Below are positions 1 through 64,000 of a stretch of 64,000 nucleotides of DNA, piece by piece. The stretch covers positions 535,400 to 599,399 of the forward strand of contig NZ_RBIJ01000001.1 of the NCBI RefSeq assembly GCF_003633725.1, written 5' to 3'. Below the pieces are notes generated by a model. It saw only the letters and a program-made list of their open reading frames with translations. It had not been told where the DNA came from and did no database searches. This DNA comes from Brockia lithotrophica (lineage in GTDB: Bacteria > Bacillota > Bacilli > Thermicanales > DSM-22653). A program made the translations under genes and the position numbers. The first letter of the stretch is position 1. Each line of letters opens with the position of its first letter.

Positions 1-342
1 ATCACGGAGGTAAGCCCGGTGGCAAAAGTGTGCGTAGGACACATCCCCAAAGAAAAGGTTGCTTTCCACTATCTGCACCAGGTCAAAACGTGCGCCGATA
101 CGCAGGCGATACCAAAGGTAGGCCAAGGGGGCCACCAGATGGTATGTCATGAAAAGGAGGGCAAGGGGACGTGTCGGCACGGGAATCCGCACGAAGCGAA
201 TACGTTCCGGACAGGGATTTTCAAACTCAACCGCAAACACGGTGAATTCGTGTTCCTCACACAACCGTGCAAGCATACGCAAGTGACAAGAGCCAATCGG
301 ATTCGTTGGTATAATTTTATAATCGAAAATAGCGATTCTCAT
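1..342 (-). CDS. Glycosyltransferase family 4, N-terminal part (cut by window edge)
   Basis: An open frame runs from an ATG at 342 to the window edge without a stop (114 codons). The start is preceded by GAGGAG (353-358) ten bases upstream. The product starts MRIAIFDYKIIPTNPIGSC and has the Rossmann-type N-terminal acceptor domain of group 1 (GT-B) glycosyltransferases, with an early NPIGSCH loop and a later DLVQIVESNLFFGD segment. Such enzymes move a sugar from a nucleotide-sugar donor to a growing glycan on the inner membrane face. It lies downstream of two genes that make UDP-glucuronate and UDP-xylose, so a role in a xylose- or uronate-containing surface glycan is inferred. The catalytic C-terminal half lies outside the window. 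The surrounding 300-430 region is noticeably AT-rich compared with its neighbours. Confidence 0.75.
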   Translation of the reverse strand, partial: MRIAIFDYKIIPTNPIGSCHLRMLARLCEEHEFTVFAVEFENPCPERIRFVRIPVPTRPLALLFMTYHLVAPLAYLWYRLRIGARFDLVQIVESNLFFGDVSYAHFCHRAYLRD

Positions 343-433
343 ATATATACTACTCCTCAAAAAACATTGAAATTAAGAAGCATTCCATATTTAAATGCTA
401 ATTTTCTTTTTTCGTCTACGACTCCCAAGAGTA

Positions 434-1369
434 TTAAACCATAACAACTTCTCGAAAATACGCAATAGTTCTTCGAATACCCTCTTGAACTGGAACTTTC
501 GGCTCCCAAGACAGAAGCATCTTAGCAAGCCGGATATCGGGACGTCTTTGTCTGGGATCATCCTCGGGAAGCGGGCGAAAGACGATGGGCGAAGGGCTTC
601 CGGTCAGGTCCTTGATAAGTTGGGCCAGCTCATGAACGCTGTGCTCCTCGGGATTTCCGAGGTTCACAGGGAAGCTGTACTCCACGTCCATGAGGCGACG
701 GATCCCTTCGATGAGGTCGTCGACGTAGCAAAAGCTGCGCGTCTGCGAACCGTCGCCGTATACGGTGATCGGCTCGCCCCGGAGGGCCTGAACGATGAAG
801 TTGGAGACCACTCGCCCGTCCTCCGGGTCCATCCCCGGCCCGTACGTGTTGAAGATCCGCACGATGCGCACAGACAGACCCTGGGCCCTGTGGTACGCCA
901 TCGTAAGCGTCTCCGCATAGCGCTTGCTCTCATCGTAGACGGAACGCGGGCCGATCGGATTCACGTTCCCCCAATAGGTTTCCGGCTGAGGATGGACGAG
1001 GGGGTCACCGTACACCTCACTTGTAGATGCGAGGAAAAACTTTGCCCCTCTTTCCAAGGCGAGGTCGAGGAGGTGCCTCGTCCCCTCTCCGTTAATAAGG
1101 ATCGTCTCTACGGGGCGTTCCATGTAGCGGGGCGGGGACGCCGGCGAGGCGAAGTGCATCACCCAATCCAGCGGACCTTCGATGTTCAGAGGCTTGCTGG
1201 CGTCGGCTTCGATCAAGGTGAACCCCGAAAAGGATTGGAGGCGCCGGACGTTTCTCCTCTGTCCGGTGGAGAAGTTGTCCACGCCGACGACCTCGTGCCC
1301 TTCGCGTAGGAGGCGTTCGGCAAGATGGCTTCCGATAAACCCTGCGGCTCCGACCAAAAGGACTCTCAA
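434..1369 (-). CDS. UDP-glucuronate decarboxylase (UDP-xylose synthase) family SDR
   Basis: This 311-residue extended short-chain dehydrogenase has the NAD-binding GAAGFIG glycine motif at residues 8-14, a substrate loop STSEVYGDP, the catalytic Y-x-x-x-K in [11 protein letters not shown] and the [10 protein letters not shown] segment typical of the UXS/dTDP-glucose dehydratase branch. Members convert UDP-glucuronate to UDP-xylose through a 4-keto intermediate. It starts with TTG and overlaps the stop of the UDP-glucose dehydrogenase gene (TTGA overlap), so the two are translationally coupled. The preceding enzyme supplies UDP-glucuronate, which favours UXS over dTDP-glucose 4,6-dehydratase, but the split within this family cannot be settled without a tree. 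Confidence 0.85.
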
Positions 1370-2772
1370 CGAAGTTCAGCCACCCTTTCGTAGGCGGGGA
1401 AATGCGCGGGAACTCCGAAGCCAATGTAGCGCAAACCCGCCTCTTGGACAACCTTACCCGGTAAGGCATTCCGTCCGTCGATGAGGACCGGGGTGCGCAT
1501 CACCCGCGCAACCTCCGTCCAATCGAGTTCCGTGAACTCCTTCCACTCCGTTACGAGGACGAGGGCATCTGCTCCCCGGGCGACGTCCAGTACGCTCTTG
1601 CGGTACTCGATGTCGAGATTCCATTCCCGTTGCGCCCGCGGGATTGCCACGGGATCGTACGCCCGGACGAACGCTCCCTTTTCCAAAAGCTCGCGGGCAA
1701 TGTCGTAGGCGGGAGCATCCCGCAGGTCGTCCGTGTTCGGCTTAAAGGAAAGTCCTAAGAGCCCTATCGTCTTTCCCTTGATGATCTTGAGTTCTCCGAG
1801 GAGTTTCTCGACAACCTTTTTCCTTTGGGCGAAGTTCACCTCGCGCGCCGCGGCGACGATGGGCATCTTGAGGCCATACTCCTCGCCTGTCGCGAGAATC
1901 GCGGCGGTATCCTTGGGAAAACAGCTTCCGCCCCAACCCACACCCGCCTGGAGGAAGCTCGTACCGATCCTCCGATCGAGTCCGATTCCCCGGGCCACGT
2001 CGCGAATGTCCGCTCCGACTTTTTCCGCCAACGCTGCAATTTCGTTGATAAAGCTGATCTTGAGGGCGAGGAAGGCGTTCGCCGCGTACTTTACGAGTTC
2101 GGCGGTAGCCGTGTCCGTTTCTACGTAAGGTACCGTCTGCACGTGCTCCGGTCGCGGCACGCTTTCGGGCGGAGAAAAGTCCTGGGCGACTAAAGGAGCG
2201 TAGAGCTTGCGGAGGATTTCCCTCGCCCGTGGATCGTCTGCGCCAACGACGATGCGGTCGGGATACAGGCTGTCGGATACCGCCGACCCTTCGCGTAAAA
2301 ACTCCGGATTGGAGGCCACGGCAAAACGGCCGTTCGCCTCTCCATGCGTCTCGGAAAAGCTTCGGCGGATGTGGGCCTCTACCCAATTTCCGCTGCCGAT
2401 GGGAACCGTAGACTTGTTGATTACGAGCGTAAAGCGTTCTGCGTTCAAATGCCGTCCGATCTCCCGCGCCGCCTCCTCGACGTACCGAAGATCGGGTCTG
2501 CCGTCGGGCAAAGAAGGCGTCCCTACGGCGATGAACACGACGTCCGCCCGAGGGATCGCCTCGCCGTAGTCGGTCGTAAAGTGCATGCGCTCTAGGTTGC
2601 GTGCGAGGAGTTCGTCGAGGTGCGGTTCGTAGAAAGGGGCTTTGCCCCGGCTCAATAGCTCAATCCGCCCAACGTCAATATCGAGACCGTACACGCGGTG
2701 TCCGATGTGGGCGAGCGTCGCCGCGGTCGTGACACCGACGTACCCCATCCCCACGATGGCAACGTCCACCAC
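1366..2772 (-). CDS. ugd: UDP-glucose 6-dehydrogenase
   Basis: A 468-residue cytosolic enzyme that oxidises UDP-glucose to UDP-glucuronate in two NAD-dependent steps. Visible features are the N-terminal Rossmann motif [14 protein letters not shown], the catalytic cysteine in [10 protein letters not shown] near residue 270, a central dimerisation helix and the C-terminal UDP-binding domain ([15 protein letters not shown]). The length is close to the family norm (about 440-470). The GTG start at 2772 is preceded by GGAGG at a good distance. It is first in a two-gene overlap with the UDP-xylose synthase and feeds it. It could serve capsule, teichuronic acid or S-layer glycan synthesis. Confidence 0.93.
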
Positions 2773-3165
2773 GCTTACCTCCGATCCAGAAAATCTCCCC
2801 GGGTATCTGGCACAGCGAGTATGACAATACGCACGTGTCCCATTTTACTTCCTAGCTCCCTCCGTGTAAAGGGGCGCGCGCCGCACTCTTTATGAAAAAT
2901 ATGTAAATATGAAAGAATTCTCGATAACTTTCGACGTAGTTCGTTTTCCCGTAGGGCGGGGCGCACGTATCGTTCCCCACCCTTTCGGGGAAAGGTGCTC
3001 CTCGGGAAATCTTGGGTGTAGGTCTACATTACCTTAGTTTCTCCCGAAATCACAAGGGTCCGTATTCCTACTTTTTCGCCAAGCCGCCAGAGCGCCGATC
3101 GGTGCGCGGAGAAAGAGGTTTCTCTGGGTTTCCGTGCGTCCTCACTGCGGATGGAATTTCGTACG
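2773..3165. other. Intergenic region without a recognisable gene
   Basis: About 390 bases between ugd and the methyltransferase gene. It is moderately AT-rich around 2890-2940. The start signals of ugd lie at its lower end. No open frame with a ribosome binding site, no RNA gene and no clear terminator hairpin was seen. Confidence 0.4.
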
Positions 3166-3858
3166 TCACCGCTTGCGCAAGATTCCCAGATAGTGTCCCT
3201 TGAGCGGACGAATGCGTGCCAAATACGGGTACAAGGCGGGGAAGTGGCGGGCGACCGGCGGAATCAAGGTTGCGGGCCGAAGGTCTGCATGCGCCTCAGG
3301 AAAAAGCTCCCGGATCTTGGAACGCGTTATGGGACGTACCTTCCGGTTGAACGGATTCGGATAGCGGAGGTCGTACCAAACCACTGCACCGCCGGAGGCA
3401 AGAACGTGCCAGATCTTCCGGGCGACGGCATGGGCGAGTCGGTCGTCGAAGATCGAGCTGAACACGGTAAAAACGAAAACGAGGTCGAAACTTTCCGGCG
3501 GAAAAGGAGCTTCTGCGGCATTGCCCACGTAAAAGGCGATGTCGGGGTGGCGCTTGCGCGCTTGCGCAATACGTTCGGGAAGGAGGTCGATGCCCACGAG
3601 GTTTTCCGGTCGGGCACCCCACTCAGCCACGCGGGCGAGGGTAGTTCCCGTTCCGCAGCCAACGTCCAAAATGCGAAATGGGGTAAGCGGCCAAAATCCG
3701 TGTTCGCGTAACATCTGCCTGAGGAGGCTTTCTCGTTCTTCCACGATAGCGCGATTCCCGGGATTGTCCAAAGACCACTTTCCCGCGTACGTCAGATCGC
3801 GGGCGTACTCTTCATACGCCAGGCGTATCCTTCGCGCTTCGCGCTCAAAAGGGTCCAC
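3166..3858 (-). CDS. Class I SAM-dependent methyltransferase
   Basis: A 230-residue soluble protein with the class I methyltransferase fold: motif I ILDVGCGTGTTLARV, an acidic residue after strand 2 (VGIDLLPERI), the post-I motif NAAEAPFPPESFDLVFVF and a motif III-like segment near GGAVVWYDL. It would transfer a methyl group from S-adenosylmethionine, but the acceptor cannot be read from sequence. It starts with GTG behind GGGAGG. It sits between polysaccharide genes and the LCP ligase on the same strand, so methylation of a surface glycan or lipid precursor is a reasonable guess only. Confidence 0.75.
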   Translation of the reverse strand: MDPFEREARRIRLAYEEYARDLTYAGKWSLDNPGNRAIVEERESLLRQMLREHGFWPLTPFRILDVGCGTGTTLARVAEWGARPENLVGIDLLPERIAQARKRHPDIAFYVGNAAEAPFPPESFDLVFVFTVFSSIFDDRLAHAVARKIWHVLASGGAVVWYDLRYPNPFNRKVRPITRSKIRELFPEAHADLRPATLIPPVARHFPALYPYLARIRPLKGHYLGILRKR

Positions 3859-4136
3859 GAGACCGAGCCTCCCGAGAGGGATAAGGTGAAGTATGGGAGG
3901 GAGATAAGCGGAAAATTACCAATACGGATCTCAGACACCATTTTAGGCACCGCGCACGTCCGTGTCCAGCGAAACACGTCGCATATACCAGGATGGGATG
4001 AAACGCATTCCCCTAAACGCCCAAACGCCTTCCGGCCGGCTCGGCAAGTTTTCCCCGGAAAAGGCCGCATTTCGTGCCCCGAACGTATCGGCTGTCTCGA
4101 ATCTCCGACCCGACGGGCCCAACGTGTTCGCGGGGT
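3859..4136. other. Intergenic region, nothing recognised
   Basis: The gap between the methyltransferase start and the LCP-gene terminator holds the GGGAGG ribosome binding site of the methyltransferase. No convincing promoter hexamers, RNA gene or open frame was seen. Confidence 0.3.
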
Positions 4137-4171
4137 AAAAAAACCGCCCCTCGCGTCGTACCGAGGGGCGG
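4137..4171 (-). terminator. Rho-independent terminator of the LCP gene
   Basis: A 10-base perfect stem (CCGCCCCTCG with CGAGGGGCGG, 8-base loop) is followed on the minus strand by seven T residues. It lies ten bases past the stop codon of the LCP gene. Confidence 0.9.
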
Positions 4172-4180
4172 CTACCGACC

Positions 4181-5170
4181 TTAGGGAGTTTTCGTCCGAG
4201 GTGTACCGTCGGCTTGTGCGGGAGCGGAAATTCCCAGGTGCTCGCGTAAGGTCGCGGTCACGCGCTCATAGCTTTCAGGCTTCACCTTTTGGTAGGAAAT
4301 GCCGTTCAGCCAAAGGGGTTCAAGGTCGAAGGCGAGTTCGTGGATGTTGTCCATGCAGCTCCGGTAATCCCGGATGAGGCGCTGCATGTCCTCGTACGTG
4401 AGGTTTGTCTTCATGTTTTTCCCGACGATGTTCAAGAACTGGTCGAGCTTGAGGATCATCTCGGGGCGGGAAGCCTTCTGCAGGATCGCCTGCAAGACCT
4501 GGCGCTCCCGCGCGTTTCGACCGATGTCTCCCTCGGGATCCCAGTAGCGCATGCGGATGTACCCGAGCGCCATCGCACCGTTTTCCAGTCGGATGGGCCC
4601 CTTGCGATACACGAAACCGGGTTTGTAGTACCCCGGATCCGTCCACTCCACCGGATTGTCCACCGTGATCCCGCCGATGAGGTCGACGAGATCGGCAAAT
4701 CCTTGAAAGTTGATCGCGATGTAGTAGTCGACGGGCAGGCCTAAAAAGTTCTCCACCGTTTCCACGGAGCCGGTAGGCCCGCCGTAAGCGTAGGCGTGGT
4801 TGATCTTGTCGAGCGTCCCGCTCCTCTTCCCCACGCCCTTCAGGGGAATTCGAATGTCGCGCTGGATGGAGAGGATGTACATCGACTTTTCTTGGGGGTT
4901 CAAGGTCACGTAGAGCATGGCGTCGCTTCGACCGGAATCCCCTTCTTCCGGCCGTTCGTCGACGCCGAGGAGGAGGAGGGAAACCGGCTTGAGCTGGCGC
5001 AGATCGACCTTATCCTCGCGCTTCGGCGGTTCCGTGCGCTTTACCTCTTCGTAAATCGAATCGGCGGTCACGGCGGCTTTGTGGAAGAGATAGGCGGCGT
5101 ATGCGATTGCCCCCACGAGAAGGATTGCCACCGCCGACCCACCGAAAAATAACGCCCGCTTCCACCGCAT
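4181..5170 (-). CDS. LCP (LytR-CpsA-Psr) family cell-wall polymer ligase
   Basis: A membrane-anchored enzyme that moves teichoic acid-like or capsular polymers from the lipid carrier to peptidoglycan. After a short basic N-terminus there is one transmembrane segment (about residues 7-30), then an extracytoplasmic LCP domain with the pyrophosphate-binding arginine in LSIQRDIRIPL, the KINHAYAYGG segment, GGITVDNP and the arginine-rich R-x-R-x(6)-D motif (MRYWDPEGDIGRNARERQ). The frame stays open upstream to 5266, but the ATG at 5170 has GGGAGGGAGAG before it and gives the usual short cytoplasmic tail, so 329 residues is preferred. The context of UDP-sugar enzymes and a glycosyltransferase suggests it attaches that glycan to the wall. 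Confidence 0.88.
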   Translation of the reverse strand: MRWKRALFFGGSAVAILLVGAIAYAAYLFHKAAVTADSIYEEVKRTEPPKREDKVDLRQLKPVSLLLLGVDERPEEGDSGRSDAMLYVTLNPQEKSMYILSIQRDIRIPLKGVGKRSGTLDKINHAYAYGGPTGSVETVENFLGLPVDYYIAINFQGFADLVDLIGGITVDNPVEWTDPGYYKPGFVYRKGPIRLENGAMALGYIRMRYWDPEGDIGRNARERQVLQAILQKASRPEMILKLDQFLNIVGKNMKTNLTYEDMQRLIRDYRSCMDNIHELAFDLEPLWLNGISYQKVKPESYERVTATLREHLGISAPAQADGTPRTKTP

Positions 5171-5431
5171 GGACTGCTCTCCCTCCCGTAGCTGAACTGC
5201 ACTCCGTTCCCCGACGCGCAACCAGCGGCACACCGGGAAAGTCTGGTGTCTTGTAAGGAAAAACACGCACGGAAATTTCTAAAGGCATTTTCTAGAAGAC
5301 GAACGTGTCATCTTTTCCCATGACCCCCGGACATGCACCTTTTAAGTCTAACCGCAAGACGGAAAAGGAGCAAGTAGGAAAGGCGTACCCTTTTTCCAAC
5401 CCGCACCAAAAGGCGATCCGAAGGGAACGGT

Positions 5432-6352
5432 CTACGCCGCATACGTAGTGTCTCGCCCTCGTCCCGTATGCACGTCTTGCCCCGAAGAAGCTCGCCGAAA
5501 GCGACGTCGGGCGAGTACTCCGTGGCGAGGGGCAAAGAGCACGGCGGCGGCAAAACAGGCGCCCTCTACAACACTCATCATTCCCGAAAGGGAAACGTCC
5601 CAAAGAGACGCCAAGAGGTAGCCAAGAATTCCCCCGACGGCCCCCAACACCACGCTTCCGACAAGGACCCCTTCTAGTCGATCGAAGAGAAGGTGCGCCG
5701 TGGCGGGCGGCACGACGAGCATGGCAACGGTGAGGATTGCGCCCACGGCGTCGAAGGCGACGACGATCGTGAGGGATAAAAGCAGCATGTACGCGTAGTG
5801 GAGGGCGCTCACGGGGATTCCGCTCAGGCGCGCAAACGTGGGATCGAAGCTGAGAACCCGAAGTTCTTTAAAAAAGGCGAGTACGAAGAGGAGATCGGCG
5901 AGGAAAACGCCGCCCATCGTCCACACGGCCTTGGGGCCGAGGTCTACGTCCCGCCAAAAGAGGCGATCCCAGGGGACGTAGGCGATCTCGCCAAAGAGGA
6001 CGTGCTGAAGGTCGATGTGCACGGACTTGGCAAAGTGCGAAACGAGGACCACTCCGAGGGCGAAAAGCGTCGTAAAGGTTACGCCGATGGCCGCGTCGCC
6101 CGCGACGCCGCCGGATTCCAAAAGGCGGATGAGAAGCACCGTAAGAATCCCCGCCAGAGCGGCGCCGAGGAGCATTTCGACGTTGCCCATGCTCTTCGTA
6201 AGGAGGAAGGCGGCGATCACCCCGAGGAGAACCGTGTGGCTGATCGCATCTCCCACCATGCTCAGACGGCGAAGGACGAGAAAGGTACCCATAAGACCCG
6301 AAGCGGCAGCCACCAAGACGGCGGCCAAAGTAACCCAAAGGGCGTCGGCCAA
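5432..6352 (-). CDS. mntD: Metal ABC transporter permease (MntD/ZnuB family)
   Basis: A 306-residue polytopic membrane protein of the ABC-3 family that imports manganese, zinc or iron. It opens with LGTFLVLRRLSMVGDAISHTVLLGV, the conserved N-terminal signature in which GDAISH contacts the ATPase, and shows eight to nine hydrophobic segments. The TTG start at 6352 has a strong GGAGGAGGTGA upstream. It is last in a four-gene operon (binding protein, ATPase, two permeases), the mntABCD/sitABCD arrangement. The polar C-terminal tail (last 25 residues, RRFRRASSGQ) is a cytoplasmic extension. The metal is inferred from the binding-protein family rather than seen. Confidence 0.87.
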   Translation of the reverse strand: MADALWVTLAAVLVAAASGLMGTFLVLRRLSMVGDAISHTVLLGVIAAFLLTKSMGNVEMLLGAALAGILTVLLIRLLESGGVAGDAAIGVTFTTLFALGVVLVSHFAKSVHIDLQHVLFGEIAYVPWDRLFWRDVDLGPKAVWTMGGVFLADLLFVLAFFKELRVLSFDPTFARLSGIPVSALHYAYMLLLSLTIVVAFDAVGAILTVAMLVVPPATAHLLFDRLEGVLVGSVVLGAVGGILGYLLASLWDVSLSGMMSVVEGACFAAAVLFAPRHGVLARRRFRRASSGQDVHTGRGRDTTYAA

Positions 6353-6410
6353 GAAATGTCACCTCCTCCTCCGGAAGCCGCGCGCAGCTCGGGTGAAACC
6401 CTATACGGGA

Positions 6411-7342
6411 TCACGAGACGAAACCCCCGGTTTTGTCGGGTTGTGCCGCAAACGCGTACCGCCTGCGAAGGGCGCGGGAGACGAGCCCGCGTTTGGGCGC
6501 AAAGAACCAGGCGAGGACGAACCACGCGGAAGCGGTGAGGACGACGAGCGGTCCCGTGGGAAATCGGGGGTACAGCGTGCTGAGGAGGGTTCCGACGACT
6601 CCCGAAAGGCCGCCGATGCCTCCAGCGAGGAGGACCATCGCTTCGAGCCGATCGACGAGGAGGCGGGCCGTAAGGGGCGGTGTGATGAGGAGCGCGGACA
6701 TGAGCACGACGCCGACCGCCTCGAGGCCTACGGCGACGGCGAGGGTGAGGAGGAAGGTAAAGGCGAAGTCCATCGCCCGCACGGGATAGCCGAGGGTGCG
6801 CGCGTAGAGGGGGTCAAAAGCCCATAACTTCCAGGCGGGAAAAGGAACGAAGATCGCAAAGACGAGGAACAGGGCCACCGCGCCCATCACCTGCACGTCG
6901 CGCCCCACGAGGGATGCGGCTTGCCCAAAGAGAAAGGAATCCAGACCGCTCTGTCCGCCGGATTGGGTCTTGGCGACGAGGGTGAGAAACACCGTCCCCA
7001 ACCCGAAAAAGGTCGTAAGCACGATGGCCAGGGCCGTTTCCGGCTTAACACGCGTCCAGCGGGGAATCCGTACAGAAAGGTACGCCGCAACCCCGCGGTG
7101 ATCGACGCGCCCAAAAGAATGGCAATCGGCTCTTTCCGCAGGAAGATCAGATAGGCGAGGGCGACGCCGGGAAGGGCGGCGTGGGACATCGCGTCTCCCA
7201 AAAGCGACTGCCGCCTGAGGAGGGCGAAGGATCCGACGATGCCCGTGGCAAATCCGAGGAAAAACGTACCCCCCACCACCCAGCGCACGTTGGGATCGGC
7301 AAAGAGGGAGAGCGCGTAGGCTACGAGGTGCACGGGCCTCAC
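6411..7342 (-). pseudogene. mntC: Metal ABC transporter permease (MntC), broken by a frameshift
   Basis: Two frames together encode one ABC-3 permease. The first runs from the GTG at 7342 to about 7095 (GGTFFLGFATGIVGS, RRQSLLGDAMSHAALPGVAL). The rest is in another frame, starting near GVAAYLSVRIPR and running to the stop at 6411 (LTTFFGLGTVFLTL, ALLITPPLTARLL). The switch point is the four-base run CCCC at 7091-7094. One extra base there would restore a continuous protein of about 310 residues. Either this is a real loss-of-function mutation or, more likely in a GC homopolymer, an assembly error. The start overlaps the ATPase stop (GTGA), and the downstream permease gene is intact, so the operon otherwise looks functional. 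Confidence 0.82.
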
Positions 7343-8193
7343 CTCCCTTCCGCCGAAACGTGGGAAATCGCCGCATCAAACGGAGTCTCTGTGGGCACAG
7401 GGGGCATCTCGGAGGAAGGAAGGGAAAGCCGCTCGCCTTCCTTCCTTAAAGCCGCGGAGGATCCTTCGACCAAAAGGAGCCGTCCGCCGTACGCCTCGGC
7501 CAGATGCTCCGGCGTAAAGGCCACATCCATCGGACCTGCCGCGATCACGCGCCGGTTCAAGAGCACGACCCATTCGAAGTACTCCCGCACCGTCTGCAGG
7601 TCGTGGTGCACGACGAGAATCGTCTTTCCGTCCCGACGAAGTTCGCGAAGCACGTCGAGGATGGCCCGCTCCGAGGCGGCGTCCACGCCGGCAAAGGGTT
7701 CGTCGAGGAGGTAGAGGTCCGCCTCTTGGGCGAGGGCGCGCGCGAGAAAGACGCGCTGGCGCTGGCCTCCAGAAAGTTCGCCGATTTGTCGGCGGCGGTA
7801 TTCCGCCATACCCACGCGTTCGAGGGCGGACTCGGCTGCCGCATAGTCTTCCTTGCCCGGACGGCGGAAAAGGCCGAGCCGGCCGTACCGCCCCATGAGG
7901 ACTACGTCCCACACCGTGACGGGAAAGTCCCAGTCCACCTCTTCCCGTTGGGGGACGTAGGCCACGCGTCGGCGCGCCGCCCGGTACGGTTCTCCAAAGA
8001 CGTATACTTCTCCCGATACCCGGGGGACGAGTTCGAGAACCGCCTTGAAAAGCGTGGACTTCCCCGCGCCGTTGGGTCCCACGATTCCCGCGAGTACCCC
8101 CTGCGGGATTTCAAAGGTGACGTCCTCCAAGGCGACGTGTCCGGGATACGCTACGGCGAGTTTGCGAACGGATAGGGCCGGCGTCGGAACCAC
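7339..8193 (-). CDS. mntB: Metal ABC transporter ATP-binding protein (MntB/ZnuC type)
   Basis: A 284-residue ATPase subunit. Walker A is GPNGAGKST, the ABC signature is LSGGQRQR and Walker B is LYLLDEPFAGVD, followed by the switch histidine in LVVHHDL. It powers uptake through the paired ABC-3 permeases. The frame is open up to a GTG at 8202, but that codon touches GAGGAG with no spacer, while the GTG at 8193 has the same site at a normal distance, so 8193 is chosen. It lies 13 bases after the binding-protein gene and overlaps the start of the next permease. The C-terminal 60 residues beyond the ATPase core are low in recognisable motifs. Confidence 0.92.
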   Translation of the reverse strand: MVPTPALSVRKLAVAYPGHVALEDVTFEIPQGVLAGIVGPNGAGKSTLFKAVLELVPRVSGEVYVFGEPYRAARRRVAYVPQREEVDWDFPVTVWDVVLMGRYGRLGLFRRPGKEDYAAAESALERVGMAEYRRRQIGELSGGQRQRVFLARALAQEADLYLLDEPFAGVDAASERAILDVLRELRRDGKTILVVHHDLQTVREYFEWVVLLNRRVIAAGPMDVAFTPEHLAEAYGGRLLLVEGSSAALRKEGERLSLPSSEMPPVPTETPFDAAISHVSAEGR

Positions 8194-8206
8194 CTCTCCC
8201 ACCTCC

Positions 8207-9190
8207 TCACTTCAGCGCCTCGACGATCGTGTCCACGTTGTAGCGAAACATTCCGATGTAGGTCCCCGCCGGAGTTCCGGGTTCGCCGAGGGCATCCGAG
8301 TACAGTTCGCCGCCGATCTTCACCTCGTGCCCGCGCCGTCTCGCGCCTTCGACGACCGCTTCGATGAAGCGGCGGGGAACGCTCGACTCGACGAAGATCG
8401 CTTTGATCTTGCGCTCGACGATGAAGTCCACGAGCTCCTGAATGTCCTTGAGGCCATACTCGGTGTCCGTGCTAATCCCCTGAAGTCCTCGGACTTCCAC
8501 GCCGTAGGCGCGGCCGAAGTACCCGAAGGCGTCGTGGGCGGTGACCAGTACGCGTTGCCCTTCGGGAATCTCCGCAATTCGGGCCCGGATGTACGCATCG
8601 AGCTCGTCGAGTTCCTTGAGGTACCGTTCGGTGTTGGCGCGGTAGGCTTCGCAGTGTGCAGGATCGACCTCGCACAAACCGTCGCGCACGCGTTCGGCGG
8701 CCTTTTTCCACAGGCGGACGTCGAACCAGATGTGCGGATCGTAGTGGCCTTCGAATTCCTCGGGCTCGCGCAGTTGGTCTTCGGGGATGTATTCGCTCAC
8801 GGCAAACGTGGGTTTTTGCCGGGACATGCGGACGAAGATGTCGCCCATCTTGCCCTCGAGGTTGAGCCCGTTGTAAAAGATCACGTCCGCTTCCTTGAGC
8901 TTGTTCATGTCGCCCTGTGTGGCCTTGTACAGGTGCGGGTCTACACCGGGGCCCATGAGCCCGGTGACCTCTACGAATTCTCCTCCGATTTGCTGCACCA
9001 GGTCCGTGATCATCGTTGTCGTCGTGGTGACGCGCACCTTAGACGAAGGGTCCCGATCGGACCGAACGTCTGCGGATTTCTGCGAGCCCCCCTTTTCCCC
9101 GCAGGCGGAAAGGAACACCAACCCGATGAGGGCCAACGCAAATAGACCGATTCTCAAAAACTCGGCAAGGCGTTTCTTGGGACGCACCAC
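8207..9190 (-). CDS. mntA: Metal-binding lipoprotein of the Mn/Zn ABC importer
   Basis: A 327-residue cluster A-I (TroA-like) solute-binding protein. The signal peptide ends in the lipobox LSAC, so it is anchored outside the membrane. Metal-ligand positions of the family are visible: histidine in GPGVDPHLYKAT, histidine in HYDPHIWFDV, the acidic residue around ISTDTEYGLKD and aspartate in GELYSDALG. The wording of these motifs is closer to MntA/SitA/TroA (manganese or zinc) than to ZnuA, which usually has a His-rich loop that is absent here. The GTG start has AAAGGAGG six bases upstream. It is first in the operon, and operator-like palindromes lie upstream. Confidence 0.9.
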   Translation of the reverse strand: MVRPKKRLAEFLRIGLFALALIGLVFLSACGEKGGSQKSADVRSDRDPSSKVRVTTTTTMITDLVQQIGGEFVEVTGLMGPGVDPHLYKATQGDMNKLKEADVIFYNGLNLEGKMGDIFVRMSRQKPTFAVSEYIPEDQLREPEEFEGHYDPHIWFDVRLWKKAAERVRDGLCEVDPAHCEAYRANTERYLKELDELDAYIRARIAEIPEGQRVLVTAHDAFGYFGRAYGVEVRGLQGISTDTEYGLKDIQELVDFIVERKIKAIFVESSVPRRFIEAVVEGARRRGHEVKIGGELYSDALGEPGTPAGTYIGMFRYNVDTIVEALK

Positions 9191-9314
9191 CCTTACCTCC
9201 TTTCCCGATGCCTTAAGGACGCGCAGGTCTGCGGGCGTTTCCCAGACTTCGCCACGCGCGCGGTGTCTCCGAACCGTACGGCCGCGGGAAGCCGAGATGA
9301 ATTTCTTTGGGCTA

Positions 9315-9353
9315 ATTCTATTTGTTTAGGAGAACAAAGTTTACCTAGGGAAA
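9315..9353 (-). promoter_or_regulatory. Candidate promoter and metal-repressor operator of mntABCD
   Basis: Two palindromes lie side by side: TTTGTT-N6-AACAAA at 9321-9338, and TTTACCTAGGGAAA at 9340-9353 with one mismatched pair. On the minus strand TAGAAT (9315-9320) could be a -10 box with a weak TAAACT -35 (9338-9343). The position between promoter elements fits a DtxR/MntR-type manganese repressor, whose sites are often palindromes with TAGG/CCTA cores. No such regulator gene is in the window, so this is inference. Confidence 0.5.
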
Positions 9354-9539
9354 TCATAAGGCGTTGTACCAATCCGTGTCAAGGGAAACGGCTCGAAAAA
9401 CCCGAAAGCTCCCTGCGGAAGTCGCTTTGACAGGAAAAACGCCCGAGGCGTAGGATAGGCAGAGGGGGGCGACGAACGGACTTCTTTGGACGTACAGCCG
9501 CGAAACCGAGGCATACGCCCATGCAAAGGAGGCGCGGCT

Positions 9540-10346
9540 TTGGAACTCCTCAAGCTCTTCTACGGAGCTGTCGTCGGGCTCCTCCTCGGGCTTACGGGGG
9601 CCGGAGGCTCCATCGTTTCCGTCCCCATCCTCATCTACCTCCTGGGGTACGACGCCCACGTCGCCACGGGCACGAGCCTGATCATCGTAGGAACCGGGGC
9701 GCTTGCCGGCGTCGTCCAGTACCTCCTCACCGCGCGCCAACGCATCCAATGGACGGTGGGCGTCCTCTTTTCCCTTTTGGGATTCGTAGGCGTCGGGATC
9801 GGTTCGTACGTAAACACCCTCCTCCCTTCGGCCGCACTCCTCTACGGCTTCGGCCTCCTCATGGAGGTCGTCGGGATCTACACTTTGCGCAAGCGCTCCT
9901 CCGAGGAAGACGACTCCTCCCCGTTTCGCTTTCGCCTTTCGGGATGGGGAGAAATCCTCCGCGCGACTTTCGCCGCCTTGGGCGTGGGCTTCCTCACGGG
10001 GCTCTTCGGCGTCGGGGGAGGGTTCCTCATCGTACCCGCCCTCCTCTTCGTCCTCAACTTCCCCATGCGCGAAGCGCTCGCCACGAGCCTCCTCGTGATC
10101 ACGCTCAACAGCGCCGAAGGCGTGATCGCCCGCCTCCTCGGCTTAGGGAAGATCCACTTCGAAGGACTCCTCTTTCTCACCCTCGGGACGATCCTCGGGA
10201 TCGGCGTGGGCGTGGTCGTCGCCCGCCGCCTTCCGTCCAAGCTCTTGGGAAAGATCTTCGCCTGGTTCGTCATCGCCGTCGGGGTGTACATGATCCTCCG
10301 GACGTACTTCTTGGGTCCGGGCGGCATCGGCGGACCGGGACCGTAA
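9540..10346 (+). CDS. TauE/SafE (TSUP) family membrane permease
   Basis: A 268-residue integral membrane protein with two homologous halves of about four helices each. The glycine-rich family motifs are LGLTGAGGSIVSVPILIYLL near the N-terminus and LFGVGGGFLIVPALL in the second half. TSUP proteins export sulfite, sulfoacetate or related anions. The frame is open from 9486, but the TTG at 9540 has a near-perfect AAAGGAGG seven bases upstream and removes a polar leader, so it is taken as the start. It is a single gene closed by a shared terminator with argH. In an organism with sulfide and polysulfide enzymes a sulfur-anion role is attractive, but the substrate is not visible. Confidence 0.88.
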   Translation: MELLKLFYGAVVGLLLGLTGAGGSIVSVPILIYLLGYDAHVATGTSLIIVGTGALAGVVQYLLTARQRIQWTVGVLFSLLGFVGVGIGSYVNTLLPSAALLYGFGLLMEVVGIYTLRKRSSEEDDSSPFRFRLSGWGEILRATFAALGVGFLTGLFGVGGGFLIVPALLFVLNFPMREALATSLLVITLNSAEGVIARLLGLGKIHFEGLLFLTLGTILGIGVGVVVARRLPSKLLGKIFAWFVIAVGVYMILRTYFLGPGGIGGPGP

Positions 10347-10356
10347 ACCTGCGCGC

Positions 10357-10394
10357 AAAAAAACCGCCCCGCGAAACGCCACGGGGCGGTTTTT
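10357..10394. terminator. Bidirectional terminator between the TSUP gene and argH
   Basis: An 8-base stem (CCGCCCCG with CGGGGCGG) is flanked by seven A on the left and five T on the right. It can therefore stop transcription from the plus-strand permease gene and from the minus-strand argGH unit. Confidence 0.9.
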
Positions 10395-10438
10395 CGTTCG
10401 GCTTTGCTTCGTCCGTATGCGAAACTCTTGGGCCGCGG

Positions 10439-11923
10439 CTACTGCCCTCCGCTCCCCGCAAGGTCGCGGAGGACGTCCGAAACGGTACGTCCGCGGGATT
10501 CTTCCTCGAGCGTGCGGCGCGCGAGGGCGATCTGCTCCGCCACGGCTTCCTCAGCGGGGCCGCCGAAGAGCTTCCGCCCCGCAACCGAAGCTTCGGGAGA
10601 GAGAAGCTTCAGGTCTTCGGGACGAAATGCCGCGTGATGGCGGAGGAGTTCCTCCGGAGTGAGGTCGCGCAGGGACTTTCCGGAGGCGAGCGCGTAGGCG
10701 ACAAGGTGGCCTACGGCTTCGTGCGCCTCGCGAAAGGGGACCCCGCGCAAGGCCAGGACCTCCGCGAGGTCCGTGGCACAAAGGAGCGGGTCGTCGGCGG
10801 CACGGCGCATCGCATCCGTGCGGAAGGTGAGGCTTCGAAGGAGCGGCGCGGTCACTTCGAGGCCCGCGAGCACCGTGTCCACGGCGTCGAAAAGGGCTTC
10901 CTTGTCCTCCTGCAGGTCCTTGTTGTAGGCGAGGGGAAGTCCCTTGAGCACGGTGAGGAGGGCGACAAGGTCGCCGACAACGCGTCCTGTCTTGCCGCGC
11001 AAAAGCTCGGGAACGTCGGGGTTCTTCTTTTGCGGCATCATGCTTGAACCCGTGGCAAAGGCGTCGTCGAGCTCCACAAAGGCGAACTCTTGGGAGGACC
11101 AGAGGATGAGCTCCTCGGCGAGACGGGAGAGGTGAACCGCCACGAGGGAAAGAGCAAAGACGAATTCGAGGACAAAGTCGCGGTCGGAGACGGCGTCGAG
11201 GCTGTTGGGGTAGACGGTCGAAAGGCCAAGTTCGGCGGCGGTGAAGAAACGGTCTAAGGGAAAGCGGCTCCCCGCGAGCGCCCCCGCGCCGAGGGGCGAC
11301 CAGGACGCCCGGCGGTCGAGGTCCGCAAGACGTTCGGCGTCCCGTGAGAACATCCAAAAGTACGCCAGGAGGTGGTGGGCGAGCGTCACCGGCTGCGCCC
11401 GCTGGAGGTGCGTGTAGCCCGGGAGGACCACATCGCGATGGGCATCGGCGAGCTCGAGAAGGGCACGGCGCACGTCCGTAAGCATGTCGCGGGCGCGGCG
11501 AACCTCGTCGCGGACGTAGAGGTGGAGATCGGTCGCCACCTGGTCGTTGCGGCTACGCCCCGTGTGGAGCTTTCCCGCCACGGGGCCCACGCGCTCGTGG
11601 AGAAGGCGTTCGACCCACATGTGTACGTCCTCGTCCGCGTAGGTCCAACGCACCTCCCCTTTGCGGACGGCGTCTTCGATTTTCCTCAGCCCTTCCTCGA
11701 GAAGGCGCGCCTCTTCTTCCGTGAGGAGGCCGATCCGCGCGAGCATGCGGACGTGGGCAATCGATCCGCGGATGTCCTGCGAAACGAGGCGGACGTCGAA
11801 AGGGATGGAAGCCGTATAGCGCTCGACGACTTCTGCGGTGCGCTTGGCGAAACGACCCCCCCAAAGTTTCCCCGGGGCGCCTGAAACCCCGGGGTCAAAG
11901 GAGCCCTCGTGTTCCGTGTGCAC
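10439..11923 (-). CDS. argH: Argininosuccinate lyase
   Basis: A 494-residue fumarase/aspartase superfamily enzyme that splits argininosuccinate into arginine and fumarate, the last step of arginine synthesis. The superfamily signature SSMMPQKKNPD with the catalytic serine is present, as are LHTGRSRNDQVATD and the HLQRAQPVTLAHH region with the catalytic histidine. The length is slightly above the usual 460 because of a short polar N-terminal extension. The GTG start is preceded by GAGGAGG. It follows argG by 30 bases and is last in that unit. Confidence 0.96.
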   Translation of the reverse strand: MHTEHEGSFDPGVSGAPGKLWGGRFAKRTAEVVERYTASIPFDVRLVSQDIRGSIAHVRMLARIGLLTEEEARLLEEGLRKIEDAVRKGEVRWTYADEDVHMWVERLLHERVGPVAGKLHTGRSRNDQVATDLHLYVRDEVRRARDMLTDVRRALLELADAHRDVVLPGYTHLQRAQPVTLAHHLLAYFWMFSRDAERLADLDRRASWSPLGAGALAGSRFPLDRFFTAAELGLSTVYPNSLDAVSDRDFVLEFVFALSLVAVHLSRLAEELILWSSQEFAFVELDDAFATGSSMMPQKKNPDVPELLRGKTGRVVGDLVALLTVLKGLPLAYNKDLQEDKEALFDAVDTVLAGLEVTAPLLRSLTFRTDAMRRAADDPLLCATDLAEVLALRGVPFREAHEAVGHLVAYALASGKSLRDLTPEELLRHHAAFRPEDLKLLSPEASVAGRKLFGGPAEEAVAEQIALARRTLEEESRGRTVSDVLRDLAGSGGQ

Positions 11924-11953
11924 CCCATGTCCTCCTCTTGCGGTTCCCCGCGT

Positions 11954-13267
11954 TCACCCTTCAGAAACGGGAGACGAGGAAAGTTCTTCCACACGGAATG
12001 CCCCGCCGGAGACGGGATTCAAGCTGCGGAAGAGTTCCGTGGGGAGCCCCCAGAGCTTGAGGAATCCTTCCGCCGCCCGATGGTCGAAGAGGTCCCCCGT
12101 CTGGTACGTGGCGAGATCGTGGCGGTAGAGGCTCTTGGGAGCCCGGCGCCCCGTGACGACGATGCTTCCCTTGTAGAGCTTTATACGCACGTCTCCCGTC
12201 ACGGGCTTTTGCGTGACGGCAAAGAAGGCGTCGTACGCTTCTCGCAAGGGAGAGTACCAGAGGCCGTTGTACACGAGGCGCGTCCATTCGAGTTCGAGCA
12301 CCGGCTTTACGTGAAGGACTTCGCGCGGGAGGACGAGCGCCTCCAGGGCGCGGTGGGCTTCGATGAGGATGAGGGCGGCGGGCGCCTCGTAAACCTCGCG
12401 CGATTTGATCCCCACGAGACGGTCTTCGATCATGTCGATGCGGCCGACGCCGTGGCGTCCCCCGATTTCGTTGAGCGCAGTGATGAGGGTGACGAGGTCC
12501 ATCGTCTCGCCGTTGAGGGCCACGGGACGCCCTTCCGCAAAGGTGAGGACGATTTCCTCCGGCATGTCCGGCGCCTCTTCGGGGGCCGTGGTCCAAAGGA
12601 AAGCGTCTTCCGGCGGAGCCGCCCAAGGGTCTTCCAGAGCTCCCGCCTCGATCGCCCGTCCCCAGAGGTTTTGGTCGATGGAGTACGGGCTTTCCTGCGT
12701 CACCGGTACGGGAATCCCGTGGGCGCGGGCGTACTCGATTTCCGCGTCGCGCGTAAGTCCCCACTCCCGGACCGGGGCGTACACCTCGAGCTCGGGAGCG
12801 AGGGCCTTCATCCCCAGTTCGAGCCGAACTTGGTCGTTCCCCTTGCCCGTGGAACCGTGGGCTACGGCGCGGGCTCCGACCTCACGGGCGACGCGCACGA
12901 CTTCCCGCGCGATGAGCGGCCGCGAAAGGGCGGACGCCAGGGGATACTTGCCCTGGTACAGGGCGTTCGCCCAAAGGGCGCGCAGGATGTATTCCTCCGC
13001 AAATTCGGCGCGGGCGTCCTTGACCACCGCTTGAACCGCGCCGACCTTGATCGCCTTGGCCCGTACGGCTTCGAGGTCCTTGACCTCGCCTACGTCGAGC
13101 GTTACGGTGACCACGCGAAAGCCGTACTTCTCTTCTAGCCACTTGATCGCCACGGAAGTGTCGAGACCCCCGGAGTACGCGAGGACGAGGAGCGGACGCT
13201 CTCCGCCCGCGCGTTCCGCCCCCGAAGGTCTGCTCCCCACTCCGCCCGCAAGTTCTGCTCCGTGCAT
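11954..13267 (-). CDS. argG: Argininosuccinate synthase
   Basis: This enzyme joins citrulline and aspartate with ATP hydrolysis to AMP. The PP-loop AYSGGLDTSVAIKWL, the GSTGKGNDQVR citrulline/aspartate loop and EVYAPVREW are clear. The frame continues to 13369, but family members are about 400 residues. The ATG at 13267 (AGGGAAGG upstream) gives 437 residues, and an ATG at 13288 is the alternative. The 25 residues before the PP-loop are Gly/Arg/Ala-rich and unusual for the family. It is first gene of the argGH unit, with an ARG box about 100 bases upstream. Confidence 0.95.
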   Translation of the reverse strand: MHGAELAGGVGSRPSGAERAGGERPLLVLAYSGGLDTSVAIKWLEEKYGFRVVTVTLDVGEVKDLEAVRAKAIKVGAVQAVVKDARAEFAEEYILRALWANALYQGKYPLASALSRPLIAREVVRVAREVGARAVAHGSTGKGNDQVRLELGMKALAPELEVYAPVREWGLTRDAEIEYARAHGIPVPVTQESPYSIDQNLWGRAIEAGALEDPWAAPPEDAFLWTTAPEEAPDMPEEIVLTFAEGRPVALNGETMDLVTLITALNEIGGRHGVGRIDMIEDRLVGIKSREVYEAPAALILIEAHRALEALVLPREVLHVKPVLELEWTRLVYNGLWYSPLREAYDAFFAVTQKPVTGDVRIKLYKGSIVVTGRRAPKSLYRHDLATYQTGDLFDHRAAEGFLKLWGLPTELFRSLNPVSGGAFRVEELSSSPVSEG

Positions 13268-13354
13268 CGGCCTTCCCTCTCTTCTCATGTTGCGGTTCTC
13301 CCGCATTTCGGCCCTTACCGCCGCCGGAAGCACTCCGGCGGGACCGCTGGCGCA

Positions 13355-13388
13355 AATAAATATGCGCATTCATGGATAAGTATACACA
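13355..13388 (-). promoter_or_regulatory. ARG box and possible promoter of argGH
   Basis: CATGGATAAGTATACACA at 13371-13388 matches 12 of the 14 fixed positions of the Bacillus ArgR/AhrC consensus TNTGNATWWWWATNCANA. On the minus strand TGTATA-N16-CATATT is a weak promoter candidate overlapping it. Similar boxes precede argF and argC, which supports a common arginine repressor. No argR gene is in the window. Confidence 0.65.
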
Positions 13389-13451
13389 TACGCCGCGCAG
13401 ATGCAAGGCGCGGGCGCGGAAACGCGCATGGACCTCCTGCAGAGCGACTCT

Positions 13452-14420
13452 CTACGGAGCGAGGACGAGTCGCAGAAGCGCCTTGTGCACGTGGAGTCGG
13501 TTTTCCGCTTCGTCCCAGACGAGCGAGCGCGGGCCGTCGATCACGGCCTCGGTCACCTCTTCGCCGCGGTGCGCCGGCAGGCAGTGAAGAAACACGGCCT
13601 CCTTGCGGGCAAGGGCGAAGAGCCCCTCGTTTACCTGATAGGGCCGAAGGCGAGAGAGGCGCGCTTCGCGCTCGGCCTCCGTTCCCATGCTCACCCACGT
13701 GTCCGTGATCACCACGTCGGCGTCGGCCACCGCCTCACGCGGATCGGAGGTCCACCGCAGATCGGCTCCGCTTTCCTGGGCGCGGGCTTCGGCCCAGGAC
13801 CAGATTTCGGGATCCGGACGGTACTCTTCGGGAGAGGCGACGACCAAGGTGAGCCCGAGGAGGGCGGCGGCTTCGATCCACGAGTGGGTGACGTTGTTGC
13901 GCGCATCGCCTACGTAGGCGATCTTGAGCTCGCCCAAGGGGCCGAAGTGTTCCACGAGGGTGAGGAGATCGGCGAACACCTGGGTGGGATGGTGGAGGTC
14001 GGACAGGCCGTTGATCACGGGGACGTCCGCTGCCGCAGCGAGCCGCTCGAGGGTTTCGTGGGCGTGCGTGCGGAGGAGAATCCCGTCTACGTAACGAGAG
14101 AGGACGCGCGCCGTATCTTCCACGGTCTCCCCGCGGCCGAGCTGGAGCTCGTCCGAACGGAGCACGAGCGGGTGTCCCCCGAGTTCGAGCATCGCCACTT
14201 CGAAGGACACGCGCGTGCGCGTAGAGGGCTTTTCAAAGATGAGTGCCAGCGTACGGCCCTGGAGGTAGGAATGCAGGTACCCCTTGCGCCGCAGAGACTT
14301 CATCCACCGCGCCTCCTCCAATAGGGCGCGGACGTCTTCCGCCGTGAAATCGGAAACCTTGAGCACGTCGCGCATGTAGAATGGATTGGCTACGGAGCTC
14401 GTCCCCGCTTCCCCGGGCAC
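13452..14420 (-). CDS. argF: Ornithine carbamoyltransferase
   Basis: A 322-residue trimeric enzyme that makes citrulline from ornithine and carbamoyl phosphate. The carbamoyl-phosphate loop FEKPSTRTRVSFE, the HPTQVFADLLT motif and the ornithine-binding cysteine region FLHCLPAHRGEEV are intact. The GTG start has AGGAGG eight bases upstream. It stands alone behind its own well-formed promoter. In many Bacilli it is last in argCJBD-carAB-argF, while here a phosphonate importer and a HAD phosphatase separate it from carB. The gene ends 63 bases before the argG ARG box. Confidence 0.96.
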   Translation of the reverse strand: MPGEAGTSSVANPFYMRDVLKVSDFTAEDVRALLEEARWMKSLRRKGYLHSYLQGRTLALIFEKPSTRTRVSFEVAMLELGGHPLVLRSDELQLGRGETVEDTARVLSRYVDGILLRTHAHETLERLAAAADVPVINGLSDLHHPTQVFADLLTLVEHFGPLGELKIAYVGDARNNVTHSWIEAAALLGLTLVVASPEEYRPDPEIWSWAEARAQESGADLRWTSDPREAVADADVVITDTWVSMGTEAEREARLSRLRPYQVNEGLFALARKEAVFLHCLPAHRGEEVTEAVIDGPRSLVWDEAENRLHVHKALLRLVLAP

Positions 14421-14445
14421 CGCGGATCCTCCTCTCGTTCGTTTT

Positions 14446-14475
14446 ATTATACATGTTCACGGATATTTATTCAAA
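14446..14475 (-). promoter_or_regulatory. argF promoter overlapped by an ARG box
   Basis: On the minus strand TTGAAT (14469-14474) and TATAAT (14446-14451) are separated by exactly 17 bases, a near-consensus sigma-A promoter. The plus strand at 14458-14475 carries ATATTTATTCAAA, a perfect right half of the ArgR consensus. The operator covers the -35 element, as expected for repression by arginine. Confidence 0.75.
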
Positions 14476-14631
14476 CGGACGCCCGCGTGCTTCTTCCCCC
14501 ATTCTAGCGCACGGCGGTGGGGGCGTCACATCGGCCGCGTGGGAGGGAAGCGGCAGGTCGAGGAGAAACTGGTGTCCGGCCATTCCGAACGAAGCGGTCA
14601 AAACCCCGTCTGCCGGGCGAATCGAACTCGG

Positions 14632-16245
14632 TCAGACGAGGCGCCGGCGGATGGCGCCGCTCAGAGCGTCCGTCAAAGAGACGAGGACGACGATCCCGAG
14701 AAGGATGATCCCTACGCGCGGCCAGACGTGGCTTTGAAGGGCGAAGAGAAGCGGCGCCCCAATCCCCCCTGCGCCCACGACGCCGACGACGGTGGCCGCG
14801 CGCATGTTGATCTCAAACCGATAAATCGCGTAGGAGAGGAGTTCCGGCAAGACCTGGGGAAAGATGGCCCAACGAAAAACGCCGAGCCCGTCGGCCCCCG
14901 CCGCCCGAAGCGCCTCGGCAGGGCCCATGTCCATCGCTTCCACCGCCTCTCCGTAGAGCTTGGCGAGCATGCCGACGGAGTGGACGCCGACGGCGAGGAT
15001 CCCCGCATAGGCCCCCGGACCGACACCTACCATGAAGACGATCGCCAGCATGAGCTCGGGAAACGTGCGCACGGCAGAAAGGAATACCTTGGTTCCCGCG
15101 GCAAGGGGTGCGGGTGCGACGTTCCGCGCCGCCCAAAAGCCGAAGGGGAGCGCGAGGACGGCGGCAAGAAGCGTACCCAAATAGGCGATCTCCACGCTCT
15201 CCCAAAGGGCTACGAGGAGCTCCGGAACGTACGACCACTCGGGGTGGAAAATCCCGGAAAAGATCCTTCCCGCCATGTGAAGCCCCACGGAAAAGCCCTT
15301 CGTATTGAGGTCAATTCCCCAAAACGACCAAGCGAGGGCGGCCGCGACGCCGAGGAAGGCAAGAGGCGTACGAAACCGGCGCAACACCTCCAACGGGCGA
15401 GACGAGACGGCGGGAGGTTCCCCTTCCGTAAGGCGACGCCTGAGGTATTGGCTCGTCCACTCGATGAGGAGGACGGCGACAAAGACGAGGAGGAGGATGG
15501 CGGAGGCGCGGTCGTACTGCAGGAGGTTCAGGGCGGCCTTGAGGGGAACGCCGATCCCTCCCGCGCCGACGAGGCCGAGGACGGTGGATACGCGAATGTT
15601 GATTTCAAACACGTACAAGACGTAGGAGAGGTACTGGGGCAAGATCTGGGGGAGAACGGCGTACGCCGCCGTCACCGTGGGCGTCGCCCCTGCGGCATAG
15701 AGAGCTTCCGCAGGGCCCATGTCCGCAGCTTCAATCGTCTCACTCGTGAGCTTTGCGACGATGCCGAAGGAAAAAAAGACGAGGGCGAGGATCCCAGAAA
15801 GGGCCCCGATGCCGAAAACGGCGACGAAAAGGGCGGCAAAGAGGAGGTCGGGAATCGTGCGCACGAGGTTCATAAATCCGCGCGTCGCCCAAAGCGTTCC
15901 CCGACGGCTCACGAAGTTCCTCGCCGCCAAAAAGGCGTACCCCAGGGCGAGGAGCGATCCGATGAGCGTTCCGGCAACGGCCATCTGAATCGTCTCCACG
16001 AGGGCGGGAACGTAGCGGGCGATGTCGGCAAAATCGGGTGAAAAGAAGGCGACAAACAACCGCCCCATGTACGGAAACCCCTGAACGAGGGCGGAAACGG
16101 AAACCTGAGTGTCTGCGGCGGCATATGCGGCGAGGCCGAAGAGCACCACGAAGAGCGCGGCGTTCCTGAGGCGCGCCGTACCTTCCTCCGGGGGAAAGGG
16201 GAAAGCCGAGAGGGTACCTCGAAAACGGCGGGCGGGATCAGCCAC
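14632..16245 (-). CDS. phnE: Fused double permease of a phosphonate/phosphite ABC importer (PhnE-PhnE)
   Basis: A 537-residue protein made of two PhnE-like permease domains in tandem. Each half has about six membrane helices, a segment like RT(I/F)P(D/E)L(L/M)xAxxF, and an EAA-type coupling loop ([11 protein letters not shown] in the first half, [11 protein letters not shown] in the second). Both halves end in INxRxxTVxGxVGAGGIG. Most genomes encode PhnE as one 260-residue protein that dimerises, or as two genes, so this is a natural fusion. The GTG start overlaps the phnC stop by eight bases. It is last gene of the phnDCE unit. Confidence 0.88.
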
Positions 16246-17047
16246 GGGCGGCGACCTCCCCGGTCCGCATGTCCTCGCGCGTGAGCGGACGTCCGTAGAT
16301 GAATTCGAACACCTCGTCTGTCGCCTCCGAGACGGGGCCGTCGAAGACGACCTTCCCGGCCCGAAGCCCGAGGATGCGGTCGGCGTAGCGGCGGGCGAGG
16401 TCTACGAAGTGAAGGTTCACGAGGACGGTGATTCCGAGTTCGCGGTTGATGCGTCGGAGGTCGTCCATGATCACCTCTGCGGTCACGGGGTCGAGGCTCG
16501 CCACCGGCTCGTCCGCAAGGATGAGGCGCGGTTCTTGGGCGAGAGCGCGGGCGACGGCGACGCGCTGCTGTTGCCCGCCGGAGAGTTGGTCGGCCCGCAC
16601 GTAGGCCTTGTCCGCAAGGTGCACCCGCTCGAGAGCCTTCATGGCGATCGCCACGTCTTCTTTGGGGAAGAGTCCCAAGAGGACGCGCCACGTGGGGTGA
16701 TACCCGACGCGCCCCGCGAGGACGTTTTGCAGGACCGTAAGGCGTTTGACGAGGTTAAAGTTTTGAAACACCATGCCGATGTCCCGGCGCATGCGCCGGA
16801 GTTCCGCAGGGGTCGCCCGCGTCACGGAACGCCCGGCGAAGAAGATCTCCCCTGAGCTGATCTCGATCAAGCGGTTAATGGCCCGGAGAAACGTCGTCTT
16901 TCCCGCTCCGCTCAAACCGACGATGGCCACGAATTCTCCGGGGTAAATCGCCACGCTCACGTCGTCTAGGCCAACGGCGCCCGTAGGGTACACCTTGCGC
17001 ACGCGGTCGAAGACGACGAGCGGCTCGCGCGACGAAGGAGCGTCCAT
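16238..17047 (-). CDS. phnC: Phosphonate/phosphite ABC transporter ATPase
   Basis: A 269-residue ATPase. Walker A is GLSGAGKTT, the signature is LSGGQQQR and Walker B is [13 protein letters not shown], followed by a [16 protein letters not shown] stretch characteristic of the PhnC branch. The PhnC-specific [22 protein letters not shown] is also clear. The open frame reaches 17128, but the ATG at 17047 with GGGAGGGAGAG before it starts at the usual family position. A terminator-like hairpin lies upstream between it and phnD, which would make it less expressed than the binding protein. Confidence 0.93.
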
Positions 17048-17136
17048 GAGCCTCTCTCCCTCCCCAAGAGCTCCCGAAAGCGCGAAAGAAACTCCCCGGC
17101 TCCGCCGGAGAGAAATCCCTGACTTCAAGATACCCG

Positions 17137-17166
17137 AAAAAAAGAGCAGGCGCAGAACGCGCCTGC
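17137..17166 (-). terminator. Intercistronic terminator between phnD and phnC
   Basis: An 8-base stem GCAGGCGC/GCGCCTGC with a 5-base loop is followed on the minus strand by TC and seven T. Partial termination here would let the binding protein be made in excess of the membrane subunits, a common arrangement in ABC importer operons. Confidence 0.85.
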
Positions 17167-17203
17167 ACGTACGGAGAATACCTCGCGTCTGCTCCCGCTT
17201 CGC

Positions 17204-18076
17204 TTACTTCAGCTTGATGTCCATGAGCTTCATCGTGGAGCGCACGACGTCGAAATCGGAGTCCTTGCCTTCTGCGTAGCCGTCGTGGGAGTAGATCTCC
17301 TTGATGACCTTTTTCCCTTGCTCGTCCTTGGCGATGTCCAGGAAAGCCTGCTTGATCTTGTCCTTCCACTCCTGCGGGAGGCTGCTCCGCACGGAAATGG
17401 TGTCGTTGGGGATGTCCGGCGAGTAGGCCAAGATCCGCGTCTTTTCCATGACGCTTGGATCCGACTTGGCCACGATGCTTCGCGCGTCGTCGAAGCTCAC
17501 CGCGGCGTCGACGTCGCCCCGGAGGAGGGCCATGATCGCCTTGTCGTGGCCGCCGGCAAACGTCCCCTGAACGTCCTTTTCCGGGTCGATTCCCTTTTCC
17601 TTGAGCATCGCCGCCGGATAGATGTACCCCGACGTAGAGTTCGGGTCGACCCAGGCGATCTTCTTGCCTTTGAGATCTTCGAGCTTTTGAATCGGAGAAT
17701 CCTTGAGGACGACGAACTGCGAACGGTAGGTCTTCTGCCCCTTCCGCTCGGCGATGAGGATCACGTCGGCGTACCCTTTGTCCTTAGCCACGACGTACCC
17801 CACGGGGTTGAGAAAGCCGATGTCCACCTTCTTGGCGCCCATGGCCTCGATGACGCCGTTGTAGTCCGTCCCTACGAAGACTTCTACCGGCACGCCCAGC
17901 TTCTGGCTGAGCAAGTCGGCAAGTGGCTTGGCCTTGGCCTGGAGGTTTTCGGCTTCTTGTGAAGGTACGAAGCCGACCACGAGCTTGTCCACCTTATTAC
18001 TGCTCCCCTGCCCGCCGCAGGCGGCAAGTCCCAGCGCGACGAAGGCGGCGAGGAGAAAGACCACGACTCGCTTCAT
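17204..18076 (-). CDS. phnD: Phosphonate/phosphite-binding lipoprotein
   Basis: A 290-residue PhnD/PtxB family solute-binding protein. The signal peptide ends in the lipobox LAAC. Family motifs include VGFVPSQEAENL at the start of the mature domain, DIGFLNPVGYVVA, the ligand-binding DPNSTSGYIYPA with its serine/threonine cluster, and AAVSFDDARS. These bind phosphonates, phosphite or similar anions for import by PhnC and PhnE. The ATG has GGGGGGAC upstream. A four-repeat PhoP box in its upstream region indicates induction by phosphate starvation. Whether the ligand is phosphite, methylphosphonate or aminoethylphosphonate cannot be read. Confidence 0.92.
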   Translation of the reverse strand: MKRVVVFLLAAFVALGLAACGGQGSSNKVDKLVVGFVPSQEAENLQAKAKPLADLLSQKLGVPVEVFVGTDYNGVIEAMGAKKVDIGFLNPVGYVVAKDKGYADVILIAERKGQKTYRSQFVVLKDSPIQKLEDLKGKKIAWVDPNSTSGYIYPAAMLKEKGIDPEKDVQGTFAGGHDKAIMALLRGDVDAAVSFDDARSIVAKSDPSVMEKTRILAYSPDIPNDTISVRSSLPQEWKDKIKQAFLDIAKDEQGKKVIKEIYSHDGYAEGKDSDFDVVRSTMKLMDIKLK

Positions 18077-18238
18077 GCGCTTTTGTCCCCCCTGTAGGGC
18101 TATTCGCTTCTCCCGAGGTTTACCCCTAGCCTATCCGGCACCGAGAAGAGGCCGGCGCTTTCGGCCGCAGGTCCCCGGGTTTTCCAGACGAACCGCACCC
18201 ATCGTACCAAATTCGAAATCGATCGAGCCAGACCCTTT

Positions 18239-18277
18239 TGTGAAGCCCGTGTAAAGGTTTTCTAAAAACGATGTAAA
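18239..18277 (-). promoter_or_regulatory. PhoP box (four 11-bp-spaced hexamers) upstream of phnDCE
   Basis: Read on the minus strand the hexamers TTTACA, TTTAGA, TTTACA and TTCACA begin exactly 11 bases apart (plus-strand positions 72-77, 61-66, 50-55 and 39-44 of 182xx). The Bacillus PhoP consensus is TT(A/T)ACA repeats separated by about 5 bases, four copies for a dimer pair. Orientation and position suit activation of phnD. TACGAT at 18201-18206 is a possible -10. Confidence 0.8.
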
Positions 18278-18302
18278 GAGAGGAAAAGGCCGCGGTCGCG
18301 GG

Positions 18303-18331
18303 TTGGGCGGAATACGACGAAGCGGTATAAT
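18303..18331 (+). promoter_or_regulatory. Sigma-A type promoter of the HAD gene
   Basis: TTGGGC (18303-18308) and a consensus TATAAT (18326-18331) are 17 bases apart, placing the start of transcription some 20 bases before the GTG start codon at 18359. Confidence 0.7.
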
Positions 18332-18358
18332 GGCGGTAGCGAAAGGGGTTGGGAAACC

Positions 18359-19267
18359 GTGGTACGGGAGAACGACGCCCCGGAACGCCCGCTCCGTCTT
18401 GCACCGCCCTTCCGCGTGTGGGACAAGCGGCTTCTCGTGTTCGACCTCGACGGCACGCTCTACGAGGGAACGGAGCACTTCGACTACTACGCACGGGAAA
18501 TCGGAAAGTACCTCCCCGAAGAAGTCCGTGCCGCTTACGAACGCGACTACGCGAGCTCGCGAAGCGGGCGCGGCCCGGTGAAGTTCGGCGACGTGTACGA
18601 CTACGCCAAAGACGTCCTCTACCGAAGGGAGGGAAGCGGCGAGAGGTACCGAGCCTTTCGCTGGGACGGAACCCCCCTTGACGACGTCGTTCCCGCATCC
18701 GCCTTTGTGACGCAGGAGAAACGCTACGTCCCCGTGGGAGACGGCTGGTGGCTCCCCCTCGTGATCGCCCTTCACTACGGGGTAGACGTCCCCGCTCTGG
18801 AAAAGGCCTTCCTCGCGACGCGGGCATACATGCAATCTCCGGCCTACCGTCTGCCGGAAAACCCGCGCCTCCAACGGTTTTTCGAACGGTTCAAGGAGCG
18901 CGGCGGCGTGCTCGCCCTCCTCACGAACAGTCCGGAAGAAGACAGCCGGGCCATCCTACGAAAGATCGGCGTTCTCGAGTACTTCGACGATCTCGTCTTT
19001 TGGGCGGAGAAGCCGCAAAAGACGACGGAGCACATGACGCGCCTCCTCGAGCGCTTCGCCGTATCCCCGGAGCTCGCCGCGAGCATCGGCGACAACCTCG
19101 TCAACGACATCGTCCCTGCCAAACGCCTGGGCATGCACACGGTGCTCGTTGACCCGCACAACATCGCCGAAGGGCACGAGGCCGACCTCGTCGTACCTCA
19201 CCTTACGGCCTTCCTCGACTTTGCCTGCGGACAAGAGTCTCACGGAGATCGGGCGTCGCACGGCTGA
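18359..19267 (+). CDS. HAD-family hydrolase (phosphatase)
   Basis: A 302-residue haloacid dehalogenase superfamily protein. Motif I is VFDLDGTLYEG with the nucleophile and acid aspartates, motif II is the threonine in LALLTNSPEE, motif III is the lysine around KPQKTTEHM and motif IV is IGDNLVNDIVPAKRLG. A large cap domain (about residues 40-165) lies between motifs I and II. It probably removes phosphate from a small metabolite, but the substrate is unknown. The start is a GTG with a weak AAAGGGG site. It is a single gene with its own promoter and terminator. Being divergent from the Pho-regulated importer may mean it is also expressed in phosphate limitation, which is inference. Confidence 0.8.
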   Translation: MVRENDAPERPLRLAPPFRVWDKRLLVFDLDGTLYEGTEHFDYYAREIGKYLPEEVRAAYERDYASSRSGRGPVKFGDVYDYAKDVLYRREGSGERYRAFRWDGTPLDDVVPASAFVTQEKRYVPVGDGWWLPLVIALHYGVDVPALEKAFLATRAYMQSPAYRLPENPRLQRFFERFKERGGVLALLTNSPEEDSRAILRKIGVLEYFDDLVFWAEKPQKTTEHMTRLLERFAVSPELAASIGDNLVNDIVPAKRLGMHTVLVDPHNIAEGHEADLVVPHLTAFLDFACGQESHGDRASHG

Positions 19268-19332
19268 GGTACCGAAGCGAAAGGAGGCCCGACCCTTTCC
19301 CCGCTCCCCCGACTTTCGAAGAAACGCGCAAA

Positions 19333-19367
19333 CGCCGCGGGAACCAAACGTTCCCGCGGCGCCTTTT
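19333..19367 (+). terminator. Terminator of the HAD gene
   Basis: An 11-base stem (CGCCGCGGGAA with TTCCCGCGGCG, 7-base loop) is followed by CC and five T on the plus strand. It lies in the convergent gap to carB and may also slow transcription from that side. Confidence 0.88.
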
Positions 19368-19388
19368 TGTGCCTCGATCTTGCGTGTT

Positions 19389-22300
19389 CTAGAGCTTGCG
19401 GGCTTCCGAAGGTTCTCCCGCATCCGGGCGTACGCCCAAGGCGTACTCCTCCAGCGGCGCGACGAGGTCGGGGTCCACGGCGGGATTGAGGGCCGCGACG
19501 AGGCTCGCGTAGAGGAGGTCGGGGTGGAGGAAAACGGGGACGCCGTAGAGGGTAGCGAGGCGGACGAGCTCGTGGTGAAGAGGAAGGAGCTTCGCATCGT
19601 CCGGCCAAGGGGCGTACAAGAAGGCCACTTCCCCGCGAATGAGCTCCCGTGCGGTCTCTAGAGAGAGGTGGCGGAAGCCCTCCGCCGCCGGTGCGAGGGG
19701 CCGTCCTCTCTCGGACCCGGAAGAAGAATCCGCATCGTGCGCTTCGAAAAGCCAGAGGGGGATCCCCTTTTCGGAGAGCTCCCGGTACATCTCCCGCCAG
19801 CGCCGAACGTCGGAGACAAGCGGCGAAGAGAGGCCGTACGGTCCGCTCGCGTTTCCCGGACGCGTTTCGAGGCCGCGGTGGGGGAGTTCGAAGAAAAGGC
19901 CGCCCTTTAAGAGGTTTTTCCCAATGGGGTAGGCCTTGGCCAAGGCTTCGTAGGCCGTGCGCCCGAAGACGAGGGCCTCGCCCGTGGAGGTCATCTCCGG
20001 ACCGAGGTGTACGAAGGCCCCCCGGATCTTCCGGTGGGAAAACACCGGAACTTTGAGGGAAACGGGCCGCGCCAGCGGATCCGGGGAATCCTCCTTGCGG
20101 TGCCCCGACGTATCCGGGGAGCCTCCGCGAACGCGGTCCCGCGTGCGGAGGGAGGGGCCTTCGTCCGCAAAACCGACGGGAGACGGGGCGGCTTCTCCCT
20201 CGGGGAGGGCGCCGCGCACGATCGCGTGGACCGCCGCCTTGAGGTACGACGTGCCGCGCACCTTGCCGGCAATGGGAAGGGTGCGGCTTACCCGCGGGTT
20301 GACCTCGAGCACGTACACGTCGTGTCCGTCGTAGATGAACTGGATGTTCATCGCCCCGCGGTAGCCCAAGGCGCGGACGATCCGGAGGGAGATCTCCCGC
20401 GCCTTCCGTTCTACTTCCTCCGGCAGATCGGGGGCGGGGAAAAAGGCGTGGCTGTCGCCCGAGTGAATTCCCGAACCTTCGATGTGGCGGAACACACCGG
20501 GGATGAGCACTTCCCAACCGTCCGTGACGAGGTCGATTTCGAACTCGATCCCGTCGAGGAAGCGGTCGAGGAGGAGCCCCTCGCCCGTGGCCTCGAGGAG
20601 GGCTTCCGCCCCCCGCTCCCTCAGGTCGCGGACGTACGCCGCCACGTCTTGCAAGTTCCGCAAGACGCGCATCGCCTCGCCGCCGATGACGAAGGAAGGG
20701 CGCACGAGGAGGGGGAACCCGAGCTCGAGGGCCGCAGCCTCGAGTTCGTCGAGGCGGAAGACGCGACGGCCCTCCGCGTGGGGGATCCCCAGGGTGTCGA
20801 GGAATCGGTAAAATTCCTCCCGCCCTTCCGTCGTCGTGAGTACCTCCAGGTTCACGTCGGCGACGGGGGCACCTTCCCGCAGAAGGGGAAGGGCGAGGTT
20901 GAGCGAAGTCTGTCCGCCGAACTGGGCGAGGATCACCTCGGGGCGTTCGCTGCGCACGACTTCCCAGACGTCTTCTACGGTCAGGGGAGCGATGTAGAGC
21001 CGGTCCACGACGCTCGCGTCCGTGCTCACGGTTTCGGGGTTGTTGTTTACCACCACCGGAGCGTACCCGAGCGCCTTGAGCCCCCAAAGGGCGTGGACGG
21101 AAGCGTAGTCGAACTCGATCCCCTGCCCGATGCGGATGGGGCCCGAACCGAGGACGAGCCCTACGGGCGGGCGGACGGACGTGTGCTTGGGATCCGCCGG
21201 CTCTTCCCCGCGGCCTAGGGAGGGATTCGGGGGGGATTCGGCGTCCGCTTCAGGATGCGCCCCCGGCGGACGGGTGACCTCGATTCCGAGTTCGCGAGCG
21301 AAAGACGCGTAGGTGAAGTAGAAGTATGGCCGCGCGATTTCCCCTACGGTCTTTCCCCCGCGAACGGGACGCGTGTCCAGCGGGCGTACGTCCGGAAGGA
21401 TTTCCCAGTCTTCGCGCAGGCGGCGAAGCTCCGCCTCCGTCATTCCGACCGACTTTGCGAGGTAGGCGTCGGACAACCCGAGGGCTTTGGCACGGGCGAG
21501 GTTTTCCCGCGTGAGGCGCGCCCTTCCCTCGCGGCTCCAGGCCTCTTCCTCCCGGACGATCCGCTCCACGGCCCGGAGAAAGAGGGAATCGATCGCCGTG
21601 AGGCGGGCAAGTTCCTCCACGGGCATCCCCCGGCGTATCGCCTCTGCGAGAACGAAGAGGCGCCGGTCCGTGGGACGGGCGAGCTCTTCGCGAATCGCGG
21701 CATCCGTGAGCTCATGCAACCGAGAGTTCGTGAGGGAAAACGCGCCGATCTCCAGAGAGCGAACTCCCTTCGCCAGCGCGGCCTCGAAACTCTCGTCGAT
21801 CGCGAGAACCTCTCCCGTGGCCTTCATCGTCGTGCCCAAGGACCGGTCTGCATCCGGAAACTTGTCGAAGGCGAAGCGCGGTACCTTGAGCACGACCTGA
21901 CCCCGCAGGACGGGCGGATCGGCGAGGCTCACCCCGCGGAGCATAGGGTGCGGGAGTTCGCGGAGGGCGTACCCGAGGGCGAGTTTGGTCGTGGCCCACG
22001 CGATGGGATACCCGGTCGCCTTGGAAGCCAGCGCGCTCGAACGGCTCACGCGCGGGTTGATCTCGATCACGCGGTACTCTCGCCGCTCCGGGTGGTAGGC
22101 GAACTGGATGTTCGCTCCGCCGATGAGGCCCACGGCGCGGTAGATCCGCGTAGCCGCCTGGGCCATGCGCGCGAGATCTTCGGGAGGAACGGTAAAGGCG
22201 GGAGCGACGACGATGGAGTCACCCGTGTGGATCCCCATCGGGTCGACGTTTTCCATCGCCGTGACGATGAGCACCTCGTCCGTAATGTCCCGAAGCCCTT

Positions 22301-22955
22301 CGAATTCGATTTCCTTCCATCCGACGATGCTTTCCTCGACGAGGACCTGGTGGATCGGGCTCAGGGTGAGGGCCGTCTCCAACTTCTCCTCGAGCTCCCG
22401 CTCGTCGTGGGCGATCCCGCTCCCCTCGCCCCCCAAGGTAAACGCCGGCCGAAGGATGAGGGGAAAGCCTACCTCACGCGCAAAGGCGAGGCCTTCGGCA
22501 ACGGACTGGACGGTGGCCGACTGCGGTACGGGTTCGCCGATGGCGTGCATGAGCTCGCGAAAGGCTTCCCGGTCCTCGCCGCGGGCGATTCCCTCGATGT
22601 CCGTGCCGAGGATGCGGACGCCCAGGCGGCGCAAGCTACCGCGCTTGTGGAGGGCCAAGGCAAGGTTGAGCCCCACCTGCCCCCCGAGGTTCGCCAAGAT
22701 GCCGTCGGGGCGCTCCCGCTCGAGAATTGCCTCGACGACCGAAGGGGTGAGCGGCTCCATGTAGAGGCGATGCGAGAGGGCGGGGTCGGTCATGAGCGTG
22801 GCCGGGTTGTTGTTGAGAAGCACGACTTCGATGCCTTCGTCGCGAAGGGCGAGGCACGCCTGCGTCCCCGAATAGTCGAACTCCGCCGCCTGACCGATGA
22901 CGATGGGGCCGGATCCGATGAGGAGCACCTTGCGAATGGACGTATCGCGCGGCAC
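19389..22955 (-). CDS. carB: Carbamoyl-phosphate synthase large subunit
   Basis: A 1188-residue protein that makes carbamoyl phosphate from bicarbonate, ammonia and two ATP, for citrulline in this context. Two homologous halves each start with LGSGPIxIGQxxEFDY and carry ATP-grasp domains (LGGEGSGIAHDE, ENVDPMGIHTGDSIVVAP, EINPRVSRSSAL; and GGEAMRVLRN, EGSGIHSGDSHAFFP, EVNPRVSRTLP), followed by an MGS-like allosteric domain. It is about 110 residues longer than usual. Pro/Gly/Ser-rich inserts lie before the second half, in the second half near its end, and in the C-terminal domain. The GTG at 22955 behind GGGAGGGAGGG matches the family start, so the longer frame to 23042 is rejected. No carA (glutaminase subunit) lies next to it. 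Confidence 0.95.
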   Translation of the reverse strand: MPRDTSIRKVLLIGSGPIVIGQAAEFDYSGTQACLALRDEGIEVVLLNNNPATLMTDPALSHRLYMEPLTPSVVEAILERERPDGILANLGGQVGLNLALALHKRGSLRRLGVRILGTDIEGIARGEDREAFRELMHAIGEPVPQSATVQSVAEGLAFAREVGFPLILRPAFTLGGEGSGIAHDERELEEKLETALTLSPIHQVLVEESIVGWKEIEFEGLRDITDEVLIVTAMENVDPMGIHTGDSIVVAPAFTVPPEDLARMAQAATRIYRAVGLIGGANIQFAYHPERREYRVIEINPRVSRSSALASKATGYPIAWATTKLALGYALRELPHPMLRGVSLADPPVLRGQVVLKVPRFAFDKFPDADRSLGTTMKATGEVLAIDESFEAALAKGVRSLEIGAFSLTNSRLHELTDAAIREELARPTDRRLFVLAEAIRRGMPVEELARLTAIDSLFLRAVERIVREEEAWSREGRARLTRENLARAKALGLSDAYLAKSVGMTEAELRRLREDWEILPDVRPLDTRPVRGGKTVGEIARPYFYFTYASFARELGIEVTRPPGAHPEADAESPPNPSLGRGEEPADPKHTSVRPPVGLVLGSGPIRIGQGIEFDYASVHALWGLKALGYAPVVVNNNPETVSTDASVVDRLYIAPLTVEDVWEVVRSERPEVILAQFGGQTSLNLALPLLREGAPVADVNLEVLTTTEGREEFYRFLDTLGIPHAEGRRVFRLDELEAAALELGFPLLVRPSFVIGGEAMRVLRNLQDVAAYVRDLRERGAEALLEATGEGLLLDRFLDGIEFEIDLVTDGWEVLIPGVFRHIEGSGIHSGDSHAFFPAPDLPEEVERKAREISLRIVRALGYRGAMNIQFIYDGHDVYVLEVNPRVSRTLPIAGKVRGTSYLKAAVHAIVRGALPEGEAAPSPVGFADEGPSLRTRDRVRGGSPDTSGHRKEDSPDPLARPVSLKVPVFSHRKIRGAFVHLGPEMTSTGEALVFGRTAYEALAKAYPIGKNLLKGGLFFELPHRGLETRPGNASGPYGLSSPLVSDVRRWREMYRELSEKGIPLWLFEAHDADSSSGSERGRPLAPAAEGFRHLSLETARELIRGEVAFLYAPWPDDAKLLPLHHELVRLATLYGVPVFLHPDLLYASLVAALNPAVDPDLVAPLEEYALGVRPDAGEPSEARKL

Positions 22956-23145
22956 GGGTCTACCCTCCCTCCCTACACCGCCGTAGAAACCCGGAAACGG
23001 CCGGAAGAACGCACACCCCGGGCATGCGTAGCGCCCGGGCACCTGTCACCCGGGCGATGTCGCGGGCCAAGGCAGAAGCGGCAAAGCGTTTCCGCCCCCG
23101 CCTGCAAACGACAAAGGCCTCGCCGGGAAACCGTTCGTCGTCCCT

Positions 23146-24348
23146 TCAGCTGCCCAGGCGGCGGAGAACGCGTCGGAGCGCCGCAAGAAAGGTGTCGATC
23201 TCTGCTTCCCCGGCGATGAGCGGCGGAAGCACGCGCACTACCGACTCCCCTGCGGTGAGTACGAGCACCGACTCTTCTTCCCGCAAGCGATCGACAACCT
23301 CTCCTACGGGATGGCCAAAGTCGAGCCCGAGAAGCCATCCGCGTCCACGCACGAGGAAGCGCCCGTCTTCATGGGCGATTTCCTCGAGGCCGCGCCGGAA
23401 GAGATCCGCGCGGCGTTGAGAATCCGCGAGAAAGGCGGGATCGGCTACGACCTCGAGCGTGGCGAGGGCGGCCGTCGCGGCAAGCGGCCCGCCGCCGAAA
23501 GTCGACCCGTGGCTCCCGGGGACAAAGGCTTCGGCAAAGGGTTCACGCGCAACCATCGCCGCCACGGGAAACCCCGAGCCCAATCCCTTGGCGCTCGTGA
23601 GGATGTCGGGGGTGAAGCCGTAGGCTTCGTACGCCCACAGGGGTCCCGTCCGGCCTACCCCCGTCTGCACCTCGTCGACGATCACGGGGACGCCGTGCGG
23701 GCGCACGCGCGCGAGCAGGGCCCGCACCCATTCCGGATCGGCGGGGTAAACCCCACCCTCTCCCTGGACGAGCTCTACAATCACCGCGTACGTCCGTTCC
23801 GGGACGATTTCCTCGAGTGCATCCAAGCTATTATAGGGGAGAAACCGCACGCTCGACCAGAGGGGAGTGTAGCCTTCGTGAAAAACGGGGCGACCCGTGA
23901 CGGAAAGCGCCCCGATCGTCCTTCCGTGGAAGGAGCGGGTAAAGGCTACGAACTCCCCTTCTCCCTCGCGTAGGCCGCGTGCGAAGTAGGCGTACCTCCG
24001 CGCCAACTTGAGGGCGGCCTCTACGGCCTCCGCTCCCGAGTTCGCGAAAAACACGCCGCCGGGAAAGGTGAGCGCCACGAGCCGTTCGGCCAAACGCTCC
24101 CCGGGTTCGTTCCAAAAGAGGTTGGAGACGTGCCAGACGCGGCCGAGTTGCTCTTCGAGCGCACGGCGCACGGACGGCGGAACGTGTCCGAGGTTGAGCA
24201 CGGCCACTCCGGAGGTGAAGTCGAGGTACCGCCTTCCTCGGTCGTCCCACACGTAGGCGCCCTCTCCGCGGACGATCCGGAGGGGGTAGCGGCGGTACAC
24301 GGGGAGGAACGGGGCAGACGAAAAGGCCCGCACGTCGCCTTCGTTCAC
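23146..24348 (-). CDS. argD: Acetylornithine aminotransferase
   Basis: A 400-residue class III PLP-dependent aminotransferase that converts N-acetylglutamate semialdehyde to N-acetylornithine. The PLP lysine sits in DILTSAKGLGSGFP, with the cofactor aspartate in VIVDEVQTGVGRTG, the phosphate-binding FFANSGAEAVEAA and the FHGRTIGALS segment. The GTG start overlaps the argB stop (GTGA), showing translational coupling. The same frame stays open far upstream through argB in an unrelated reading frame, which is not coding. It is followed 190 bases later by carB. Confidence 0.95.
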   Translation of the reverse strand: MNEGDVRAFSSAPFLPVYRRYPLRIVRGEGAYVWDDRGRRYLDFTSGVAVLNLGHVPPSVRRALEEQLGRVWHVSNLFWNEPGERLAERLVALTFPGGVFFANSGAEAVEAALKLARRYAYFARGLREGEGEFVAFTRSFHGRTIGALSVTGRPVFHEGYTPLWSSVRFLPYNSLDALEEIVPERTYAVIVELVQGEGGVYPADPEWVRALLARVRPHGVPVIVDEVQTGVGRTGPLWAYEAYGFTPDILTSAKGLGSGFPVAAMVAREPFAEAFVPGSHGSTFGGGPLAATAALATLEVVADPAFLADSQRRADLFRRGLEEIAHEDGRFLVRGRGWLLGLDFGHPVGEVVDRLREEESVLVLTAGESVVRVLPPLIAGEAEIDTFLAALRRVLRRLGS

Positions 24349-25208
24349 CGGCCTTCCCCCGCCTTCGGGTACGGAGACTCCGAACAGACGGCCTCGGGGA
24401 GGATCCTCGTACCCACGGCTTCCCCAGCAAGGAGCGCGGTGAGGGCGTCGGGATCGCGTCCGGAGAGGATGACGGCCCACGGGGCCCCGCCGGCGAGGGC
24501 GCGGAGCGCGGCCTCCACCTTGGGCAACATGCCCCCCTTGAGGACGCCCGAGGCGCCGAGCGCGCGAACGTCTTCCGGCGTGAGCTCGGAAAGGAGGCGG
24601 CCCCCCGCGAGGATCCCCGGAACGTCCGTCGCGAGCACCACCGGCGCGCCGAGAGCTTCGGCGATCGCCCCCGCCGCCTCGTCGGCGTTCACGTTGTAGG
24701 CTTCCCCGTCCTCCCCCACGCTCACGGGCGAAAGGACGGGAACGAAGCCGGCCGCCCACAAAGCTTCGAGCGGGGCCAGGGACACGCGCACGACGTGTCC
24801 GACACGCCCAAGGCTCGGATTCGGGTGGCGCCGGACCTTGAGGAGTTCCCCGTCGGCGCCGCTCAGGCCGACGGCGGATATGCCGAAGCGGGCGAGGTGG
24901 CGGACGAGCTCCTTGTTCACGAGCCCGCTCAACACCATCTCCACGAGGGGGATCGTCGACTCGTCCGTGACGCGGAGGCCGCCGATCGACTTTGGGGTGC
25001 CGCCCAGCGCCTCGAGCCACGTATCGATCGCCTTTCCCCCGCCGTGCACGAGGACCAGACGCACGCCCGCACGCGCGAGACGCGCGAGGGCAGCAAACCA
25101 GCTGTCCGGCACCTCGGCAAGGGCGCTTCCGCCGAGCTTGACGACGAGCGTCGAGGGAAAGACGCCATCTTTTAGGGCTTGCTCCTTTCGCTCTTGCACG
25201 AAGACCAC
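24345..25208 (-). CDS. argB: Acetylglutamate kinase
   Basis: A 287-residue amino acid kinase family enzyme that phosphorylates N-acetylglutamate, usually the controlled step of the pathway. It shows VVKLGGSAL at the start of the fold, the glycine-rich LVHGGGKAID, GLSGADGELL, NVNADEAAGAIAEAL and the ATP-binding LATDVPGIL. It is about 25 residues longer than typical, mostly at the N-terminus (MVFVQERKEQALKDG). An internal start near residue 19 is possible. It sits between argJ (59 bases upstream) and argD (overlap). Confidence 0.94.
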   Translation of the reverse strand: MVFVQERKEQALKDGVFPSTLVVKLGGSALAEVPDSWFAALARLARAGVRLVLVHGGGKAIDTWLEALGGTPKSIGGLRVTDESTIPLVEMVLSGLVNKELVRHLARFGISAVGLSGADGELLKVRRHPNPSLGRVGHVVRVSLAPLEALWAAGFVPVLSPVSVGEDGEAYNVNADEAAGAIAEALGAPVVLATDVPGILAGGRLLSELTPEDVRALGASGVLKGGMLPKVEAALRALAGGAPWAVILSGRDPDALTALLAGEAVGTRILPEAVCSESPYPKAGEGR

Positions 25209-25267
25209 CTCGCCCCACCTCGCTTCGTCGGGAATCTCCCGCTTTTTGAGATTCGAGGATGCCTACG

Positions 25268-26602
25268 TTACGTGCGGTAGTGGGCGTTAATCCGCACGTA
25301 GTCTTCCGTAAGGTCACAGCCCCACGCCTCGGCGACGCCCGAACCGTCCTCGAGGTGCACGTCTACGAGCACGTACTCCTCTCTCAGGCGCGCGGACGCC
25401 GCTGCCTCGTCGAAGGGAAGGGGCATCCCCCGCGCGAGAACGGGAATCCCCTGAAGGACGACGGAAAGCCCTTCCGGGGAGAAGGGAATTCCGCTCGCCC
25501 CGAGGGCGGAAGCGATGCGTCCCCAATTCGGATCCGCACCGTACACCGCCGCCTTTACGAGGGAAGAGCGGACTACGGCCCGGGCGAGTTCGCCGGCGGA
25601 AGCTTCGTCGCGCGCGCCGTCCACCCGGACGTGGAGGAGCTTGGTTGCACCTTCGCCGTCCTCCGCGATGGCGCGGGCCAACTCCCGCGCCACGTAGAAG
25701 AGTGCCGAACGAAAGCGACCCCAGTCCGGATGCGACGGTTCGAGCGGTCGATTCCCCGCCAGGCCGTTGGCCAGGATGAGCGCCATGTCGTTCGTGCTCG
25801 TGTCGCCGTCGACGCTGATTCGGTTGAACGTTCGGGCGCTCACCTCGCGAAAGAGTCCCTCCAGACTCGCCCGGTCCACCTCGGCGTCCGTGGTAAAGAA
25901 AGCGAGCATAGTCGCCATGTTCGGGTGGATCATCCCTGAGCCCTTCGCCGTCCCGGCTACGGTCACCTCCACCCCGTCGACGACGATGGTGGCGGCCGCC
26001 TGCTTTGTGCGCGTATCCGTCGTGAGGATGGCCCGGGCAAAGGCCCCTTCGTCCGCCTCGGCAAGCGGAAGTTCCGCGAGGGCGTTTTCGATCCGCTCCA
26101 TGGGGAGGGGAACGCCGATCACCCCCGTAGACGCCACGGCAACGTGCTCGGGAGGCGCCCCGATGCGTTCGGCAAAGAGGGCCTGCATCCGCCGGGCGTC
26201 GGCAAACCCCCGCTCGCCCGTAATCGCGTTGGCATTTCCGGAATTCACGATTACGGCCCGCAAAACGCCACCGCTTCGGGCGATCGCCTCCCGCGTGACG
26301 AGGAGCGGCGCGGCGGGAAACGCGTGCCGCGTGTAGACCGCAGCCGCCCGCGCGGGGACGTCGGAGACGATCCATCCGAGGTCCGGCCGCCGCCGTTTGA
26401 TCCCCGCGTGAACGCCGCCGGCGCGAAATCCGCGGGGCGCCGCCACCCCCCGCTCCCGCGTGCAACGTTCGAGCACGCCGGATACGGGATACCCCAGACG
26501 GGCGAGCCACGCTTCCTCGCCCTTCCCACACGCGGAAGAAGAACGATCGGACTGCTCTGCCATCGGCTGGGCCGGACCGCCGACTTTGGAACTTTCCTGC
26601 AC
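25268..26602 (-). CDS. argJ: Bifunctional ornithine acetyltransferase / N-acetylglutamate synthase
   Basis: A 444-residue enzyme that recycles the acetyl group from N-acetylornithine to glutamate. The precursor cuts itself before the threonine in GSGMIHPNMATMLAF, giving alpha and beta chains, and this motif is intact. NSGNANAITG, STGVIGVPLPM and the C-terminal GADPNWGRIASALG are also present. The GTG at 26602 has AAGGAGG nine bases upstream. The first 35 residues are Ser/Gly-rich and extra compared with the usual 405-residue family length. It follows argC by 25 bases. Confidence 0.95.
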   Translation of the reverse strand: MQESSKVGGPAQPMAEQSDRSSSACGKGEEAWLARLGYPVSGVLERCTRERGVAAPRGFRAGGVHAGIKRRRPDLGWIVSDVPARAAAVYTRHAFPAAPLLVTREAIARSGGVLRAVIVNSGNANAITGERGFADARRMQALFAERIGAPPEHVAVASTGVIGVPLPMERIENALAELPLAEADEGAFARAILTTDTRTKQAAATIVVDGVEVTVAGTAKGSGMIHPNMATMLAFFTTDAEVDRASLEGLFREVSARTFNRISVDGDTSTNDMALILANGLAGNRPLEPSHPDWGRFRSALFYVARELARAIAEDGEGATKLLHVRVDGARDEASAGELARAVVRSSLVKAAVYGADPNWGRIASALGASGIPFSPEGLSVVLQGIPVLARGMPLPFDEAAASARLREEYVLVDVHLEDGSGVAEAWGCDLTEDYVRINAHYRT

Positions 26603-26627
26603 GTCTCTTTCCCTCCTTGCGCCCGCC

Positions 26628-27668
26628 TCACGGATAAAGGGGGCGCCCGACGAGCCCCGCCGTCTCCGGAAGTCCGAAGCGTAGGTTCATGTTCTGCACG
26701 GCCTGACCCGCCGCACCTTTGACGAGGTTGTCGATGGCGGCCATGACCACCGCCTTCCGCCCGTCGGCGGTCGCGATGAGCCCGATGTCCACGAAATTGC
26801 TCCCTTGCACCGCCTTCGTTTCGGGGTACGTCCCCGGTCGGAGGAGGCGGACGAAAGGACGCCCGGCATATGTGTGCCGGTAAAGTTCAAAAAGGTCCTC
26901 CGTCGTCATCGGTTCCACGAGCTCGCCGTACGCCGTCACGAGGATTCCCCGCGTCATGGGCACGAGGTGGGGGACAAAGCTCACCGGCCCCGCGCCGAGG
27001 TACACCTCGATTTCCGCCCCATGCCGGTGCACGAAGACGTTGTAAGGGCGGACGTTCTCGTTTACCTCCGAAAAGTGCGTGGCGAGGGAGGGGGAACGGC
27101 CCGCCCCGGAGACCCCCGTCTTGGCGTCGACGATCGCCGATCCCGGGCGCAAAAGCCCGGCCTTTGCGAGGGGGAGGAGGGCGAGGAGGGCCGCGGTGGG
27201 GAAGCAGCCGGGATTCGCCACAAGCCTCGCACGCGAGAGCTCCGGCGGAGCGAACTCCGCAAGCCCGTACACGGCTTCCTCCAAAAGAGAACGCGGTGCC
27301 GCGGGCATGCGGTAGAAGCGCTCGTACACCGCACCGTCGCGGAAGCGAAAGTCCCCGGAAAGGTCGACGATCACCTGAGGTCGTCCGATCCAGCGGGTCA
27401 CAAGCTCGCGCGAAGCGCCGTGCGGGGTGGCGAGAAAGAGTACGTCGAGCTCCGTCTCCTCCAACGCCTCGAGGGGGAGAAGGGGGAGGTCCGCGTCGCG
27501 CCACGCGGCGTACACCTCGCCCAATCCCTTGCCCGCCTGGGATTCGGAATAGAGGTGAAGTTCGTCCACATGCGGGTGCGAGGTGAGGAGGCGGACGAGC
27601 TCTGTACCCCCGTAGCCCGTACCGACGACGCCGACCCGAAGACCCACTCCCTCCACCTCCTCGCTCAA
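26628..27668 (-). CDS. argC: N-acetyl-gamma-glutamyl-phosphate reductase
   Basis: A 346-residue NADPH-dependent reductase, first gene of argCJBD-carB. The Rossmann motif is VGVVGTGYGGTELVRLL, the catalytic cysteine lies in LVANPGCFPTAALL and the substrate segment is GVSGAGRSPSLATHF. The TTG at 27668 has AAGGAG about ten bases upstream. A GTG at 27647 behind GGAGGTGGAGGG is an equally good start and gives MGLRVGVVGTG, nearer to family length. Its promoter is overlapped by an ARG box. Confidence 0.95.
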   Translation of the reverse strand: MSEEVEGVGLRVGVVGTGYGGTELVRLLTSHPHVDELHLYSESQAGKGLGEVYAAWRDADLPLLPLEALEETELDVLFLATPHGASRELVTRWIGRPQVIVDLSGDFRFRDGAVYERFYRMPAAPRSLLEEAVYGLAEFAPPELSRARLVANPGCFPTAALLALLPLAKAGLLRPGSAIVDAKTGVSGAGRSPSLATHFSEVNENVRPYNVFVHRHGAEIEVYLGAGPVSFVPHLVPMTRGILVTAYGELVEPMTTEDLFELYRHTYAGRPFVRLLRPGTYPETKAVQGSNFVDIGLIATADGRKAVVMAAIDNLVKGAAGQAVQNMNLRFGLPETAGLVGRPLYP

Positions 27669-27707
27669 GAACAGGGGCTCCTTCGTCGACCCTTCTCTTG
27701 GTCAGTA

Positions 27708-27737
27708 AGTATACGGCTTCTCGCATAAATATGCAAT
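27708..27737 (-). promoter_or_regulatory. argC promoter overlapped by an ARG box
   Basis: On the minus strand TTGCAT (27731-27736) and TATACT (27708-27713) are 17 bases apart. The plus strand at 27720-27737 has the ARG-box core ATAAATATGCA. As at argF, the operator sits on the -35 element. Confidence 0.75.
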
Positions 27738-27781
27738 AGGGGACCCTCCCTTTCGCACGCGCACCTCTTCGCTTCGGCAAC

Positions 27782-27806
27782 AAAAAAAGCCGGGCCTGGG
27801 CCCGGC
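27782..27806 (-). terminator. Terminator of the small membrane peptide gene
   Basis: GCCGGGCC and GGCCCGGC form an 8-base stem with a 2-base spacer, followed on the minus strand by seven T. It lies about 30 bases after the 29-codon gene. Confidence 0.88.
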
Positions 27807-27837
27807 GGACAACCGCAAGACGTGATCAAGCGACCTC

Positions 27838-27927
27838 TCACACGGTGCGCATGGCGACCACGAGGAGCACGTAGACGATCACCGCAAAGGAAAACAGGGT
27901 AACGGCATAGGCCCCTTCCGGCGTCAC
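27838..27927 (-). CDS. Small single-span membrane peptide, 29 residues
   Basis: A short gene supported by a good AAGGAGG site eight bases before its GTG start at 27927 and by a strong terminator after its stop. The product MTPEGAYAVTLFSFAVIVYV, ending LLVVAMRTV, is one hydrophobic helix of about 20 residues with a short acidic N-terminus and a basic end. That is the pattern of small membrane subunits or sporulation peptides. The longer frame to 28032 has no start signal. It lies on the same strand as, and after, the gerQ/cwlJ spore genes, so a spore-membrane function is possible but unproven. Confidence 0.6.
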   Translation of the reverse strand: MTPEGAYAVTLFSFAVIVYVLLVVAMRTV

Positions 27928-28047
27928 GGCGAACCCCTCCTTCCCGCGCGCAAACATGCGGCGTGCTCCCGTCCCACGTGTATGCGCGCAAGAGAAAAGG
28001 GGCACCGCGAACGCCCGCCCGCCCCTCCGCAACCTCCGTTCTTCCGC

Positions 28048-28584
28048 TCAGGACGCGATCAGAGAACGAAGAACGGCCGCAAGCTCGTCGATCGTTTTGC
28101 CGTCGAATTCGCAGAACCCGTACCCCTCTAAGGCGACGGTCCTCCCGCAAACCACGGGGTACAGACCTTGCCACCCCCCGACGAGGGTACAGGCGTCGCG
28201 GCGGGGCGGCAGCCGGCGCAAAAAGAACACGTAGCGCCCGGGGGCGAAGGGGCCGGGAAAGCGAGGGGTCAGAGGATCCTCGGCGGGAGGACGCGGCTCG
28301 AGGCCGGGGCTGAACAGGGCGAGTACCGAAGGCAACGGCCCTTCGTCGGCGGAAAAGAGGCACCTCCGGAGGTAGAGCGGCTGCTCCGACACGACGAGTC
28401 GACGACCGGCGATCCGGTGCGGAAGGGCGTATCGACGTACCCCCCCGTCGAGATCCCCCAGGACGACGCACGAGCTTCGCCGCACGAGGTCGCGGGCATT
28501 CCCCGCCTCCCGGACGAATCCCCGCTCCCAAGGGTACGGAGGGAGGGCGAAAGCGCCCGCGCCGCAAAGGGAAACGGGCCCCAT
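28048..28584 (-). CDS. Hypothetical protein downstream of gerQ
   Basis: A 178-residue protein that I do not recognise. It has no signal peptide, no long hydrophobic segment and a proline- and arginine-rich middle (around PGLEPRPPAEDPLTPRFPGP). Eight cysteines are spread along it. Its ATG lies four bases after the gerQ stop with GTGAGG before it, so it is translated from the same message. Position makes a spore-coat or germination role plausible. It could also be a fast-evolving coat protein specific to this lineage. Confidence 0.6.
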   Translation of the reverse strand: MGPVSLCGAGAFALPPYPWERGFVREAGNARDLVRRSSCVVLGDLDGGVRRYALPHRIAGRRLVVSEQPLYLRRCLFSADEGPLPSVLALFSPGLEPRPPAEDPLTPRFPGPFAPGRYVFFLRRLPPRRDACTLVGGWQGLYPVVCGRTVALEGYGFCEFDGKTIDELAAVLRSLIAS

Positions 28585-28588
28585 CGCC

Positions 28589-29140
28589 TCACTTGCTTTC
28601 TTCGATGTAGTACTGCACGTAGGGGGGGACCCGCGGAGCGACGAAGCGAATCGGCTCGTCGAACTCCACCCAGTCCACGTTGACCATGAGAAGGAGGTAG
28701 CGCTTGCCCGTATTGGGATCGCTCAGGATGAGAAAGTCCCGTCCCGCGGTTTGGATGACCCCCCGGACGACCTTTGCCGGCCACTCCGGATTGTTCTGGT
28801 ACGTGAGGTACACGGTCGCCGTCTTTCCCTTGTTAAACCGGAGGATGTTCTCCACGTAGGACTGTTCGGCAATGAGCTGCTCCTCCGTCATGGGAACGCC
28901 GGGAATCCAGGCTCCAGAGGGAGGGGTCCCGTACGGCACGTAGGCCCCGAAGGGGTACGGCGGGAACGGGACGTACGGGTACGCCGGCGCCTGCGGCGCC
29001 GCCTGGGTGCCCGGAGCGGGTTTGGCAGGCTCCTTGGCCGCGCGCATCGGATCCATCCCCGCCGTTCCCCACGCATCGGGACCGCCGAAACCCGTCACGG
29101 CAAAGGCTCCGTCGACTTCCTGCATATCCCAAAAGCTCAT
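28589..29140 (-). CDS. gerQ: Spore coat protein GerQ
   Basis: A 183-residue spore coat protein needed in Bacillus for the cortex hydrolase CwlJ to be present and active, and crosslinked by transglutaminase. The first 80 residues are a Pro/Tyr/Ala-rich coat-type segment (PYVPFPPYPFGAYVPYG). The conserved GerQ domain follows: SYVENILRFNKGKTATVYLT, VVRGVIQTAGRDFLILSDP, TGKRYLLLM and a final VDWVEFDEPI. The ATG has AAGGAGGG upstream. It is directly after cwlJ, the order known from B. subtilis (cwlJ-gerQ), which supports both calls. Confidence 0.93.
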   Translation of the reverse strand: MSFWDMQEVDGAFAVTGFGGPDAWGTAGMDPMRAAKEPAKPAPGTQAAPQAPAYPYVPFPPYPFGAYVPYGTPPSGAWIPGVPMTEEQLIAEQSYVENILRFNKGKTATVYLTYQNNPEWPAKVVRGVIQTAGRDFLILSDPNTGKRYLLLMVNVDWVEFDEPIRFVAPRVPPYVQYYIEESK

Positions 29141-29176
29141 CGCCGCTCTTCCCTCCTTTAAGGCTTCCCTTTCGCC

Positions 29177-29605
29177 TCACCACTTGTAAACTCCCGGGCA
29201 ACTCGCATACGTAGGATGGTAGAAGCAGTGGCTCTTGTACCGCCCCGCGTTCCACTGCCCGTACCACTGAGGCGGGCATCCGCCCCAGGGCTTGAAAAAC
29301 CAGAGGCTGTACGTCGCGGGCCAAAAGCGTTCGCCGTTCACCACGCGTTGGGCCAGCTGAATCTCGCTCCAACGGGCGCGTTGGTAGAAGTATCCCTTGC
29401 GGACGGCCTCAAAGCCACCGGGGCTTTGGAAGATCACCTGCGTTAGAGTGCGAATATTTCGGAAATCGAGGCAATTCCCGCGTAGTCGGTTCACGGCTAC
29501 GTTCCCTACCAAGAGCATCCCGAGCCGCCCCTCGGACTCGGCCTCCGCGCGCATGAGACGTGCAAGGAGCTGAATTTCGTTCCACGTGGCGCGGACTACG
29601 GGCAC
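29177..29605 (-). CDS. cwlJ: Spore cortex-lytic enzyme CwlJ (cell wall hydrolase)
   Basis: A SleB/CwlJ family muropeptidase that degrades the spore cortex in germination. The conserved catalytic-glutamate region LMRAEAESEGRLGMLLVGNV, NRLRGNCLDF, the GYFYQRARWSE segment and the Trp/Phe-rich YSLWFFKPWGGCPPQWYGQ are all present. The open frame runs to 29725, but the GTG at 29605 has GGAGGAAGGGGGG upstream. It gives MPVVRATWNEI, aligned with the known start of B. subtilis CwlJ and the same 142-residue length. There is no signal peptide, as expected for CwlJ, which is placed in the coat from the mother cell with GerQ. Confidence 0.93.
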   Translation of the reverse strand: MPVVRATWNEIQLLARLMRAEAESEGRLGMLLVGNVAVNRLRGNCLDFRNIRTLTQVIFQSPGGFEAVRKGYFYQRARWSEIQLAQRVVNGERFWPATYSLWFFKPWGGCPPQWYGQWNAGRYKSHCFYHPTYASCPGVYKW

Positions 29606-29691
29606 CGGCTTCCCCCCTTCCTCCGCTCCCATCCCTATGCGCGTATCCCGGAAGGGGTACGTGTCCCGACCGTAGACGATGGCCCAGCGCG

Positions 29692-31125
29692 CTATGCGGG
29701 GGACGGCCAGCGCACCAAAGCACACAGCCCGCCGTCGGGGAGGTTGGCCAAACGGATTTCCCCGCCCGTTCGTTCGACGATCGCCCGCGCGATGGAGAGT
29801 CCGAGGCCGTACCCGCCGCGGCGGCGCGCGGGATCCCCGCGGTAGAATCGTTCGAAGACGTGGGGAAGATCGCGTTCGGGAATGCCCGGACCGTAGTCCC
29901 GTACGAAAAAGCCCGCCCCGTCCTCCGCGACGAAGACGCCTACGACGACCTTGCCTCCCTCTCCGCCTTTCGCGCCGTACTTCACCGCGTTGTCAAGAAG
30001 GATGCGGGCAAGATGCCTTAGGCTCTCACAGGCAAGGGGAAAGACATGAGGAGGAAGGGGCTCCTGCGGAAGAGAACGGGCCATTGCCGGCGAGACGCAC
30101 GGACTACGGTCAGCGGAGGAAAAAGAAACCTCCACGTGCGGGTAGAGGAGGCGGTATTCCTCGACGAGCGGCAAGAGAACCTCTTCCGCCCAACAGCTGC
30201 CCTCAAGGGCGAGAAGGGCGTCCGGATCTTCGAGACGACCCAAGGTGAGGATTCCCTCGACCAGGCGGGTGAGGCGTGCCGTCTCTTCGCGAATTGCCTC
30301 TAGGCTGCGTTTCGCCCGTTCGGGATCGCGGTCTCCCCAGCGGCGGAGAAACTCCGCGTGCCCCGAAATCGCCGCGAGCGGGGTGCGAAGCTCGTGGGCG
30401 GCGTCCGCAAAAAAGCGGCGCTCGCGGGCGACGGAGGCTTCGACGGCGTCCATCATGGCGTTAAACGTCCGCGCGAGTTCGGCGAGTTCGTCGTCCGCCG
30501 CACCTACGGGAGCGCGGGCGGAAAAGTCCGCTTCGCGAACCCGGCGAAACGTCTGAAGGAGGGCGTGAAGCGGCCGAAGGAAGGCACGGGCGAGAAGGAG
30601 GGCCCCCGCCGTACTCCCCGCCGCCGCCACCACGAGGCCAACGAGGAGAGAACGGAGGAGGAGGTGGGTAAGCGTTTTGAGCCGCGTGGACGGATGGTCG
30701 ACGCGGAGGACATACGTCGTTCCCCCGGAGGAGAACTCGCGGTACAGGGTGAGATTAGCAAACGGCGCGTCGTCCCCTTCCACATTTCCCTCCTCTCCGT
30801 CCCCCTCGATGTGCAAAAGAACCGCACCGCCCTCCCCGAAGAGCGAGAGGCGCTCGTCCGGGTAGAGAAAGGCCCTTAGGCGAATCTCCCACGCCTGCTC
30901 CGTCGCCCGGCGCTCCTCGTCGCGGGGGGATGAGAGGGAACGGAGAAGAGAGGGATTTTCCCGAAGCACGCGCACGAGCGCTTCCGTGCGCACGTCAAGC
31001 TCGCGCCTTTCCTCTTCGAGCAGCGACTTCCGAAGGTTCGCATACGTAACCCCCGCAAAGACGAGCGCCACGGCAAACATGGAGGCGAGCGACCAAAGGA
31101 CAAGCTTTCCCCGCCACGTGCGCAT
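29692..31125 (-). CDS. Two-component sensor histidine kinase
   Basis: A 477-residue membrane kinase of the OmpR/PhoR-partner type. Order: transmembrane helix about 8-28, extracytoplasmic sensor about 30-150, second helix about 153-178, HAMP linker to about 232, HisKA with the phospho-accepting His244 in DAAHELRTPLAAISGHAEFL, and a HATPase domain with the N box LLDNAVKYG, DYGPGIPERD and GYGLGLSIARAIV. The ATG at 31125 with GGGGAAGGGGAGAGAG replaces the longer frame to 31191. It follows the response regulator by about 100 bases. The extracytoplasmic domain has a charged stretch rich in Glu/Asp but no known ligand fold. Confidence 0.93.
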   Translation of the reverse strand: MRTWRGKLVLWSLASMFAVALVFAGVTYANLRKSLLEEERRELDVRTEALVRVLRENPSLLRSLSSPRDEERRATEQAWEIRLRAFLYPDERLSLFGEGGAVLLHIEGDGEEGNVEGDDAPFANLTLYREFSSGGTTYVLRVDHPSTRLKTLTHLLLRSLLVGLVVAAAGSTAGALLLARAFLRPLHALLQTFRRVREADFSARAPVGAADDELAELARTFNAMMDAVEASVARERRFFADAAHELRTPLAAISGHAEFLRRWGDRDPERAKRSLEAIREETARLTRLVEGILTLGRLEDPDALLALEGSCWAEEVLLPLVEEYRLLYPHVEVSFSSADRSPCVSPAMARSLPQEPLPPHVFPLACESLRHLARILLDNAVKYGAKGGEGGKVVVGVFVAEDGAGFFVRDYGPGIPERDLPHVFERFYRGDPARRRGGYGLGLSIARAIVERTGGEIRLANLPDGGLCALVRWPSPA

Positions 31126-31227
31126 CTCTCTCCCCTTCCCCGGAGCGGAACGCGCAGATCGGACCGCGGGTGCCGCCAAACGTCCGAACAAAGCAAAGGC
31201 ACCGGGCGGACCGCGGGCGGCTTGCGC

Positions 31228-32007
31228 CTACTCCCCTACATCCCTCTCACGCACGACGTACCCCTTCCCCCGTACCGTCTCGAGAAAGCTTGGCTTCCCC
31301 GGTTCGTCGAGCTTTTGCCGCAGGTACCGTACGTAGACGTCCACGATATTGGGTTCCACGAAGCGGTCGGTGCCCCAAACCGCATCGAGGATTTCTTCGC
31401 GCGAGAGGACGCGGCCGCGGTTGCGCAGAAACAAGACGAGAAGGTCGAATTCCCTCGCCGTAAGTTCCACCGGCCTCCCGCCTACGGTTACGCGAACGCC
31501 CGGGACGTCGACGCGGATCCGTCCGTGGACGAGGATCTCCGGCCCTCCCCGCTCGGACGAGGCGTTCGCCGCATCATCCGCCGAAGCCACCGAAGAGGCG
31601 TCGGGCTCAGCCGAACTTTTCCCGGCGCTCCGACGACTCCTCCGGAGAAGCGCCTCCACCCGGGCGAGGAGCTCTTCCACGTGGAAGGGTTTGACGAGGT
31701 AGTCGTCCGCACCCGCCCGAAGCCCCCGCACGCGGTCGGCTACGGCGTCCCGCGCCGTAAGGAAGAGGATGGGGAGATCGCGAAGGCGCTCGTGCCTACG
31801 GATCGCCTCGGCGAGGGAGAGACCGTCCAGCTCGGGAAGCATCCAGTCCACGATGGCGAGGTCGAAAGATTCGCGAAGGAGGAACCCAAGCCCCCGAAGC
31901 CCGTCTTCCGCCACCGTGACGGTGTAGCCAGCGTGTTCCAATTCCCAGGCGACAAAGGAGGCGACGTTGGGCTCGTCCTCCACGAGGAGAATACGCCCTT
32001 CTCCCAC
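31228..32007 (-). CDS. OmpR/PhoB family response regulator
   Basis: A 259-residue DNA-binding response regulator. The receiver domain has the acidic pair in LLVEDEP, phospho-acceptor Asp54 in VDWMLPELDG and the lysine in YLVKPF. A Ser/Ala-rich linker of about 45 residues, longer than usual, leads to a winged-helix domain with VELTAREFDLLVLFLRNRGRVLSREEIL and VDVYVRYLRQKLD. The frame is open to 32097, but the GTG at 32007 gives MGEGRILLVEDE, matching the family start. It pairs with the following kinase and probably controls the PepSY gene just upstream, where 11-bp-spaced repeats are found. Confidence 0.92.
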   Translation of the reverse strand: MGEGRILLVEDEPNVASFVAWELEHAGYTVTVAEDGLRGLGFLLRESFDLAIVDWMLPELDGLSLAEAIRRHERLRDLPILFLTARDAVADRVRGLRAGADDYLVKPFHVEELLARVEALLRRSRRSAGKSSAEPDASSVASADDAANASSERGGPEILVHGRIRVDVPGVRVTVGGRPVELTAREFDLLVLFLRNRGRVLSREEILDAVWGTDRFVEPNIVDVYVRYLRQKLDEPGKPSFLETVRGKGYVVRERDVGE

Positions 32008-32184
32008 GTCCCGTACCCCCCGTAGCGACCGACAAAGAAAGGTTCTCTCTTCCGCATTGTACCGTAAGGGGCCGGGCCCGTCCGTGCGTCCTGGCACACG
32101 TCACCCATGTGGTTACCACCTGATGCTCAACTTCGACCGTTCCGTACACGTCCGCCTTTTTCTGACACATCCTCTCCGGCGTAA
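32008..32184. other. Leader region of the response regulator gene
   Basis: This stretch follows the PepSY terminator on the minus strand. TACAAT at 32056-32061 is a plausible -10 for the regulator gene, but no good -35 is seen 17 bases above it. Nothing else recognised. Confidence 0.35.
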
Positions 32185-32218
32185 GAAAAACCGCCTCGGA
32201 AAGAGTCCTCCCGAGGCG
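32185..32218 (-). terminator. Terminator of the PepSY gene
   Basis: An 8-base stem CGCCTCGG/CCGAGGCG with an 11-base loop is followed on the minus strand by GTTTTT. It separates the PepSY gene from the regulator/kinase pair. Confidence 0.82.
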
Positions 32219-32320
32219 TAGCGAGCATAGGTGCGTTCGTATCGCCACATACAAACGCAAAGTACGAGGGAGAGAGGGACCCTCTGGAAATGCGGCAAAC
32301 CGAAGGAGGGAGCAAACTCC

Positions 32321-32761
32321 TTAGTCCTCGTGTTCGAAGTTCTCGTCCGGCCCTCCTTCTTCTCCCGTTTCCTTGCCTACGACGTCACCCGTCTTGGCGT
32401 CGACCTTCACCTCCGTGCGCTTCCCGGAAGCGTCTTGCACGTGTACTTCGTACACCACGCGCTCGTTCTCGTCGCCGAGTTCCGTCTTCACCGCACTTCC
32501 GGGAACGGCGGCAAGCGCCTTGGCCTCCGCCTCCTTTGGCGTGAGCTTGGCCTCCTGCGCCAATCGGGCGGCTTCCTGGGCTTCGTCCGCCTCTTTGCCC
32601 TCCCGAACCTCCGCGGACTTCTCTTCCCCATTAGGAGCGGCCGGAGCGGACTGAGCGGCCGGAGCCTGGGCGGACTGTGCAAAGGCGTGGGCACCCAAAA
32701 CGCCCAACCCGCCCAAGCCAAGGGCAACGGTGAGGGCGAGTACGGTGGGGAACTTCTGCAT
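32321..32761 (-). CDS. Secreted PepSY-domain protein
   Basis: A 146-residue exported protein. A signal peptide (MQKFPTVLALTVALGLGGLG) probably ends after AHAFA. Then come an Ala/Pro/Gln spacer, an acidic Glu/Ala segment and one PepSY domain: KLTPKEAEAKALAAVPGSAV, VYEVHVQDASGKRTEVKVDAKTGDVV. PepSY proteins are thought to inhibit proteases or modulate extracytoplasmic enzymes, and are often regulated by a neighbouring two-component system as here. The ATG at 32761 is chosen for its GGAGGAGA site and because it begins the signal peptide. The longer frame to 32941 has neither. Confidence 0.85.
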   Translation of the reverse strand: MQKFPTVLALTVALGLGGLGVLGAHAFAQSAQAPAAQSAPAAPNGEEKSAEVREGKEADEAQEAARLAQEAKLTPKEAEAKALAAVPGSAVKTELGDENERVVYEVHVQDASGKRTEVKVDAKTGDVVGKETGEEGGPDENFEHED

Positions 32762-32867
32762 CGCGGATCTCCTCCTCTGCGCTCGCGCGCGGGCGTTGTG
32801 GCGGTCCGCCGAAGGAAGTTCTCGGCGGCGTCCGCAGCCCCATCGTATCTTCCCCTTTCTCTGCGCG

Positions 32868-32907
32868 TCCTTAAGGGAGGCTGAGAGGTTGCTTAAAGGC
32901 CGCTTAA
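32868..32907 (-). promoter_or_regulatory. Candidate response-regulator binding repeats upstream of the PepSY gene
   Basis: On the minus strand TTAAGC occurs at 32902-32907 and 32891-32896, an exact repeat with 11-base period, and TTAAGG follows at 32869-32874 (two further periods away). This phasing is typical of OmpR/PhoB-type regulators. TACGAT at 32842-32847 could be the -10. Confidence 0.55.
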
Positions 32908-33017
32908 CGCAACTTCGGTACACATCCCCCACCGGGCGCATAAGGATGACGTGGAGGATGGGTGTTTGCCGAGCCTGGGCGGTTCGCCCGGCCCAGCGGA
33001 GGAAAGGAGGTTTTTCT

Positions 33018-33389
33018 ATGCCCTTGCGGCGCGAACACGTAGAACCTTTCGTAGGGAAGCCCGTCGTCGTCGATACGGACGACGATACGCGCTACATCGG
33101 GATCGTGGAAAAGGTGACCGACGACACGTTGTATTTGATCCCCATGCGCGAGCCGATCCGCCTCGGTCGGAACTTCCGCCTCCCGAACCCCGTCTCGACG
33201 TCGGCGGCTTCCGCATGGCCGACGCCCCAAGCGCCCGATCCGGCCTTTGCCGTGGTCCCGACGTCTCTGGGCTTTCCCCCGGGACAGGCGCCTGCTCCGC
33301 CGCCCGGCGGGGCGCCGCCCAACGTGCACATGGCGTCCATCGCCTTGCCCCTGTACGCCCTCCTCGCCATCAGCCTCCTTTGGATCTGA
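33018..33389 (+). CDS. Hypothetical small protein with Sm-like N-terminus and hydrophobic C-terminus
   Basis: A 123-residue protein with a strong GGAAAGGAGG site before its ATG. Residues 8-45 (VGKPVVVDTDDDTRYIGIVE, then KVTDDTLYLIPM) resemble the small beta-barrel found in Sm-like and GerQ-type proteins. A Pro/Ala/Gly-rich middle follows, and a C-terminal hydrophobic segment (IALPLYALLAISLLWI) could be a membrane anchor. It is a single gene ended by a clear terminator. The layout is reminiscent of spore-coat proteins, but I do not recognise the family. The frame continues upstream to 32730 without start signals. Confidence 0.6.
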   Translation: MPLRREHVEPFVGKPVVVDTDDDTRYIGIVEKVTDDTLYLIPMREPIRLGRNFRLPNPVSTSAASAWPTPQAPDPAFAVVPTSLGFPPGQAPAPPPGGAPPNVHMASIALPLYALLAISLLWI

Positions 33390-33525
33390 AGCCCCCTCTT
33401 TCCCGACGCCTCCGGATTCGGAAGAAACCAAAGCCTCCGTCCCTCCGCCTCTCCGAGAGCAACGTTTTGAACCAAAACCCGTCCGACGCAAAAACGCAAG
33501 AACCCCTACGTCGCAAAGAAAATTG

Positions 33526-33549
33526 GGCCGCGCCGTGCGCGGCCTTTTT
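33526..33549 (+). terminator. Rho-independent terminator
   Basis: GGCCGCGC and GCGCGGCC form a perfect 8-base stem with a 3-base loop, followed by five T. It ends the small plus-strand gene at 33018. Confidence 0.9.
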
Positions 33550-33597
33550 CTCTCTTCCAACGGATGGCACCCCCTATCCGCAAGCGCCGTTCGCGCC

Positions 33598-33627
33598 TTG
33601 TCCCTCCCCTGGGCTTCTCGGTAGAAT
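33598..33627 (+). promoter_or_regulatory. Promoter of the deoxynucleoside kinase operon
   Basis: TTGTCC (33598-33603) and TAGAAT (33622-33627) are 18 bases apart, just after the preceding terminator and about 55 bases before the first start codon. Confidence 0.6.
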
Positions 33628-33681
33628 GGAGCCAAGGCTCGTGTGTACGGCGCCGAACCCCGCAAGGCAGGAGTGGACCCC

Positions 33682-34392
33682 ATGTCGCAAGCGCATCCGC
33701 TTTCCCCCGACACCGCACCCACACCGCACAGCCGGAATTCCGAAGGGACATCTGCGCAAACGTTTGTAGCTGTAGAAGGGCCAATCGGTGTGGGAAAGAC
33801 GACCTTGGCCACCTTGATCCACGAAGAGTTTGGCTACCACCTCCTTCTCGAGACGGTCGCAGACAACCCCATCTTGCCCCTCTTTTACCGCGACCGTGAG
33901 CGTTGGGCTCTGCACATCGAGACGTTTTTCCTCGTCGACCGGATAGAGCAGCTCGAGCGCACGCGCGAGCTCCTTCCGCATACACCGGTGGTGAGCGACT
34001 ACCACATCCTCAAAAACCTCATCTTTTCCCGAGAAAACCTCCCGCCACGCAAGTTCGCCAAGTACGAGACGCTCTACCGGATCTACACGGAAGACCTCCC
34101 CCGCCCCAACGTGATCGTCTACCTCCGCGCCAGCCTGGCCACCTTGCAGTACCGCATCGCCCTGCGCGGCCGGGAATACGAAAAAGACATGGACCCCGCC
34201 TACCTCGAACGCATCCGCCTCGCGTACGAAGCCTACTTTGCCGACGCACCCAGGCGGCACCCGGAGGCCAAGATCCTCACCTTTGACGGCGACAGCCTGG
34301 ACTTCGTCCACGATCCCGAGGCGTACCGCTTCGTCATGGCGGAACTCGAAAAGCACCTCCCCAGGGCGCTCGGGCGGGAGGTGCGGCGCTGA
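33682..34392 (+). CDS. Deoxynucleoside kinase (deoxyguanosine kinase-like)
   Basis: A 236-residue dNK/thymidine kinase-2 family protein that phosphorylates deoxynucleosides in the salvage pathway. The P-loop is VEGPIGVGKTTLA, followed by ETVADNPILPLFYRDRERWALHIETFFL (substrate site), the DYHILKNLIF motif (DRS-like) and the lid RGREYEKDM. It resembles Bacillus Dgk in the ADNPILPLFY region. The ATG at 33682 with GGCAGGAG before it is chosen over the ATG at 33643. Its last codon overlaps the start of a second kinase gene (TGATG), the same dgk-dck pair as in Bacillus. Confidence 0.9.
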   Translation: MSQAHPLSPDTAPTPHSRNSEGTSAQTFVAVEGPIGVGKTTLATLIHEEFGYHLLLETVADNPILPLFYRDRERWALHIETFFLVDRIEQLERTRELLPHTPVVSDYHILKNLIFSRENLPPRKFAKYETLYRIYTEDLPRPNVIVYLRASLATLQYRIALRGREYEKDMDPAYLERIRLAYEAYFADAPRRHPEAKILTFDGDSLDFVHDPEAYRFVMAELEKHLPRALGREVRR

Positions 34393-35003
34393 TGTTCCTC
34401 GCCGTCTCCGGAATGGTCGGCGTCGGCAAGACGACACTCGCCACCGCACTTGCCGAGCGGCTCGGGTTCGCCTTGATCAGCGAGCGCGGCTCGACGAACC
34501 CTTACCTCGACGACTACTACGCGGATTTCCGGCGCTGGAGCTTCAACGTCCAGGTGTTCTTCCTCGCCGAACGCTTCCGTGGGCAACTCCGGGTCCTCCG
34601 CGAGCGCACGTCCCACGTGCAGGACCGGACGATCTACGAAGACGCGGAGATCTTCGCGCGCCTTCACTACGAGCAGGGAAACATGGACGCCCGCGACTAT
34701 GCCACCTACCGCCTCCTCTACGAAACCCTCCTCGACACCCCGGCCTTCCCCCACCCCGACCTCGTCCTCTACCTCACGGGGGACTTCGAGGAAATCTACC
34801 GGCGCATCCTCACGCGCGGTCGTCCCGCAGAACTCAAAACCCCGCGCTCGTACTGGTGGGAATTGTACCGGCGCTACGAAGCGTGGATCGCGGACTTCCG
34901 CCGCGCACCCGTGTTGCGCGTGCCGATCGCAAGCTACGATGTCTACGAGGGCCGTGGAATTGACGACCTCGTGGAGCAAATTCGCGCCTTGGAGGTCGGC
35001 TAG
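34392..35003 (+). CDS. Deoxynucleoside kinase (deoxyadenosine/deoxycytidine kinase-like)
   Basis: A 203-residue paralogue of the preceding kinase. The P-loop is VSGMVGVGKTTLATALA, with NPYLDDYYADFRRWSFNVQVFFLAERF as substrate region, the catalytic DRTIYEDAEIFA (ERS/DRT loop) and the LID-like LTRGRPAELKTPRSYW. It matches the Dck (dAdo/dCyd kinase) branch by the DDYYADFRRWSFNVQ wording. The start overlaps the stop of the first kinase, so the two are co-translated. Together they cover purine and pyrimidine deoxynucleoside salvage. Confidence 0.9.
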   Translation: MFLAVSGMVGVGKTTLATALAERLGFALISERGSTNPYLDDYYADFRRWSFNVQVFFLAERFRGQLRVLRERTSHVQDRTIYEDAEIFARLHYEQGNMDARDYATYRLLYETLLDTPAFPHPDLVLYLTGDFEEIYRRILTRGRPAELKTPRSYWWELYRRYEAWIADFRRAPVLRVPIASYDVYEGRGIDDLVEQIRALEVG

Positions 35004-35720
35004 ATGCCGCCCGATTCGCAGCGCAGGACACCCTACATGGAACTCCTCGCCCGGCTCGGCGCCCCGGATGCCCATCCTGGCGGAGCGCCCGCAAGCCGGG
35101 CGTTCGTGTCCTTGGTCCGGCGGTTCGTCCCTCTCGGCGCCCGCATCCTCGAGGTGGGCGCCGGAGCGGGGAAGACGGCCGCCCGTCTCGCACGCCTGGG
35201 CTACCGCGTGTTCGCCGTCGAACGCGACCCCGCCTATTTCCGCGTCCTTCGCCGCCGCGCCGGACGGCACCCGAAGTTCGCCTTCGTCCGCGCGGATGCC
35301 GTGCGTCTCCCTTTCCCCGACGCGTCCTTCGACGCCGTCGTCGCCGAATCCGTCCTCCTCTTCCTTTCCCCCAAAGCCCTTCGGGAGCTCCGCCGCGTCC
35401 TTCGTCCCGGAGGAACCCTCTTCGCTCTCGAACTCGCCTCCCGCACGCCTTTCCCGCGCGCCCTTCGCCGGGAGTGGCGCGCTTTTTACGGCGTGAGCGG
35501 CGTCCCAACCCTGGGCGCTTGGCGGCGGCGCCTCCTCCGGGCCGGCTTTTCTCCCTCTTTCGTCGCCGTTCCCCTTGAACGCCTCCTCGGGCTTCGGCAA
35601 CCCCCGCCTCCGCCTCCCCGCAGCCTGCGCGAGGCGCACCTTTTCTCGGAACACAACCGACTTTTCCTCCCGCACCTCTCCGATCTCTACCTCCTGCGCA
35701 TCGTCGCCACGGCGAAATAA
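35004..35720 (+). CDS. Class I SAM-dependent methyltransferase
   Basis: A 238-residue methyltransferase with motif I ILEVGAGAGKTAARLARLGYRVFAVERDP, motif II VRADAVRLPFPDASFDAVVAESVLLF and motif III LRRVLRPGGTLFALEL, the Ubi/MenG-like pattern. The acceptor is unknown. The ATG follows the stop of the second deoxynucleoside kinase directly, so it belongs to that operon. That position has no obvious metabolic link, and a housekeeping rRNA, tRNA or small-molecule methylation cannot be excluded. Confidence 0.78.
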   Translation: MPPDSQRRTPYMELLARLGAPDAHPGGAPASRAFVSLVRRFVPLGARILEVGAGAGKTAARLARLGYRVFAVERDPAYFRVLRRRAGRHPKFAFVRADAVRLPFPDASFDAVVAESVLLFLSPKALRELRRVLRPGGTLFALELASRTPFPRALRREWRAFYGVSGVPTLGAWRRRLLRAGFSPSFVAVPLERLLGLRQPPPPPPRSLREAHLFSEHNRLFLPHLSDLYLLRIVATAK

Positions 35721-35725
35721 ACGCA

Positions 35726-35757
35726 CGTGCGCCCGGGCGGTGAACCGCCGGGCGCAC
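35726..35757. repeat. Large imperfect inverted repeat
   Basis: GTGCGCCCGGGCGGT and ACCGCCGGGCGCAC, with one bulged base and a two-base loop, form a very strong hairpin right after the methyltransferase gene. No T-run follows on either strand, so it is a transcript-stabilising or pausing hairpin rather than a standard terminator. Confidence 0.6.
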
Positions 35758-35905
35758 ACATGTACGGGCCCTTCCGGCAAAGGCCTCGAATCTCCGTAGG
35801 AAGAAACTCGAATTTGTCTTTCTCTCAAGACGACAACGGGGGCGGCCGCGTCCCCCTTCGCGTTTCCCCTTCTCTTCACGTTGAGGCGACGAAAGGCGGC
35901 CGGAT

Positions 35906-37873
35906 TTACCCGAGGACGTAGACGCGCGCCTCGTAAGGCTCGAGGGTGAGGGGGCCGCGCCGCAGGCGCGCCGCGCTCCCAAGGCACCGCTCCGCGGCGT
36001 AGGCTTCGCAGGACCCCTCTGCGCCGCAAACTCCCGGGAAGTTCGCCGCGCGTCCGGAGGGAACACGCGCGCCCCAGAGGACGCCGTACTCAAAAACTCC
36101 CGAGGGAGAAACGGCCCCCTCAGTCGGTTGGGAACAAAAGACGGGTTCGGGATCTACGGCCACAAGCCACTCCGGGACAGTCACCGCGGCGGAATCAGGG
36201 CTCAGATTCGCGAGGACGAGGAGCGTTCCTGGACGTCCGACGGGAGAATCACGGGAAATCTCCCGTGCGCCCCCGCTTCCCGGTTCCGCAAAGGGGTGTG
36301 CTTCTGCTCCGCGTGCGGCAAAGTGCTCCGCCGGCACGGCAGGACGCAAGTAGGCGATGACTTCGGGGGGAACATCGCCCCCCACGTCCTCCAGCGGGAC
36401 GAAGGGGCCATGCGCGGCGGCCGGAAAGGCGCGGCGCAAACCAATGAGCGCCCGCGTGGCGGCGAGGAGAGAGCCGGGGTCGGCGAGTTGGCGCGCGACG
36501 TGGAGTTCGCCCGCACGCGGGTGGGGCGAAATCCACGGGTTCCCCCGCGTAAATCCCCCCGCCGGGTCATCCGTCCAGGGAATGGGAACCCGGGCGTTGT
36601 CCCGACTGCGCCGCCCGAGAAGCGCCAAAATGTCTTCCTCCGCCATCCCCGCCTCGCGGAACAGACGCGCCGCGTTTCGCGACTCGACGTCGCGGTACTC
36701 GGCGAGGGAGGAAAACCCCGCGTTGGGAAGCCCGAGCTCCTCCCCTTGGTAGAGAAACGGGGTGCCGTAGGCGGTAAGGAGGAGGGCGTTCAGGGCGACG
36801 GCTCCTACCGCGCGGTACGCGCCGTCACGGACGTAGCGCGACGCGGGGCGGGGCTGGTCGTGGTTCCCGAGGTAGACCGCCCACCACCCGCGACCCGACA
36901 GGCCCTTCTGCCAGCGCGTCCAAATCTTCTTAAACCTGCCTACGTCGAACGGGAGCGGTCGCCACTTGTTTCCCCCCTCCCCGTCGAAGGTGACGTGATC
37001 AAAAGCAATCACCATATCCAGGATGGGAGCCTCGAGACGCGTCCAGCGCAACGCTTCTTCTAATGTGACGCCCGGCGTCTCGCCGATCACCACCGCCTCG
37101 GGGTTTTGCGCCTTCACCACGCGGTAGAGTTCGCCGACGTAGCGCTCGACCTTCTCGCGGTCGAGGAGGTCGAGGTCGTAGGCGTACGCCGAACCGGGCT
37201 CCGGTCGACCGTTGGGAAGTCCCCGAGGTTTCCCGATGAAGTTGATCACGTCGAGACGAAAGCCCCCGGCGCCGCGGACGAGCCACGTACGGGCGATGTC
37301 CGTGAGCGCCCGGCGTACCGGCGGGTGGTCCCAGTTCAGGTCGGGTTGCTTGCGGTCGAAGAGGTGCAGGTAGTACGCCTGCGCCTGCTCGTCCCAGGTC
37401 CAGGCCGATCCGCCGAAAAAGGATCCCCAGTTGTTGGGCGGGCGACGTTCCCCGTCTTCGTCACGGATCCCCGGATGGAAGTAATAGAAGTCGCGAAACG
37501 GACTTTGGGGGTCCAAACGTGCCGCCTGAAACCACGGATGTTCGTCCGAAGTGTGGTTGAACACGAGGTCGAGGATGAGCCGCATCCCGCGCTTCCGTAG
37601 TGCATCCCGCAGGGCATACAGATCCTCCAACGTGCCGAACGCGGGGTGGACGGAGAGGTAGTCCGCCACGTCGTAGCCGTTGTCCGCCCACGGGGAAGGG
37701 TAGATGGGCGTAAGCCACACCGCATCGACGCCGAGGTGGGCGAGGTAGTCGACCTTTGCGAGAATCCCCCGCAGGTCGCCCACGCCGTCCCCATCGGCGT
37801 CGTAGAAGCTCATGGGGTAGATTTCGTACACCACGGCCGAATGCCACCAAGACGAGCGTGCTCCGAGGGACAT
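35906..37873 (-). CDS. GH13 alpha-glucosidase (oligo-1,6-glucosidase-like)
   Basis: A 655-residue cytosolic glycoside hydrolase of the GH13 oligo-1,6-glucosidase/trehalose-6-phosphate hydrolase group. Regions visible: IYPMSFYDADGDGVGDLRGI, LDLVFNHTSDEHPWF, GFRLDVINFIGK with the nucleophile Asp, VIGETPGV with the acid Glu, and YLGNHDQPR with the third acid. It is about 80 residues longer than typical. The extra length lies in the C-terminal beta domain, as Gly/Ala/Glu-rich loops. The ATG at 37873 begins MSLGARSSWWHSAVVYEIYP, fitting the family. The frame above it reads through the neighbouring tRNA and is not coding. No sugar transporter is adjacent, so the substrate (isomaltose, maltose or sucrose type) is open. 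Confidence 0.9.
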   Translation of the reverse strand: MSLGARSSWWHSAVVYEIYPMSFYDADGDGVGDLRGILAKVDYLAHLGVDAVWLTPIYPSPWADNGYDVADYLSVHPAFGTLEDLYALRDALRKRGMRLILDLVFNHTSDEHPWFQAARLDPQSPFRDFYYFHPGIRDEDGERRPPNNWGSFFGGSAWTWDEQAQAYYLHLFDRKQPDLNWDHPPVRRALTDIARTWLVRGAGGFRLDVINFIGKPRGLPNGRPEPGSAYAYDLDLLDREKVERYVGELYRVVKAQNPEAVVIGETPGVTLEEALRWTRLEAPILDMVIAFDHVTFDGEGGNKWRPLPFDVGRFKKIWTRWQKGLSGRGWWAVYLGNHDQPRPASRYVRDGAYRAVGAVALNALLLTAYGTPFLYQGEELGLPNAGFSSLAEYRDVESRNAARLFREAGMAEEDILALLGRRSRDNARVPIPWTDDPAGGFTRGNPWISPHPRAGELHVARQLADPGSLLAATRALIGLRRAFPAAAHGPFVPLEDVGGDVPPEVIAYLRPAVPAEHFAARGAEAHPFAEPGSGGAREISRDSPVGRPGTLLVLANLSPDSAAVTVPEWLVAVDPEPVFCSQPTEGAVSPSGVFEYGVLWGARVPSGRAANFPGVCGAEGSCEAYAAERCLGSAARLRRGPLTLEPYEARVYVLG

Positions 37874-37903
37874 CCTCAACCCCCCAAAGGAAGCGTACGC
37901 CAC

Positions 37904-37935
37904 AAAAAAACCTCCCCGTCCCGCGTGCGAGGAGG
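37904..37935 (-). terminator. Probable terminator of tRNA-Leu(CAG)
   Basis: On the minus strand a GC-rich imperfect hairpin closed by CCTCC/GGAGG is followed by seven T. It lies about 95 bases after the tRNA 3' end and before the glucosidase start. Confidence 0.6.
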
Positions 37936-38030
37936 CAACGACGTCCGACAAGGCCCCAAAGGGCCGGTGTGGCAAAATACCCGTACGACGTGAAAAAAGG
38001 GGGGTATCCCCGCCTCGAGATCTCGATAGC

Positions 38031-38116
38031 TGGTGCGGGTGACAGGAGTCGAACCTGCACGGGGTCTCCCCCACTGGATCCTGAATCCAGCGCGTCTGCC
38101 ATTCCGCCACACCCGC
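38031..38116 (-). tRNA. tRNA-Leu (anticodon CAG)
   Basis: The minus strand reads GCGGGTG at the 5' end, pairing with CACCCGC at the 3' end, then A and an encoded CCA. The anticodon loop TTCAGGA gives CAG. A long variable arm between GGGGGAGACCCC-type pairs and the T arm (GGTTCGACTCC) marks a leucine (class II) tRNA. A promoter lies just upstream. Confidence 0.95.
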
Positions 38117-38137
38117 AGAAAAGCCCGCGCACGGACT

Positions 38138-38166
38138 ATCTTACTCCGGGCAAGTAAAAAAAGCAA
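38138..38166 (-). promoter_or_regulatory. Promoter of tRNA-Leu(CAG)
   Basis: On the minus strand TTGCTT (38161-38166) and TAAGAT (38138-38143) are 17 bases apart, placing the transcription start about 15 bases before the tRNA. A T-run between the two elements could also serve the end of the mazF transcript. Confidence 0.6.
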
Positions 38167-38205
38167 GGGGGGTTGGGAATACCGCAATCACCACCCGTAC
38201 CAGGT

Positions 38206-38619
38206 TCAGCCGGGCGGGATGTGCGCATCCGTGCGTCTGGGATGGGGACGTGCGGACACCCCCAACATAGAGAGGAGTCGCTTGAGGACCTCCTGAACGG
38301 CAACGTGTTCCTCGTCCAGGTGGCAGATGAGCTCTGCCTGACGGGCCCGATAGTCGAAGCTGCGGACCTGGTCCGCCAATACAAACCCCCGCACGCACAC
38401 GTCCGGCGGAAGCTCCACGGCGAAGAGGTAATTCTCGCGCCGCGTCTGCGTGATGGGGCAGAAGAGCGCAAACCCCGTAATCTTGTTGAACAAATACTCC
38501 GATACGACGATCGCCGGTCGGCGATCGCGGATTTCCCTCCCTTGCTGGGGAGAGAAATCGAGCCACACGATGTCCCCCTTTTGCGGGATGTATCCGGGGG
38601 TCGTCTGTCCGTTGTTCAC
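38206..38619 (-). CDS. MazF/PemK-family endoribonuclease toxin
   Basis: A 137-residue toxin of a type II toxin-antitoxin module. Family signatures are KGDIVWLDFSPQQGREIRDRRPAIVVSE near the N-terminus (substrate loop and catalytic Arg), FALFCPITQTRR with the catalytic threonine, and VLADQVRSFDYRAR. It would cut single-stranded mRNA at short motifs until the antitoxin binds it. The GTG start lies three bases after the stop of the upstream Panacea-domain gene, so translation is coupled antitoxin first. The C-terminal 30 residues (HPRRTDAHIPPG) extend beyond the usual 110-residue core. Confidence 0.9.
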   Translation of the reverse strand: MNNGQTTPGYIPQKGDIVWLDFSPQQGREIRDRRPAIVVSEYLFNKITGFALFCPITQTRRENYLFAVELPPDVCVRGFVLADQVRSFDYRARQAELICHLDEEHVAVQEVLKRLLSMLGVSARPHPRRTDAHIPPG

Positions 38620-38622
38620 GGG

Positions 38623-39279
38623 TCACCACATCTCTCTTCCTATTGGGTTCATCTCCTGCCATAGACGTATTTCGGAAAAGTCGTCGGTGTGCATCCTGTG
38701 GCGAGAAAGGAGGCACATGAGGTAGAAGAGCCCGGAGCTTGAACACCCCCGAGACAGAAGCTCCGCCAGCTTTTCCTCGAAGCGCCTGCGGAGGGCATCT
38801 AAGGGAAGTTCTTGGAACGGAAACCTTCGCAAGGTACGGAAAGACGAACCCATGGTGTGGGTCGTTAACATAGCGAGGACCATTCCCTCAGAGGCAGATC
38901 TCTCCGAAATGGCGTCTCGCTCGGTGAAACTCGGGAAGGTGACGTCCTCCATGATGTCCTGCAAAAGCTCGTCCTCTGCATCGGGGTTGTTATCCCGCCA
39001 CTCGACCACCGCATCGAGCATCTGGCGCTCGTCGAGGGTGAGGCGCTCCCAAGACGCGTCCGGCAAGTCGTGGATCCAGTCGTCTGCGGAGCACTCGTCG
39101 CACAGCCCGGAAATCTCCCATTCGCCGCCCATGCGGGAGATGCGCTCGCGAAAGAGAGGCGATCCCCACCAAGCCAGCGCCCACCCTTGCGCTAAGAGGA
39201 GAATCGCCGTGAGCCGCCCCTTAGGCAGCGGCCCCTTCTTTTTCAGTATGTACGCCGCCACGTCTCGTACACGAGGCAA
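38623..39279 (-). CDS. Panacea/SocA-domain (DUF4065-like) putative antitoxin
   Basis: A 218-residue protein directly upstream of the MazF toxin. The N-terminus VRDVAAYILKKKGPLPKGRL, then LTAILLLAQGWALAWWGSPLFRERI, matches the Panacea/SocA antitoxin domain pattern (V-x-x-Y-x-L-K-K-x-G ... L-L-x-A-Q-G-W-x-L-x-x-x-G-x-P-L-F). LTLDERQMLDAVVEW matches its second helix block. Such domains neutralise many unrelated toxins. The C-terminal 100 residues (from about DELLQDIMEDVTF) are not recognised. The TTG at 39279 has GGAGGAGG eight bases upstream. The open frame to 39606 is low-complexity before that and is rejected. The domain call rests on motif memory. Confidence 0.65.
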   Translation of the reverse strand: MPRVRDVAAYILKKKGPLPKGRLTAILLLAQGWALAWWGSPLFRERISRMGGEWEISGLCDECSADDWIHDLPDASWERLTLDERQMLDAVVEWRDNNPDAEDELLQDIMEDVTFPSFTERDAISERSASEGMVLAMLTTHTMGSSFRTLRRFPFQELPLDALRRRFEEKLAELLSRGCSSSGLFYLMCLLSRHRMHTDDFSEIRLWQEMNPIGREMW

Positions 39280-39555
39280 GGCGCCCGCCTCCTCCGGCGA
39301 TCTCGGCGTTCGTCTCCCGCTCCTTTCGCGGGATCCGTGCAATACGGGCCGGTTCGTCCCTCTCCCTCTTTCTCTCGGGCCATCTCTTGCGGCCTTCCCA
39401 GTCGGCCCGTCCGGACCAATTCCCCTGGGTCCCATCGTACCAAAGCTCCGATCGGAACACAAGAGGTTTTCGATTCTCTTCGTTTTGCTTGCGCCAAAAT
39501 TAAACAGACAAAAAACGAGGAACGTTCGGATTCCCGGAATTTCGACCTCCATACG
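39280..39555. other. AT-richer leader of the toxin-antitoxin operon
   Basis: Between the psrC terminator and the antitoxin gene. It holds the antitoxin ribosome binding site and an AT-rich patch at 39465-39540 where a minus-strand promoter is expected. TTGTCT near 39515 is a possible -35, but no firm -10 was found. No gene seen. Confidence 0.4.
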
Positions 39556-39586
39556 AAAAACCGGCGGACTCCTCCGGGTCCGCCGG
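39556..39586 (-). terminator. Terminator of psrABC
   Basis: A 9-base stem CCGGCGGAC/GTCCGCCGG is followed on the minus strand by five T, about 25 bases past the psrC stop. Confidence 0.88.
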
Positions 39587-39609
39587 CGCGTTCGCACCCG
39601 CCACAACGG

Positions 39610-40698
39610 TCAGTGGAGGAACTGCACGAAGTATCCAGCCTCAAGGATGAGGTAGCGAAGGAGTAGCCCGCCGGCAACGGCCAAAAGACAGGCGAACTGC
39701 CCCGCGGAGAAGAGGCGGGCACCGCCTTCTCCGCCTTCCGCAGAAGTAGCAGACTGCGCATCCGAGGAAGGCGAAGCCCCTCCCGCAGATGCCGCCCATG
39801 CCAGCGCAAACCGCGCGGCGTATACGACCGCGAGGTGCTTTCGTTCCTTGAGCTCGATGTAGAGGGGGACGACGAGCCCGAGGAAGACGAGCCCACCCCA
39901 AAACGGAAGCGCGAGCCGTCCCCACATGAGGTCGGCTACGGCAGCGCGGCCAGCTACGTCCCCATACCATCCGAAGTAGAGAAGAGAAAAGAGGAGGAAG
40001 AGCTCCAAACCTTTAAGCGAGCACCCCAGAGTCAAAAAGGGATAGGCGTGTTCCTCCGCCCGCGGATCCCAAGCCACGGCCGTAAAGAGGGTGACGGCGA
40101 TTCCCGTGGAGAACGCCGAAGTGACGAAGAGAACCGGGAGGACGGACGTATTCCAGAGGGGAACCGCGTGCACGTCGCCGATGAGGAGGGCCGTGTAGGT
40201 GGCCGTAGCCGCGGCCATCACGAGGCCGAAGAAATCGAGCCCGGGTCGCCCTTCCACGAGCCACCGAAGCCATCCCGGCGGTTGGGAAAAGAGGCGATCG
40301 AGCTTCAAAGGCCAGCGCTTCTCGCCCCCTTCCTTCCAAACCTCAGCCAGCGTGACGAAGAACCGGTAGAGGGCGAGCGGAGCGAACACCGTGAGGATGT
40401 ACACGCCGATGGCCATGATGGACGTCGGTCGTCCGACGTACAGGTAGAGGAAACGCCACGGGTGGAAAAATCCCGCCTCCGCGTCCACCATGAGGAGGAC
40501 GAGACCGACGATCACGAGCCAAGGTGCGACGAGGTAGCCGGCCCAACGAATCTTTCGGGCCTCCGGGTAGAGGCGTTGGGCGAGGAACGCCGTAGCGTAC
40601 GCCCCGGCGCTCATACCGGCCAAGAAGAGGTACAGGGCGATGATGATCCCCCAGATCTGTCCGGGCATGGGCATTTCGTGCGAGCCCAACACGGGCAT
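39610..40698 (-). CDS. psrC: NrfD/PsrC-type membrane subunit of a polysulfide/thiosulfate reductase
   Basis: A 362-residue integral membrane protein with about nine hydrophobic helices, of the NrfD/PsrC family that takes electrons from the quinone pool. The N-terminal WGIIIALYLFLAGMSAGAYA is the family signature. The loop between helices 3 and 4 (PTSIMAIGVYILTVFAPLALYRF) and the conserved SPLY-like and HAVPLWNTSVLPVLF segments are present. A Ser/Ala/Gly-rich cytoplasmic loop before the last helix (GGASPSSDAQSATSAEGGEG) is unusual. It lies 44 bases after the iron-sulfur subunit gene and ends the operon. Confidence 0.88.
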   Translation of the reverse strand: MPVLGSHEMPMPGQIWGIIIALYLFLAGMSAGAYATAFLAQRLYPEARKIRWAGYLVAPWLVIVGLVLLMVDAEAGFFHPWRFLYLYVGRPTSIMAIGVYILTVFAPLALYRFFVTLAEVWKEGGEKRWPLKLDRLFSQPPGWLRWLVEGRPGLDFFGLVMAAATATYTALLIGDVHAVPLWNTSVLPVLFVTSAFSTGIAVTLFTAVAWDPRAEEHAYPFLTLGCSLKGLELFLLFSLLYFGWYGDVAGRAAVADLMWGRLALPFWGGLVFLGLVVPLYIELKERKHLAVVYAARFALAWAASAGGASPSSDAQSATSAEGGEGGARLFSAGQFACLLAVAGGLLLRYLILEAGYFVQFLH

Positions 40699-40742
40699 CG
40701 TCCTTCACCACTCTTTCCTCCGTAGAGTTTTGCGGAGTCGAC

Positions 40743-41282
40743 TCACCACACGTAGAAGAACTTCGGCTTCGTACCCAGATCCGGGCGAAGCGGGCGCGCG
40801 TGGCGCTCGTTGATCGCCCGTACGAGTTCGCCCTCCGGATCGTCGAGATCGCCGAAAATCCGGGCGTCGCCAATGCACGTGCGCACGCACATCGGTTGTT
40901 CGCCTTCGTGAATTTGCTCGAAGCAGAAGACGCACTTCACCGGGGTCTTCGTCTCCTCGTCGAGAACGCGGGCGTTGTACGGGCACGAGGTCATACAGTA
41001 CTTGCAGCCGATGCACCGGTGCTCGTCGATGAGGACGATCCCGCCGTCCCCGATATAGCTCGCACCCGTGGGGCAGTTGTACACGCACGGCGGGTTTTCG
41101 CAGTGTTGGCATTGCACGGGGATGTTCACGAGGGAGACGTCGGGAAACGTCCCGTATTCCTGCTGGTAGTACTTGATGAAGTGGATCTCCGGAGCGAGCT
41201 CGTTCTGCATCTGACAGCCTACCGTACACGCCATACACCCCGCGCAGGCCGTGAGGTCGAGGAGCATGCCGTAGCGGGCCAC
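40743..41282 (-). CDS. psrB: Four-cluster ferredoxin subunit of a polysulfide/thiosulfate reductase
   Basis: A 179-residue electron-transfer subunit. Four cysteine groups bind four [4Fe-4S] clusters: CAGCMACTVGC, CQHCENPPCVYNCPTG, CIGCKYCMTSCPY and CVFCFEQ...CVRTC. It passes electrons between the membrane subunit and the molybdenum subunit, and rides with the latter across the membrane. The GTG at 41282 is chosen because GGGAGG is eight bases upstream. The GTG at 41291 touches that site. The gene order A-B-C matches Psr/Phs operons. Confidence 0.94.
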   Translation of the reverse strand: MARYGMLLDLTACAGCMACTVGCQMQNELAPEIHFIKYYQQEYGTFPDVSLVNIPVQCQHCENPPCVYNCPTGASYIGDGGIVLIDEHRCIGCKYCMTSCPYNARVLDEETKTPVKCVFCFEQIHEGEQPMCVRTCIGDARIFGDLDDPEGELVRAINERHARPLRPDLGTKPKFFYVW

Positions 41283-41340
41283 GGGAAACACCTCCCAGAA
41301 TCGCGCAAAGGTCGAACCGCTGAAGGCGGAACGAAGCGCC

Positions 41341-43509
41341 CTACACCTTGTGCAGGGTTACCGCAAAGTCCTGTACCATGGCCGAGCCGGAGATCGGGTC
41401 CAGCCGGTTGGGGACGAGGTCGAGGAAGGAAAAGGCGAACTTCTTGCCGGGATTGTCCTTGCCGAGCCCGCCGTAGGGGGCGTAGATGAACACGCACTCG
41501 GGGTGGATGGCCTCCGTGAGGTGTACCTGCGCACGCCCCTTCCCCGCCTCGGAGCGCACCTCCACCCAGTCGCCTTCCTTGAGCCCCATGCGTTCCGCCA
41601 CCCGTCGGTTGATCCACAACCGGTCGCCGGCAAAAGACTCAGAAAGAGACAAAAGGTAGGGGTTGCGCGTCGTCGTCGTGTGGGAATGGTAGGCCTGGCG
41701 CCCGTGGAGCAGTCGGAACTCGCCCTTCGCCGGGTCGGGCATGACGAGGGGCGGCATCCACTTAGGCACGGGAGAAAATCCCGCGTTGGCAAAGGCCGTG
41801 CTGAAAAACTCCACCTTGCCCGTGGGAGTGGCGAATTTAGGCGTTCCGAGGAGGGAAGGTTGGTTGAGGACGACCGTCCCCTTGGCCTTCACCTCCGCAA
41901 GCGAAAGCCCCAACGGCGCGAGCATTGCCGCGTTGAGCTCGTCGAGGGTGAAGTTGAAGTACTTCCCTACACCTGCCGCCTCGGCGAGCCCGTTGTAGAT
42001 CTCCCAAGCGGGTTTCGTCTCCGGGTGTACCTTGCCGATCACCTGCTGGCGAAGGGCGACGACGGGCTTCCTCCCGCCGACCCCTTCCACAAGTTCATCG
42101 CGCTCCAGGTAGCTCACTTCGGGCAGGACGTAGTGCGCGACCTCGGCGGTTTCGCTCATGAAGAGATCGATGGCCACGAGGAGCTCGAGCGAAGCGTACG
42201 CCTGTCGGGCAAAGGCGGGGTTGTTGTAGTGCATCACGGGATTCGTGTGTGCCACGAAAAGGGCCTTGAGGTCGCCCGAGAGGATCTTGTCGGGGATTGC
42301 CGACCCTACGTCTCCAATGAGCGGCCACTCCGCATCGACGCGCGCGAGCGTGGGCTTGGGAGGCGCGGGATGCTTCGCGGGATCGAGGGATCCGAACCCG
42401 GGCGAGGTCCCAAAGGTGAGACCTCCCTCCTTCTGGTAGTTCCCCAAGAGGGCGTTTACGAGGGCCACGGCGCGCGCCGTGTCCGCGCTGTTTTGGTAGT
42501 GCGCCCCGAAGGCGCCTCGCCAGCTCGGGTGGATAAAGGCGCGCGGGCGGTTTTTCCCAAGTCTGCGGGCGATTTCGAGGATCGTCGCCTTCGGTACGCC
42601 CGTGATGTCCTCCGCCCACTCCGGCGTGTACCCCTCGACCTCCTTGGCGAAGTGCTCGAACCCATATCCGTACTCGCGGACGAATTCCGCGTCGTACAGC
42701 CCCTCGCGGATGAGCACGTGGGCGAGGGCGAGGACGAAGGCGAGGTCGGTACCCGGACGAATGGGGACCCACTTCGTCGCCATTTGAAACGTGTTGTTCA
42801 CCCGCGGGTCTACGAGGACGACCTGCGCCCCTTTGCGCCGGGCGCGGGCGAGGCTCAGAACGTCCCCCGGGGTGATCCCTTCCGCGAGGTTGCGGCCGAT
42901 GAACACCATGTAGCGCGCGTTTTCGATGTCCGCACCGGGAACACCGCCTACCGTGTGCCTAAACCCCACGTTGCGCGCAGAGTTACAGGACGTCGCGTGG
43001 GTAAACACGTTCGGCGAGCCGAGCGCGGCCATGAGCCTCCGTCCGTACCACGTGTACATGGGGAGGTTGTGGCTGACGTGCCCTACGGAGCGCGGGCCGT
43101 ACTTCGCCAAGATTTCCTTGAGCCGCTCGCCGATTTCCCGAAAGGCATCTTCCCAGGAGATCGAGGCAAAGCTGCCGTCCGGCTGACGCTTGAGCGGCTG
43201 CGTGATCCGCTTTCTGAGGTACGGCGTCATGATGAGGCCTTGGCCGCGCGCGCACACCTTTCCCTTGCTTTTGGGGTGCTGGGGAATCCCGGTGACGCGC
43301 CAAATGCGTCCGTGTTTCGTCTCCACATAGATTCCGCAGTGGTTCCCACATCCGTCGCACAACGTAGGAATCACGCGTACGTCGCCCTTTTCTACCGCCT
43401 GGGCCTTTTGCCACGTCCGGAATGAAAGCGTTCCCAAAGACGCGGCTGCGGCGACTCCTGCCGTAAGCTTGAGGAAGGTGCGACGGGTGAACTTTCCCGT
43501 AAGAGCCAC
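41341..43509 (-). CDS. psrA: Molybdopterin catalytic subunit of a polysulfide/thiosulfate reductase
   Basis: A 722-residue complex iron-sulfur molybdoenzyme exported by the Tat system (TRRTFLKLTAGVAAAAS at residues 9-25). Cys51, Cys54, Cys58 and Cys86 bind the FS0 cluster. Cys175 in HATSCNSARN is the likely molybdenum ligand, a feature of the PsrA/PhsA group rather than the Ser of DMSO reductase or Asp of Nar. PGTDLAFVLALAHVLI and the C-terminal MGLKEGDWVEVRSEAGK are standard. Substrate could be polysulfide, thiosulfate or another chalcogen oxyanion such as arsenate or tetrathionate. Sulfur is preferred because an SQR gene is in the window. It is first in the operon, 78 bases below an Fnr-type box. 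Confidence 0.9.
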   Translation of the reverse strand: MALTGKFTRRTFLKLTAGVAAAASLGTLSFRTWQKAQAVEKGDVRVIPTLCDGCGNHCGIYVETKHGRIWRVTGIPQHPKSKGKVCARGQGLIMTPYLRKRITQPLKRQPDGSFASISWEDAFREIGERLKEILAKYGPRSVGHVSHNLPMYTWYGRRLMAALGSPNVFTHATSCNSARNVGFRHTVGGVPGADIENARYMVFIGRNLAEGITPGDVLSLARARRKGAQVVLVDPRVNNTFQMATKWVPIRPGTDLAFVLALAHVLIREGLYDAEFVREYGYGFEHFAKEVEGYTPEWAEDITGVPKATILEIARRLGKNRPRAFIHPSWRGAFGAHYQNSADTARAVALVNALLGNYQKEGGLTFGTSPGFGSLDPAKHPAPPKPTLARVDAEWPLIGDVGSAIPDKILSGDLKALFVAHTNPVMHYNNPAFARQAYASLELLVAIDLFMSETAEVAHYVLPEVSYLERDELVEGVGGRKPVVALRQQVIGKVHPETKPAWEIYNGLAEAAGVGKYFNFTLDELNAAMLAPLGLSLAEVKAKGTVVLNQPSLLGTPKFATPTGKVEFFSTAFANAGFSPVPKWMPPLVMPDPAKGEFRLLHGRQAYHSHTTTTRNPYLLSLSESFAGDRLWINRRVAERMGLKEGDWVEVRSEAGKGRAQVHLTEAIHPECVFIYAPYGGLGKDNPGKKFAFSFLDLVPNRLDPISGSAMVQDFAVTLHKV

Positions 43510-43587
43510 GGCTCTTCCCCCCTTTGACGGTTTCGCGCCGACTTACGCGAAACTCCGCCCCGGCGAAAATCACCCGAGAATTGAGAA

Positions 43588-43603
43588 TGTGAACTCTTTC
43601 ACT
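43588..43603. promoter_or_regulatory. Fnr/CRP-type operator upstream of psrABC
   Basis: TGTGA-N6-TCACT matches nine of ten fixed positions of the B. subtilis Fnr consensus TGTGA-N6-TCACA. It lies 78 bases before the psrA start codon, suitable for activation under anaerobic conditions. No fnr gene is in the window, and the -10 element is not obvious. Confidence 0.65.
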
Positions 43604-43787
43604 TATGAGTCTAGCGTACCTTTCCTCTTTTGCCAAGGGAAACCCCCGAAGGTTCACAAACAATTCATCTCCCGTGCCCGTAAGGAAGAAACCAACGTTG
43701 CGAATAGGGATTACATCTGAGGATCTTCGACCGGGCCGGCGGAAACGCCGTGCCCTCCTGCCGACAGGACTAGCCTTGTGACGAAAC

Positions 43788-43815
43788 AAAATCCGCCGCC
43801 TCTCGGGGGCGGCGG
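43788..43815 (-). terminator. Terminator of the HlyD/ABC-2 exporter unit
   Basis: CCGCCGCC and GGCGGCGG form an 8-base stem (7-base loop) followed on the minus strand by ATTTTGTTT, a modest T-run. It lies about 40 bases past the permease stop. Confidence 0.72.
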
Positions 43816-43853
43816 AAAGCGAAGAAAGTGGAGAAAGCGGCTTGAGCGTACGC

Positions 43854-44948
43854 CTACTCTCCCGTCGCAGGCGAAGGGGCCGTACGCGGGAGGTTCTCCG
43901 CCCCCCGCACACGGCGGGAGAACGCCCAATGTCCCACGAGCGCCGCTATGTACCCTACCGCGCCGATGATCCCGAGGGCGACGAGGTCGCCCCACCAAAG
44001 CGCGACAGAATTTCCCTTTACGGCGAGCTCGCGTAGGCCATGGAGAAAATAGGTGAGCGGGAGCGCGTGGCCTACGACCTTGGCCCAAGCAGGCATCGCC
44101 TCGAGCGGCCAAGTGTATCCGGAGAGGAGGAACGAGGGGAGCGCCACGAGCATCGTGTACTGGGTCGCGTAGACCGAGTTCGGCGAAAAGAGGGTGATGG
44201 CGAGTCCGAGCCCGAGAACCGCCCAGAGGAAGAGGAAAACGAGGAGGAGGAACTCGCCCGCGTTTCCGAGAAAGGGCATCCCGTAGATCTTGACCGCTCC
44301 TCCTACGAGGAGGACGGTGTTCCACAACCCCAGAAGGCCGTAGGGCACGCTTTTGGCCCAGAGGAATTTCCCCGTGTGCCCGTAGTACGGCGTCGTCGGC
44401 ACGCTCATGGCGAGGGCGAGAAAGAGGACCTGCTGGAGGACGACGCCGTAGAGCCCGTAGAGGAGGAAGATGCTGTAGTTAAACCCTGGGTTATACAGGA
44501 TGCGCGCCTCCGCCGTGAGTACGGGAAAGGGCGCGGTAAGAAAGGCAGCCTGCTGCGCCAGGGCAAAGCCCTGGACGATGTCCGTAGCCCCGCGGAGCGC
44601 GGCGTTGGCGACGATCATGTTGCTACCGTCGAGAAGGAGGAGGACTTTGTCCGGACCGGGGGGAAGGATCACCCCGAGCCGGGCCCTACCCTCGCGCACG
44701 GCGCGTTCGACTTCCGACTCCGAAGTCGTCGTCTCCACGAGGGAAAAGGTGTCTGTCGCCGAAGCGAAGGCCTGGGTGATCTGCCAGCTCAGGTCGTTTT
44801 GCGCCTCGTCGCAGACGATCACGGGAATGTGCGACACGCGGTTGGCGGAGTACACGCTCCCAAAGATGAAGAGGTAAAGAAGCGGCGCACCGAGGAGGAT
44901 CACGAGGATGCGCGGGTTGTGGGTCAGGAGTTTAAGTTCGTCAAACAC
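43854..44948 (-). CDS. ABC-2 type transporter permease
   Basis: A 364-residue membrane protein of the ABC-2 (YhhJ/YbhR-like) family. One helix near the N-terminus (ILVILLGAPLLYLFIFGSVYS) is followed by an extracytoplasmic domain of about 140 residues (VIVCDEAQNDLSWQITQAF) and five C-terminal helices with the PSFLLSGYTWPLEAMP motif. Such permeases export drugs, bile acids or lipids with an ATPase and an HlyD-like adaptor. The GTG at 44948 lies one base after the adaptor stop with GGGAGG at the right distance. The frame to 44984 is not preferred. No ATPase gene is found in the operon. Confidence 0.87.
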   Translation of the reverse strand: MFDELKLLTHNPRILVILLGAPLLYLFIFGSVYSANRVSHIPVIVCDEAQNDLSWQITQAFASATDTFSLVETTTSESEVERAVREGRARLGVILPPGPDKVLLLLDGSNMIVANAALRGATDIVQGFALAQQAAFLTAPFPVLTAEARILYNPGFNYSIFLLYGLYGVVLQQVLFLALAMSVPTTPYYGHTGKFLWAKSVPYGLLGLWNTVLLVGGAVKIYGMPFLGNAGEFLLLVFLFLWAVLGLGLAITLFSPNSVYATQYTMLVALPSFLLSGYTWPLEAMPAWAKVVGHALPLTYFLHGLRELAVKGNSVALWWGDLVALGIIGAVGYIAALVGHWAFSRRVRGAENLPRTAPSPATGE

Positions 44949-44949
44949 C

Positions 44950-46269
44950 TCACCGCACCTCCCAGCGCGCCGTGGCGCCCGCACGCACGTCCGCGGGGAG
45001 CTTTACGCGCACGAGGTAGCTCCGCAGGTCCGTTTCGTGGAGGTGGTTCGTCGCCTTGCGTACGGCGAACTGCGGGGCGCCGGAGACGGCGACGACAGAT
45101 CCCGGCACCTCCTTCCCCTCCACCCAGACCGTAACGCGGTCTCCGACGCGAACGTTGGCGATGCGGTCCTCCGGGACGTAAAAGTCCGCCCACTTCTCGC
45201 GCGGATCCGCGAGGGTGAGGACGGGCATCCCCTGCCCGACGACTTCAAATGGTTCGACGAACTTGCGCACGACCTGCCCGTCGAAGGGTGCCGTAAGCAC
45301 GGTGTGGGCGAGGTAGTCCTCGACTTCCTTGACGGCCGCCCGGGCCTCGGCGAGCTTCCCTTCGGCAAGGGCGACGTCCGCATCGGCCAGCTTCACCTGA
45401 TCGCGGCCGGCCTGAGCCTGGCGGAGGGCCGCCTGCGCCTCTTCGAGCTGCGCCTGCGCCGCGTCCAGCTCTTCCTTGCGCACGCCTTTGCGGGCAAGGG
45501 CGAGCTGTTCTTCGGTTGCTCGCTTTTCTGCCTCCGCTTGGGCCACCTTGGCCTTCGCCTCGTCGAGTTTAAGCGAAAGTTCGGTGAGCGTAGCAGGGTC
45601 GGCCTTCCCCATCTGGACGAGCTTCGTGGTCTCTTCGAGTGCCTTGGCCAACGTGTCGCGGGCGCTTACGGCCTGCTCGTATACGGTCGTGGCGGCCGCG
45701 AGCTTCGCCTCGAGCATGGCGATTTCCTCAGGGCGCGGGCCGGACTTGAGGGCGTTGTACTTCGCCTGCGCCTGGGCGACCTTGGCCTGCACCTGCGCCA
45801 AAACGGCGGCCGTCTGCGCGTCCGTGAGGGTTTTCCCTTCTTGCGCCTTGCGCACGGCGGCTTCCGCTTGGGCCACGGCGGCCTGAGCCCGCTCGAGCTT
45901 GGTCTTGAGGTCCTGATCGTCGAGACGGGCGAGCACCTGCCCCTCCTTTACCTCGTCTCCGAGGCCGACGGAAAGTTCGGCGAGGCGTCCACCGACGAGG
46001 AACGAAAGGCGCACTTCCCGCTGCTGGACGATGCCCTCGACGGTAAATCCCTGCGGTGTGTCGGCCTGCACGTGCCCTACGAGAAGGACGTATGCCCCGG
46101 CAGAGAGGGCGAGGACGGCGACGACAAAGGCGACGCTCACCGCTGCCCGGCGCAGACGGGAGCTTTCCCTCGCGCGGGACAGCCAAACGCGAAGCGTCTC
46201 TCCCAGGCGGCGAACGAAAAGGCGAGACTTCTCCGGGACGAAGGAAACGATGCGGAAGAGCCGTCGCAC
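44950..46269 (-). CDS. HlyD-family membrane fusion (adaptor) protein
   Basis: A 439-residue membrane-anchored adaptor. One transmembrane helix (about residues 40-65, VSVAFVVAVLALSAGAYVLLVG) is followed by a biotinyl-lipoyl-like half (VGDEVKEGQVLARLDDQDL), a long Ala/Gln/Glu-rich coiled-coil hairpin of about 180 residues, the second lipoyl half (APFDGQVVRKF) and a beta-barrel domain. It would bridge the ABC-2 permease to the outside or cell wall. The GTG at 46269 has GGGAGGG before it. The frame continues to 46389 without signals. It is co-transcribed with the permease, and a TetR repressor gene lies upstream on the same strand. Confidence 0.88.
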   Translation of the reverse strand: MRRLFRIVSFVPEKSRLFVRRLGETLRVWLSRARESSRLRRAAVSVAFVVAVLALSAGAYVLLVGHVQADTPQGFTVEGIVQQREVRLSFLVGGRLAELSVGLGDEVKEGQVLARLDDQDLKTKLERAQAAVAQAEAAVRKAQEGKTLTDAQTAAVLAQVQAKVAQAQAKYNALKSGPRPEEIAMLEAKLAAATTVYEQAVSARDTLAKALEETTKLVQMGKADPATLTELSLKLDEAKAKVAQAEAEKRATEEQLALARKGVRKEELDAAQAQLEEAQAALRQAQAGRDQVKLADADVALAEGKLAEARAAVKEVEDYLAHTVLTAPFDGQVVRKFVEPFEVVGQGMPVLTLADPREKWADFYVPEDRIANVRVGDRVTVWVEGKEVPGSVVAVSGAPQFAVRKATNHLHETDLRSYLVRVKLPADVRAGATARWEVR

Positions 46270-46378
46270 GACCTTTCCCTCCCTTTCCCTGTTGTTGTCG
46301 TGCAGATCGCAGATCGCGCGCGGAAGAGCATAGAGGCCCGGCTTGCCCGTCGGACAACGTTCCGGACTCCGTCGCCGG

Positions 46379-47056
46379 TTACGGGGCAAACCCCAGAGCC
46401 CGCAGGTAAAAGGCTACGAGTGCCTCCTTTTCCCGCTCCGTCGGGGGACGTTCCTGTAGAGCCCGGCGGAGGACGGCGAGGGCGAGCCCTCCTACGACGG
46501 CGCCCGCAAAGAGGTCCGTGACGCAGCCGGAAACATCCTCGACCGCACAGGCAAACGATGCCCGCCCGCTTTCCCTTTCCGACGCGAGGAGCCGGTCGAG
46601 CAGGGAAAAGTACGGGGCAAAGATCTCCTGAACGTCGAGATCCGCCACGCGCCCCCGGGACGAAAAGCGGACGAGAAGGCGAAGGAGAGAACGGTGTGCG
46701 CAAAGGAGTTCGAGCTTCGTCCACAGGACGCGGCGCCAGCGCTCCGCGGGGGAAAGCCCGCGCGCGGCTTCGTAGGTTTCTTCGGTCTTTTCCGTGAGGA
46801 AGCGTACGGCACCCGCCAGCACTTCGCGAAAGAGGGCTTCTTTCGAGGGGAAGTAGTTGTAAAGCGTCTGCTTCGCTACGCCGCTGGCCTCCGCAATCGC
46901 GTCCATGGACACGCCCTCATAGCCGCGTTCGGAAAAGAGGACGAGGGCGGTGCGCAGCACGCGCTGCACGCGCTCTCCGGCATGCGCATACGTCTCCCCC
47001 AAGCGGTACGAAAACCCGTTGAAAGTCCCTCTTTCCGTCGACCCGTTTCCCTCCAT
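46379..47056 (-). CDS. TetR/AcrR family transcriptional repressor
   Basis: A 225-residue regulator. The N-terminal helix-turn-helix is RVLRTALVLFSERGYEGVSM, DAIAEASGVAKQTLYNYFPSKEAL being spread over the next 25 residues. The C-terminal ligand domain (AERWRRVLWTKLELL, TDLFAGAVVGGLALAVLRRAL) is of the AcrR C-terminal type. The ATG at 47056 has GAGGAGG seven bases upstream. It is 109 bases upstream of the exporter adaptor gene and probably represses it and itself. A perfect 15-base palindrome 180 bases upstream is a likely operator. Confidence 0.9.
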   Translation of the reverse strand: MEGNGSTERGTFNGFSYRLGETYAHAGERVQRVLRTALVLFSERGYEGVSMDAIAEASGVAKQTLYNYFPSKEALFREVLAGAVRFLTEKTEETYEAARGLSPAERWRRVLWTKLELLCAHRSLLRLLVRFSSRGRVADLDVQEIFAPYFSLLDRLLASERESGRASFACAVEDVSGCVTDLFAGAVVGGLALAVLRRALQERPPTEREKEALVAFYLRALGFAP

Positions 47057-47237
47057 ACAGCACCTCCTCGAGCTGGATGCGTTGGTCACGGTGCAGTCCT
47101 GCAGCGCGGAGGGCGCCCTTTCGGGAAGCGCGCCGTCCCGTTCCCCCGCCTGGGGTTTCAAGGTTCCGCGCTCCACCCCCGTCCTCCCTCGAAGCCCCGA
47201 GGGGCGGAAACGCGTTTCCTTGCGCCGGCGTGACCAT

Positions 47238-47252
47238 ACTAGACCGTCTAGT
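47238..47252. promoter_or_regulatory. Perfect palindrome, likely TetR-family operator
   Basis: ACTAGAC-C-GTCTAGT is a perfect 7-1-7 inverted repeat in the gap between the divergent TetR gene and the GH130 gene. TetR-family sites of Bacilli such as LmrA/QdoR contain similar TAGAC/GTCTA half-sites. TAGTAT (47236-47241, minus strand) may be the -10 it covers. Confidence 0.6.
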
Positions 47253-47359
47253 CTAAACCGGGCACAAGGGGAATTCTACGTCCGAAGGCCCCGTCCGTCA
47301 AGTACTTGAAACTCTCCCTCTTATGTCGGAAGATGGGCACGTACGGGAGGGAAGGACTC

Positions 47360-48298
47360 GTGGGGGCACGCCCTTTGCTCAAGTTGGAACGGCTCAGCGA
47401 TCGACCGATCCTCGAACCGAGGCCGCACATCCCGTGGGAACGGGCAGCGGTGTTCAACGCTGCGGCGGTTCTCCGCGACGGATACGTGCACCTCTTGTAC
47501 CGGGCAAGCGACAAGCCCTTTTTCCTCGACTCTCCGGAACCCGATCCTGCGCGCAAGTTTACCTCTGTGATCGGCTACGCCGTGGGGGACGGGATTCGCT
47601 TCGAACGCTTCGACGAACCGGTGCTCCTCCCCTACGGCGAAGACGAAGATTGGGGGGTAGAAGATCCGCGGGTGACGGAAATCGAAGGCACCTACGCGAT
47701 GGTCTACACCGCCTTCGGCGGGAGAAGCTGGTTCGACTACCGCCCCAAGATCGCCTTTTCCCGCGACCTCCGCAGCTGGGAAGGCCGGCGGGTGCTTCTC
47801 GATGAGGTGAACAAAGACGTCGCCCTCTTCCCCGAACGAATCCGGGGGCGCTACGCGCTCCTCCACCGGCGGATTCCGCATATCTGGATCGCCTTTTCCG
47901 AGGACCTTGTCCGGTGGGAAGACCACCAAATCCTCCTCCCCACCATCCCCGGGACCTGGGAAAGCAAAAAGGTGGGCATCGGTGGACCGCCCCACAAGAC
48001 TCGGGAAGGGTGGGTGCTCTTCTACCACGCCGTGGACGAGGCGAACGTCTATCGCCTGGGGGTGGCCTTGCTCGATTTGGAAGACCCCACAAATGTCCTC
48101 GCGCGCTACCCCCATCCCGTCCTCGAGCCGGAACTCCCGTGGGAACGGGAAGGCCTCGTCCCTAACGTCGTCTTCAGCTGCGGTTCCGTGGAAAAGGATG
48201 GGGCCTACTACGTCTACTACGGAGCGGCGGATACGGTCCTCGGGGTCGCCGCCCAGGGCAAGGACCGGATCGTAGATCAACTCGTGAGACTCGCGTAA
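47360..48298 (+). CDS. GH130 family glycoside phosphorylase/hydrolase
   Basis: A 312-residue five-bladed beta-propeller enzyme. GH130 features: FNAAAVLRDGYVHLLYRA, the catalytic aspartate in WGVEDPRVTEI, NKDVALFPERIRGRYALLHRR, GIGGPPHKTREGWVLFYHAVDE and a final YYGAADTVLGVA. Family members phosphorolyse or hydrolyse beta-mannosides and related links. Many standalone forms have unknown substrates. The GTG at 47360 has GGGAGGGAAGG before it. ATG codons at 47306 and 47333 lack sites. It is a single gene divergent from the TetR unit, and no mannan-uptake genes are near. Confidence 0.85.
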   Translation: MGARPLLKLERLSDRPILEPRPHIPWERAAVFNAAAVLRDGYVHLLYRASDKPFFLDSPEPDPARKFTSVIGYAVGDGIRFERFDEPVLLPYGEDEDWGVEDPRVTEIEGTYAMVYTAFGGRSWFDYRPKIAFSRDLRSWEGRRVLLDEVNKDVALFPERIRGRYALLHRRIPHIWIAFSEDLVRWEDHQILLPTIPGTWESKKVGIGGPPHKTREGWVLFYHAVDEANVYRLGVALLDLEDPTNVLARYPHPVLEPELPWEREGLVPNVVFSCGSVEKDGAYYVYYGAADTVLGVAAQGKDRIVDQLVRLA

Positions 48299-48365
48299 TC
48301 GGGTGAGGTCTCGGGGGCGGCGGGCATCGGGACCGCCGCTGCCCTGCCTTCCGCGGACCGGACGT

Positions 48366-50630
48366 TCACCCTTCTTCGGCCCGACCTTCCGGAGTTTGGG
48401 GAGAAAAGACCTCCGAGGCCGTCGCCGCGAGGTACACATCGGAAGGACGTTCTTTGGCGCGTTTTTTCAAGAGGGCCGCGGCCTCCGAGAGCATGAGGGG
48501 GTCGCCGCGAAGGGGATCTAGACAGTGGACGAGGACGACGGAAAGGGTGAGGAGCTCTTCGTCGGGCGTTCCCGCCTTGCGTCCCGCGATCCCTTGGAGG
48601 AAGAGCTTGCGTTCGGCGCGGAAGCGGGCAAAGACGAGGTCCGCAAAGCGGTCGGCGAACTCCTGCGGCAAAAGGGCGACAAAGTCGTCCCCTCCGACGT
48701 GGCCCACGAAGGCTTCGGGGATCACCGTCTCCACTTCCCGCAGGACGTCGGCGAGAAAGCGGATCACCTCGTCGCCGCGCTGAAAGCCGAAACGGTCGTT
48801 AAAGGCCTTAAAGCGGTTCAGGTCGATGTAGGCAAAGGAAAACGGCTGCCCGCGGGCGAAGAAATCCGCAAGCGCGCGGTTGATCAGGTGGTTTCCCGGA
48901 AGACCGGTAAGCGGATTCGTAAGCCGCAAGACCTCCGCCTTTACGTTGGCGAGGTAATCGAGAAGCGAGGCGAGAGGAACAATTCCCAATGGCTTTCGGT
49001 CCTCGGCGACGACGATCGGTTCGCACAGCCGACCTTCCCTTCCGGGTTCGAGGAGGAGGCGCGCCGCCGTGTCTACGGGGACGTTGGGGGCGAGGACGAG
49101 GGCGTCGCGCGTGGCGACTTCTCCCGCCTGCTTGCGGATGTAGAGGGCGTATCCGTACTGCGTGGAGAGAAGCCCATCTAACCGCGACCGCTGAACTACG
49201 CCTAAGTATTCCCCTTCTTCGACTACGAATACGACGTCCTCCCCCAAAAGGTCGAAGTACTCCTTGAGCTGCGAAACGGGCATCTCCGGCGGAACCGCGG
49301 AAACAGGCTGCATGATCTCCCGCACCGTCTTCGTCAGGCTCTTGAGGTCGACGGCGCGACGGTTTCGGCGGAGGGTTTCCTCGGCCTCTGCCGGAAGGCT
49401 CAAGGAGGGCGGGTGTTGCGGCCGCCCGAGGAAAAACCCTTGGCCGCATGCCACGCCGAGGCGGACCAACTGGGCAAACTCTCCCTCCGTCTCTACGCCC
49501 TCGGCAATGAGGTGGCTTCCGGCCTTCGTGGCAAACTGAACGATTCCTTCGAGCAGGCTTTGCTTTACGAGGTCACGGTCCAAGTCCGCGATGAGGGAAC
49601 GGTCGATCTTGATGTAATCGGGCCGTAGTTCGAGGATTCGCCTGAGGGAGTTGTAGCCCGATCCCGCATCGTCCAGGGCGATGCGGAAGCCTTGCTCGCG
49701 GTAATAGCGAGTTACCTCCCGAAGGAGCTCCGGCGTACCTACGGCCTGCTCCTCCGTGACTTCGAAGACGACCTCTTCCGGAGAAAGGCCAAAGCGAAGG
49801 AGGAACTCCTTGGTCGTGTAGGGGCGAAAGCTCGGATCCAAGAGGACGGAAGGGCTCACGTTGAGGAAGAGGCGCGCGCCGCCGCCCACGCGGCGGAGGT
49901 AGGGGACGATTTCCCGAATCGCCTTTTCTCGAACGCGACGCTCCAGGACGTGGAGGAGTCCCACGCGCTCCGCCTGAGCGAAGAGGACGAGGGGGCTCTC
50001 CCACGGAGAACCCGCCGGTCCGCGGGTAAGCGCTTCGAATCCGAGGATTTCCCCCGTGTCGAGGCGGAAGATGGGTTGAAAGAGAACGCGGATATTGCCC
50101 TCTTCTACGATCGCCGAAATCTCCGAACGGAGGGAATGGGTTTCTTCCGCACGCGGAACCTTGGCAAAGGTGAGGGCGCGTTTTACGGCGCTGTATAAAA
50201 AACGGGCGGCGTTCTCCGGCGAAAAGTGGAGAAGCGGAACCGCGCTCACGTGAAAGCGAAGCTCTGCCCCCACCTCCGGATCGCTTCGGGAGACGGCGGC
50301 GACGAGTTCGTCGCGGACGAACTCGGCAATCGCCCGAGCGGCGCGGACAACGTCTTCCGCCTCTTCGCCTACGACCTGCACGAGGACGAAGTAGTCGTCG
50401 CCGAAGGACCGAAAGGCGGCGGTCACGAATTGACGCCGCTCCCAAAGATCGATCAAGGCAGCATCCAATAGGCCTAAAACCTCTTCCATCCGATGGACGC
50501 CGAAGCGCGCTTCGAGCTCACCGAACTTCTCGACGTCGAAGTAGAGAAGGGCGTTGGCTCCCGTCTGGGCGAGGGACTCGGGCGTCCAAACTTCCCCTTC
50601 CCCGCCTCGAAGGGGAACAAACCCGAGCAT
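48366..50630 (-). CDS. GGDEF-EAL-CBS-GGDEF signalling protein (c-di-GMP phosphodiesterase likely)
   Basis: A 754-residue cytosolic protein. Order: degenerate N-terminal GGDEF (SFGDDYF in place of GGDEF, about residues 20-160), EAL domain (about 175-415), a pair of CBS domains (about 445-560, starting MQPVSAVPPEMPVSQLKEYF), and a C-terminal GGDEF with GGDDF. The EAL residues for c-di-GMP hydrolysis are kept: FEALTRG, NVSPS, FEVTEEQ, DDAGSGYNSL, IKIDRSLI and AEGVETEGE. The C-terminal GGDDF lacks an upstream RxxD inhibitory site and may or may not synthesise c-di-GMP. CBS domains bind adenine nucleotides, suggesting energy sensing. The ATG at 50630 has GAGGAGG upstream. Confidence 0.9.
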   Translation of the reverse strand: MLGFVPLRGGEGEVWTPESLAQTGANALLYFDVEKFGELEARFGVHRMEEVLGLLDAALIDLWERRQFVTAAFRSFGDDYFVLVQVVGEEAEDVVRAARAIAEFVRDELVAAVSRSDPEVGAELRFHVSAVPLLHFSPENAARFLYSAVKRALTFAKVPRAEETHSLRSEISAIVEEGNIRVLFQPIFRLDTGEILGFEALTRGPAGSPWESPLVLFAQAERVGLLHVLERRVREKAIREIVPYLRRVGGGARLFLNVSPSVLLDPSFRPYTTKEFLLRFGLSPEEVVFEVTEEQAVGTPELLREVTRYYREQGFRIALDDAGSGYNSLRRILELRPDYIKIDRSLIADLDRDLVKQSLLEGIVQFATKAGSHLIAEGVETEGEFAQLVRLGVACGQGFFLGRPQHPPSLSLPAEAEETLRRNRRAVDLKSLTKTVREIMQPVSAVPPEMPVSQLKEYFDLLGEDVVFVVEEGEYLGVVQRSRLDGLLSTQYGYALYIRKQAGEVATRDALVLAPNVPVDTAARLLLEPGREGRLCEPIVVAEDRKPLGIVPLASLLDYLANVKAEVLRLTNPLTGLPGNHLINRALADFFARGQPFSFAYIDLNRFKAFNDRFGFQRGDEVIRFLADVLREVETVIPEAFVGHVGGDDFVALLPQEFADRFADLVFARFRAERKLFLQGIAGRKAGTPDEELLTLSVVLVHCLDPLRGDPLMLSEAAALLKKRAKERPSDVYLAATASEVFSPQTPEGRAEEG

Positions 50631-51057
50631 GGTCGCCGCCTCCTCGTGACCCCGGGTACGTATCCGAAGCGATCTGACTCGGGACCTGCGTCTTAGGCCA
50701 AACGCTTGCCAAGATTCGTATACGTCCACTTTCTTACGTATACCCGACTTATCGACAAGATGCAACCACATTCACCGAAAAATCTCTGCCGCTCGGCCCG
50801 GGAGGAAAGACCCAAGAACGACCAGGAGTTCTCCCTATGGGCTTAGGAAAACGCCGATGGGACGCGAGCGAAAGGTCCCCCATTGCCGAAGCCTCGGAAA
50901 CGGCCTTTCGCAAAGTAAATCGCACGGAGAGGACCCTGGGTAGAGCCGACCCGCATACGGGAAAGGTCTTCAGAAAAAGCCAACCGCACACAGCCGGACG
51001 AATGCCGAAGACCTCTGAAGGGTATGCTCGCTTACTGCGAGATCTTTTCGCCCTGGC
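50631..51057. other. Intergenic region without a recognised gene
   Basis: About 430 bases between two divergent genes. No open frame with a ribosome binding site, tRNA or strong hairpin was seen. The right end carries the promoter of the plus-strand gene at 51130. A minus-strand promoter for the c-di-GMP gene was not identified. Confidence 0.35.
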
Positions 51058-51086
51058 TTGACTCCGAGGGCGGGAAAATGTACTAT
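51058..51086 (+). promoter_or_regulatory. Strong promoter of the orphan 200-residue protein gene
   Basis: TTGACT (51058-51063) and TACTAT (51081-51086) are 17 bases apart. It is one of the better promoters in the window and serves a single gene with a strong terminator, so that gene is probably well expressed. Confidence 0.72.
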
Positions 51087-51129
51087 ATGCGTGGTGAGAA
51101 TGAAAATAAATCGCCGAGGAGGGACTCCC

Positions 51130-51732
51130 ATGGCATCCCTTACCCTTGCAGAGCAGTTTACGCTCCGGGCGCTCACGGGACGCGTAGTCGGAGAGGCTAT
51201 TGCCAACGCGATCGGCGTAAAGGGTACGCTCGGAATCCTCACGAACAAGACGTACATCTGCGCGAGCCTCACGGGCGCAATCGAGGCGGCTTACGTCGCG
51301 CACTACGGCGGAACGCGCCGCGTCGTGACGACGATGGCGGAATCGGAAGACCAAGTGAAGTCGGCTTTGGAAGGACTCGCCGGGTCGAGTTTGGTATTTA
51401 CGGCCTTCGGCGGCGAAGCGGGTGCTGACGTCAACCTTCCGCTCACCCGGGCGTTCCTCCGGGCGCTCAAGGACACCTCGTGCAAGGCAGACGTCTTCTT
51501 CCACGTGCGCATCTGGGCGCCGGGCTTTGTGAAGAAGGTTCTCGAAGAAGACCCCTCCCTCGCCGAAGGGCTCAAGAACCGGAACGTGTACACGTTCACC
51601 TTCGATCTGGAAAAGGGGTTCTTCTTCTTCAACCGTGTGGTGCTCGGGGCGGACAACTCCCTCACGCTGGAAAAGATCGCCGAAGCACCGATCGGCGTGG
51701 AACACAACGAACTTCTGCGCAAGAGCCTCTAA
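51130..51732 (+). CDS. Protein of unknown function, 200 residues
   Basis: I do not recognise this family. The ATG at 51130 has AGGAGGGA upstream. The product is a soluble, well-folded-looking alpha/beta protein without signal peptide or membrane helix. It begins MASLTLAEQFTLRALTGRVV, has a Gly-rich GVKGTLGILTNK turn, FTAFGGEAGADVNLPL, two cysteines (near residues 43 and 118), a FHVRIWAPGF stretch and an aromatic FDLEKGFFFFNRVVLG segment. Codon use is like its neighbours. It is monocistronic with its own near-consensus promoter and an 11-base-pair terminator, so it is a real and probably abundant protein of a lineage-specific or poorly described family. Confidence 0.7.
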   Translation: MASLTLAEQFTLRALTGRVVGEAIANAIGVKGTLGILTNKTYICASLTGAIEAAYVAHYGGTRRVVTTMAESEDQVKSALEGLAGSSLVFTAFGGEAGADVNLPLTRAFLRALKDTSCKADVFFHVRIWAPGFVKKVLEEDPSLAEGLKNRNVYTFTFDLEKGFFFFNRVVLGADNSLTLEKIAEAPIGVEHNELLRKSL

Positions 51733-51812
51733 GGGCGGCAAAACCGGCGGAACTTGCGCACGGGCGGAAAGCCGTCCGGGCTTTGTGCAGAAGCATCGGC
51801 ACCAAAAATGCA

Positions 51813-51841
51813 AGCCCCCGGAAGTTTCCGGGGGCTCTTAT
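51813..51841 (+). terminator. Terminator of the orphan 200-residue protein gene
   Basis: AGCCCCCGGAA and TTCCGGGGGCT form a perfect 11-base stem with a 2-base loop, followed by CTTATT. It is a strong hairpin with a weak T-run. Confidence 0.78.
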
Positions 51842-51918
51842 TCGTGTTCGCTCGATTCCCGCCGCGGCGCAGCCCGGTGCGCCGCTCTTGCGGAAGTCCG
51901 TACCAATGCGATCGTGCC

Positions 51919-52386
51919 TTATGCCCTGCCGATTTCGCCGCGGGCGAAGGCCTCGACGATTTCCCTTGCCGTGCCCATTTTGGGATTTACCAGGACGAGC
52001 CGCAAACCCTCTTTTTGGGCCCGCCGCATGCCGTGGCCGATGTGGTCGAGAAGGACCACGTCCACGCGGTGGCGCTTCAAAAAGTCGAACACGGCGTCGC
52101 GGTGGCGCCGAACTTCTTCGTCGTCTTCATGCTCGTGCTCGTGATCGTGGTCGTGATCGTGATCGTGATCGTGGTCGTGGTCCTCGGCTTCCTCGTCGCC
52201 GTGATGATGGTCGTGGGCGTGGTGCGGCCCGTGGTGATGCCCGGGATGGAGGTGGGCGAAGTCGCTCTCCACCTCTTCCCATTGGGTGATCGTCCCGTTT
52301 TCTACGGTGGCAATGGCAATGGTCTTGGCACGACCGAAGTGCGGATTCATCCTCCCGCTGCGAAGCACGGCAATGGCGACGCGCAC
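51919..52386 (-). CDS. NifX/NifB-type (dinitrogenase iron-molybdenum cofactor-binding) domain protein with His/Asp tract
   Basis: A 155-residue protein. The first 40 residues (MRVAIAVLRSGRMNPHFGRA, IAIATVENGTI) and the last 60 (VDVVLLDHIGHGMRRAQKEG, LRLVLVNPKMGTAREIVEAF) form the NifX/NifB/MTH1175-like domain known to bind iron-molybdenum cofactors or iron-sulfur clusters. Residues 45-90 are an inserted metal-binding tract of His, Asp and Glu, including nine consecutive His-Asp pairs, encoded by a near-perfect hexamer repeat. No nitrogenase genes are present. In this setting it may handle molybdenum, nickel or zinc, perhaps for the Psr enzyme, which is inference. The gene starts with ATG at 52386. 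Confidence 0.82.
   Translation of the reverse strand: MRVAIAVLRSGRMNPHFGRAKTIAIATVENGTITQWEEVESDFAHLHPGHHHGPHHAHDHHHGDEEAEDHDHDHDHDHDHDHEHEHEDDEEVRRHRDAVFDFLKRHRVDVVLLDHIGHGMRRAQKEGLRLVLVNPKMGTAREIVEAFARGEIGRA
52134..52186. repeat. GTGATC hexamer repeat encoding the His-Asp tract
   Basis: Tandem copies of a six-base unit (GTGATC, with GTGGTC and GTGCTC variants) encode alternating His and Asp/Glu on the minus strand. The repeat is in frame and its length can vary without a frameshift. Confidence 0.85.
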
Positions 52387-52649
52387 GACTAACCCTCCTT
52401 ATACAAACGTGCGTATTTGTCCTCCTCCCGCGGGCCGAGTGCCCCACGGAATGCCCATCCCTCGTCTGGCGGCGGCGGTGAGTCGAAATTGGGCATCTGC
52501 CGATTACCGGCTTTTCCTATTGTACCACAGGATGGGAGAACGAGCGCAGAACGGGGGACAGCCGTACTTCTTTTTGCCGCTTGGTGGAAAAACCGAAGGA
52601 TCATCGGCATGGACGCCGGTGTAAAAGGATGACACGAACGGACCGAATG
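52387..52649. other. Upstream region of the NifX-like gene
   Basis: About 260 bases. TACAAT on the minus strand (52519-52524) is a plausible -10, with a weak TGCGCT as -35 18 bases above. No gene or strong hairpin was seen before the tRNA terminator. Confidence 0.35.
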
Positions 52650-52683
52650 CAAACGAAAACGGCGCAGGGAAACCTGCGCCGTT
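52650..52683 (-). terminator. Terminator of the tRNA operon
   Basis: AACGGCGCAGG and CCTGCGCCGTT form a perfect 11-base stem with a GAAA-type loop. On the minus strand TTTTCGTTT follows. It ends the Pro-Leu-Val tRNA transcript. Confidence 0.88.
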
Positions 52684-52696
52684 GTTTGCTTTCGTA

Positions 52697-52773
<77 letters not shown>

Positions 52774-52777
52774 ACCT

Positions 52778-52862
52778 TGGTGCGGTGGGCGAGACTCGAA
52801 CTCGCACGCCTTGCGGCACTACCCCCTCAAGATAGCGTGTCTACCAATTCCACCACCACCGC
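52778..52862 (-). tRNA. tRNA-Leu (anticodon GAG)
   Basis: The acceptor GCGGTGG pairs with CCACCGC, then A and encoded CCA. The anticodon loop TTGAGGG gives GAG, and a long variable arm (GTGCCGCAAGGCGT-like) is typical of leucine tRNAs. Second of the operon, four bases from tRNA-Val. Confidence 0.95.
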
Positions 52863-52925
52863 ACATGACGGTACCAGAGCCTCTCGGTTCCGGCACCTGA
52901 ACCTGCCCGCGGCAGGATGTAGGCC

Positions 52926-53001
52926 TGGTCGGAACGGCGGGACTTGAACCCGCGACCTTACCCACCCCAAGGGTACGCGCTACCACCTGCGCCACGTCCC
53001 G
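52926..53001 (-). tRNA. tRNA-Pro (anticodon GGG)
   Basis: The acceptor CGGGACG pairs with CGTTCCG (one G-T pair), then A and encoded CCA. The unusual C1-G72 pair, D arm GGCGCAGGTGGTAGCGC and anticodon loop TTGGGGT (GGG) identify proline. First tRNA of the operon, 34 bases below a near-consensus promoter. Confidence 0.95.
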
Positions 53002-53035
53002 ACGTTTGGCTCCCTTTCGCGAACCGGCAAGAAAC

Positions 53036-53064
53036 ATCATACCGAATCCGTCGGCGGACGTCAA
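53036..53064 (-). promoter_or_regulatory. Promoter of the tRNA-Pro-Leu-Val operon
   Basis: On the minus strand TTGACG (53059-53064) and TATGAT (53036-53041) are 17 bases apart. A direct-repeat unit with an A-tract and T-tract abuts the -35 on its upstream side and could act as an UP element. Confidence 0.8.
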
Positions 53065-53156
53065 GGGGGATCCGAAAAGTTTTTTCGTGGGGTGACGGAC
53101 TGGATCTCCGCGGCGACAGCGGTTACGTGGGGGTCTGAAAAGTTTTCTCGTGGGGG
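53065..53156. repeat. Pair of 27-28 base direct repeats upstream of the tRNA promoter
   Basis: Unit one (53065-53092) and unit two (53129-53156) both read GGGGG, a short spacer, GAAAAGTTTT, then TCG or CTCG, then TGGGG, with only a few differences, 64 bases apart. Each contains an A-tract/T-tract core. No transposase or tRNA fragment lies between them. Confidence 0.7.
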
Positions 53157-53265
53157 TGCCCCTCCCCGTGTCCGCCCGCGCCCTCCCCTAGAGATCCCGG
53201 GGAATTTGCAGGAGACGGCCGTGCAGCGGCGGCTTCGGGTCCTCTTGGACGTACACGGGATGAGC

Positions 53266-53655
53266 TTACGGATCGGATCCCGGAAGGAAGCGCACGGCGT
53301 TTCGCGTCCCCGCCTCCAGGCGATTCCCGAGAAACTTCCCAAGAGAGGCGAGAAACCCTTCTTCTACCCCGAGAGGGTCGGAAGGCGCGGAGTGCGAAAC
53401 CTCGCGCGTTTCTTCGGAGGTCTCCGGCCCGGTATGCGCATCCCTACGTGCCGCATCGTCCGTCGGGGAAGTGCGTACCTCGGAGACGGCGTGCGGGCCA
53501 GAAGAAGCCGCCTGATTCGATGCGGTACTTCGTTCTCCCCCCGACCCCGCCGCAGGGCGGTCGCGTACGAGTTCGCCGAAGCTGAGACCTAATACGAAGC
53601 CGAAAAAAAACGCCAGGGCGAGGACGAGGCTTACCGTGAGAAAGGAGTTCTTCAC
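53266..53655 (-). CDS. yqxA: YqxA-like protein (DUF3679 position), membrane-anchored
   Basis: A 129-residue protein with an N-terminal membrane helix (VSLVLALAFFFGFVLGLSFG), then a hydrophilic Ser/Ala/Glu-rich region and a short amphipathic end (GFLASLGKFLGNRLEAGTR). Sequence resemblance to YqxA is limited to the helix plus the C-terminal GxxLG block. The name rests mostly on position, as in B. subtilis where gpr-spoIIP-yqxA are consecutive. Its ATG overlaps the spoIIP stop (ATGA), so the two are co-translated. Function is unknown, and expression in sporulation is expected. Confidence 0.6.
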   Translation of the reverse strand: MKNSFLTVSLVLALAFFFGFVLGLSFGELVRDRPAAGSGGERSTASNQAASSGPHAVSEVRTSPTDDAARRDAHTGPETSEETREVSHSAPSDPLGVEEGFLASLGKFLGNRLEAGTRNAVRFLPGSDP

Positions 53656-54719
53656 TTTGCCTCCCCTCCGTTTTCGCCGACGATCTGGCGGACGACGGGA
53701 ACGGCATCCGCGTAGTACTCAAAGAACACCCGGGCGAGAAGACGGGCGGTGCGCTCGCTTTCCTCGCGCGTATTTTCGATGCCGCCGATTTCCACGGTCA
53801 GGGCGTTCGGGGAGAGGGACTGATTGTACTCTCCGTTCCGTCCTTCCGTCCGCTCGTGGTACACCGTAGGCCGTGTGATTCCGGGGTAGCGCGCCTCGAG
53901 ACGGCGGACGAGTTCCTGGGCAAGGGCGGCGTTCGCCTGCCAGTTTGGATTTCCCTTTCCGATCACAAACATGACCTTGGCGTAGGGGCGTCCGTCGATT
54001 TGCACGGTCGACTGCTCTCGGGGGACGCCGTCGCGGTGGATGTCGAACACGTAGGTGATGCGCGGGTTTTTGGAGAGGTAGGTCTCTACGACCTCGCGCG
54101 ATTTGGCATACGAGTGCCCGTAGGTGAGCCCGTCGCGGAGGAGGAGGGCGTAGATGTCCGTCGTGTCGTGCAAGGTCGGAACGCCCAGGCGGTTGAGCTC
54201 GTCGACGAAGGCCTTGCCTACGAGGGTGATGTTCACCTCGGGATCAAGGCCATAGCTCTCCTTTCGCCCGCGGGTGACCTCGACCCACGACTCGCGGTTG
54301 TGCGTGTGGTAGACCAGCACCACGGGGAGGTTGGCCTTGACCTGGGCGAGGTCCGGCTTGGGAGCGTGTACGGGAAGCCCTTGCTCCGAAGGCTCTTGGG
54401 TCGGGGGCTTCCCTTCTCCTTTCTCCTTCGGCGGGAGTACCCCGGAAAGATCCCCGGGAAGGGGGGCGTCGCTCCCCGCTCCGCTCGCGTACGGATCGGG
54501 AAGTCCTCCGAGCAGCGGTAGCTTCGAGACTACGGCGTGTGCGAGCGTCTCGCGGTCGACCGTCTCCCCGTACGGAGGCAAAAGGAGGGTGAGGTGGGTT
54601 TGGGGCGGCAAAGAGGCAAAGGACTTCCCGAGGGCCATTCCTAAAACAGCAATGCCCCCGACGACGAAGAGGAAGTCGAGGAGGAAAGAAACGGGCGAGA
54701 ATTTCCGCGTACGTCGCAC
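53652..54719 (-). CDS. spoIIP: Stage II sporulation protein P (peptidoglycan hydrolase)
   Basis: A 355-residue membrane-anchored enzyme of the DMP complex, which with SpoIID and SpoIIM thins septal peptidoglycan to drive engulfment. One N-terminal helix (FLLDFLFVVGGIAVLGMAL) precedes a Pro-rich spacer and the amidase/endopeptidase domain with the zinc-site histidines in VLVYHTHNRESW and FDIHRDGVPR, plus TVEIGGIENTREE with the catalytic glutamate. The GTG at 54719 has AAGGGGGGG before it. The frame to 54815 has no signal. It follows gpr by 92 bases and overlaps the yqxA-like gene, the conserved Bacillus order. Confidence 0.93.
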   Translation of the reverse strand: MRRTRKFSPVSFLLDFLFVVGGIAVLGMALGKSFASLPPQTHLTLLLPPYGETVDRETLAHAVVSKLPLLGGLPDPYASGAGSDAPLPGDLSGVLPPKEKGEGKPPTQEPSEQGLPVHAPKPDLAQVKANLPVVLVYHTHNRESWVEVTRGRKESYGLDPEVNITLVGKAFVDELNRLGVPTLHDTTDIYALLLRDGLTYGHSYAKSREVVETYLSKNPRITYVFDIHRDGVPREQSTVQIDGRPYAKVMFVIGKGNPNWQANAALAQELVRRLEARYPGITRPTVYHERTEGRNGEYNQSLSPNALTVEIGGIENTREESERTARLLARVFFEYYADAVPVVRQIVGENGGEAK

Positions 54720-54811
54720 GACGCACCCCCCCTTGCTTGTCCGAGTCGGATCTCCCGCGCGTCTCGGTAGATCACCGTATGCAAGGGGGGGCGGTCGTAT
54801 TCCCGAAAGCC

Positions 54812-55906
54812 TCAAAAGACGCCGTAGTTGTCCGCCGTGACGTCGGGGTGAAGGGCGCGGTTCAGCGCCGCAGCCAAAAAGGTGGCGGCCCGGTCGATGA
54901 AGGCGTCGATGTCTTTGGGGGTGACGATGAAGTTGTACTCTACGGGGCCGAGGACCTCGACGAAGAGGGAGCGGCGCTCGTCGTCCGAAAGCTCTCCGAG
55001 AAAACCCAAGATTGCCTGACGCACCTCGGACGTAGGTTTGGATTCGCGTATGGGCGAGGAGGTAATCCCGGGAAGCGCGTCGGGAGAGACGAGCCTCCCC
55101 CTTGGCGGAGGATCGGCCTCCCAGGACAACTGCCGTCCGATCGAGCGCTCGAGGACGTGGAGCGTATCGGCCACAATCGTCGCGGCGTCTACCACCGTGG
55201 GGATCCCGACGGCGAGCACGGGTACCCCGAGTTCTTCCCGCGTGAGCGGTCGGCGCTTCATACCCAGACCCGACCCCGGCACGATCCCCGTGTCCGAAAG
55301 TTGCACCGTCGTGTGCAGGCGATCGAGGCGGTGGGCGCGCAGAGCGTCGACGGCGACAATGGCCCGAGGGGCGACGGCGCGCGCCAGCGCGGCGACGATT
55401 TCCCCCGTTTCGATCCCCGTCGTCCCCAAAACCCCAGGGGCCACGGCGGCTACGGGCCGAAACCCAGAAACGTCGACGCCTTCCGCGCCAAAGAGGTGAT
55501 TCGTGACGTGAACGCGGGCAACGACTTCGGGGCCGAGGGCGTCTGGCGTGACGTCGCGGTTGCCGAGCCCGACGACGAGCACGAGATCGTCTGGACCGAT
55601 CCCGAAATCCGCGAAATACCGGTGCATCTCGGAGGCGAGGCGGTCTACGACGCGGGGAAGGAACGTGCGGTCTTCTTCGCGCAGGCGAGGGGCTTCGAGA
55701 GTCGTGTACCTCCCCTTCGCCTTCCCGAGGCGGTCCGCCGCGGCGTCCGTGCGAATTTCCATGCGCGTGATCCGCATGCCGTCCTCCTCTTCGACGTCTA
55801 CCTCTACTCCGTCCACATCTCCCCCGTCGCGGGCGCGAACGGCCTCTCGCGCTTCTAGGGCTAAGTCCGTACGCATGAGATCCGGAAAGGCTAGAGGGCG
55901 TTCCAT
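54812..55906 (-). CDS. gpr: Germination protease GPR
   Basis: A 364-residue protease that degrades small acid-soluble spore proteins at germination. The zymogen is cleaved near the N-terminal MRTDLALEAREA, which resembles the SASP cleavage motif TD-Φ-A-x-E. Core family segments: LVLVVGLGNRDVTPDALGP, VAAVAPGVLGTTGIETGEI, AIVAVDALRAH, the TVQLSDTGIVPGSGLG loop and AVGIPTVVDAATIV. The ATG at 55906 gives the usual length. In Bacillus gpr follows rpsT directly, while here sqr, a small gene and mgsA lie between them. Confidence 0.95.
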   Translation of the reverse strand: MERPLAFPDLMRTDLALEAREAVRARDGGDVDGVEVDVEEEDGMRITRMEIRTDAAADRLGKAKGRYTTLEAPRLREEDRTFLPRVVDRLASEMHRYFADFGIGPDDLVLVVGLGNRDVTPDALGPEVVARVHVTNHLFGAEGVDVSGFRPVAAVAPGVLGTTGIETGEIVAALARAVAPRAIVAVDALRAHRLDRLHTTVQLSDTGIVPGSGLGMKRRPLTREELGVPVLAVGIPTVVDAATIVADTLHVLERSIGRQLSWEADPPPRGRLVSPDALPGITSSPIRESKPTSEVRQAILGFLGELSDDERRSLFVEVLGPVEYNFIVTPKDIDAFIDRAATFLAAALNRALHPDVTADNYGVF

Positions 55907-55952
55907 ACCCGTCCCTCCTCGCGAAGTCGGTCCCTTTTTCTCGTTTGCACTA

Positions 55953-56005
55953 TTGACATAGTGACATCATGGGTGCTAGACTGTGATTGTGACAAAGTTG
56001 TGTCA
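55953..56005 (+). promoter_or_regulatory. Promoter and TGACA-repeat operator upstream of sqr
   Basis: A consensus TTGACA (55953-55958) and TAGACT (55977-55982) are 18 bases apart. TGACAT recurs at 55954 and 55962, and TGACA-N6-TGTCA (55990-56005) is a perfect inverted repeat over the expected start of transcription. This looks like a regulated promoter with a long leader (about 270 bases) before sqr. The rest of the leader shows no clear riboswitch. Confidence 0.65.
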
Positions 56006-56265
56006 GCCCCAGCCCGGGGATGTATGTCTTTCGGGGCATCCTAGGGACGTCTCGAAGGACGACGGAAGCGCTTGCCTCTAGGCCAAAATGCAACCGCTCG
56101 CACAACCGCTTTCACTCGCCGGATGCGAGCCCACGGGCCGACCGAAACTCTCGGAGAGCGGAGGGCGGCACAAAGATCGCACCGGGGCAGTCGGGAAAGC
56201 GCATGCGAAAGCGCATACGCCTTTCCTCCCGAGGTAGTCTGCTCCGGAAGAAAGGAGGACACACC

Positions 56266-57690
56266 ATGGCCCGCATCGTGATTCTCGGGTCCGGCTTTGC
56301 CGGTCAGACTGCCGCCTTTTATCTCCGCAAGTACATCGGCAAGCGGAACCACGAGGTCGTCATGGTCACGCCCGCCGAGTACTTCACGTACCAACCCTCG
56401 CTCGTCTGGGTCGGCGTCGACCGGATGAAGGTCCACCAGGCCACCTTCCCCCTGGAGCCGGTGTACCGCAAGTTCAACATCACCTACAAGCGAGCCTACG
56501 CCCGCGAAATCCATCCCGAAACGCAGAAGGTCGTCATCGAATACGTGGGCGGCGGACGCGAGGAGATCTCCTACGACTACCTCGTGAACGCCACCGGGCC
56601 TCATCTCGCCTTTGAAGAGACGCCGGGCATGGGTCCCGAGCACGGGACCACCTACTCCATCTGCACGGCGTCTCACGCCGAAGAGACGCGCAAGGCATAC
56701 CTCCAAATCGTCGAACGCCTGAAGCAAGGGGACCGAGTCAAGATCGTGATCGGCGTCGGCCACCCCACGGCAACGTGCCAGGGGGCGGCCGTGGAGTACA
56801 TCACGAACGTACACGCGGACCTCGTCCGCCGCGGACTCCGCCACAACGCGGAGATTACCTGGCTTTCCAACGAACCGGAGCTCGGCGATCTCGGCGTGGG
56901 CGGCCTCGTCTTCCGCCGGGGCGACAAGATCGTCACCTCCCGCGACGTAAGCGAGGCCTTGTACGGGGAGTTCGGCATCAAGACGCAAATCCAGACGGCG
57001 GTAACGCGCGTGGAACCGGGAAAAATCTACTGGGAAAACGCCCGCGGCGAACAGGGGGTTCTCCCGTACGACTTCGCCATGCTCATCCCGCCCTTTAAGG
57101 GGGCGCGCATCGCCTACGTAGGCCGTGACGGAAGCGACCTCACGAAGGAGCTCACAAACCCTGCGGGATTCCTCAAGGTCGACGGCCGGTACGGGAAGAA
57201 GTGGGAGGAGCTCACGGAAGACGACTGGCCCAAGCTCTACCAGAACCCCATCTTCCCCAACATCTTTGCCGCCGGAATCGCGTTTGCCCCGCCGGGGGCG
57301 GTGTCGAAGCCGCTCTACACACCTTCCGGACGGCTCATCCAGCCGACGGTCCCCCGCACGGGCATGACGGCCTCGCTCATCGGAATGGCTGTGGCGAAAA
57401 ACCTCGTCGACCTGCTTCACGGACGCCCCGCGTCCCACGAAGAGCCGATGACGGAAATGCCGGGCTCGTGCGTGGCCTCGCTGGACGCTTCCATTTTCCG
57501 CGGCGAAGCCTCGACGATCATCATGTACCCGGTAGTGCCCAACTACAAGCTCTACCCCGAATTCGGGCGCGACCCGGACATCACGCGGATGGAGCTTGGG
57601 CTTGCCGGTGCATGGATCAAGCGGATCCTGCACACGACGTTCATCTACAAGATGAAGGGCCTCCCCGGTTGGAGCTACATTCCCGGCTAA
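56266..57690 (+). CDS. sqr: Sulfide:quinone oxidoreductase (FAD flavoprotein)
   Basis: A 474-residue monotopic membrane flavoenzyme that oxidises sulfide to sulfane sulfur or polysulfide and reduces quinone. The FAD motif is IVILGSGFAGQTAAFYLRKY, followed by a conserved FTYQPSLVWVGVDRM, YDYLVNATGPHL and a second FAD contact IFAAGIAFAPPG. Three cysteines at 133, 171 and 402 correspond in order to the three redox cysteines of SQRs. The C-terminus (LAGAWIKRILHTTFIYKMKG) has the amphipathic helices used for membrane binding. Start: ATG at 56266 with AAAGGAGG; the frame upstream to 56020 is leader. A flavocytochrome c or NDH-2 role is less likely because of the cysteines. It is followed by a small partner gene. 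Confidence 0.88.
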   Translation: MARIVILGSGFAGQTAAFYLRKYIGKRNHEVVMVTPAEYFTYQPSLVWVGVDRMKVHQATFPLEPVYRKFNITYKRAYAREIHPETQKVVIEYVGGGREEISYDYLVNATGPHLAFEETPGMGPEHGTTYSICTASHAEETRKAYLQIVERLKQGDRVKIVIGVGHPTATCQGAAVEYITNVHADLVRRGLRHNAEITWLSNEPELGDLGVGGLVFRRGDKIVTSRDVSEALYGEFGIKTQIQTAVTRVEPGKIYWENARGEQGVLPYDFAMLIPPFKGARIAYVGRDGSDLTKELTNPAGFLKVDGRYGKKWEELTEDDWPKLYQNPIFPNIFAAGIAFAPPGAVSKPLYTPSGRLIQPTVPRTGMTASLIGMAVAKNLVDLLHGRPASHEEPMTEMPGSCVASLDASIFRGEASTIIMYPVVPNYKLYPEFGRDPDITRMELGLAGAWIKRILHTTFIYKMKGLPGWSYIPG

Positions 57691-57735
57691 GGGCATACGG
57701 GCCCGAGAAACCTTCGGCAAAGGGAGGGAATTTCC

Positions 57736-57945
57736 ATGGCCATTCGCTCGGAGGAGTTGGTCGCGCTGCCTCGAATGGGTCACGAGGAAATTCGCAAGGC
57801 GCCTCCGTTCTCGCGCTTCTGGCGGAAATGCTACCTGTATCAGATGTACCGCTTTGCCGTGATCAACATCCGCATGCTCATGGCGATCTTCGGCCAACCC
57901 GCAAAAAAGATCAAAGAGCAGATGCGGGAGGAAGAAAGGAAGTAG
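57736..57945 (+). CDS. Small basic protein encoded with sqr
   Basis: A 69-residue protein 45 bases after sqr with a good GGGAGGGA site before its ATG. It has a polar N-terminus (LPRMGHEEIRKAPPFSRF), an amphipathic to hydrophobic stretch (YLYQMYRFAVINIRMLMAIFG) and a basic/acidic tail (KKIKEQMREEERK). I do not recognise it. Placement before the shared terminator shows it is in the sqr transcript, and the middle helix could bind the membrane or the SQR surface. Candidate accessory or anchor subunit. Confidence 0.7.
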   Translation: MAIRSEELVALPRMGHEEIRKAPPFSRFWRKCYLYQMYRFAVINIRMLMAIFGQPAKKIKEQMREEERK

Positions 57946-58013
57946 AGCGGGAGAGCCCCCGAAAGTTCCCAGGTGCGCCGAATCCCTGGCGTTCGGGAAC
58001 GCAGGAAAAGCCA

Positions 58014-58049
58014 GGCGCTCCGGGCAGAGCCGCGTCCGGAGCGCCTTTT
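58014..58049 (+). terminator. Terminator of the sqr unit
   Basis: GGCGCTCCGG and CCGGAGCGCC form a 10-base stem with a 12-base loop, followed by four T and CG. An A-run on the left side could make it act on mgsA transcripts as well. Confidence 0.85.
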
Positions 58050-58061
58050 CGTTTCCCTTCT

Positions 58062-58547
58062 TCAGGCGAGGGCTTCGGCGCAGCGGCGGCAGAAGTCGTT
58101 TCCGTCGTCGTGCGCCTGTCCGCGGTACACCGCCCGGAAGTCCAAGAGGCCCTCACCCAAGGCACGTAAGAGGACCTCCGCCGTCCCTTCGTTTGTGGCA
58201 ATGGGGACGTCGTACACGTCGGCGACGCGCAGGAGCGCGCTCACGTCGGGTTCGTGGGGCTGTGCGGTGAGCGGGTCGCGGAGGAAGATTACGGCGTCGA
58301 CGAGGTTGCAGGCGATTAGGGCTCCGATCTGTTGGTCCCCGCCATACGGGCCGGAAGCAAAGGGGCGTACGGGAAGCCCCACTTCCTCCCGCAGCCGTTT
58401 CCCCGTCGTACCTGTGGCGAAGAGGACGTGCCTCTCGAGAAGCGGACGGTACGCGGTGAGGAGGCGGACGAGGTCGTCCTTTTTGCGGTCGTGGGCGATG
58501 AGGGCGATGTGAAGCGTCGGACGCTGTTCGGGCGAAACCACGTTCAT
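58062..58547 (-). CDS. mgsA: Methylglyoxal synthase
   Basis: A 161-residue enzyme that converts dihydroxyacetone phosphate to methylglyoxal and phosphate, bypassing lower glycolysis when phosphate is short. Signatures: [29 protein letters not shown] (phosphate site), [14 protein letters not shown], the catalytic aspartate in [17 protein letters not shown] and [15 protein letters not shown]. The ATG at 58547 is used. Its ribosome site is weak (GGGGG), and the frame remains open to 58688. It is convergent with the sqr unit and divergent from rpsT. Confidence 0.94.
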
Positions 58548-58571
58548 CCCCCGCTCAGGCGCAATCCTCCC

Positions 58572-58600
58572 TTGCGCCTTCTCCTTGTACATGGTAGACT
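58572..58600 (+). promoter_or_regulatory. Promoter of rpsT
   Basis: TTGCGC (58572-58577) and TAGACT (58595-58600) are 17 bases apart. The transcript would have a leader of about 145 bases, long enough for feedback control by S20. Confidence 0.55.
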
Positions 58601-58753
58601 GTTTTTCGTGACTCTCGACGAGATGCGGTTCATGCGGAGCGCCGCACGGAACGTTCGCCTCACATTGTACGGAAGAAGCGGCATGCACGCACGCGCATTC
58701 CCATACGGAAGACGCGAAACCGCAACCATCCGACTCATCGAGGAGGGGATTTC

Positions 58754-59059
58754 ATGCCCAATACGCGGTCGGCGGAAAAGCGCCTGCGCCAGAGCTTGAA
58801 GCGGCGCCAGCGCAACCTGCTCATCAAGGCGGACCTGCGCATCCGCATCAAGCAACTCGAGCGTGCGATCAAAAACGGAGAACCTCTGGAAAAGGTCCGC
58901 GAACTGTACAACATCGCCGCCAAGCGCCTTGAAATGGCCGCGTCCAAGGGCGTCATCCATCGGAACAAGGCAGCGCGCAAGAAATCGCGCCTTATGGCCA
59001 AGGTAAACGCGTACGCCGCAAGTCTCGCGCAAACAGGCGGCTCTGCGGAAGAAGCCTAA
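58754..59059 (+). CDS. rpsT: 30S ribosomal protein S20
   Basis: A 101-residue basic protein that binds 16S rRNA. It begins MPNTRSAEKRLRQSLKRRQR, with the family patterns I(K)xLERAIKNGE, LYNIAAKRLEMAASKGVIHRNKAARKKSRL. The ATG has AGGAGGGG upstream. It is a single gene with a strong terminator. Divergent holA on its other side reproduces the Bacillus order. Confidence 0.97.
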   Translation: MPNTRSAEKRLRQSLKRRQRNLLIKADLRIRIKQLERAIKNGEPLEKVRELYNIAAKRLEMAASKGVIHRNKAARKKSRLMAKVNAYAASLAQTGGSAEEA

Positions 59060-59062
59060 GCG

Positions 59063-59090
59063 CCGGCCCCAAGGGGGGCCGGTTTTTTTT
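59063..59090 (+). terminator. Terminator of rpsT
   Basis: CCGGCCCC and GGGGCCGG form an 8-base stem with loop AAGG, followed by eight T. Confidence 0.95.
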
Positions 59091-59285
59091 ATCCCCTGAT
59101 AATCTTTTCTTTGCACCGCTGCACCACGCAAAGAAAAGAAACCGAGGAGAGCAAAGGAACGTGCCCTTCGTACGGGAAAACCGAAGGGATGCTAAAGAAG
59201 CGTGCAATGGGCAAAAGAGACACGGGATCAGCAAAGATGCGTTCGGGCGTCAGGACCGCGCCTTTTTCGTCCGAAAAGAAGGACC

Positions 59286-60557
59286 TCATCCTGCCGACGA
59301 AGACGAACGGGTGGGACGGGCGACCTTCGTCGCGATTTCGAGAAAAAACAACCATAGGGCTTCGCGCCGTTCTTCTTCGCGGTAGATGCTCTTGAAGCGC
59401 CCGTCCAACTCCGCGGCTTCGAGGTAGAAGCGTACGAGCTCTTCCTCGGAATAGCGAGCGCTTTCGCGCAGGGCCATACGGACGGCGTAAGGATGCATGC
59501 CGGAGGCGCGGGCGAGCTCCGATTCCGTACGGTGTCCCCGCTCTTGCAGGTGACGGAGGACGAGGAAACGCTCGATGCGCTGCGCGACGAGGGCGAGGAG
59601 CCGAATCGCCTGGTTTGGGCCGCCGGGAAGGGCCGACCAGTGCATTTCCATCTCCCGCACGTCTCCGCGCCATACGGCGGAAAGGAGGGGAAAGGCGTCC
59701 CCTTCTTCCGGAGGCGGGACGAGGAGGCGGACGTCTTCGCCGTCGAGCGCCTCGCCCTTCCGAGTTCGGGCGTAGAGGAGAATTTTGTCTACGGCGAGAC
59801 GCAAGGCCGAGTACTCCGCGGGCAACGCGTACTCGAGGTAGGCCAACGCGTCTTCCGTAAACCGTACACCGTTCGCACGGGCGACCTCCTGTACGAAGGC
59901 GACGCGCTGCCGCGCTCCGGGGAGCGCGAGGGTGAGTACGCCCGCGGCACGTCGTTCCACCCAGGCAACCGTGCGCTTGCGCCGATCGAGGTGTGCTTGC
60001 GGCACGAAGACGACGAGTGCGGTCTCCGGCGGCCAACTTCGCCCCGCTTCCTCCGCCCAGGCCTCGAAATCCTTGAGGGACTTGCCGCCCTCCGCCGTCC
60101 CGAGAAACGTCGCTCCCTTTACCCAGAGGATCTTACCCGAGGAGAAAAACGATCCGGAGGCCCACTCCCGAACCACAGCCTCCCACCCGTCGGCCTCCGC
60201 GTCGAGGACGACGGTTTCAAATCCCTCCGCCGCAAGGGACGACGCGCCCGTCTCGGGCTTCGCCGGATCGAGCGCGGCGAGGTCCAACTTCTGGCTCCAT
60301 TGCGGAAAGGAGGCGGAAACGGCTGCGCAAAACCGAGCGCCGAGTTCCCCTCCGGGACAAGCGCCCCCTTCCTCCTCCCCTTCCCGCCGAATTCCGTCTC
60401 CCCCCTGCCGGAGAGAGGCTATCAGAAAGCGGGCTACCGCCTCGAGGAGAGACACATCCTCCCCGACGAGTACAGCGAGGGGAAGTTTTCCCTTCGGTTC
60501 GTCCTCTTGAGCGGCCGAACGCCTCCTCTTCTGCTTGTCCGATGAAGAAGCGGTCAC
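59286..60557 (-). CDS. holA: DNA polymerase III delta subunit
   Basis: A 423-residue clamp-loader delta subunit that opens the beta sliding clamp. It is of the YqeN/HolA type: a divergent AAA+ module without a Walker A (LPLAVLVGEDVSLLEAVARFLIAS, ILWVKGATFLG), a middle segment RFTEDALAYLEYALPAEYSALRLAVDKILLYA, the ALPGGPNQAIRLLALVAQRIERFLVLRHL block and a C-terminal collar helix bundle. It is about 80 residues longer than usual because of Gly/Glu-rich inserts at residues 40-75 (REGEEEGGACPGG). The GTG at 60557 behind GGGGGGGG is chosen, and the frame upstream to 61571 is noise. Position next to rpsT agrees with Bacillus. Confidence 0.88.
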   Translation of the reverse strand: MTASSSDKQKRRRSAAQEDEPKGKLPLAVLVGEDVSLLEAVARFLIASLRQGGDGIRREGEEEGGACPGGELGARFCAAVSASFPQWSQKLDLAALDPAKPETGASSLAAEGFETVVLDAEADGWEAVVREWASGSFFSSGKILWVKGATFLGTAEGGKSLKDFEAWAEEAGRSWPPETALVVFVPQAHLDRRKRTVAWVERRAAGVLTLALPGARQRVAFVQEVARANGVRFTEDALAYLEYALPAEYSALRLAVDKILLYARTRKGEALDGEDVRLLVPPPEEGDAFPLLSAVWRGDVREMEMHWSALPGGPNQAIRLLALVAQRIERFLVLRHLQERGHRTESELARASGMHPYAVRMALRESARYSEEELVRFYLEAAELDGRFKSIYREEERREALWLFFLEIATKVARPTRSSSSAG

Positions 60558-60754
60558 GTCGTTCCCCCCCCAAAGGGAAAGGGGCCTTACGGCCCCGACG
60601 CCACCTTTCCCTCTATGGAAACGCCGAGCATTCGTCCGCGGACCGACTGCTCGGGCGGGAAGCGTGGCGATCTTAGTGTGTGCCGACCGCACGCGAGCGT
60701 ACGCGCCGAGTGCGGAACGAATCCCGCCAAATTGTGCCTCGGACGTTGTCCGAG

Positions 60755-62980
60755 TTAGAGCGGTGAGGAAGCCGCATCGCCGGTTTTGCCTTCCCCCTCC
60801 CCGCTCGCTTCGGCAAAGAAGATCGGGATGTCGCCGATCTCCCCCCAAAGTCCGCGGGGAAGGGAACTCAAGATCAGGCGCCCGTAGGAGCGGCGGAAGA
60901 GGCGCGGATCGAGGAAGACGACGACGCCACGGTCCGATTCGTGGCGGATAAGGCGGCCCAGACCTTGGCGGAGCTTGACGATGGCCTTGGGGAGCATGTA
61001 GGCGCGGAATTCGTCTCCTACGTCCCCCGAATGGCGCGCGGCCAAGGCCGCCACCAAAGGATCGCGCGGGTTGGGAAAAGGGATCTTGGTGATCACGACC
61101 GCACGCAAGGATTCCCCGCGAAGGTCGATCCCCTCCCAAAAGGTATCGTTTCCGAGGAGGAGGGCGCGCTGCGCTTGCCGAAAGCGCTCGAGGAGCTCCT
61201 CGCGCGAACTTGCCGGCGTGTGGGCGAGTACCTCCACCCCTTCCGCCTCGGCCCAGGGCGAGAGCGACGCGGCGACTTCTTCGATCACACGGAAGTTCGT
61301 AAAGAGGACGAGGACTTTGCCGCCGAGGTACGGGTAGAGCTCCTTGAGCTTTTCCGTCACGAACGGAGTGTGGTGGTCGAGAGCCCGGGTACCCGCGGGT
61401 GGGAAGGGGCCCTCGCGCATTCCGACATAGAGGATCCGCCCAAAGGTGCCCGGCGGGGGCTCCGAGAGGAACTTCGTGTAGGTGCGGAGTCCCATTTCTC
61501 GGGCAAAGAGGTCCACTTCCCCGGCAACGGCGAGCGTGGCGCTCAAAAATACGGGCGCGACCTTCTCCCAATGGTCGCCGAGCACCTCACCGGCATCGAG
61601 AGGTCGGGCAAAAAACGCCACGTTCTCCGGAGGAGGGAAGGCAGTACGGCTCTGCACTTCCGCGCCCGAAGACGCAGGAAGGAGGGTGTCTCCCTTCGTA
61701 GCCTCCCCACGGCGAACTTCCAAACCCGAGAAGGACCAGCCGTACACCCAGGCGTCACCGCCCTCGCCGGCGAGGAAAAAGGAAAGATCCTGTTCCAGAG
61801 CATCGAGGCGGCGGAGAAAACCGCGAATCCCCACGGCTCCCGGATCGGAGGCGTCGAATTCCTCGCGCTTACGCGTGAGGAAATTCCGGAGGACCTCGTA
61901 CGCCCCCCGTTCGTGCCGGGAAACGTCAAACGGAGGGGCGAGACGTCCGGCGCGCTCCATCCCTTCGCCGTCCCCGAAGAGCGAGAGCGGTCCGTTCCCT
62001 TCGACTGCCGCAGCGGGAAATACCCGCCGGACGATCTCTTCAAACGTCTTGCGAAAGCCGACGAGGAAGTTTTCCAAGAGGTAGAGGAAATGCGCCCGTT
62101 CGCCTTCGTTGGGAAAGGCGTGGTTTACCCACGCCCGCCGTCGCCGACGCACTTCGTCGTACAGCGCGTAGGCGCGGCCTAGGGTGATTTCCCGGCCGAA
62201 GAACGCGGGAAATACGTCCGCCAACCGGTGCGCCTCGTCGAAGAGGACGCGCCCGTGGGGAGGCAAAACCCCCGCCTCTCCGGCCCGGCTGCGGGCGACG
62301 TCCGTGAGGTAGAGGGCGTGGTTCGTGACGACGACCTCTGCCTCCGCCAGGCGGCGGCGTGCCCGCTGGACGTAGCAGCGGCCGTAGTAGGGGGAGGCGT
62401 GGTGCAGGCAGTCGTCGGGATCCGCACGAATCTCCTCCCAAACCTCTGCCGGGATCTTTAGCGGAAACTCGTCCCGAAGCCCTTCCTCAAGCTCCAGGGC
62501 TTGACCGACGAGTTCGACGGCGAGCGGAACGTAGGGAACTCCCGAACTTCGGGCGTGGCCGGTGAGGATGGGCTCCGCCCAGGCGAACAGCCGCCTGAGG
62601 CAGACGTAGTTTCCCCGGCCGCGGGCGATTTCGAGGCGGGGTACGGGAAGGCCTAGCCGCCTGAGGGCCTCGCGGGCTACCGGCCACTCCCGGTCGACGA
62701 TCTGTTCCTGCAAGGGCAACGTGTGCGTCGCGACGACCACCGTATCCTCCGCGAGGACGGCGTACAACGAAGCGGCCAAGAGGTACGCCAAAGTCTTCCC
62801 TGTCCCGGTCGCGGCCTCGGCGAGAAGGGGACGACCGGTCAGGAAGGACTCGACGAGCACCCGGTAGAGCTCACGCTGCACGTGCCGCGGCCTGTACCCC
62901 GGGAGGATCTGAGAAAGGATCCCGCCTTCGGCAAACAGGGCTTCCGCGTACCTTTCGAGCTTCGCCCGAAGCTCGTCCAC
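60755..62980 (-). CDS. dinG: DinG/YpvA-type ATP-dependent DNA helicase with a lost cluster cysteine
   Basis: A superfamily 2 XPD/DinG-like helicase of about 741 residues. Motif I is LLAEAATGTGKTLAYLL, Ia THTLPLQEQ, II LFDEAHRLADVF, and the C-terminal motifs are KVLVLFTNFRVIEEVA, LLGNDTFWEGIDLRGE and RQGLGRLIRHESDRG. The iron-sulfur domain has NYVCLRR, then DDCLHHASPYYGRC. The usual spacing is C-x4-C-P-x4-C, so the third ligand is Ser (codon TCC at 62393-62395) instead of Cys. The cluster may be missing or weaker. The start is uncertain: GTG at 62980 has GGGAGG twelve bases upstream, while ATG at 63016 has no site. Confidence 0.88.
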   Translation of the reverse strand: MDELRAKLERYAEALFAEGGILSQILPGYRPRHVQRELYRVLVESFLTGRPLLAEAATGTGKTLAYLLAASLYAVLAEDTVVVATHTLPLQEQIVDREWPVAREALRRLGLPVPRLEIARGRGNYVCLRRLFAWAEPILTGHARSSGVPYVPLAVELVGQALELEEGLRDEFPLKIPAEVWEEIRADPDDCLHHASPYYGRCYVQRARRRLAEAEVVVTNHALYLTDVARSRAGEAGVLPPHGRVLFDEAHRLADVFPAFFGREITLGRAYALYDEVRRRRRAWVNHAFPNEGERAHFLYLLENFLVGFRKTFEEIVRRVFPAAAVEGNGPLSLFGDGEGMERAGRLAPPFDVSRHERGAYEVLRNFLTRKREEFDASDPGAVGIRGFLRRLDALEQDLSFFLAGEGGDAWVYGWSFSGLEVRRGEATKGDTLLPASSGAEVQSRTAFPPPENVAFFARPLDAGEVLGDHWEKVAPVFLSATLAVAGEVDLFAREMGLRTYTKFLSEPPPGTFGRILYVGMREGPFPPAGTRALDHHTPFVTEKLKELYPYLGGKVLVLFTNFRVIEEVAASLSPWAEAEGVEVLAHTPASSREELLERFRQAQRALLLGNDTFWEGIDLRGESLRAVVITKIPFPNPRDPLVAALAARHSGDVGDEFRAYMLPKAIVKLRQGLGRLIRHESDRGVVVFLDPRLFRRSYGRLILSSLPRGLWGEIGDIPIFFAEASGEGEGKTGDAASSPL

Positions 62981-63057
62981 CGTACCCCACCACCTCCCCG
63001 CCGCCTCCACGGGCATCTGCGGCCGTCGGGATCCGCTCGAAGCGGGCGGTTCTCCAA

Positions 63058-63621
63058 CTATCCGGTCGTTTTCCGGCCGTTCAGCTCCGCGGCGCGTTCG
63101 CGCAGTTCGCGTGTGAGCGCTTCGATGTCTCTCTGGGCGATTTCGAGAAAGCGGCGGTAGTCCTCTCGCCCTTCTTCCGCACCTTCTAACCCGCGGCGGA
63201 TTTCGTTGTAGATGTCGAGAAGGCGGTCGATTTCCGCCCGCAGGGCGTCTACGCGTTCTTGCGGGGTCTCTTGTTCGGTGTCCTCAAGGACCGCGTCGAG
63301 CCAGCCGTCCTCCCGCTCTTCTGGGTCGACTTCGAGGAGGACGTCGACCGTCTCGTCGCTCGTCGCCAGAGCTGCGATGAAGAGAAAGGGATCGGGGACT
63401 TCCACCCCGTGGACGCGGGCGAAAAAGGGGACGTTCGGCCACAGGGCTCGCTTGCGCGTGGAAATGCGTACCCCTACCGGAGAGGATTCGATGTCGGAGA
63501 CGAACCGAACGCGCTCGAGCCGCCCAGCGAGAAAGGCCACGGCGGCAAGGCGGGGAGGATCCAGGGGACCGGTTTGGAGAAAACGCTTGAGCGCCTCCCA
63601 CTTCTTCGTCCGATCGACCAC
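63058..63621 (-). CDS. UPF0302 (YpiB/ReoY)-like protein
   Basis: A 187-residue soluble protein. Its layout resembles Bacillus YpiB: an N-terminal helical region ALKRFLQTGPLDPPRLAAVAFL, then LERVRFVSDIESSPVGVRIST, VPFFARV...FLFIAAL and VDVLLEVD, and a C-terminal acidic helix RVDALRAEIDRLLDIYNEIR with a following coiled-coil-like segment. YpiB homologues (ReoY in Listeria) help ClpCP degrade MurA and so affect peptidoglycan synthesis. That role is known for Listeria and only inferred here. Resemblance is moderate, and a UPF-type hypothetical is the safe reading. GTG start with GGAGGGGG. Confidence 0.55.
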   Translation of the reverse strand: MVDRTKKWEALKRFLQTGPLDPPRLAAVAFLAGRLERVRFVSDIESSPVGVRISTRKRALWPNVPFFARVHGVEVPDPFLFIAALATSDETVDVLLEVDPEEREDGWLDAVLEDTEQETPQERVDALRAEIDRLLDIYNEIRRGLEGAEEGREDYRRFLEIAQRDIEALTRELRERAAELNGRKTTG

Positions 63622-63667
63622 GACGGCCCCCTCCTCTCGTCGAGACTATTATATGGCATGCACGGGC

Positions 63668-63694
63668 AAGGCGCCGCCATTCGGGCGGCGCCTT
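63668..63694 (-). terminator. Hairpin terminator after leuS
   Basis: AAGGCGCCGCC and GGCGGCGCCTT form a perfect 11-base stem with a 5-base loop between leuS and the ypiB-like gene. The T-run on the minus strand is short (CCTTGCCC), so strength is uncertain. Confidence 0.65.
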
Positions 63695-63770
63695 GCTCTG
63701 CGCTCGGGTCCTTCCGTCCGTTTTCTGCGGAACTTCCAAACGTCGTGCCACGCGGCGCCCCTTTGGGGCC

Positions 63771-64000
63771 CTACTCTACGACGAGGTTTACGAGGCGATC
63801 GGGGACGACCACGACCTTGCGGATCTGCCGCCCCTCGATGTGCCGGCGCACGTCCTCGTGCGCGAGGGCGATCTCGCGCAGCTCTTCCTCCGAAAGCCCT
63901 TTGGGAACGCGTCGACGGCCGCGGAGTTTCCCGTTCACCTGGATGACCAGTTCCACCTCATCGACCTCGAGCCACCGTTCCTCGTACGTGGGCCACGGCT
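63771..64000 (-). CDS. leuS: Leucyl-tRNA synthetase, C-terminal end (cut by window edge)
   Basis: The frame is open from the stop at 63771 to the window edge (76 codons). It shows PWPTYEERWLEVDEVELV and then IQVNGKLRGR, the conserved C-terminal domain of LeuRS that contacts the tRNA-Leu elbow. The protein charges tRNA-Leu. The ATP site, editing domain and KMSKS lie outside the window. Confidence 0.93.
   Translation of the reverse strand, partial: PWPTYEERWLEVDEVELVIQVNGKLRGRRRVPKGLSEEELREIALAHEDVRRHIEGRQIRKVVVVPDRLVNLVVE

What the first reader, a model, noticed from the sequence alone, without database searches (positions are those of the whole stretch)
38206..39279. Panacea-domain antitoxin paired with a MazF toxin
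Panacea/SocA domains neutralise many unrelated toxins. Here the partner is a MazF/PemK ribonuclease that normally pairs with a MazE-like DNA-binding antitoxin. A roughly 100-residue C-terminal region of unknown type follows the Panacea part and may be the toxin-binding or DNA-binding element. Gene order and a three-base gap support a true pair.
Basis: partly seen in the sequence, partly recalled or inferred. Interest (0 to 1): 0.55.

Follow-up and report, generated by a model that had tools for sequence, protein, structure and literature searches.

The report
MazF antitoxin: Panacea-like head, MazE-like tail
Next to a gene for an RNA-cutting toxin lies its probable antidote gene, which seems to be stitched together from the head of one antidote family and the toxin-gripping tail of another; the pairing itself has precedents, but this head-and-tail combination looks new and is easy to test.

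Summary
The pair is real: on the minus strand a 218-aa protein (TTG start, 39279-38623) is followed after 3 nt by a MazF/PemK toxin (38619-38206; PF02452 E 1.1e-22). A same-genus genome (G001) has the same order, gap and start codon. "Panacea" holds for ancestry, not for a curated hit: PF13274 misses both orthologs. A purpose-built Panacea profile finds them (E 4.8e-8 for the G001 ortholog, 7e-4 here), but the GPV and TH.E.PW motifs are lost and the middle evolves fast. The unexplained C-terminal region ends ...LWQEMNPIGREMW, which resembles MazE C-termini (P about 7e-6 for the last eight residues, post hoc); the motif before a stop occurs once in this genome and once in G001. The toxin nests inside a clade whose sampled members pair with AbrB-type MazE, and its MazE-contact residues are mostly kept. 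Best reading: the head of a MazE-like antitoxin was exchanged for a decayed Panacea head, and the MazE-like C-terminus neutralises MazF. Panacea-MazF/PemK pairs are already in print; this architecture I did not find described. A fused AlphaFold model left the tail unplaced, and a MazE C-terminal HMM scored only E 0.7-1.2. New variant of a known kind.

The parts
38623..39279 (-). antitoxin gene, 218 aa, TTG start (P0003)
   Evidence: ORF and translation; ortholog with the same TTG in G001; Shine-Dalgarno identical in both
38950..39270 (-). Panacea-like head, residues 4-110 (best conserved: residues 1-47)
   Evidence: Panacea HMM; 47% identity to an Arthrobacter Panacea protein over residues 1-47; AlphaFold block pLDDT 79-95 over residues 1-100; Foldseek's two best viral hits at probability 1.00, the second named Panacea
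38806..38946 (-). low-confidence linker, residues 112-158, overlapping the fast-evolving stretch 48-155
   Evidence: pLDDT <50; residues 48-155 55% identical between G000 and G001, Ka/Ks 0.50
38752..38802 (-). helix 160-176, possibly the last Panacea helix
   Evidence: alignment A4 with the Panacea I....m.eYY..L segment; predicted helix
38701..38739 (-). predicted helix 181-193 with L187..L190-L191, candidate for the inhibitory MazE-type helix
   Evidence: predicted helix, low confidence; K. pneumoniae MazE contacts L50, L53, L54 (PMC11117207); the correspondence is my inference
38626..38664 (-). MazE-like C-terminal tail, residues 206-218, LWQEMNPIGREMW
   Evidence: end-anchored PSSM, 0 of 934 background tails score as high; motif once per genome in G000 and G001
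38206..38619 (-). MazF/PemK toxin gene, 137 aa, GTG start (P0002)
   Evidence: PF02452 1.1e-22; solved MazF homologues incl. 7bye_B and 1ub4_A
39288..39295 (-). Shine-Dalgarno GGAGGAGG of the antitoxin
   Evidence: sequence, identical in G001
39242..39311 (-). 70-nt block across the antitoxin start, identical in G000 and G001; holds inverted repeat TGTACG/CGTACA (39249-39271); possible operator or leader element
   Evidence: 0 of 5000 column shuffles give so long a run
39434..39462 (-). weak promoter candidate TTGTGT-17-TACGAT, read by eye
   Evidence: sequence; below the scan's threshold (0 promoters found)
39560..39587 (-). terminator-like hairpin between the upstream NrfD-like gene and this pair
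   Evidence: 3 terminator-like sites found in 37950-39700 against 2.4 expected; this is the one with 10 pairs

Best explanation
A chromosomal type II toxin-antitoxin pair in which a MazE-type antitoxin has had its head exchanged. The toxin is a MazF endoribonuclease. The antitoxin keeps a MazE-like C-terminal toxin-binding region (residues about 181-218): a helix (181-193) that would lie in the hydrophobic groove of the MazF dimer, and the extended tail LWQEMNPIGREMW that would lie on the basic concave site. The AbrB-type DNA-binding head of ordinary MazE is replaced by a diverged Panacea-like head. Neutralisation would be 'linear', by the C-terminal region; the head would scaffold the tail, set antitoxin stability, or sense a trigger. 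Shown by sequence: the pair and its conservation, homology of the head to Panacea, tail resemblance to MazE, and placement of the toxin among AbrB-MazE-paired MazFs. Inferred: that residues 181-193 are the MazE helix, that the tail binds MazF, that the product is toxic and neutralised, and any role of the head.
For: Pair: PF02452 1.1e-22; same order, 3-nt gap and TTG start in G001; Ka/Ks between the orthologs: mazF 0.17, antitoxin residues 1-47 0.25, 156-177 0.10, 178-218 0.20, middle 48-155 0.50. Head: an HMM from 23 proteins at PF13274 loci, none chosen for likeness to the query, hits the ortholog over residues 4-93 (28.9 bits, E 4.8e-8 in 1,108 ORFs) and P0003 (15.4 bits, 7e-4); a search of 398 same-class genomes with the two orthologs' profile finds a Pfam Panacea protein (L053, E 8.2e-8); model with two helices, two strands, then helices. 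Tail: the last eight residues score 13.8 bits with a PSSM of 20 distinct W-ending MazE tails, P 7e-6 under background composition, 0 of 934 background tails as high (best 7.4); with all 35 tails P 7e-5, 0 of 934. PxGxExW-stop occurs once in all of G000 and once in G001, both here; of 41 Panacea proteins in hand none has such a tail (best -1.2 bits against 14.4). Toxin: a tree places it inside the AbrB-MazE-paired clade (97/91 fork: 39 MazE-paired rows plus the 2 here); its 33 best other loci (E<=4.3e-12) all have an AbrB-type MazE upstream (33 of 33). Of the eight K. pneumoniae MazF residues that hydrogen-bond MazE (N17, P18, G43, T51, Q77, K79, D82, R86; PMC11117207 section 2.1) six are identical here (P24, G49, T57, Q84, D89, R93), one conservative (R86), one changed (S23), by the 7bye_B alignment.
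Against: An HMM of 40-residue MazE C-termini gives only E 1.2 (P0003) and 0.65 (P0004) with W-ending tails, and 7.8 and 14 with all tails, in 1,108 ORFs, so the match rests on about eight residues, and the motif was noticed before it was tested. With a 12-residue PSSM the margin over the best unrelated tail was small (7.37 against 7.02 bits, 0 of 844 as high). The fused antitoxin-toxin AlphaFold model left residues 210-226 under pLDDT 50 (pTM 0.43), so no docking is shown. In E. coli the isolated tail MazE 68-82 does not inhibit MazF; the preceding helix 54-67 does (PMC12557383, passages), and the helix correspondence here is the weakest link. The P0003 model was built with Panacea rows in its alignment (A6), which favours that fold. 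The sampled distribution is one genus.
Confidence: 0.66

Rival explanations
1. An ordinary Panacea antitoxin: the Panacea head itself, by its folded surface, neutralises MazF ('conformational' neutralisation), and the C-terminal likeness to MazE is chance.
For: Panacea alone can neutralise toxins (Kurata 2023, PMC10440598, passages); Panacea-PemK/MazF-like pairs exist (L007); residues 1-47 are 87% identical between orthologs; the MazE C-terminus HMM is weak.
Against: The central Panacea motifs (GPV, TH.E.PW) are missing and residues 48-155 are 55% identical with Ka/Ks 0.50; in B. choladocola PanA the substitutions Y56A and H120E in the conserved Panacea core abolish neutralisation; tail statistics; the toxin descends from MazE-paired toxins.
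Confidence: 0.17
2. A mixed mode: head and tail both contact MazF, or the head dimerises and presents two tails as the AbrB dimer does in MazE.
For: Both ends of the protein are constrained, the middle is less so; a Panacea contribution to homodimerisation is predicted for an HTH-containing Lactobacillus PanA (PMC10440598, passages).
Against: No structural evidence here; the fused model is uninformative.
Confidence: 0.12
3. A relic: a decaying module whose toxin or antitoxin no longer works.
For: Degenerate Panacea core and a fast-evolving middle.
Against: Both frames are open in two species; mazF Ka/Ks 0.17 and C-terminus 0.10-0.20 show purifying selection; E29, R34 and T57 are invariant in A3, E29 matching the E24 that is mutated in E. 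coli MazF E24A.
Confidence: 0.05

Closest known systems
PanA:PanT toxin-antitoxin systems (Panacea, DUF4065/PF13274; Kurata et al. 2022, 2023)
   Same: Two-gene module; head related to Panacea; PemK and MazF-like toxins are known partners
   Different: Pfam model fails; core motifs lost; no MazE-type tail is mentioned in the passages I read (their datasets were not read)
C. doosanense PanA with Phd-C tail, paired with Doc (Kurata 2023)
   Same: Panacea head plus the neutralising C-terminal element of a classical antitoxin (linear neutralisation)
   Different: There the tail is Phd-like and the toxin Doc; here the tail is MazE-like and the toxin MazF
MazE/MazF (E. coli 1ub4, K. pneumoniae 7bye, D. 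radiodurans 7d2n)
   Same: MazF toxin of the same subfamily; C-terminal tail ending GxExW or GKEML; contact residues of MazF mostly kept
   Different: MazE has an AbrB/SpoVT DNA-binding head (WGNS...RIP); here none
L007 (G010, same class): PF13274 protein beside a PF02452 protein
   Same: Panacea next to PemK
   Different: Canonical Panacea, more distant PemK (34 bits), no MazE-like tail

Membership tests
Panacea antitoxins (PF13274 / PanA) | Match to PF13274 over its curated cut-off | tested here: not met
   No match at E<=1 for P0001 and P0004; none at E<=10 in G000 or G001
Panacea antitoxins (PF13274 / PanA) | Sequence homology to Panacea proteins | tested here: met
   Purpose-built HMM E 4.8e-8 (P0004), 7e-4 (P0003); profile search hit L053 8.2e-8
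Panacea antitoxins (PF13274 / PanA) | Central motifs W.(N/H)GPV and (T/S)H.E.PW | tested here: not met
   Alignment A4
Panacea antitoxins (PF13274 / PanA) | Alpha/beta architecture: helices, two strands, helices | tested here: inconclusive
   Model residues 1-112 show H-H-E-E-H-H, but the alignment held Panacea rows; Foldseek best viral E 2.5e-3 (unnamed) and 0.086 (Panacea), both probability 1.00; no PDB match
MazE antitoxins | AbrB/SpoVT-type DNA-binding head | tested here: not met
   No such Pfam match in P0001 or P0004; no WGNS...RIP in the sequence
MazE antitoxins | C-terminal toxin-binding tail (xPxGxExW type) | tested here: met
   PSSM P 7e-6 to 7e-5; genome-unique motif; HMM over 40 residues weak
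MazE antitoxins | Inhibitory amphipathic helix before the tail | tested here: inconclusive
   Helix 181-193 predicted at block pLDDT about 51-55
MazF/PemK toxins | PF02452 domain with conserved active-site residues | tested here: met
   1.1e-22; E29, R34, T57 invariant in A3; their roles as E24, R29, T52 of E. coli are partly recalled (E24A seen)
Type II toxin-antitoxin system | Toxicity and rescue by direct protein contact | not testable with these tools
   No experiment; the fused model was inconclusive

The most novel reading that the evidence does not exclude
A natural head swap inside an antitoxin gene: the MazE-type neutralising C-terminus stayed with its MazF while the AbrB DNA-binding head was replaced by a Panacea head, which then lost the surface used elsewhere for direct neutralisation and serves as sensor or stability module. 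The module has become the only MazF of a lineage in which the NdoA/EndoA-like MazF of its relatives is not found.
Probability: 0.45. Interest if true: 0.62.

Novelty: new variant of a known kind. Interest (0 to 1): 0.5.

Why it matters
How antitoxin families trade partners is an open question. Here the toxin's ancestry, the retained tail and the foreign head point to a specific route: recombination within the antitoxin gene, keeping the toxin-gripping end. If right, it separates head function from neutralisation for one toxin (MazF) with two heads (AbrB, Panacea), a direct way to ask what the Panacea head is for, which Kurata et al. 2023 leave as a hypothesis (sensor; passages).

Tried and rejected
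Curated profiles: Pfam, NCBIfam, PHROGs and PADLOC give nothing credible for the antitoxin (the BACK, acylphosphatase and phrog_10390 hits at E 0.016-0.078 are taken as chance, as are the acylphosphatase hits in the PDB search). Plasmid and phage collections: no match to P0001. A MazF single-sequence scan of viral contigs found nothing; an alignment query gave 19 loci. HMM of MazE C-termini: too weak to stand alone. Fused fold: MazF mostly well predicted (block pLDDT 92-97, one block 66, ends 50-62), tail not. Joint alignments A5, A7 and A8 put the Panacea rows under MazF, so I used A9 without them. Panacea in PDB by sequence or fold: none. RNA families: only tRNAs in the window. RNA structure at the start codon: not significant (z -1.8 and -1.1). 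Wider distribution: the antitoxin profile matches a whole-length relative only in G000 and G001 among 398 same-class genomes (the other three matches are partial, one of them the Panacea protein L053, E 8.2e-8, the other two weak, E 0.003 and 0.005) and only in G000 among 398 drawn from the phylum; one viral locus matched residues 1-47 (L149, not followed up).

Full report
What is there. On the minus strand an ORF of 218 codons (39279-38623, TTG) is followed by CCC and then mazF (38619-38206, GTG). The TTG has a GGAGGAGG Shine-Dalgarno 8 nt upstream, and in G001 the same TTG, Shine-Dalgarno, gene order and 3-nt gap are found. Upstream lies a terminator-like hairpin (39587-39560) after an NrfD-like gene (39610-40698; the name is mine, no family search was run on it); downstream is tRNA-Leu(cag) 38116-38031. 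The antitoxins are 72% identical, the toxins 85%.

Toxin. P0002 matches PF02452 (1.1e-22) and solved MazF proteins (7d28_A 1.3e-23, 7bye_B 2.1e-23, 1ub4_A 6.9e-16). E29, R34 and T57 are invariant in a ten-row MazF alignment. It carries a C-terminal extension of about 17 residues ending DAHIPPG, kept in G001. PF02452 finds one gene in G000 and one in G001, both this one, whereas G002-G005 each have a strong hit at about 1e-38. In the search with P0002, 53 of 61 genomes have a match, mostly weak ones around 30% identity that I take for the housekeeping NdoA/EndoA type (the label is recalled). So this module holds the only recognisable MazF of the genus, in two assemblies of 99% and 97% completeness.

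Partner of the toxin elsewhere. I read the upstream gene at the loci of the closest MazFs. All 33 loci at E<=4.3e-12 other than G000 and G001 (L018-L027, L066-L088) have an AbrB-type MazE just upstream (33 of 33; L026 was accepted on its tail, its ORF being short). One search counted 59 of 398 same-class genomes with such a MazF; loci were given for only part of them. A tree of 68 MazF/PemK rows (116 columns, few for so many rows) puts G000 and G001 inside the MazE-paired group, in a fork supported 97/91 with 39 MazE-paired rows, on a long stem of 1.06 changes per column. The hits of L028 and L030 are more distant (E 2e-7 and 8e-7) but also MazE-paired.

Head. Pfam does not call Panacea in either ortholog. 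The search for related loci chose L003-L005 by an 8-residue word, so its E-values are biased. Two searches without that bias agree: the two-ortholog profile A1, run over 398 same-class genomes, found L053 over residues 3-47 (8.2e-8), and L053 is a Pfam Panacea protein (6e-22); and an HMM from 23 proteins at loci picked by PF13274 (L006 and L089-L118; the 23 of those 31 loci that a seed profile of P0006 and P0007 located) hits P0004 over residues 4-93 at 28.9 bits and P0003 at 15.4 bits. PF13274 starts at about residue 23 of real Panacea proteins, so the best conserved piece here (residues 1-47) lies partly outside it. In A4 the P0003 and P0004 rows lack GPV and TH.E.PW. The AlphaFold model of P0003 (8 rows, 7 of them Panacea-related) has block mean pLDDT 79-95 over residues 1-100, below 50 at 112-158, and 44-62 beyond. 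Foldseek's two best viral hits have probability 1.00 (E 2.5e-3, unnamed; 0.086, named Panacea); the PDB gave nothing.

Tail. From 36 loci I took MazE proteins (27 distinct 13-residue tails) and added ten viral ones, giving 35 distinct 8-residue tails, 20 of them ending in W. P0003 ends NPIGREMW; L077 ends KPIGREIW, and D. radiodurans-type MazE 7d2n_E ends EGREEW (the species is recalled). PSSM results: 13.8 bits with W-ending tails, P 7e-6, 0 of 934 background tails as high (best 7.4); 10.3 bits with all tails, P 7e-5, 0 of 934 (best 7.9). With 12 residues: 7.37 bits, 0 of 844, best background 7.02, 24 of 200,000 shuffles as high. The HMM of 40-residue C-termini is weak. The DNA form of PxGxExW-stop was searched in 21 genomes: 11 matches, of which 2 are this gene in G000 and G001, 2 are MazE genes (G006 = L028, G017 = L022), 3 end in TGG rather than a stop, and 4 (G002, G003 twice, G004) were not examined; the reversed control pattern gave 11 as well. 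So the motif is rare, about one per two genomes by chance, and lands here at the one gene beside mazF. Of 41 Panacea proteins in hand (one, L005, is broken), none scores above -1.2 bits.

Why the tail should matter. In E. coli MazEF, MazE 68-82 lies extended on the concave basic site and helix 54-67 fills a hydrophobic cavity; the isolated helix inhibits MazF and the isolated tail does not (PMC12557383, passages). In K. pneumoniae, MazE L50, L53, L54, Y66, L67 and M75 make hydrophobic contacts and the tail peptide EYLCDSQGKEML competes with MazE (PMC11117207, sections 2.1 and 2.3). A 35-residue C-terminal piece of MazE, containing a 23-residue inhibitory peptide, was used to keep a MazF construct inactive (PMC3281143, passages). 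Of the eight MazF residues that hydrogen-bond MazE, six are identical here, one conservative, one changed. I therefore read the tail as anchor and helix 181-193 (L187, L190, L191) as the likely inhibitor; the second half is inference.

Constraint. Between the two orthologs the two ends are kept (residues 1-47 87%, 156-177 82%, 178-218 83%; Ka/Ks 0.25, 0.10, 0.20), the middle (48-155) is 55% with 0.50, and mazF has 0.17. These are two sequences only.

Comparison. Kurata et al. 2022 report PemK among toxins paired with Panacea and two PanTs predicted by HHPred to be MazF-like, which inhibit protein synthesis (PMC8832971, passages). Kurata et al. 2023 show that Panacea can neutralise directly or carry neutralising add-ons (PAD1, Phd-C, zinc-binding domain), the closest parallel being C. 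doosanense PanA with a C-terminal Phd-C tail against Doc (PMC10440598, passages). A find for MazE, AbrB and PemI in the 2023 paper and for MazE and AbrB in the 2022 paper gave no Panacea-MazE fusion, and searches for 'Panacea domain', Panacea with antitoxin, PanA/PanT, MazF with SocA, and chimeric MazE terms showed none in their listings. Their supplementary datasets were not read, so 'not described' is limited to that.

Verdict. An ordinary kind of system with an unusual build: a MazF module whose antitoxin joins a decayed Panacea head to a MazE-like C-terminus. The pair is well supported, the head's ancestry well supported, the tail moderately supported, the mechanism inferred.

Noticed in passing
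window 39242-39311 (-): 70 nt identical between G000 and G001 across the antitoxin start codon, where the 468-column region is 68% identical; holds an inverted repeat TGTACG/CGTACA. Could be an operator or a leader element.
   Followed up: partly
G000 and G001 (whole genomes): No second PF02452 gene: the strong NdoA/EndoA-like MazF found in G002-G005 is not found in this genus.
   Followed up: partly
L007 241-693 and 641-1315 (-): A Pfam Panacea protein directly followed by a PF02452 toxin in G010, same class.
   Followed up: partly
L003 5450-5911, L004 5450-5971, L053 1937-2392: Panacea genes followed by a recurrent 151-173 aa protein without Pfam match (ends like ..FHIVWWD..IWPS), likely one toxin family shared by three distant genomes.
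   Followed up: no
L005 4992-5340: Panacea gene in a Bacteroidetes MAG broken by in-frame stops.
   Followed up: no
window 35906-38110 (-): The mechanical ORF of the glycosidase-like gene runs through the tRNA-Leu gene (38031-38116), so its listed N-terminus is a tRNA read as protein; the true start lies further downstream.
   Followed up: no
window 38206-38259 (-): C-terminal extension of MazF (..RRTDAHIPPG) beyond the usual end, conserved in G001.
   Followed up: no
G000:C6:74728-75747: Second NrfD-like copy in the genome, 70% identical to the one at window 39610-40698.
   Followed up: no
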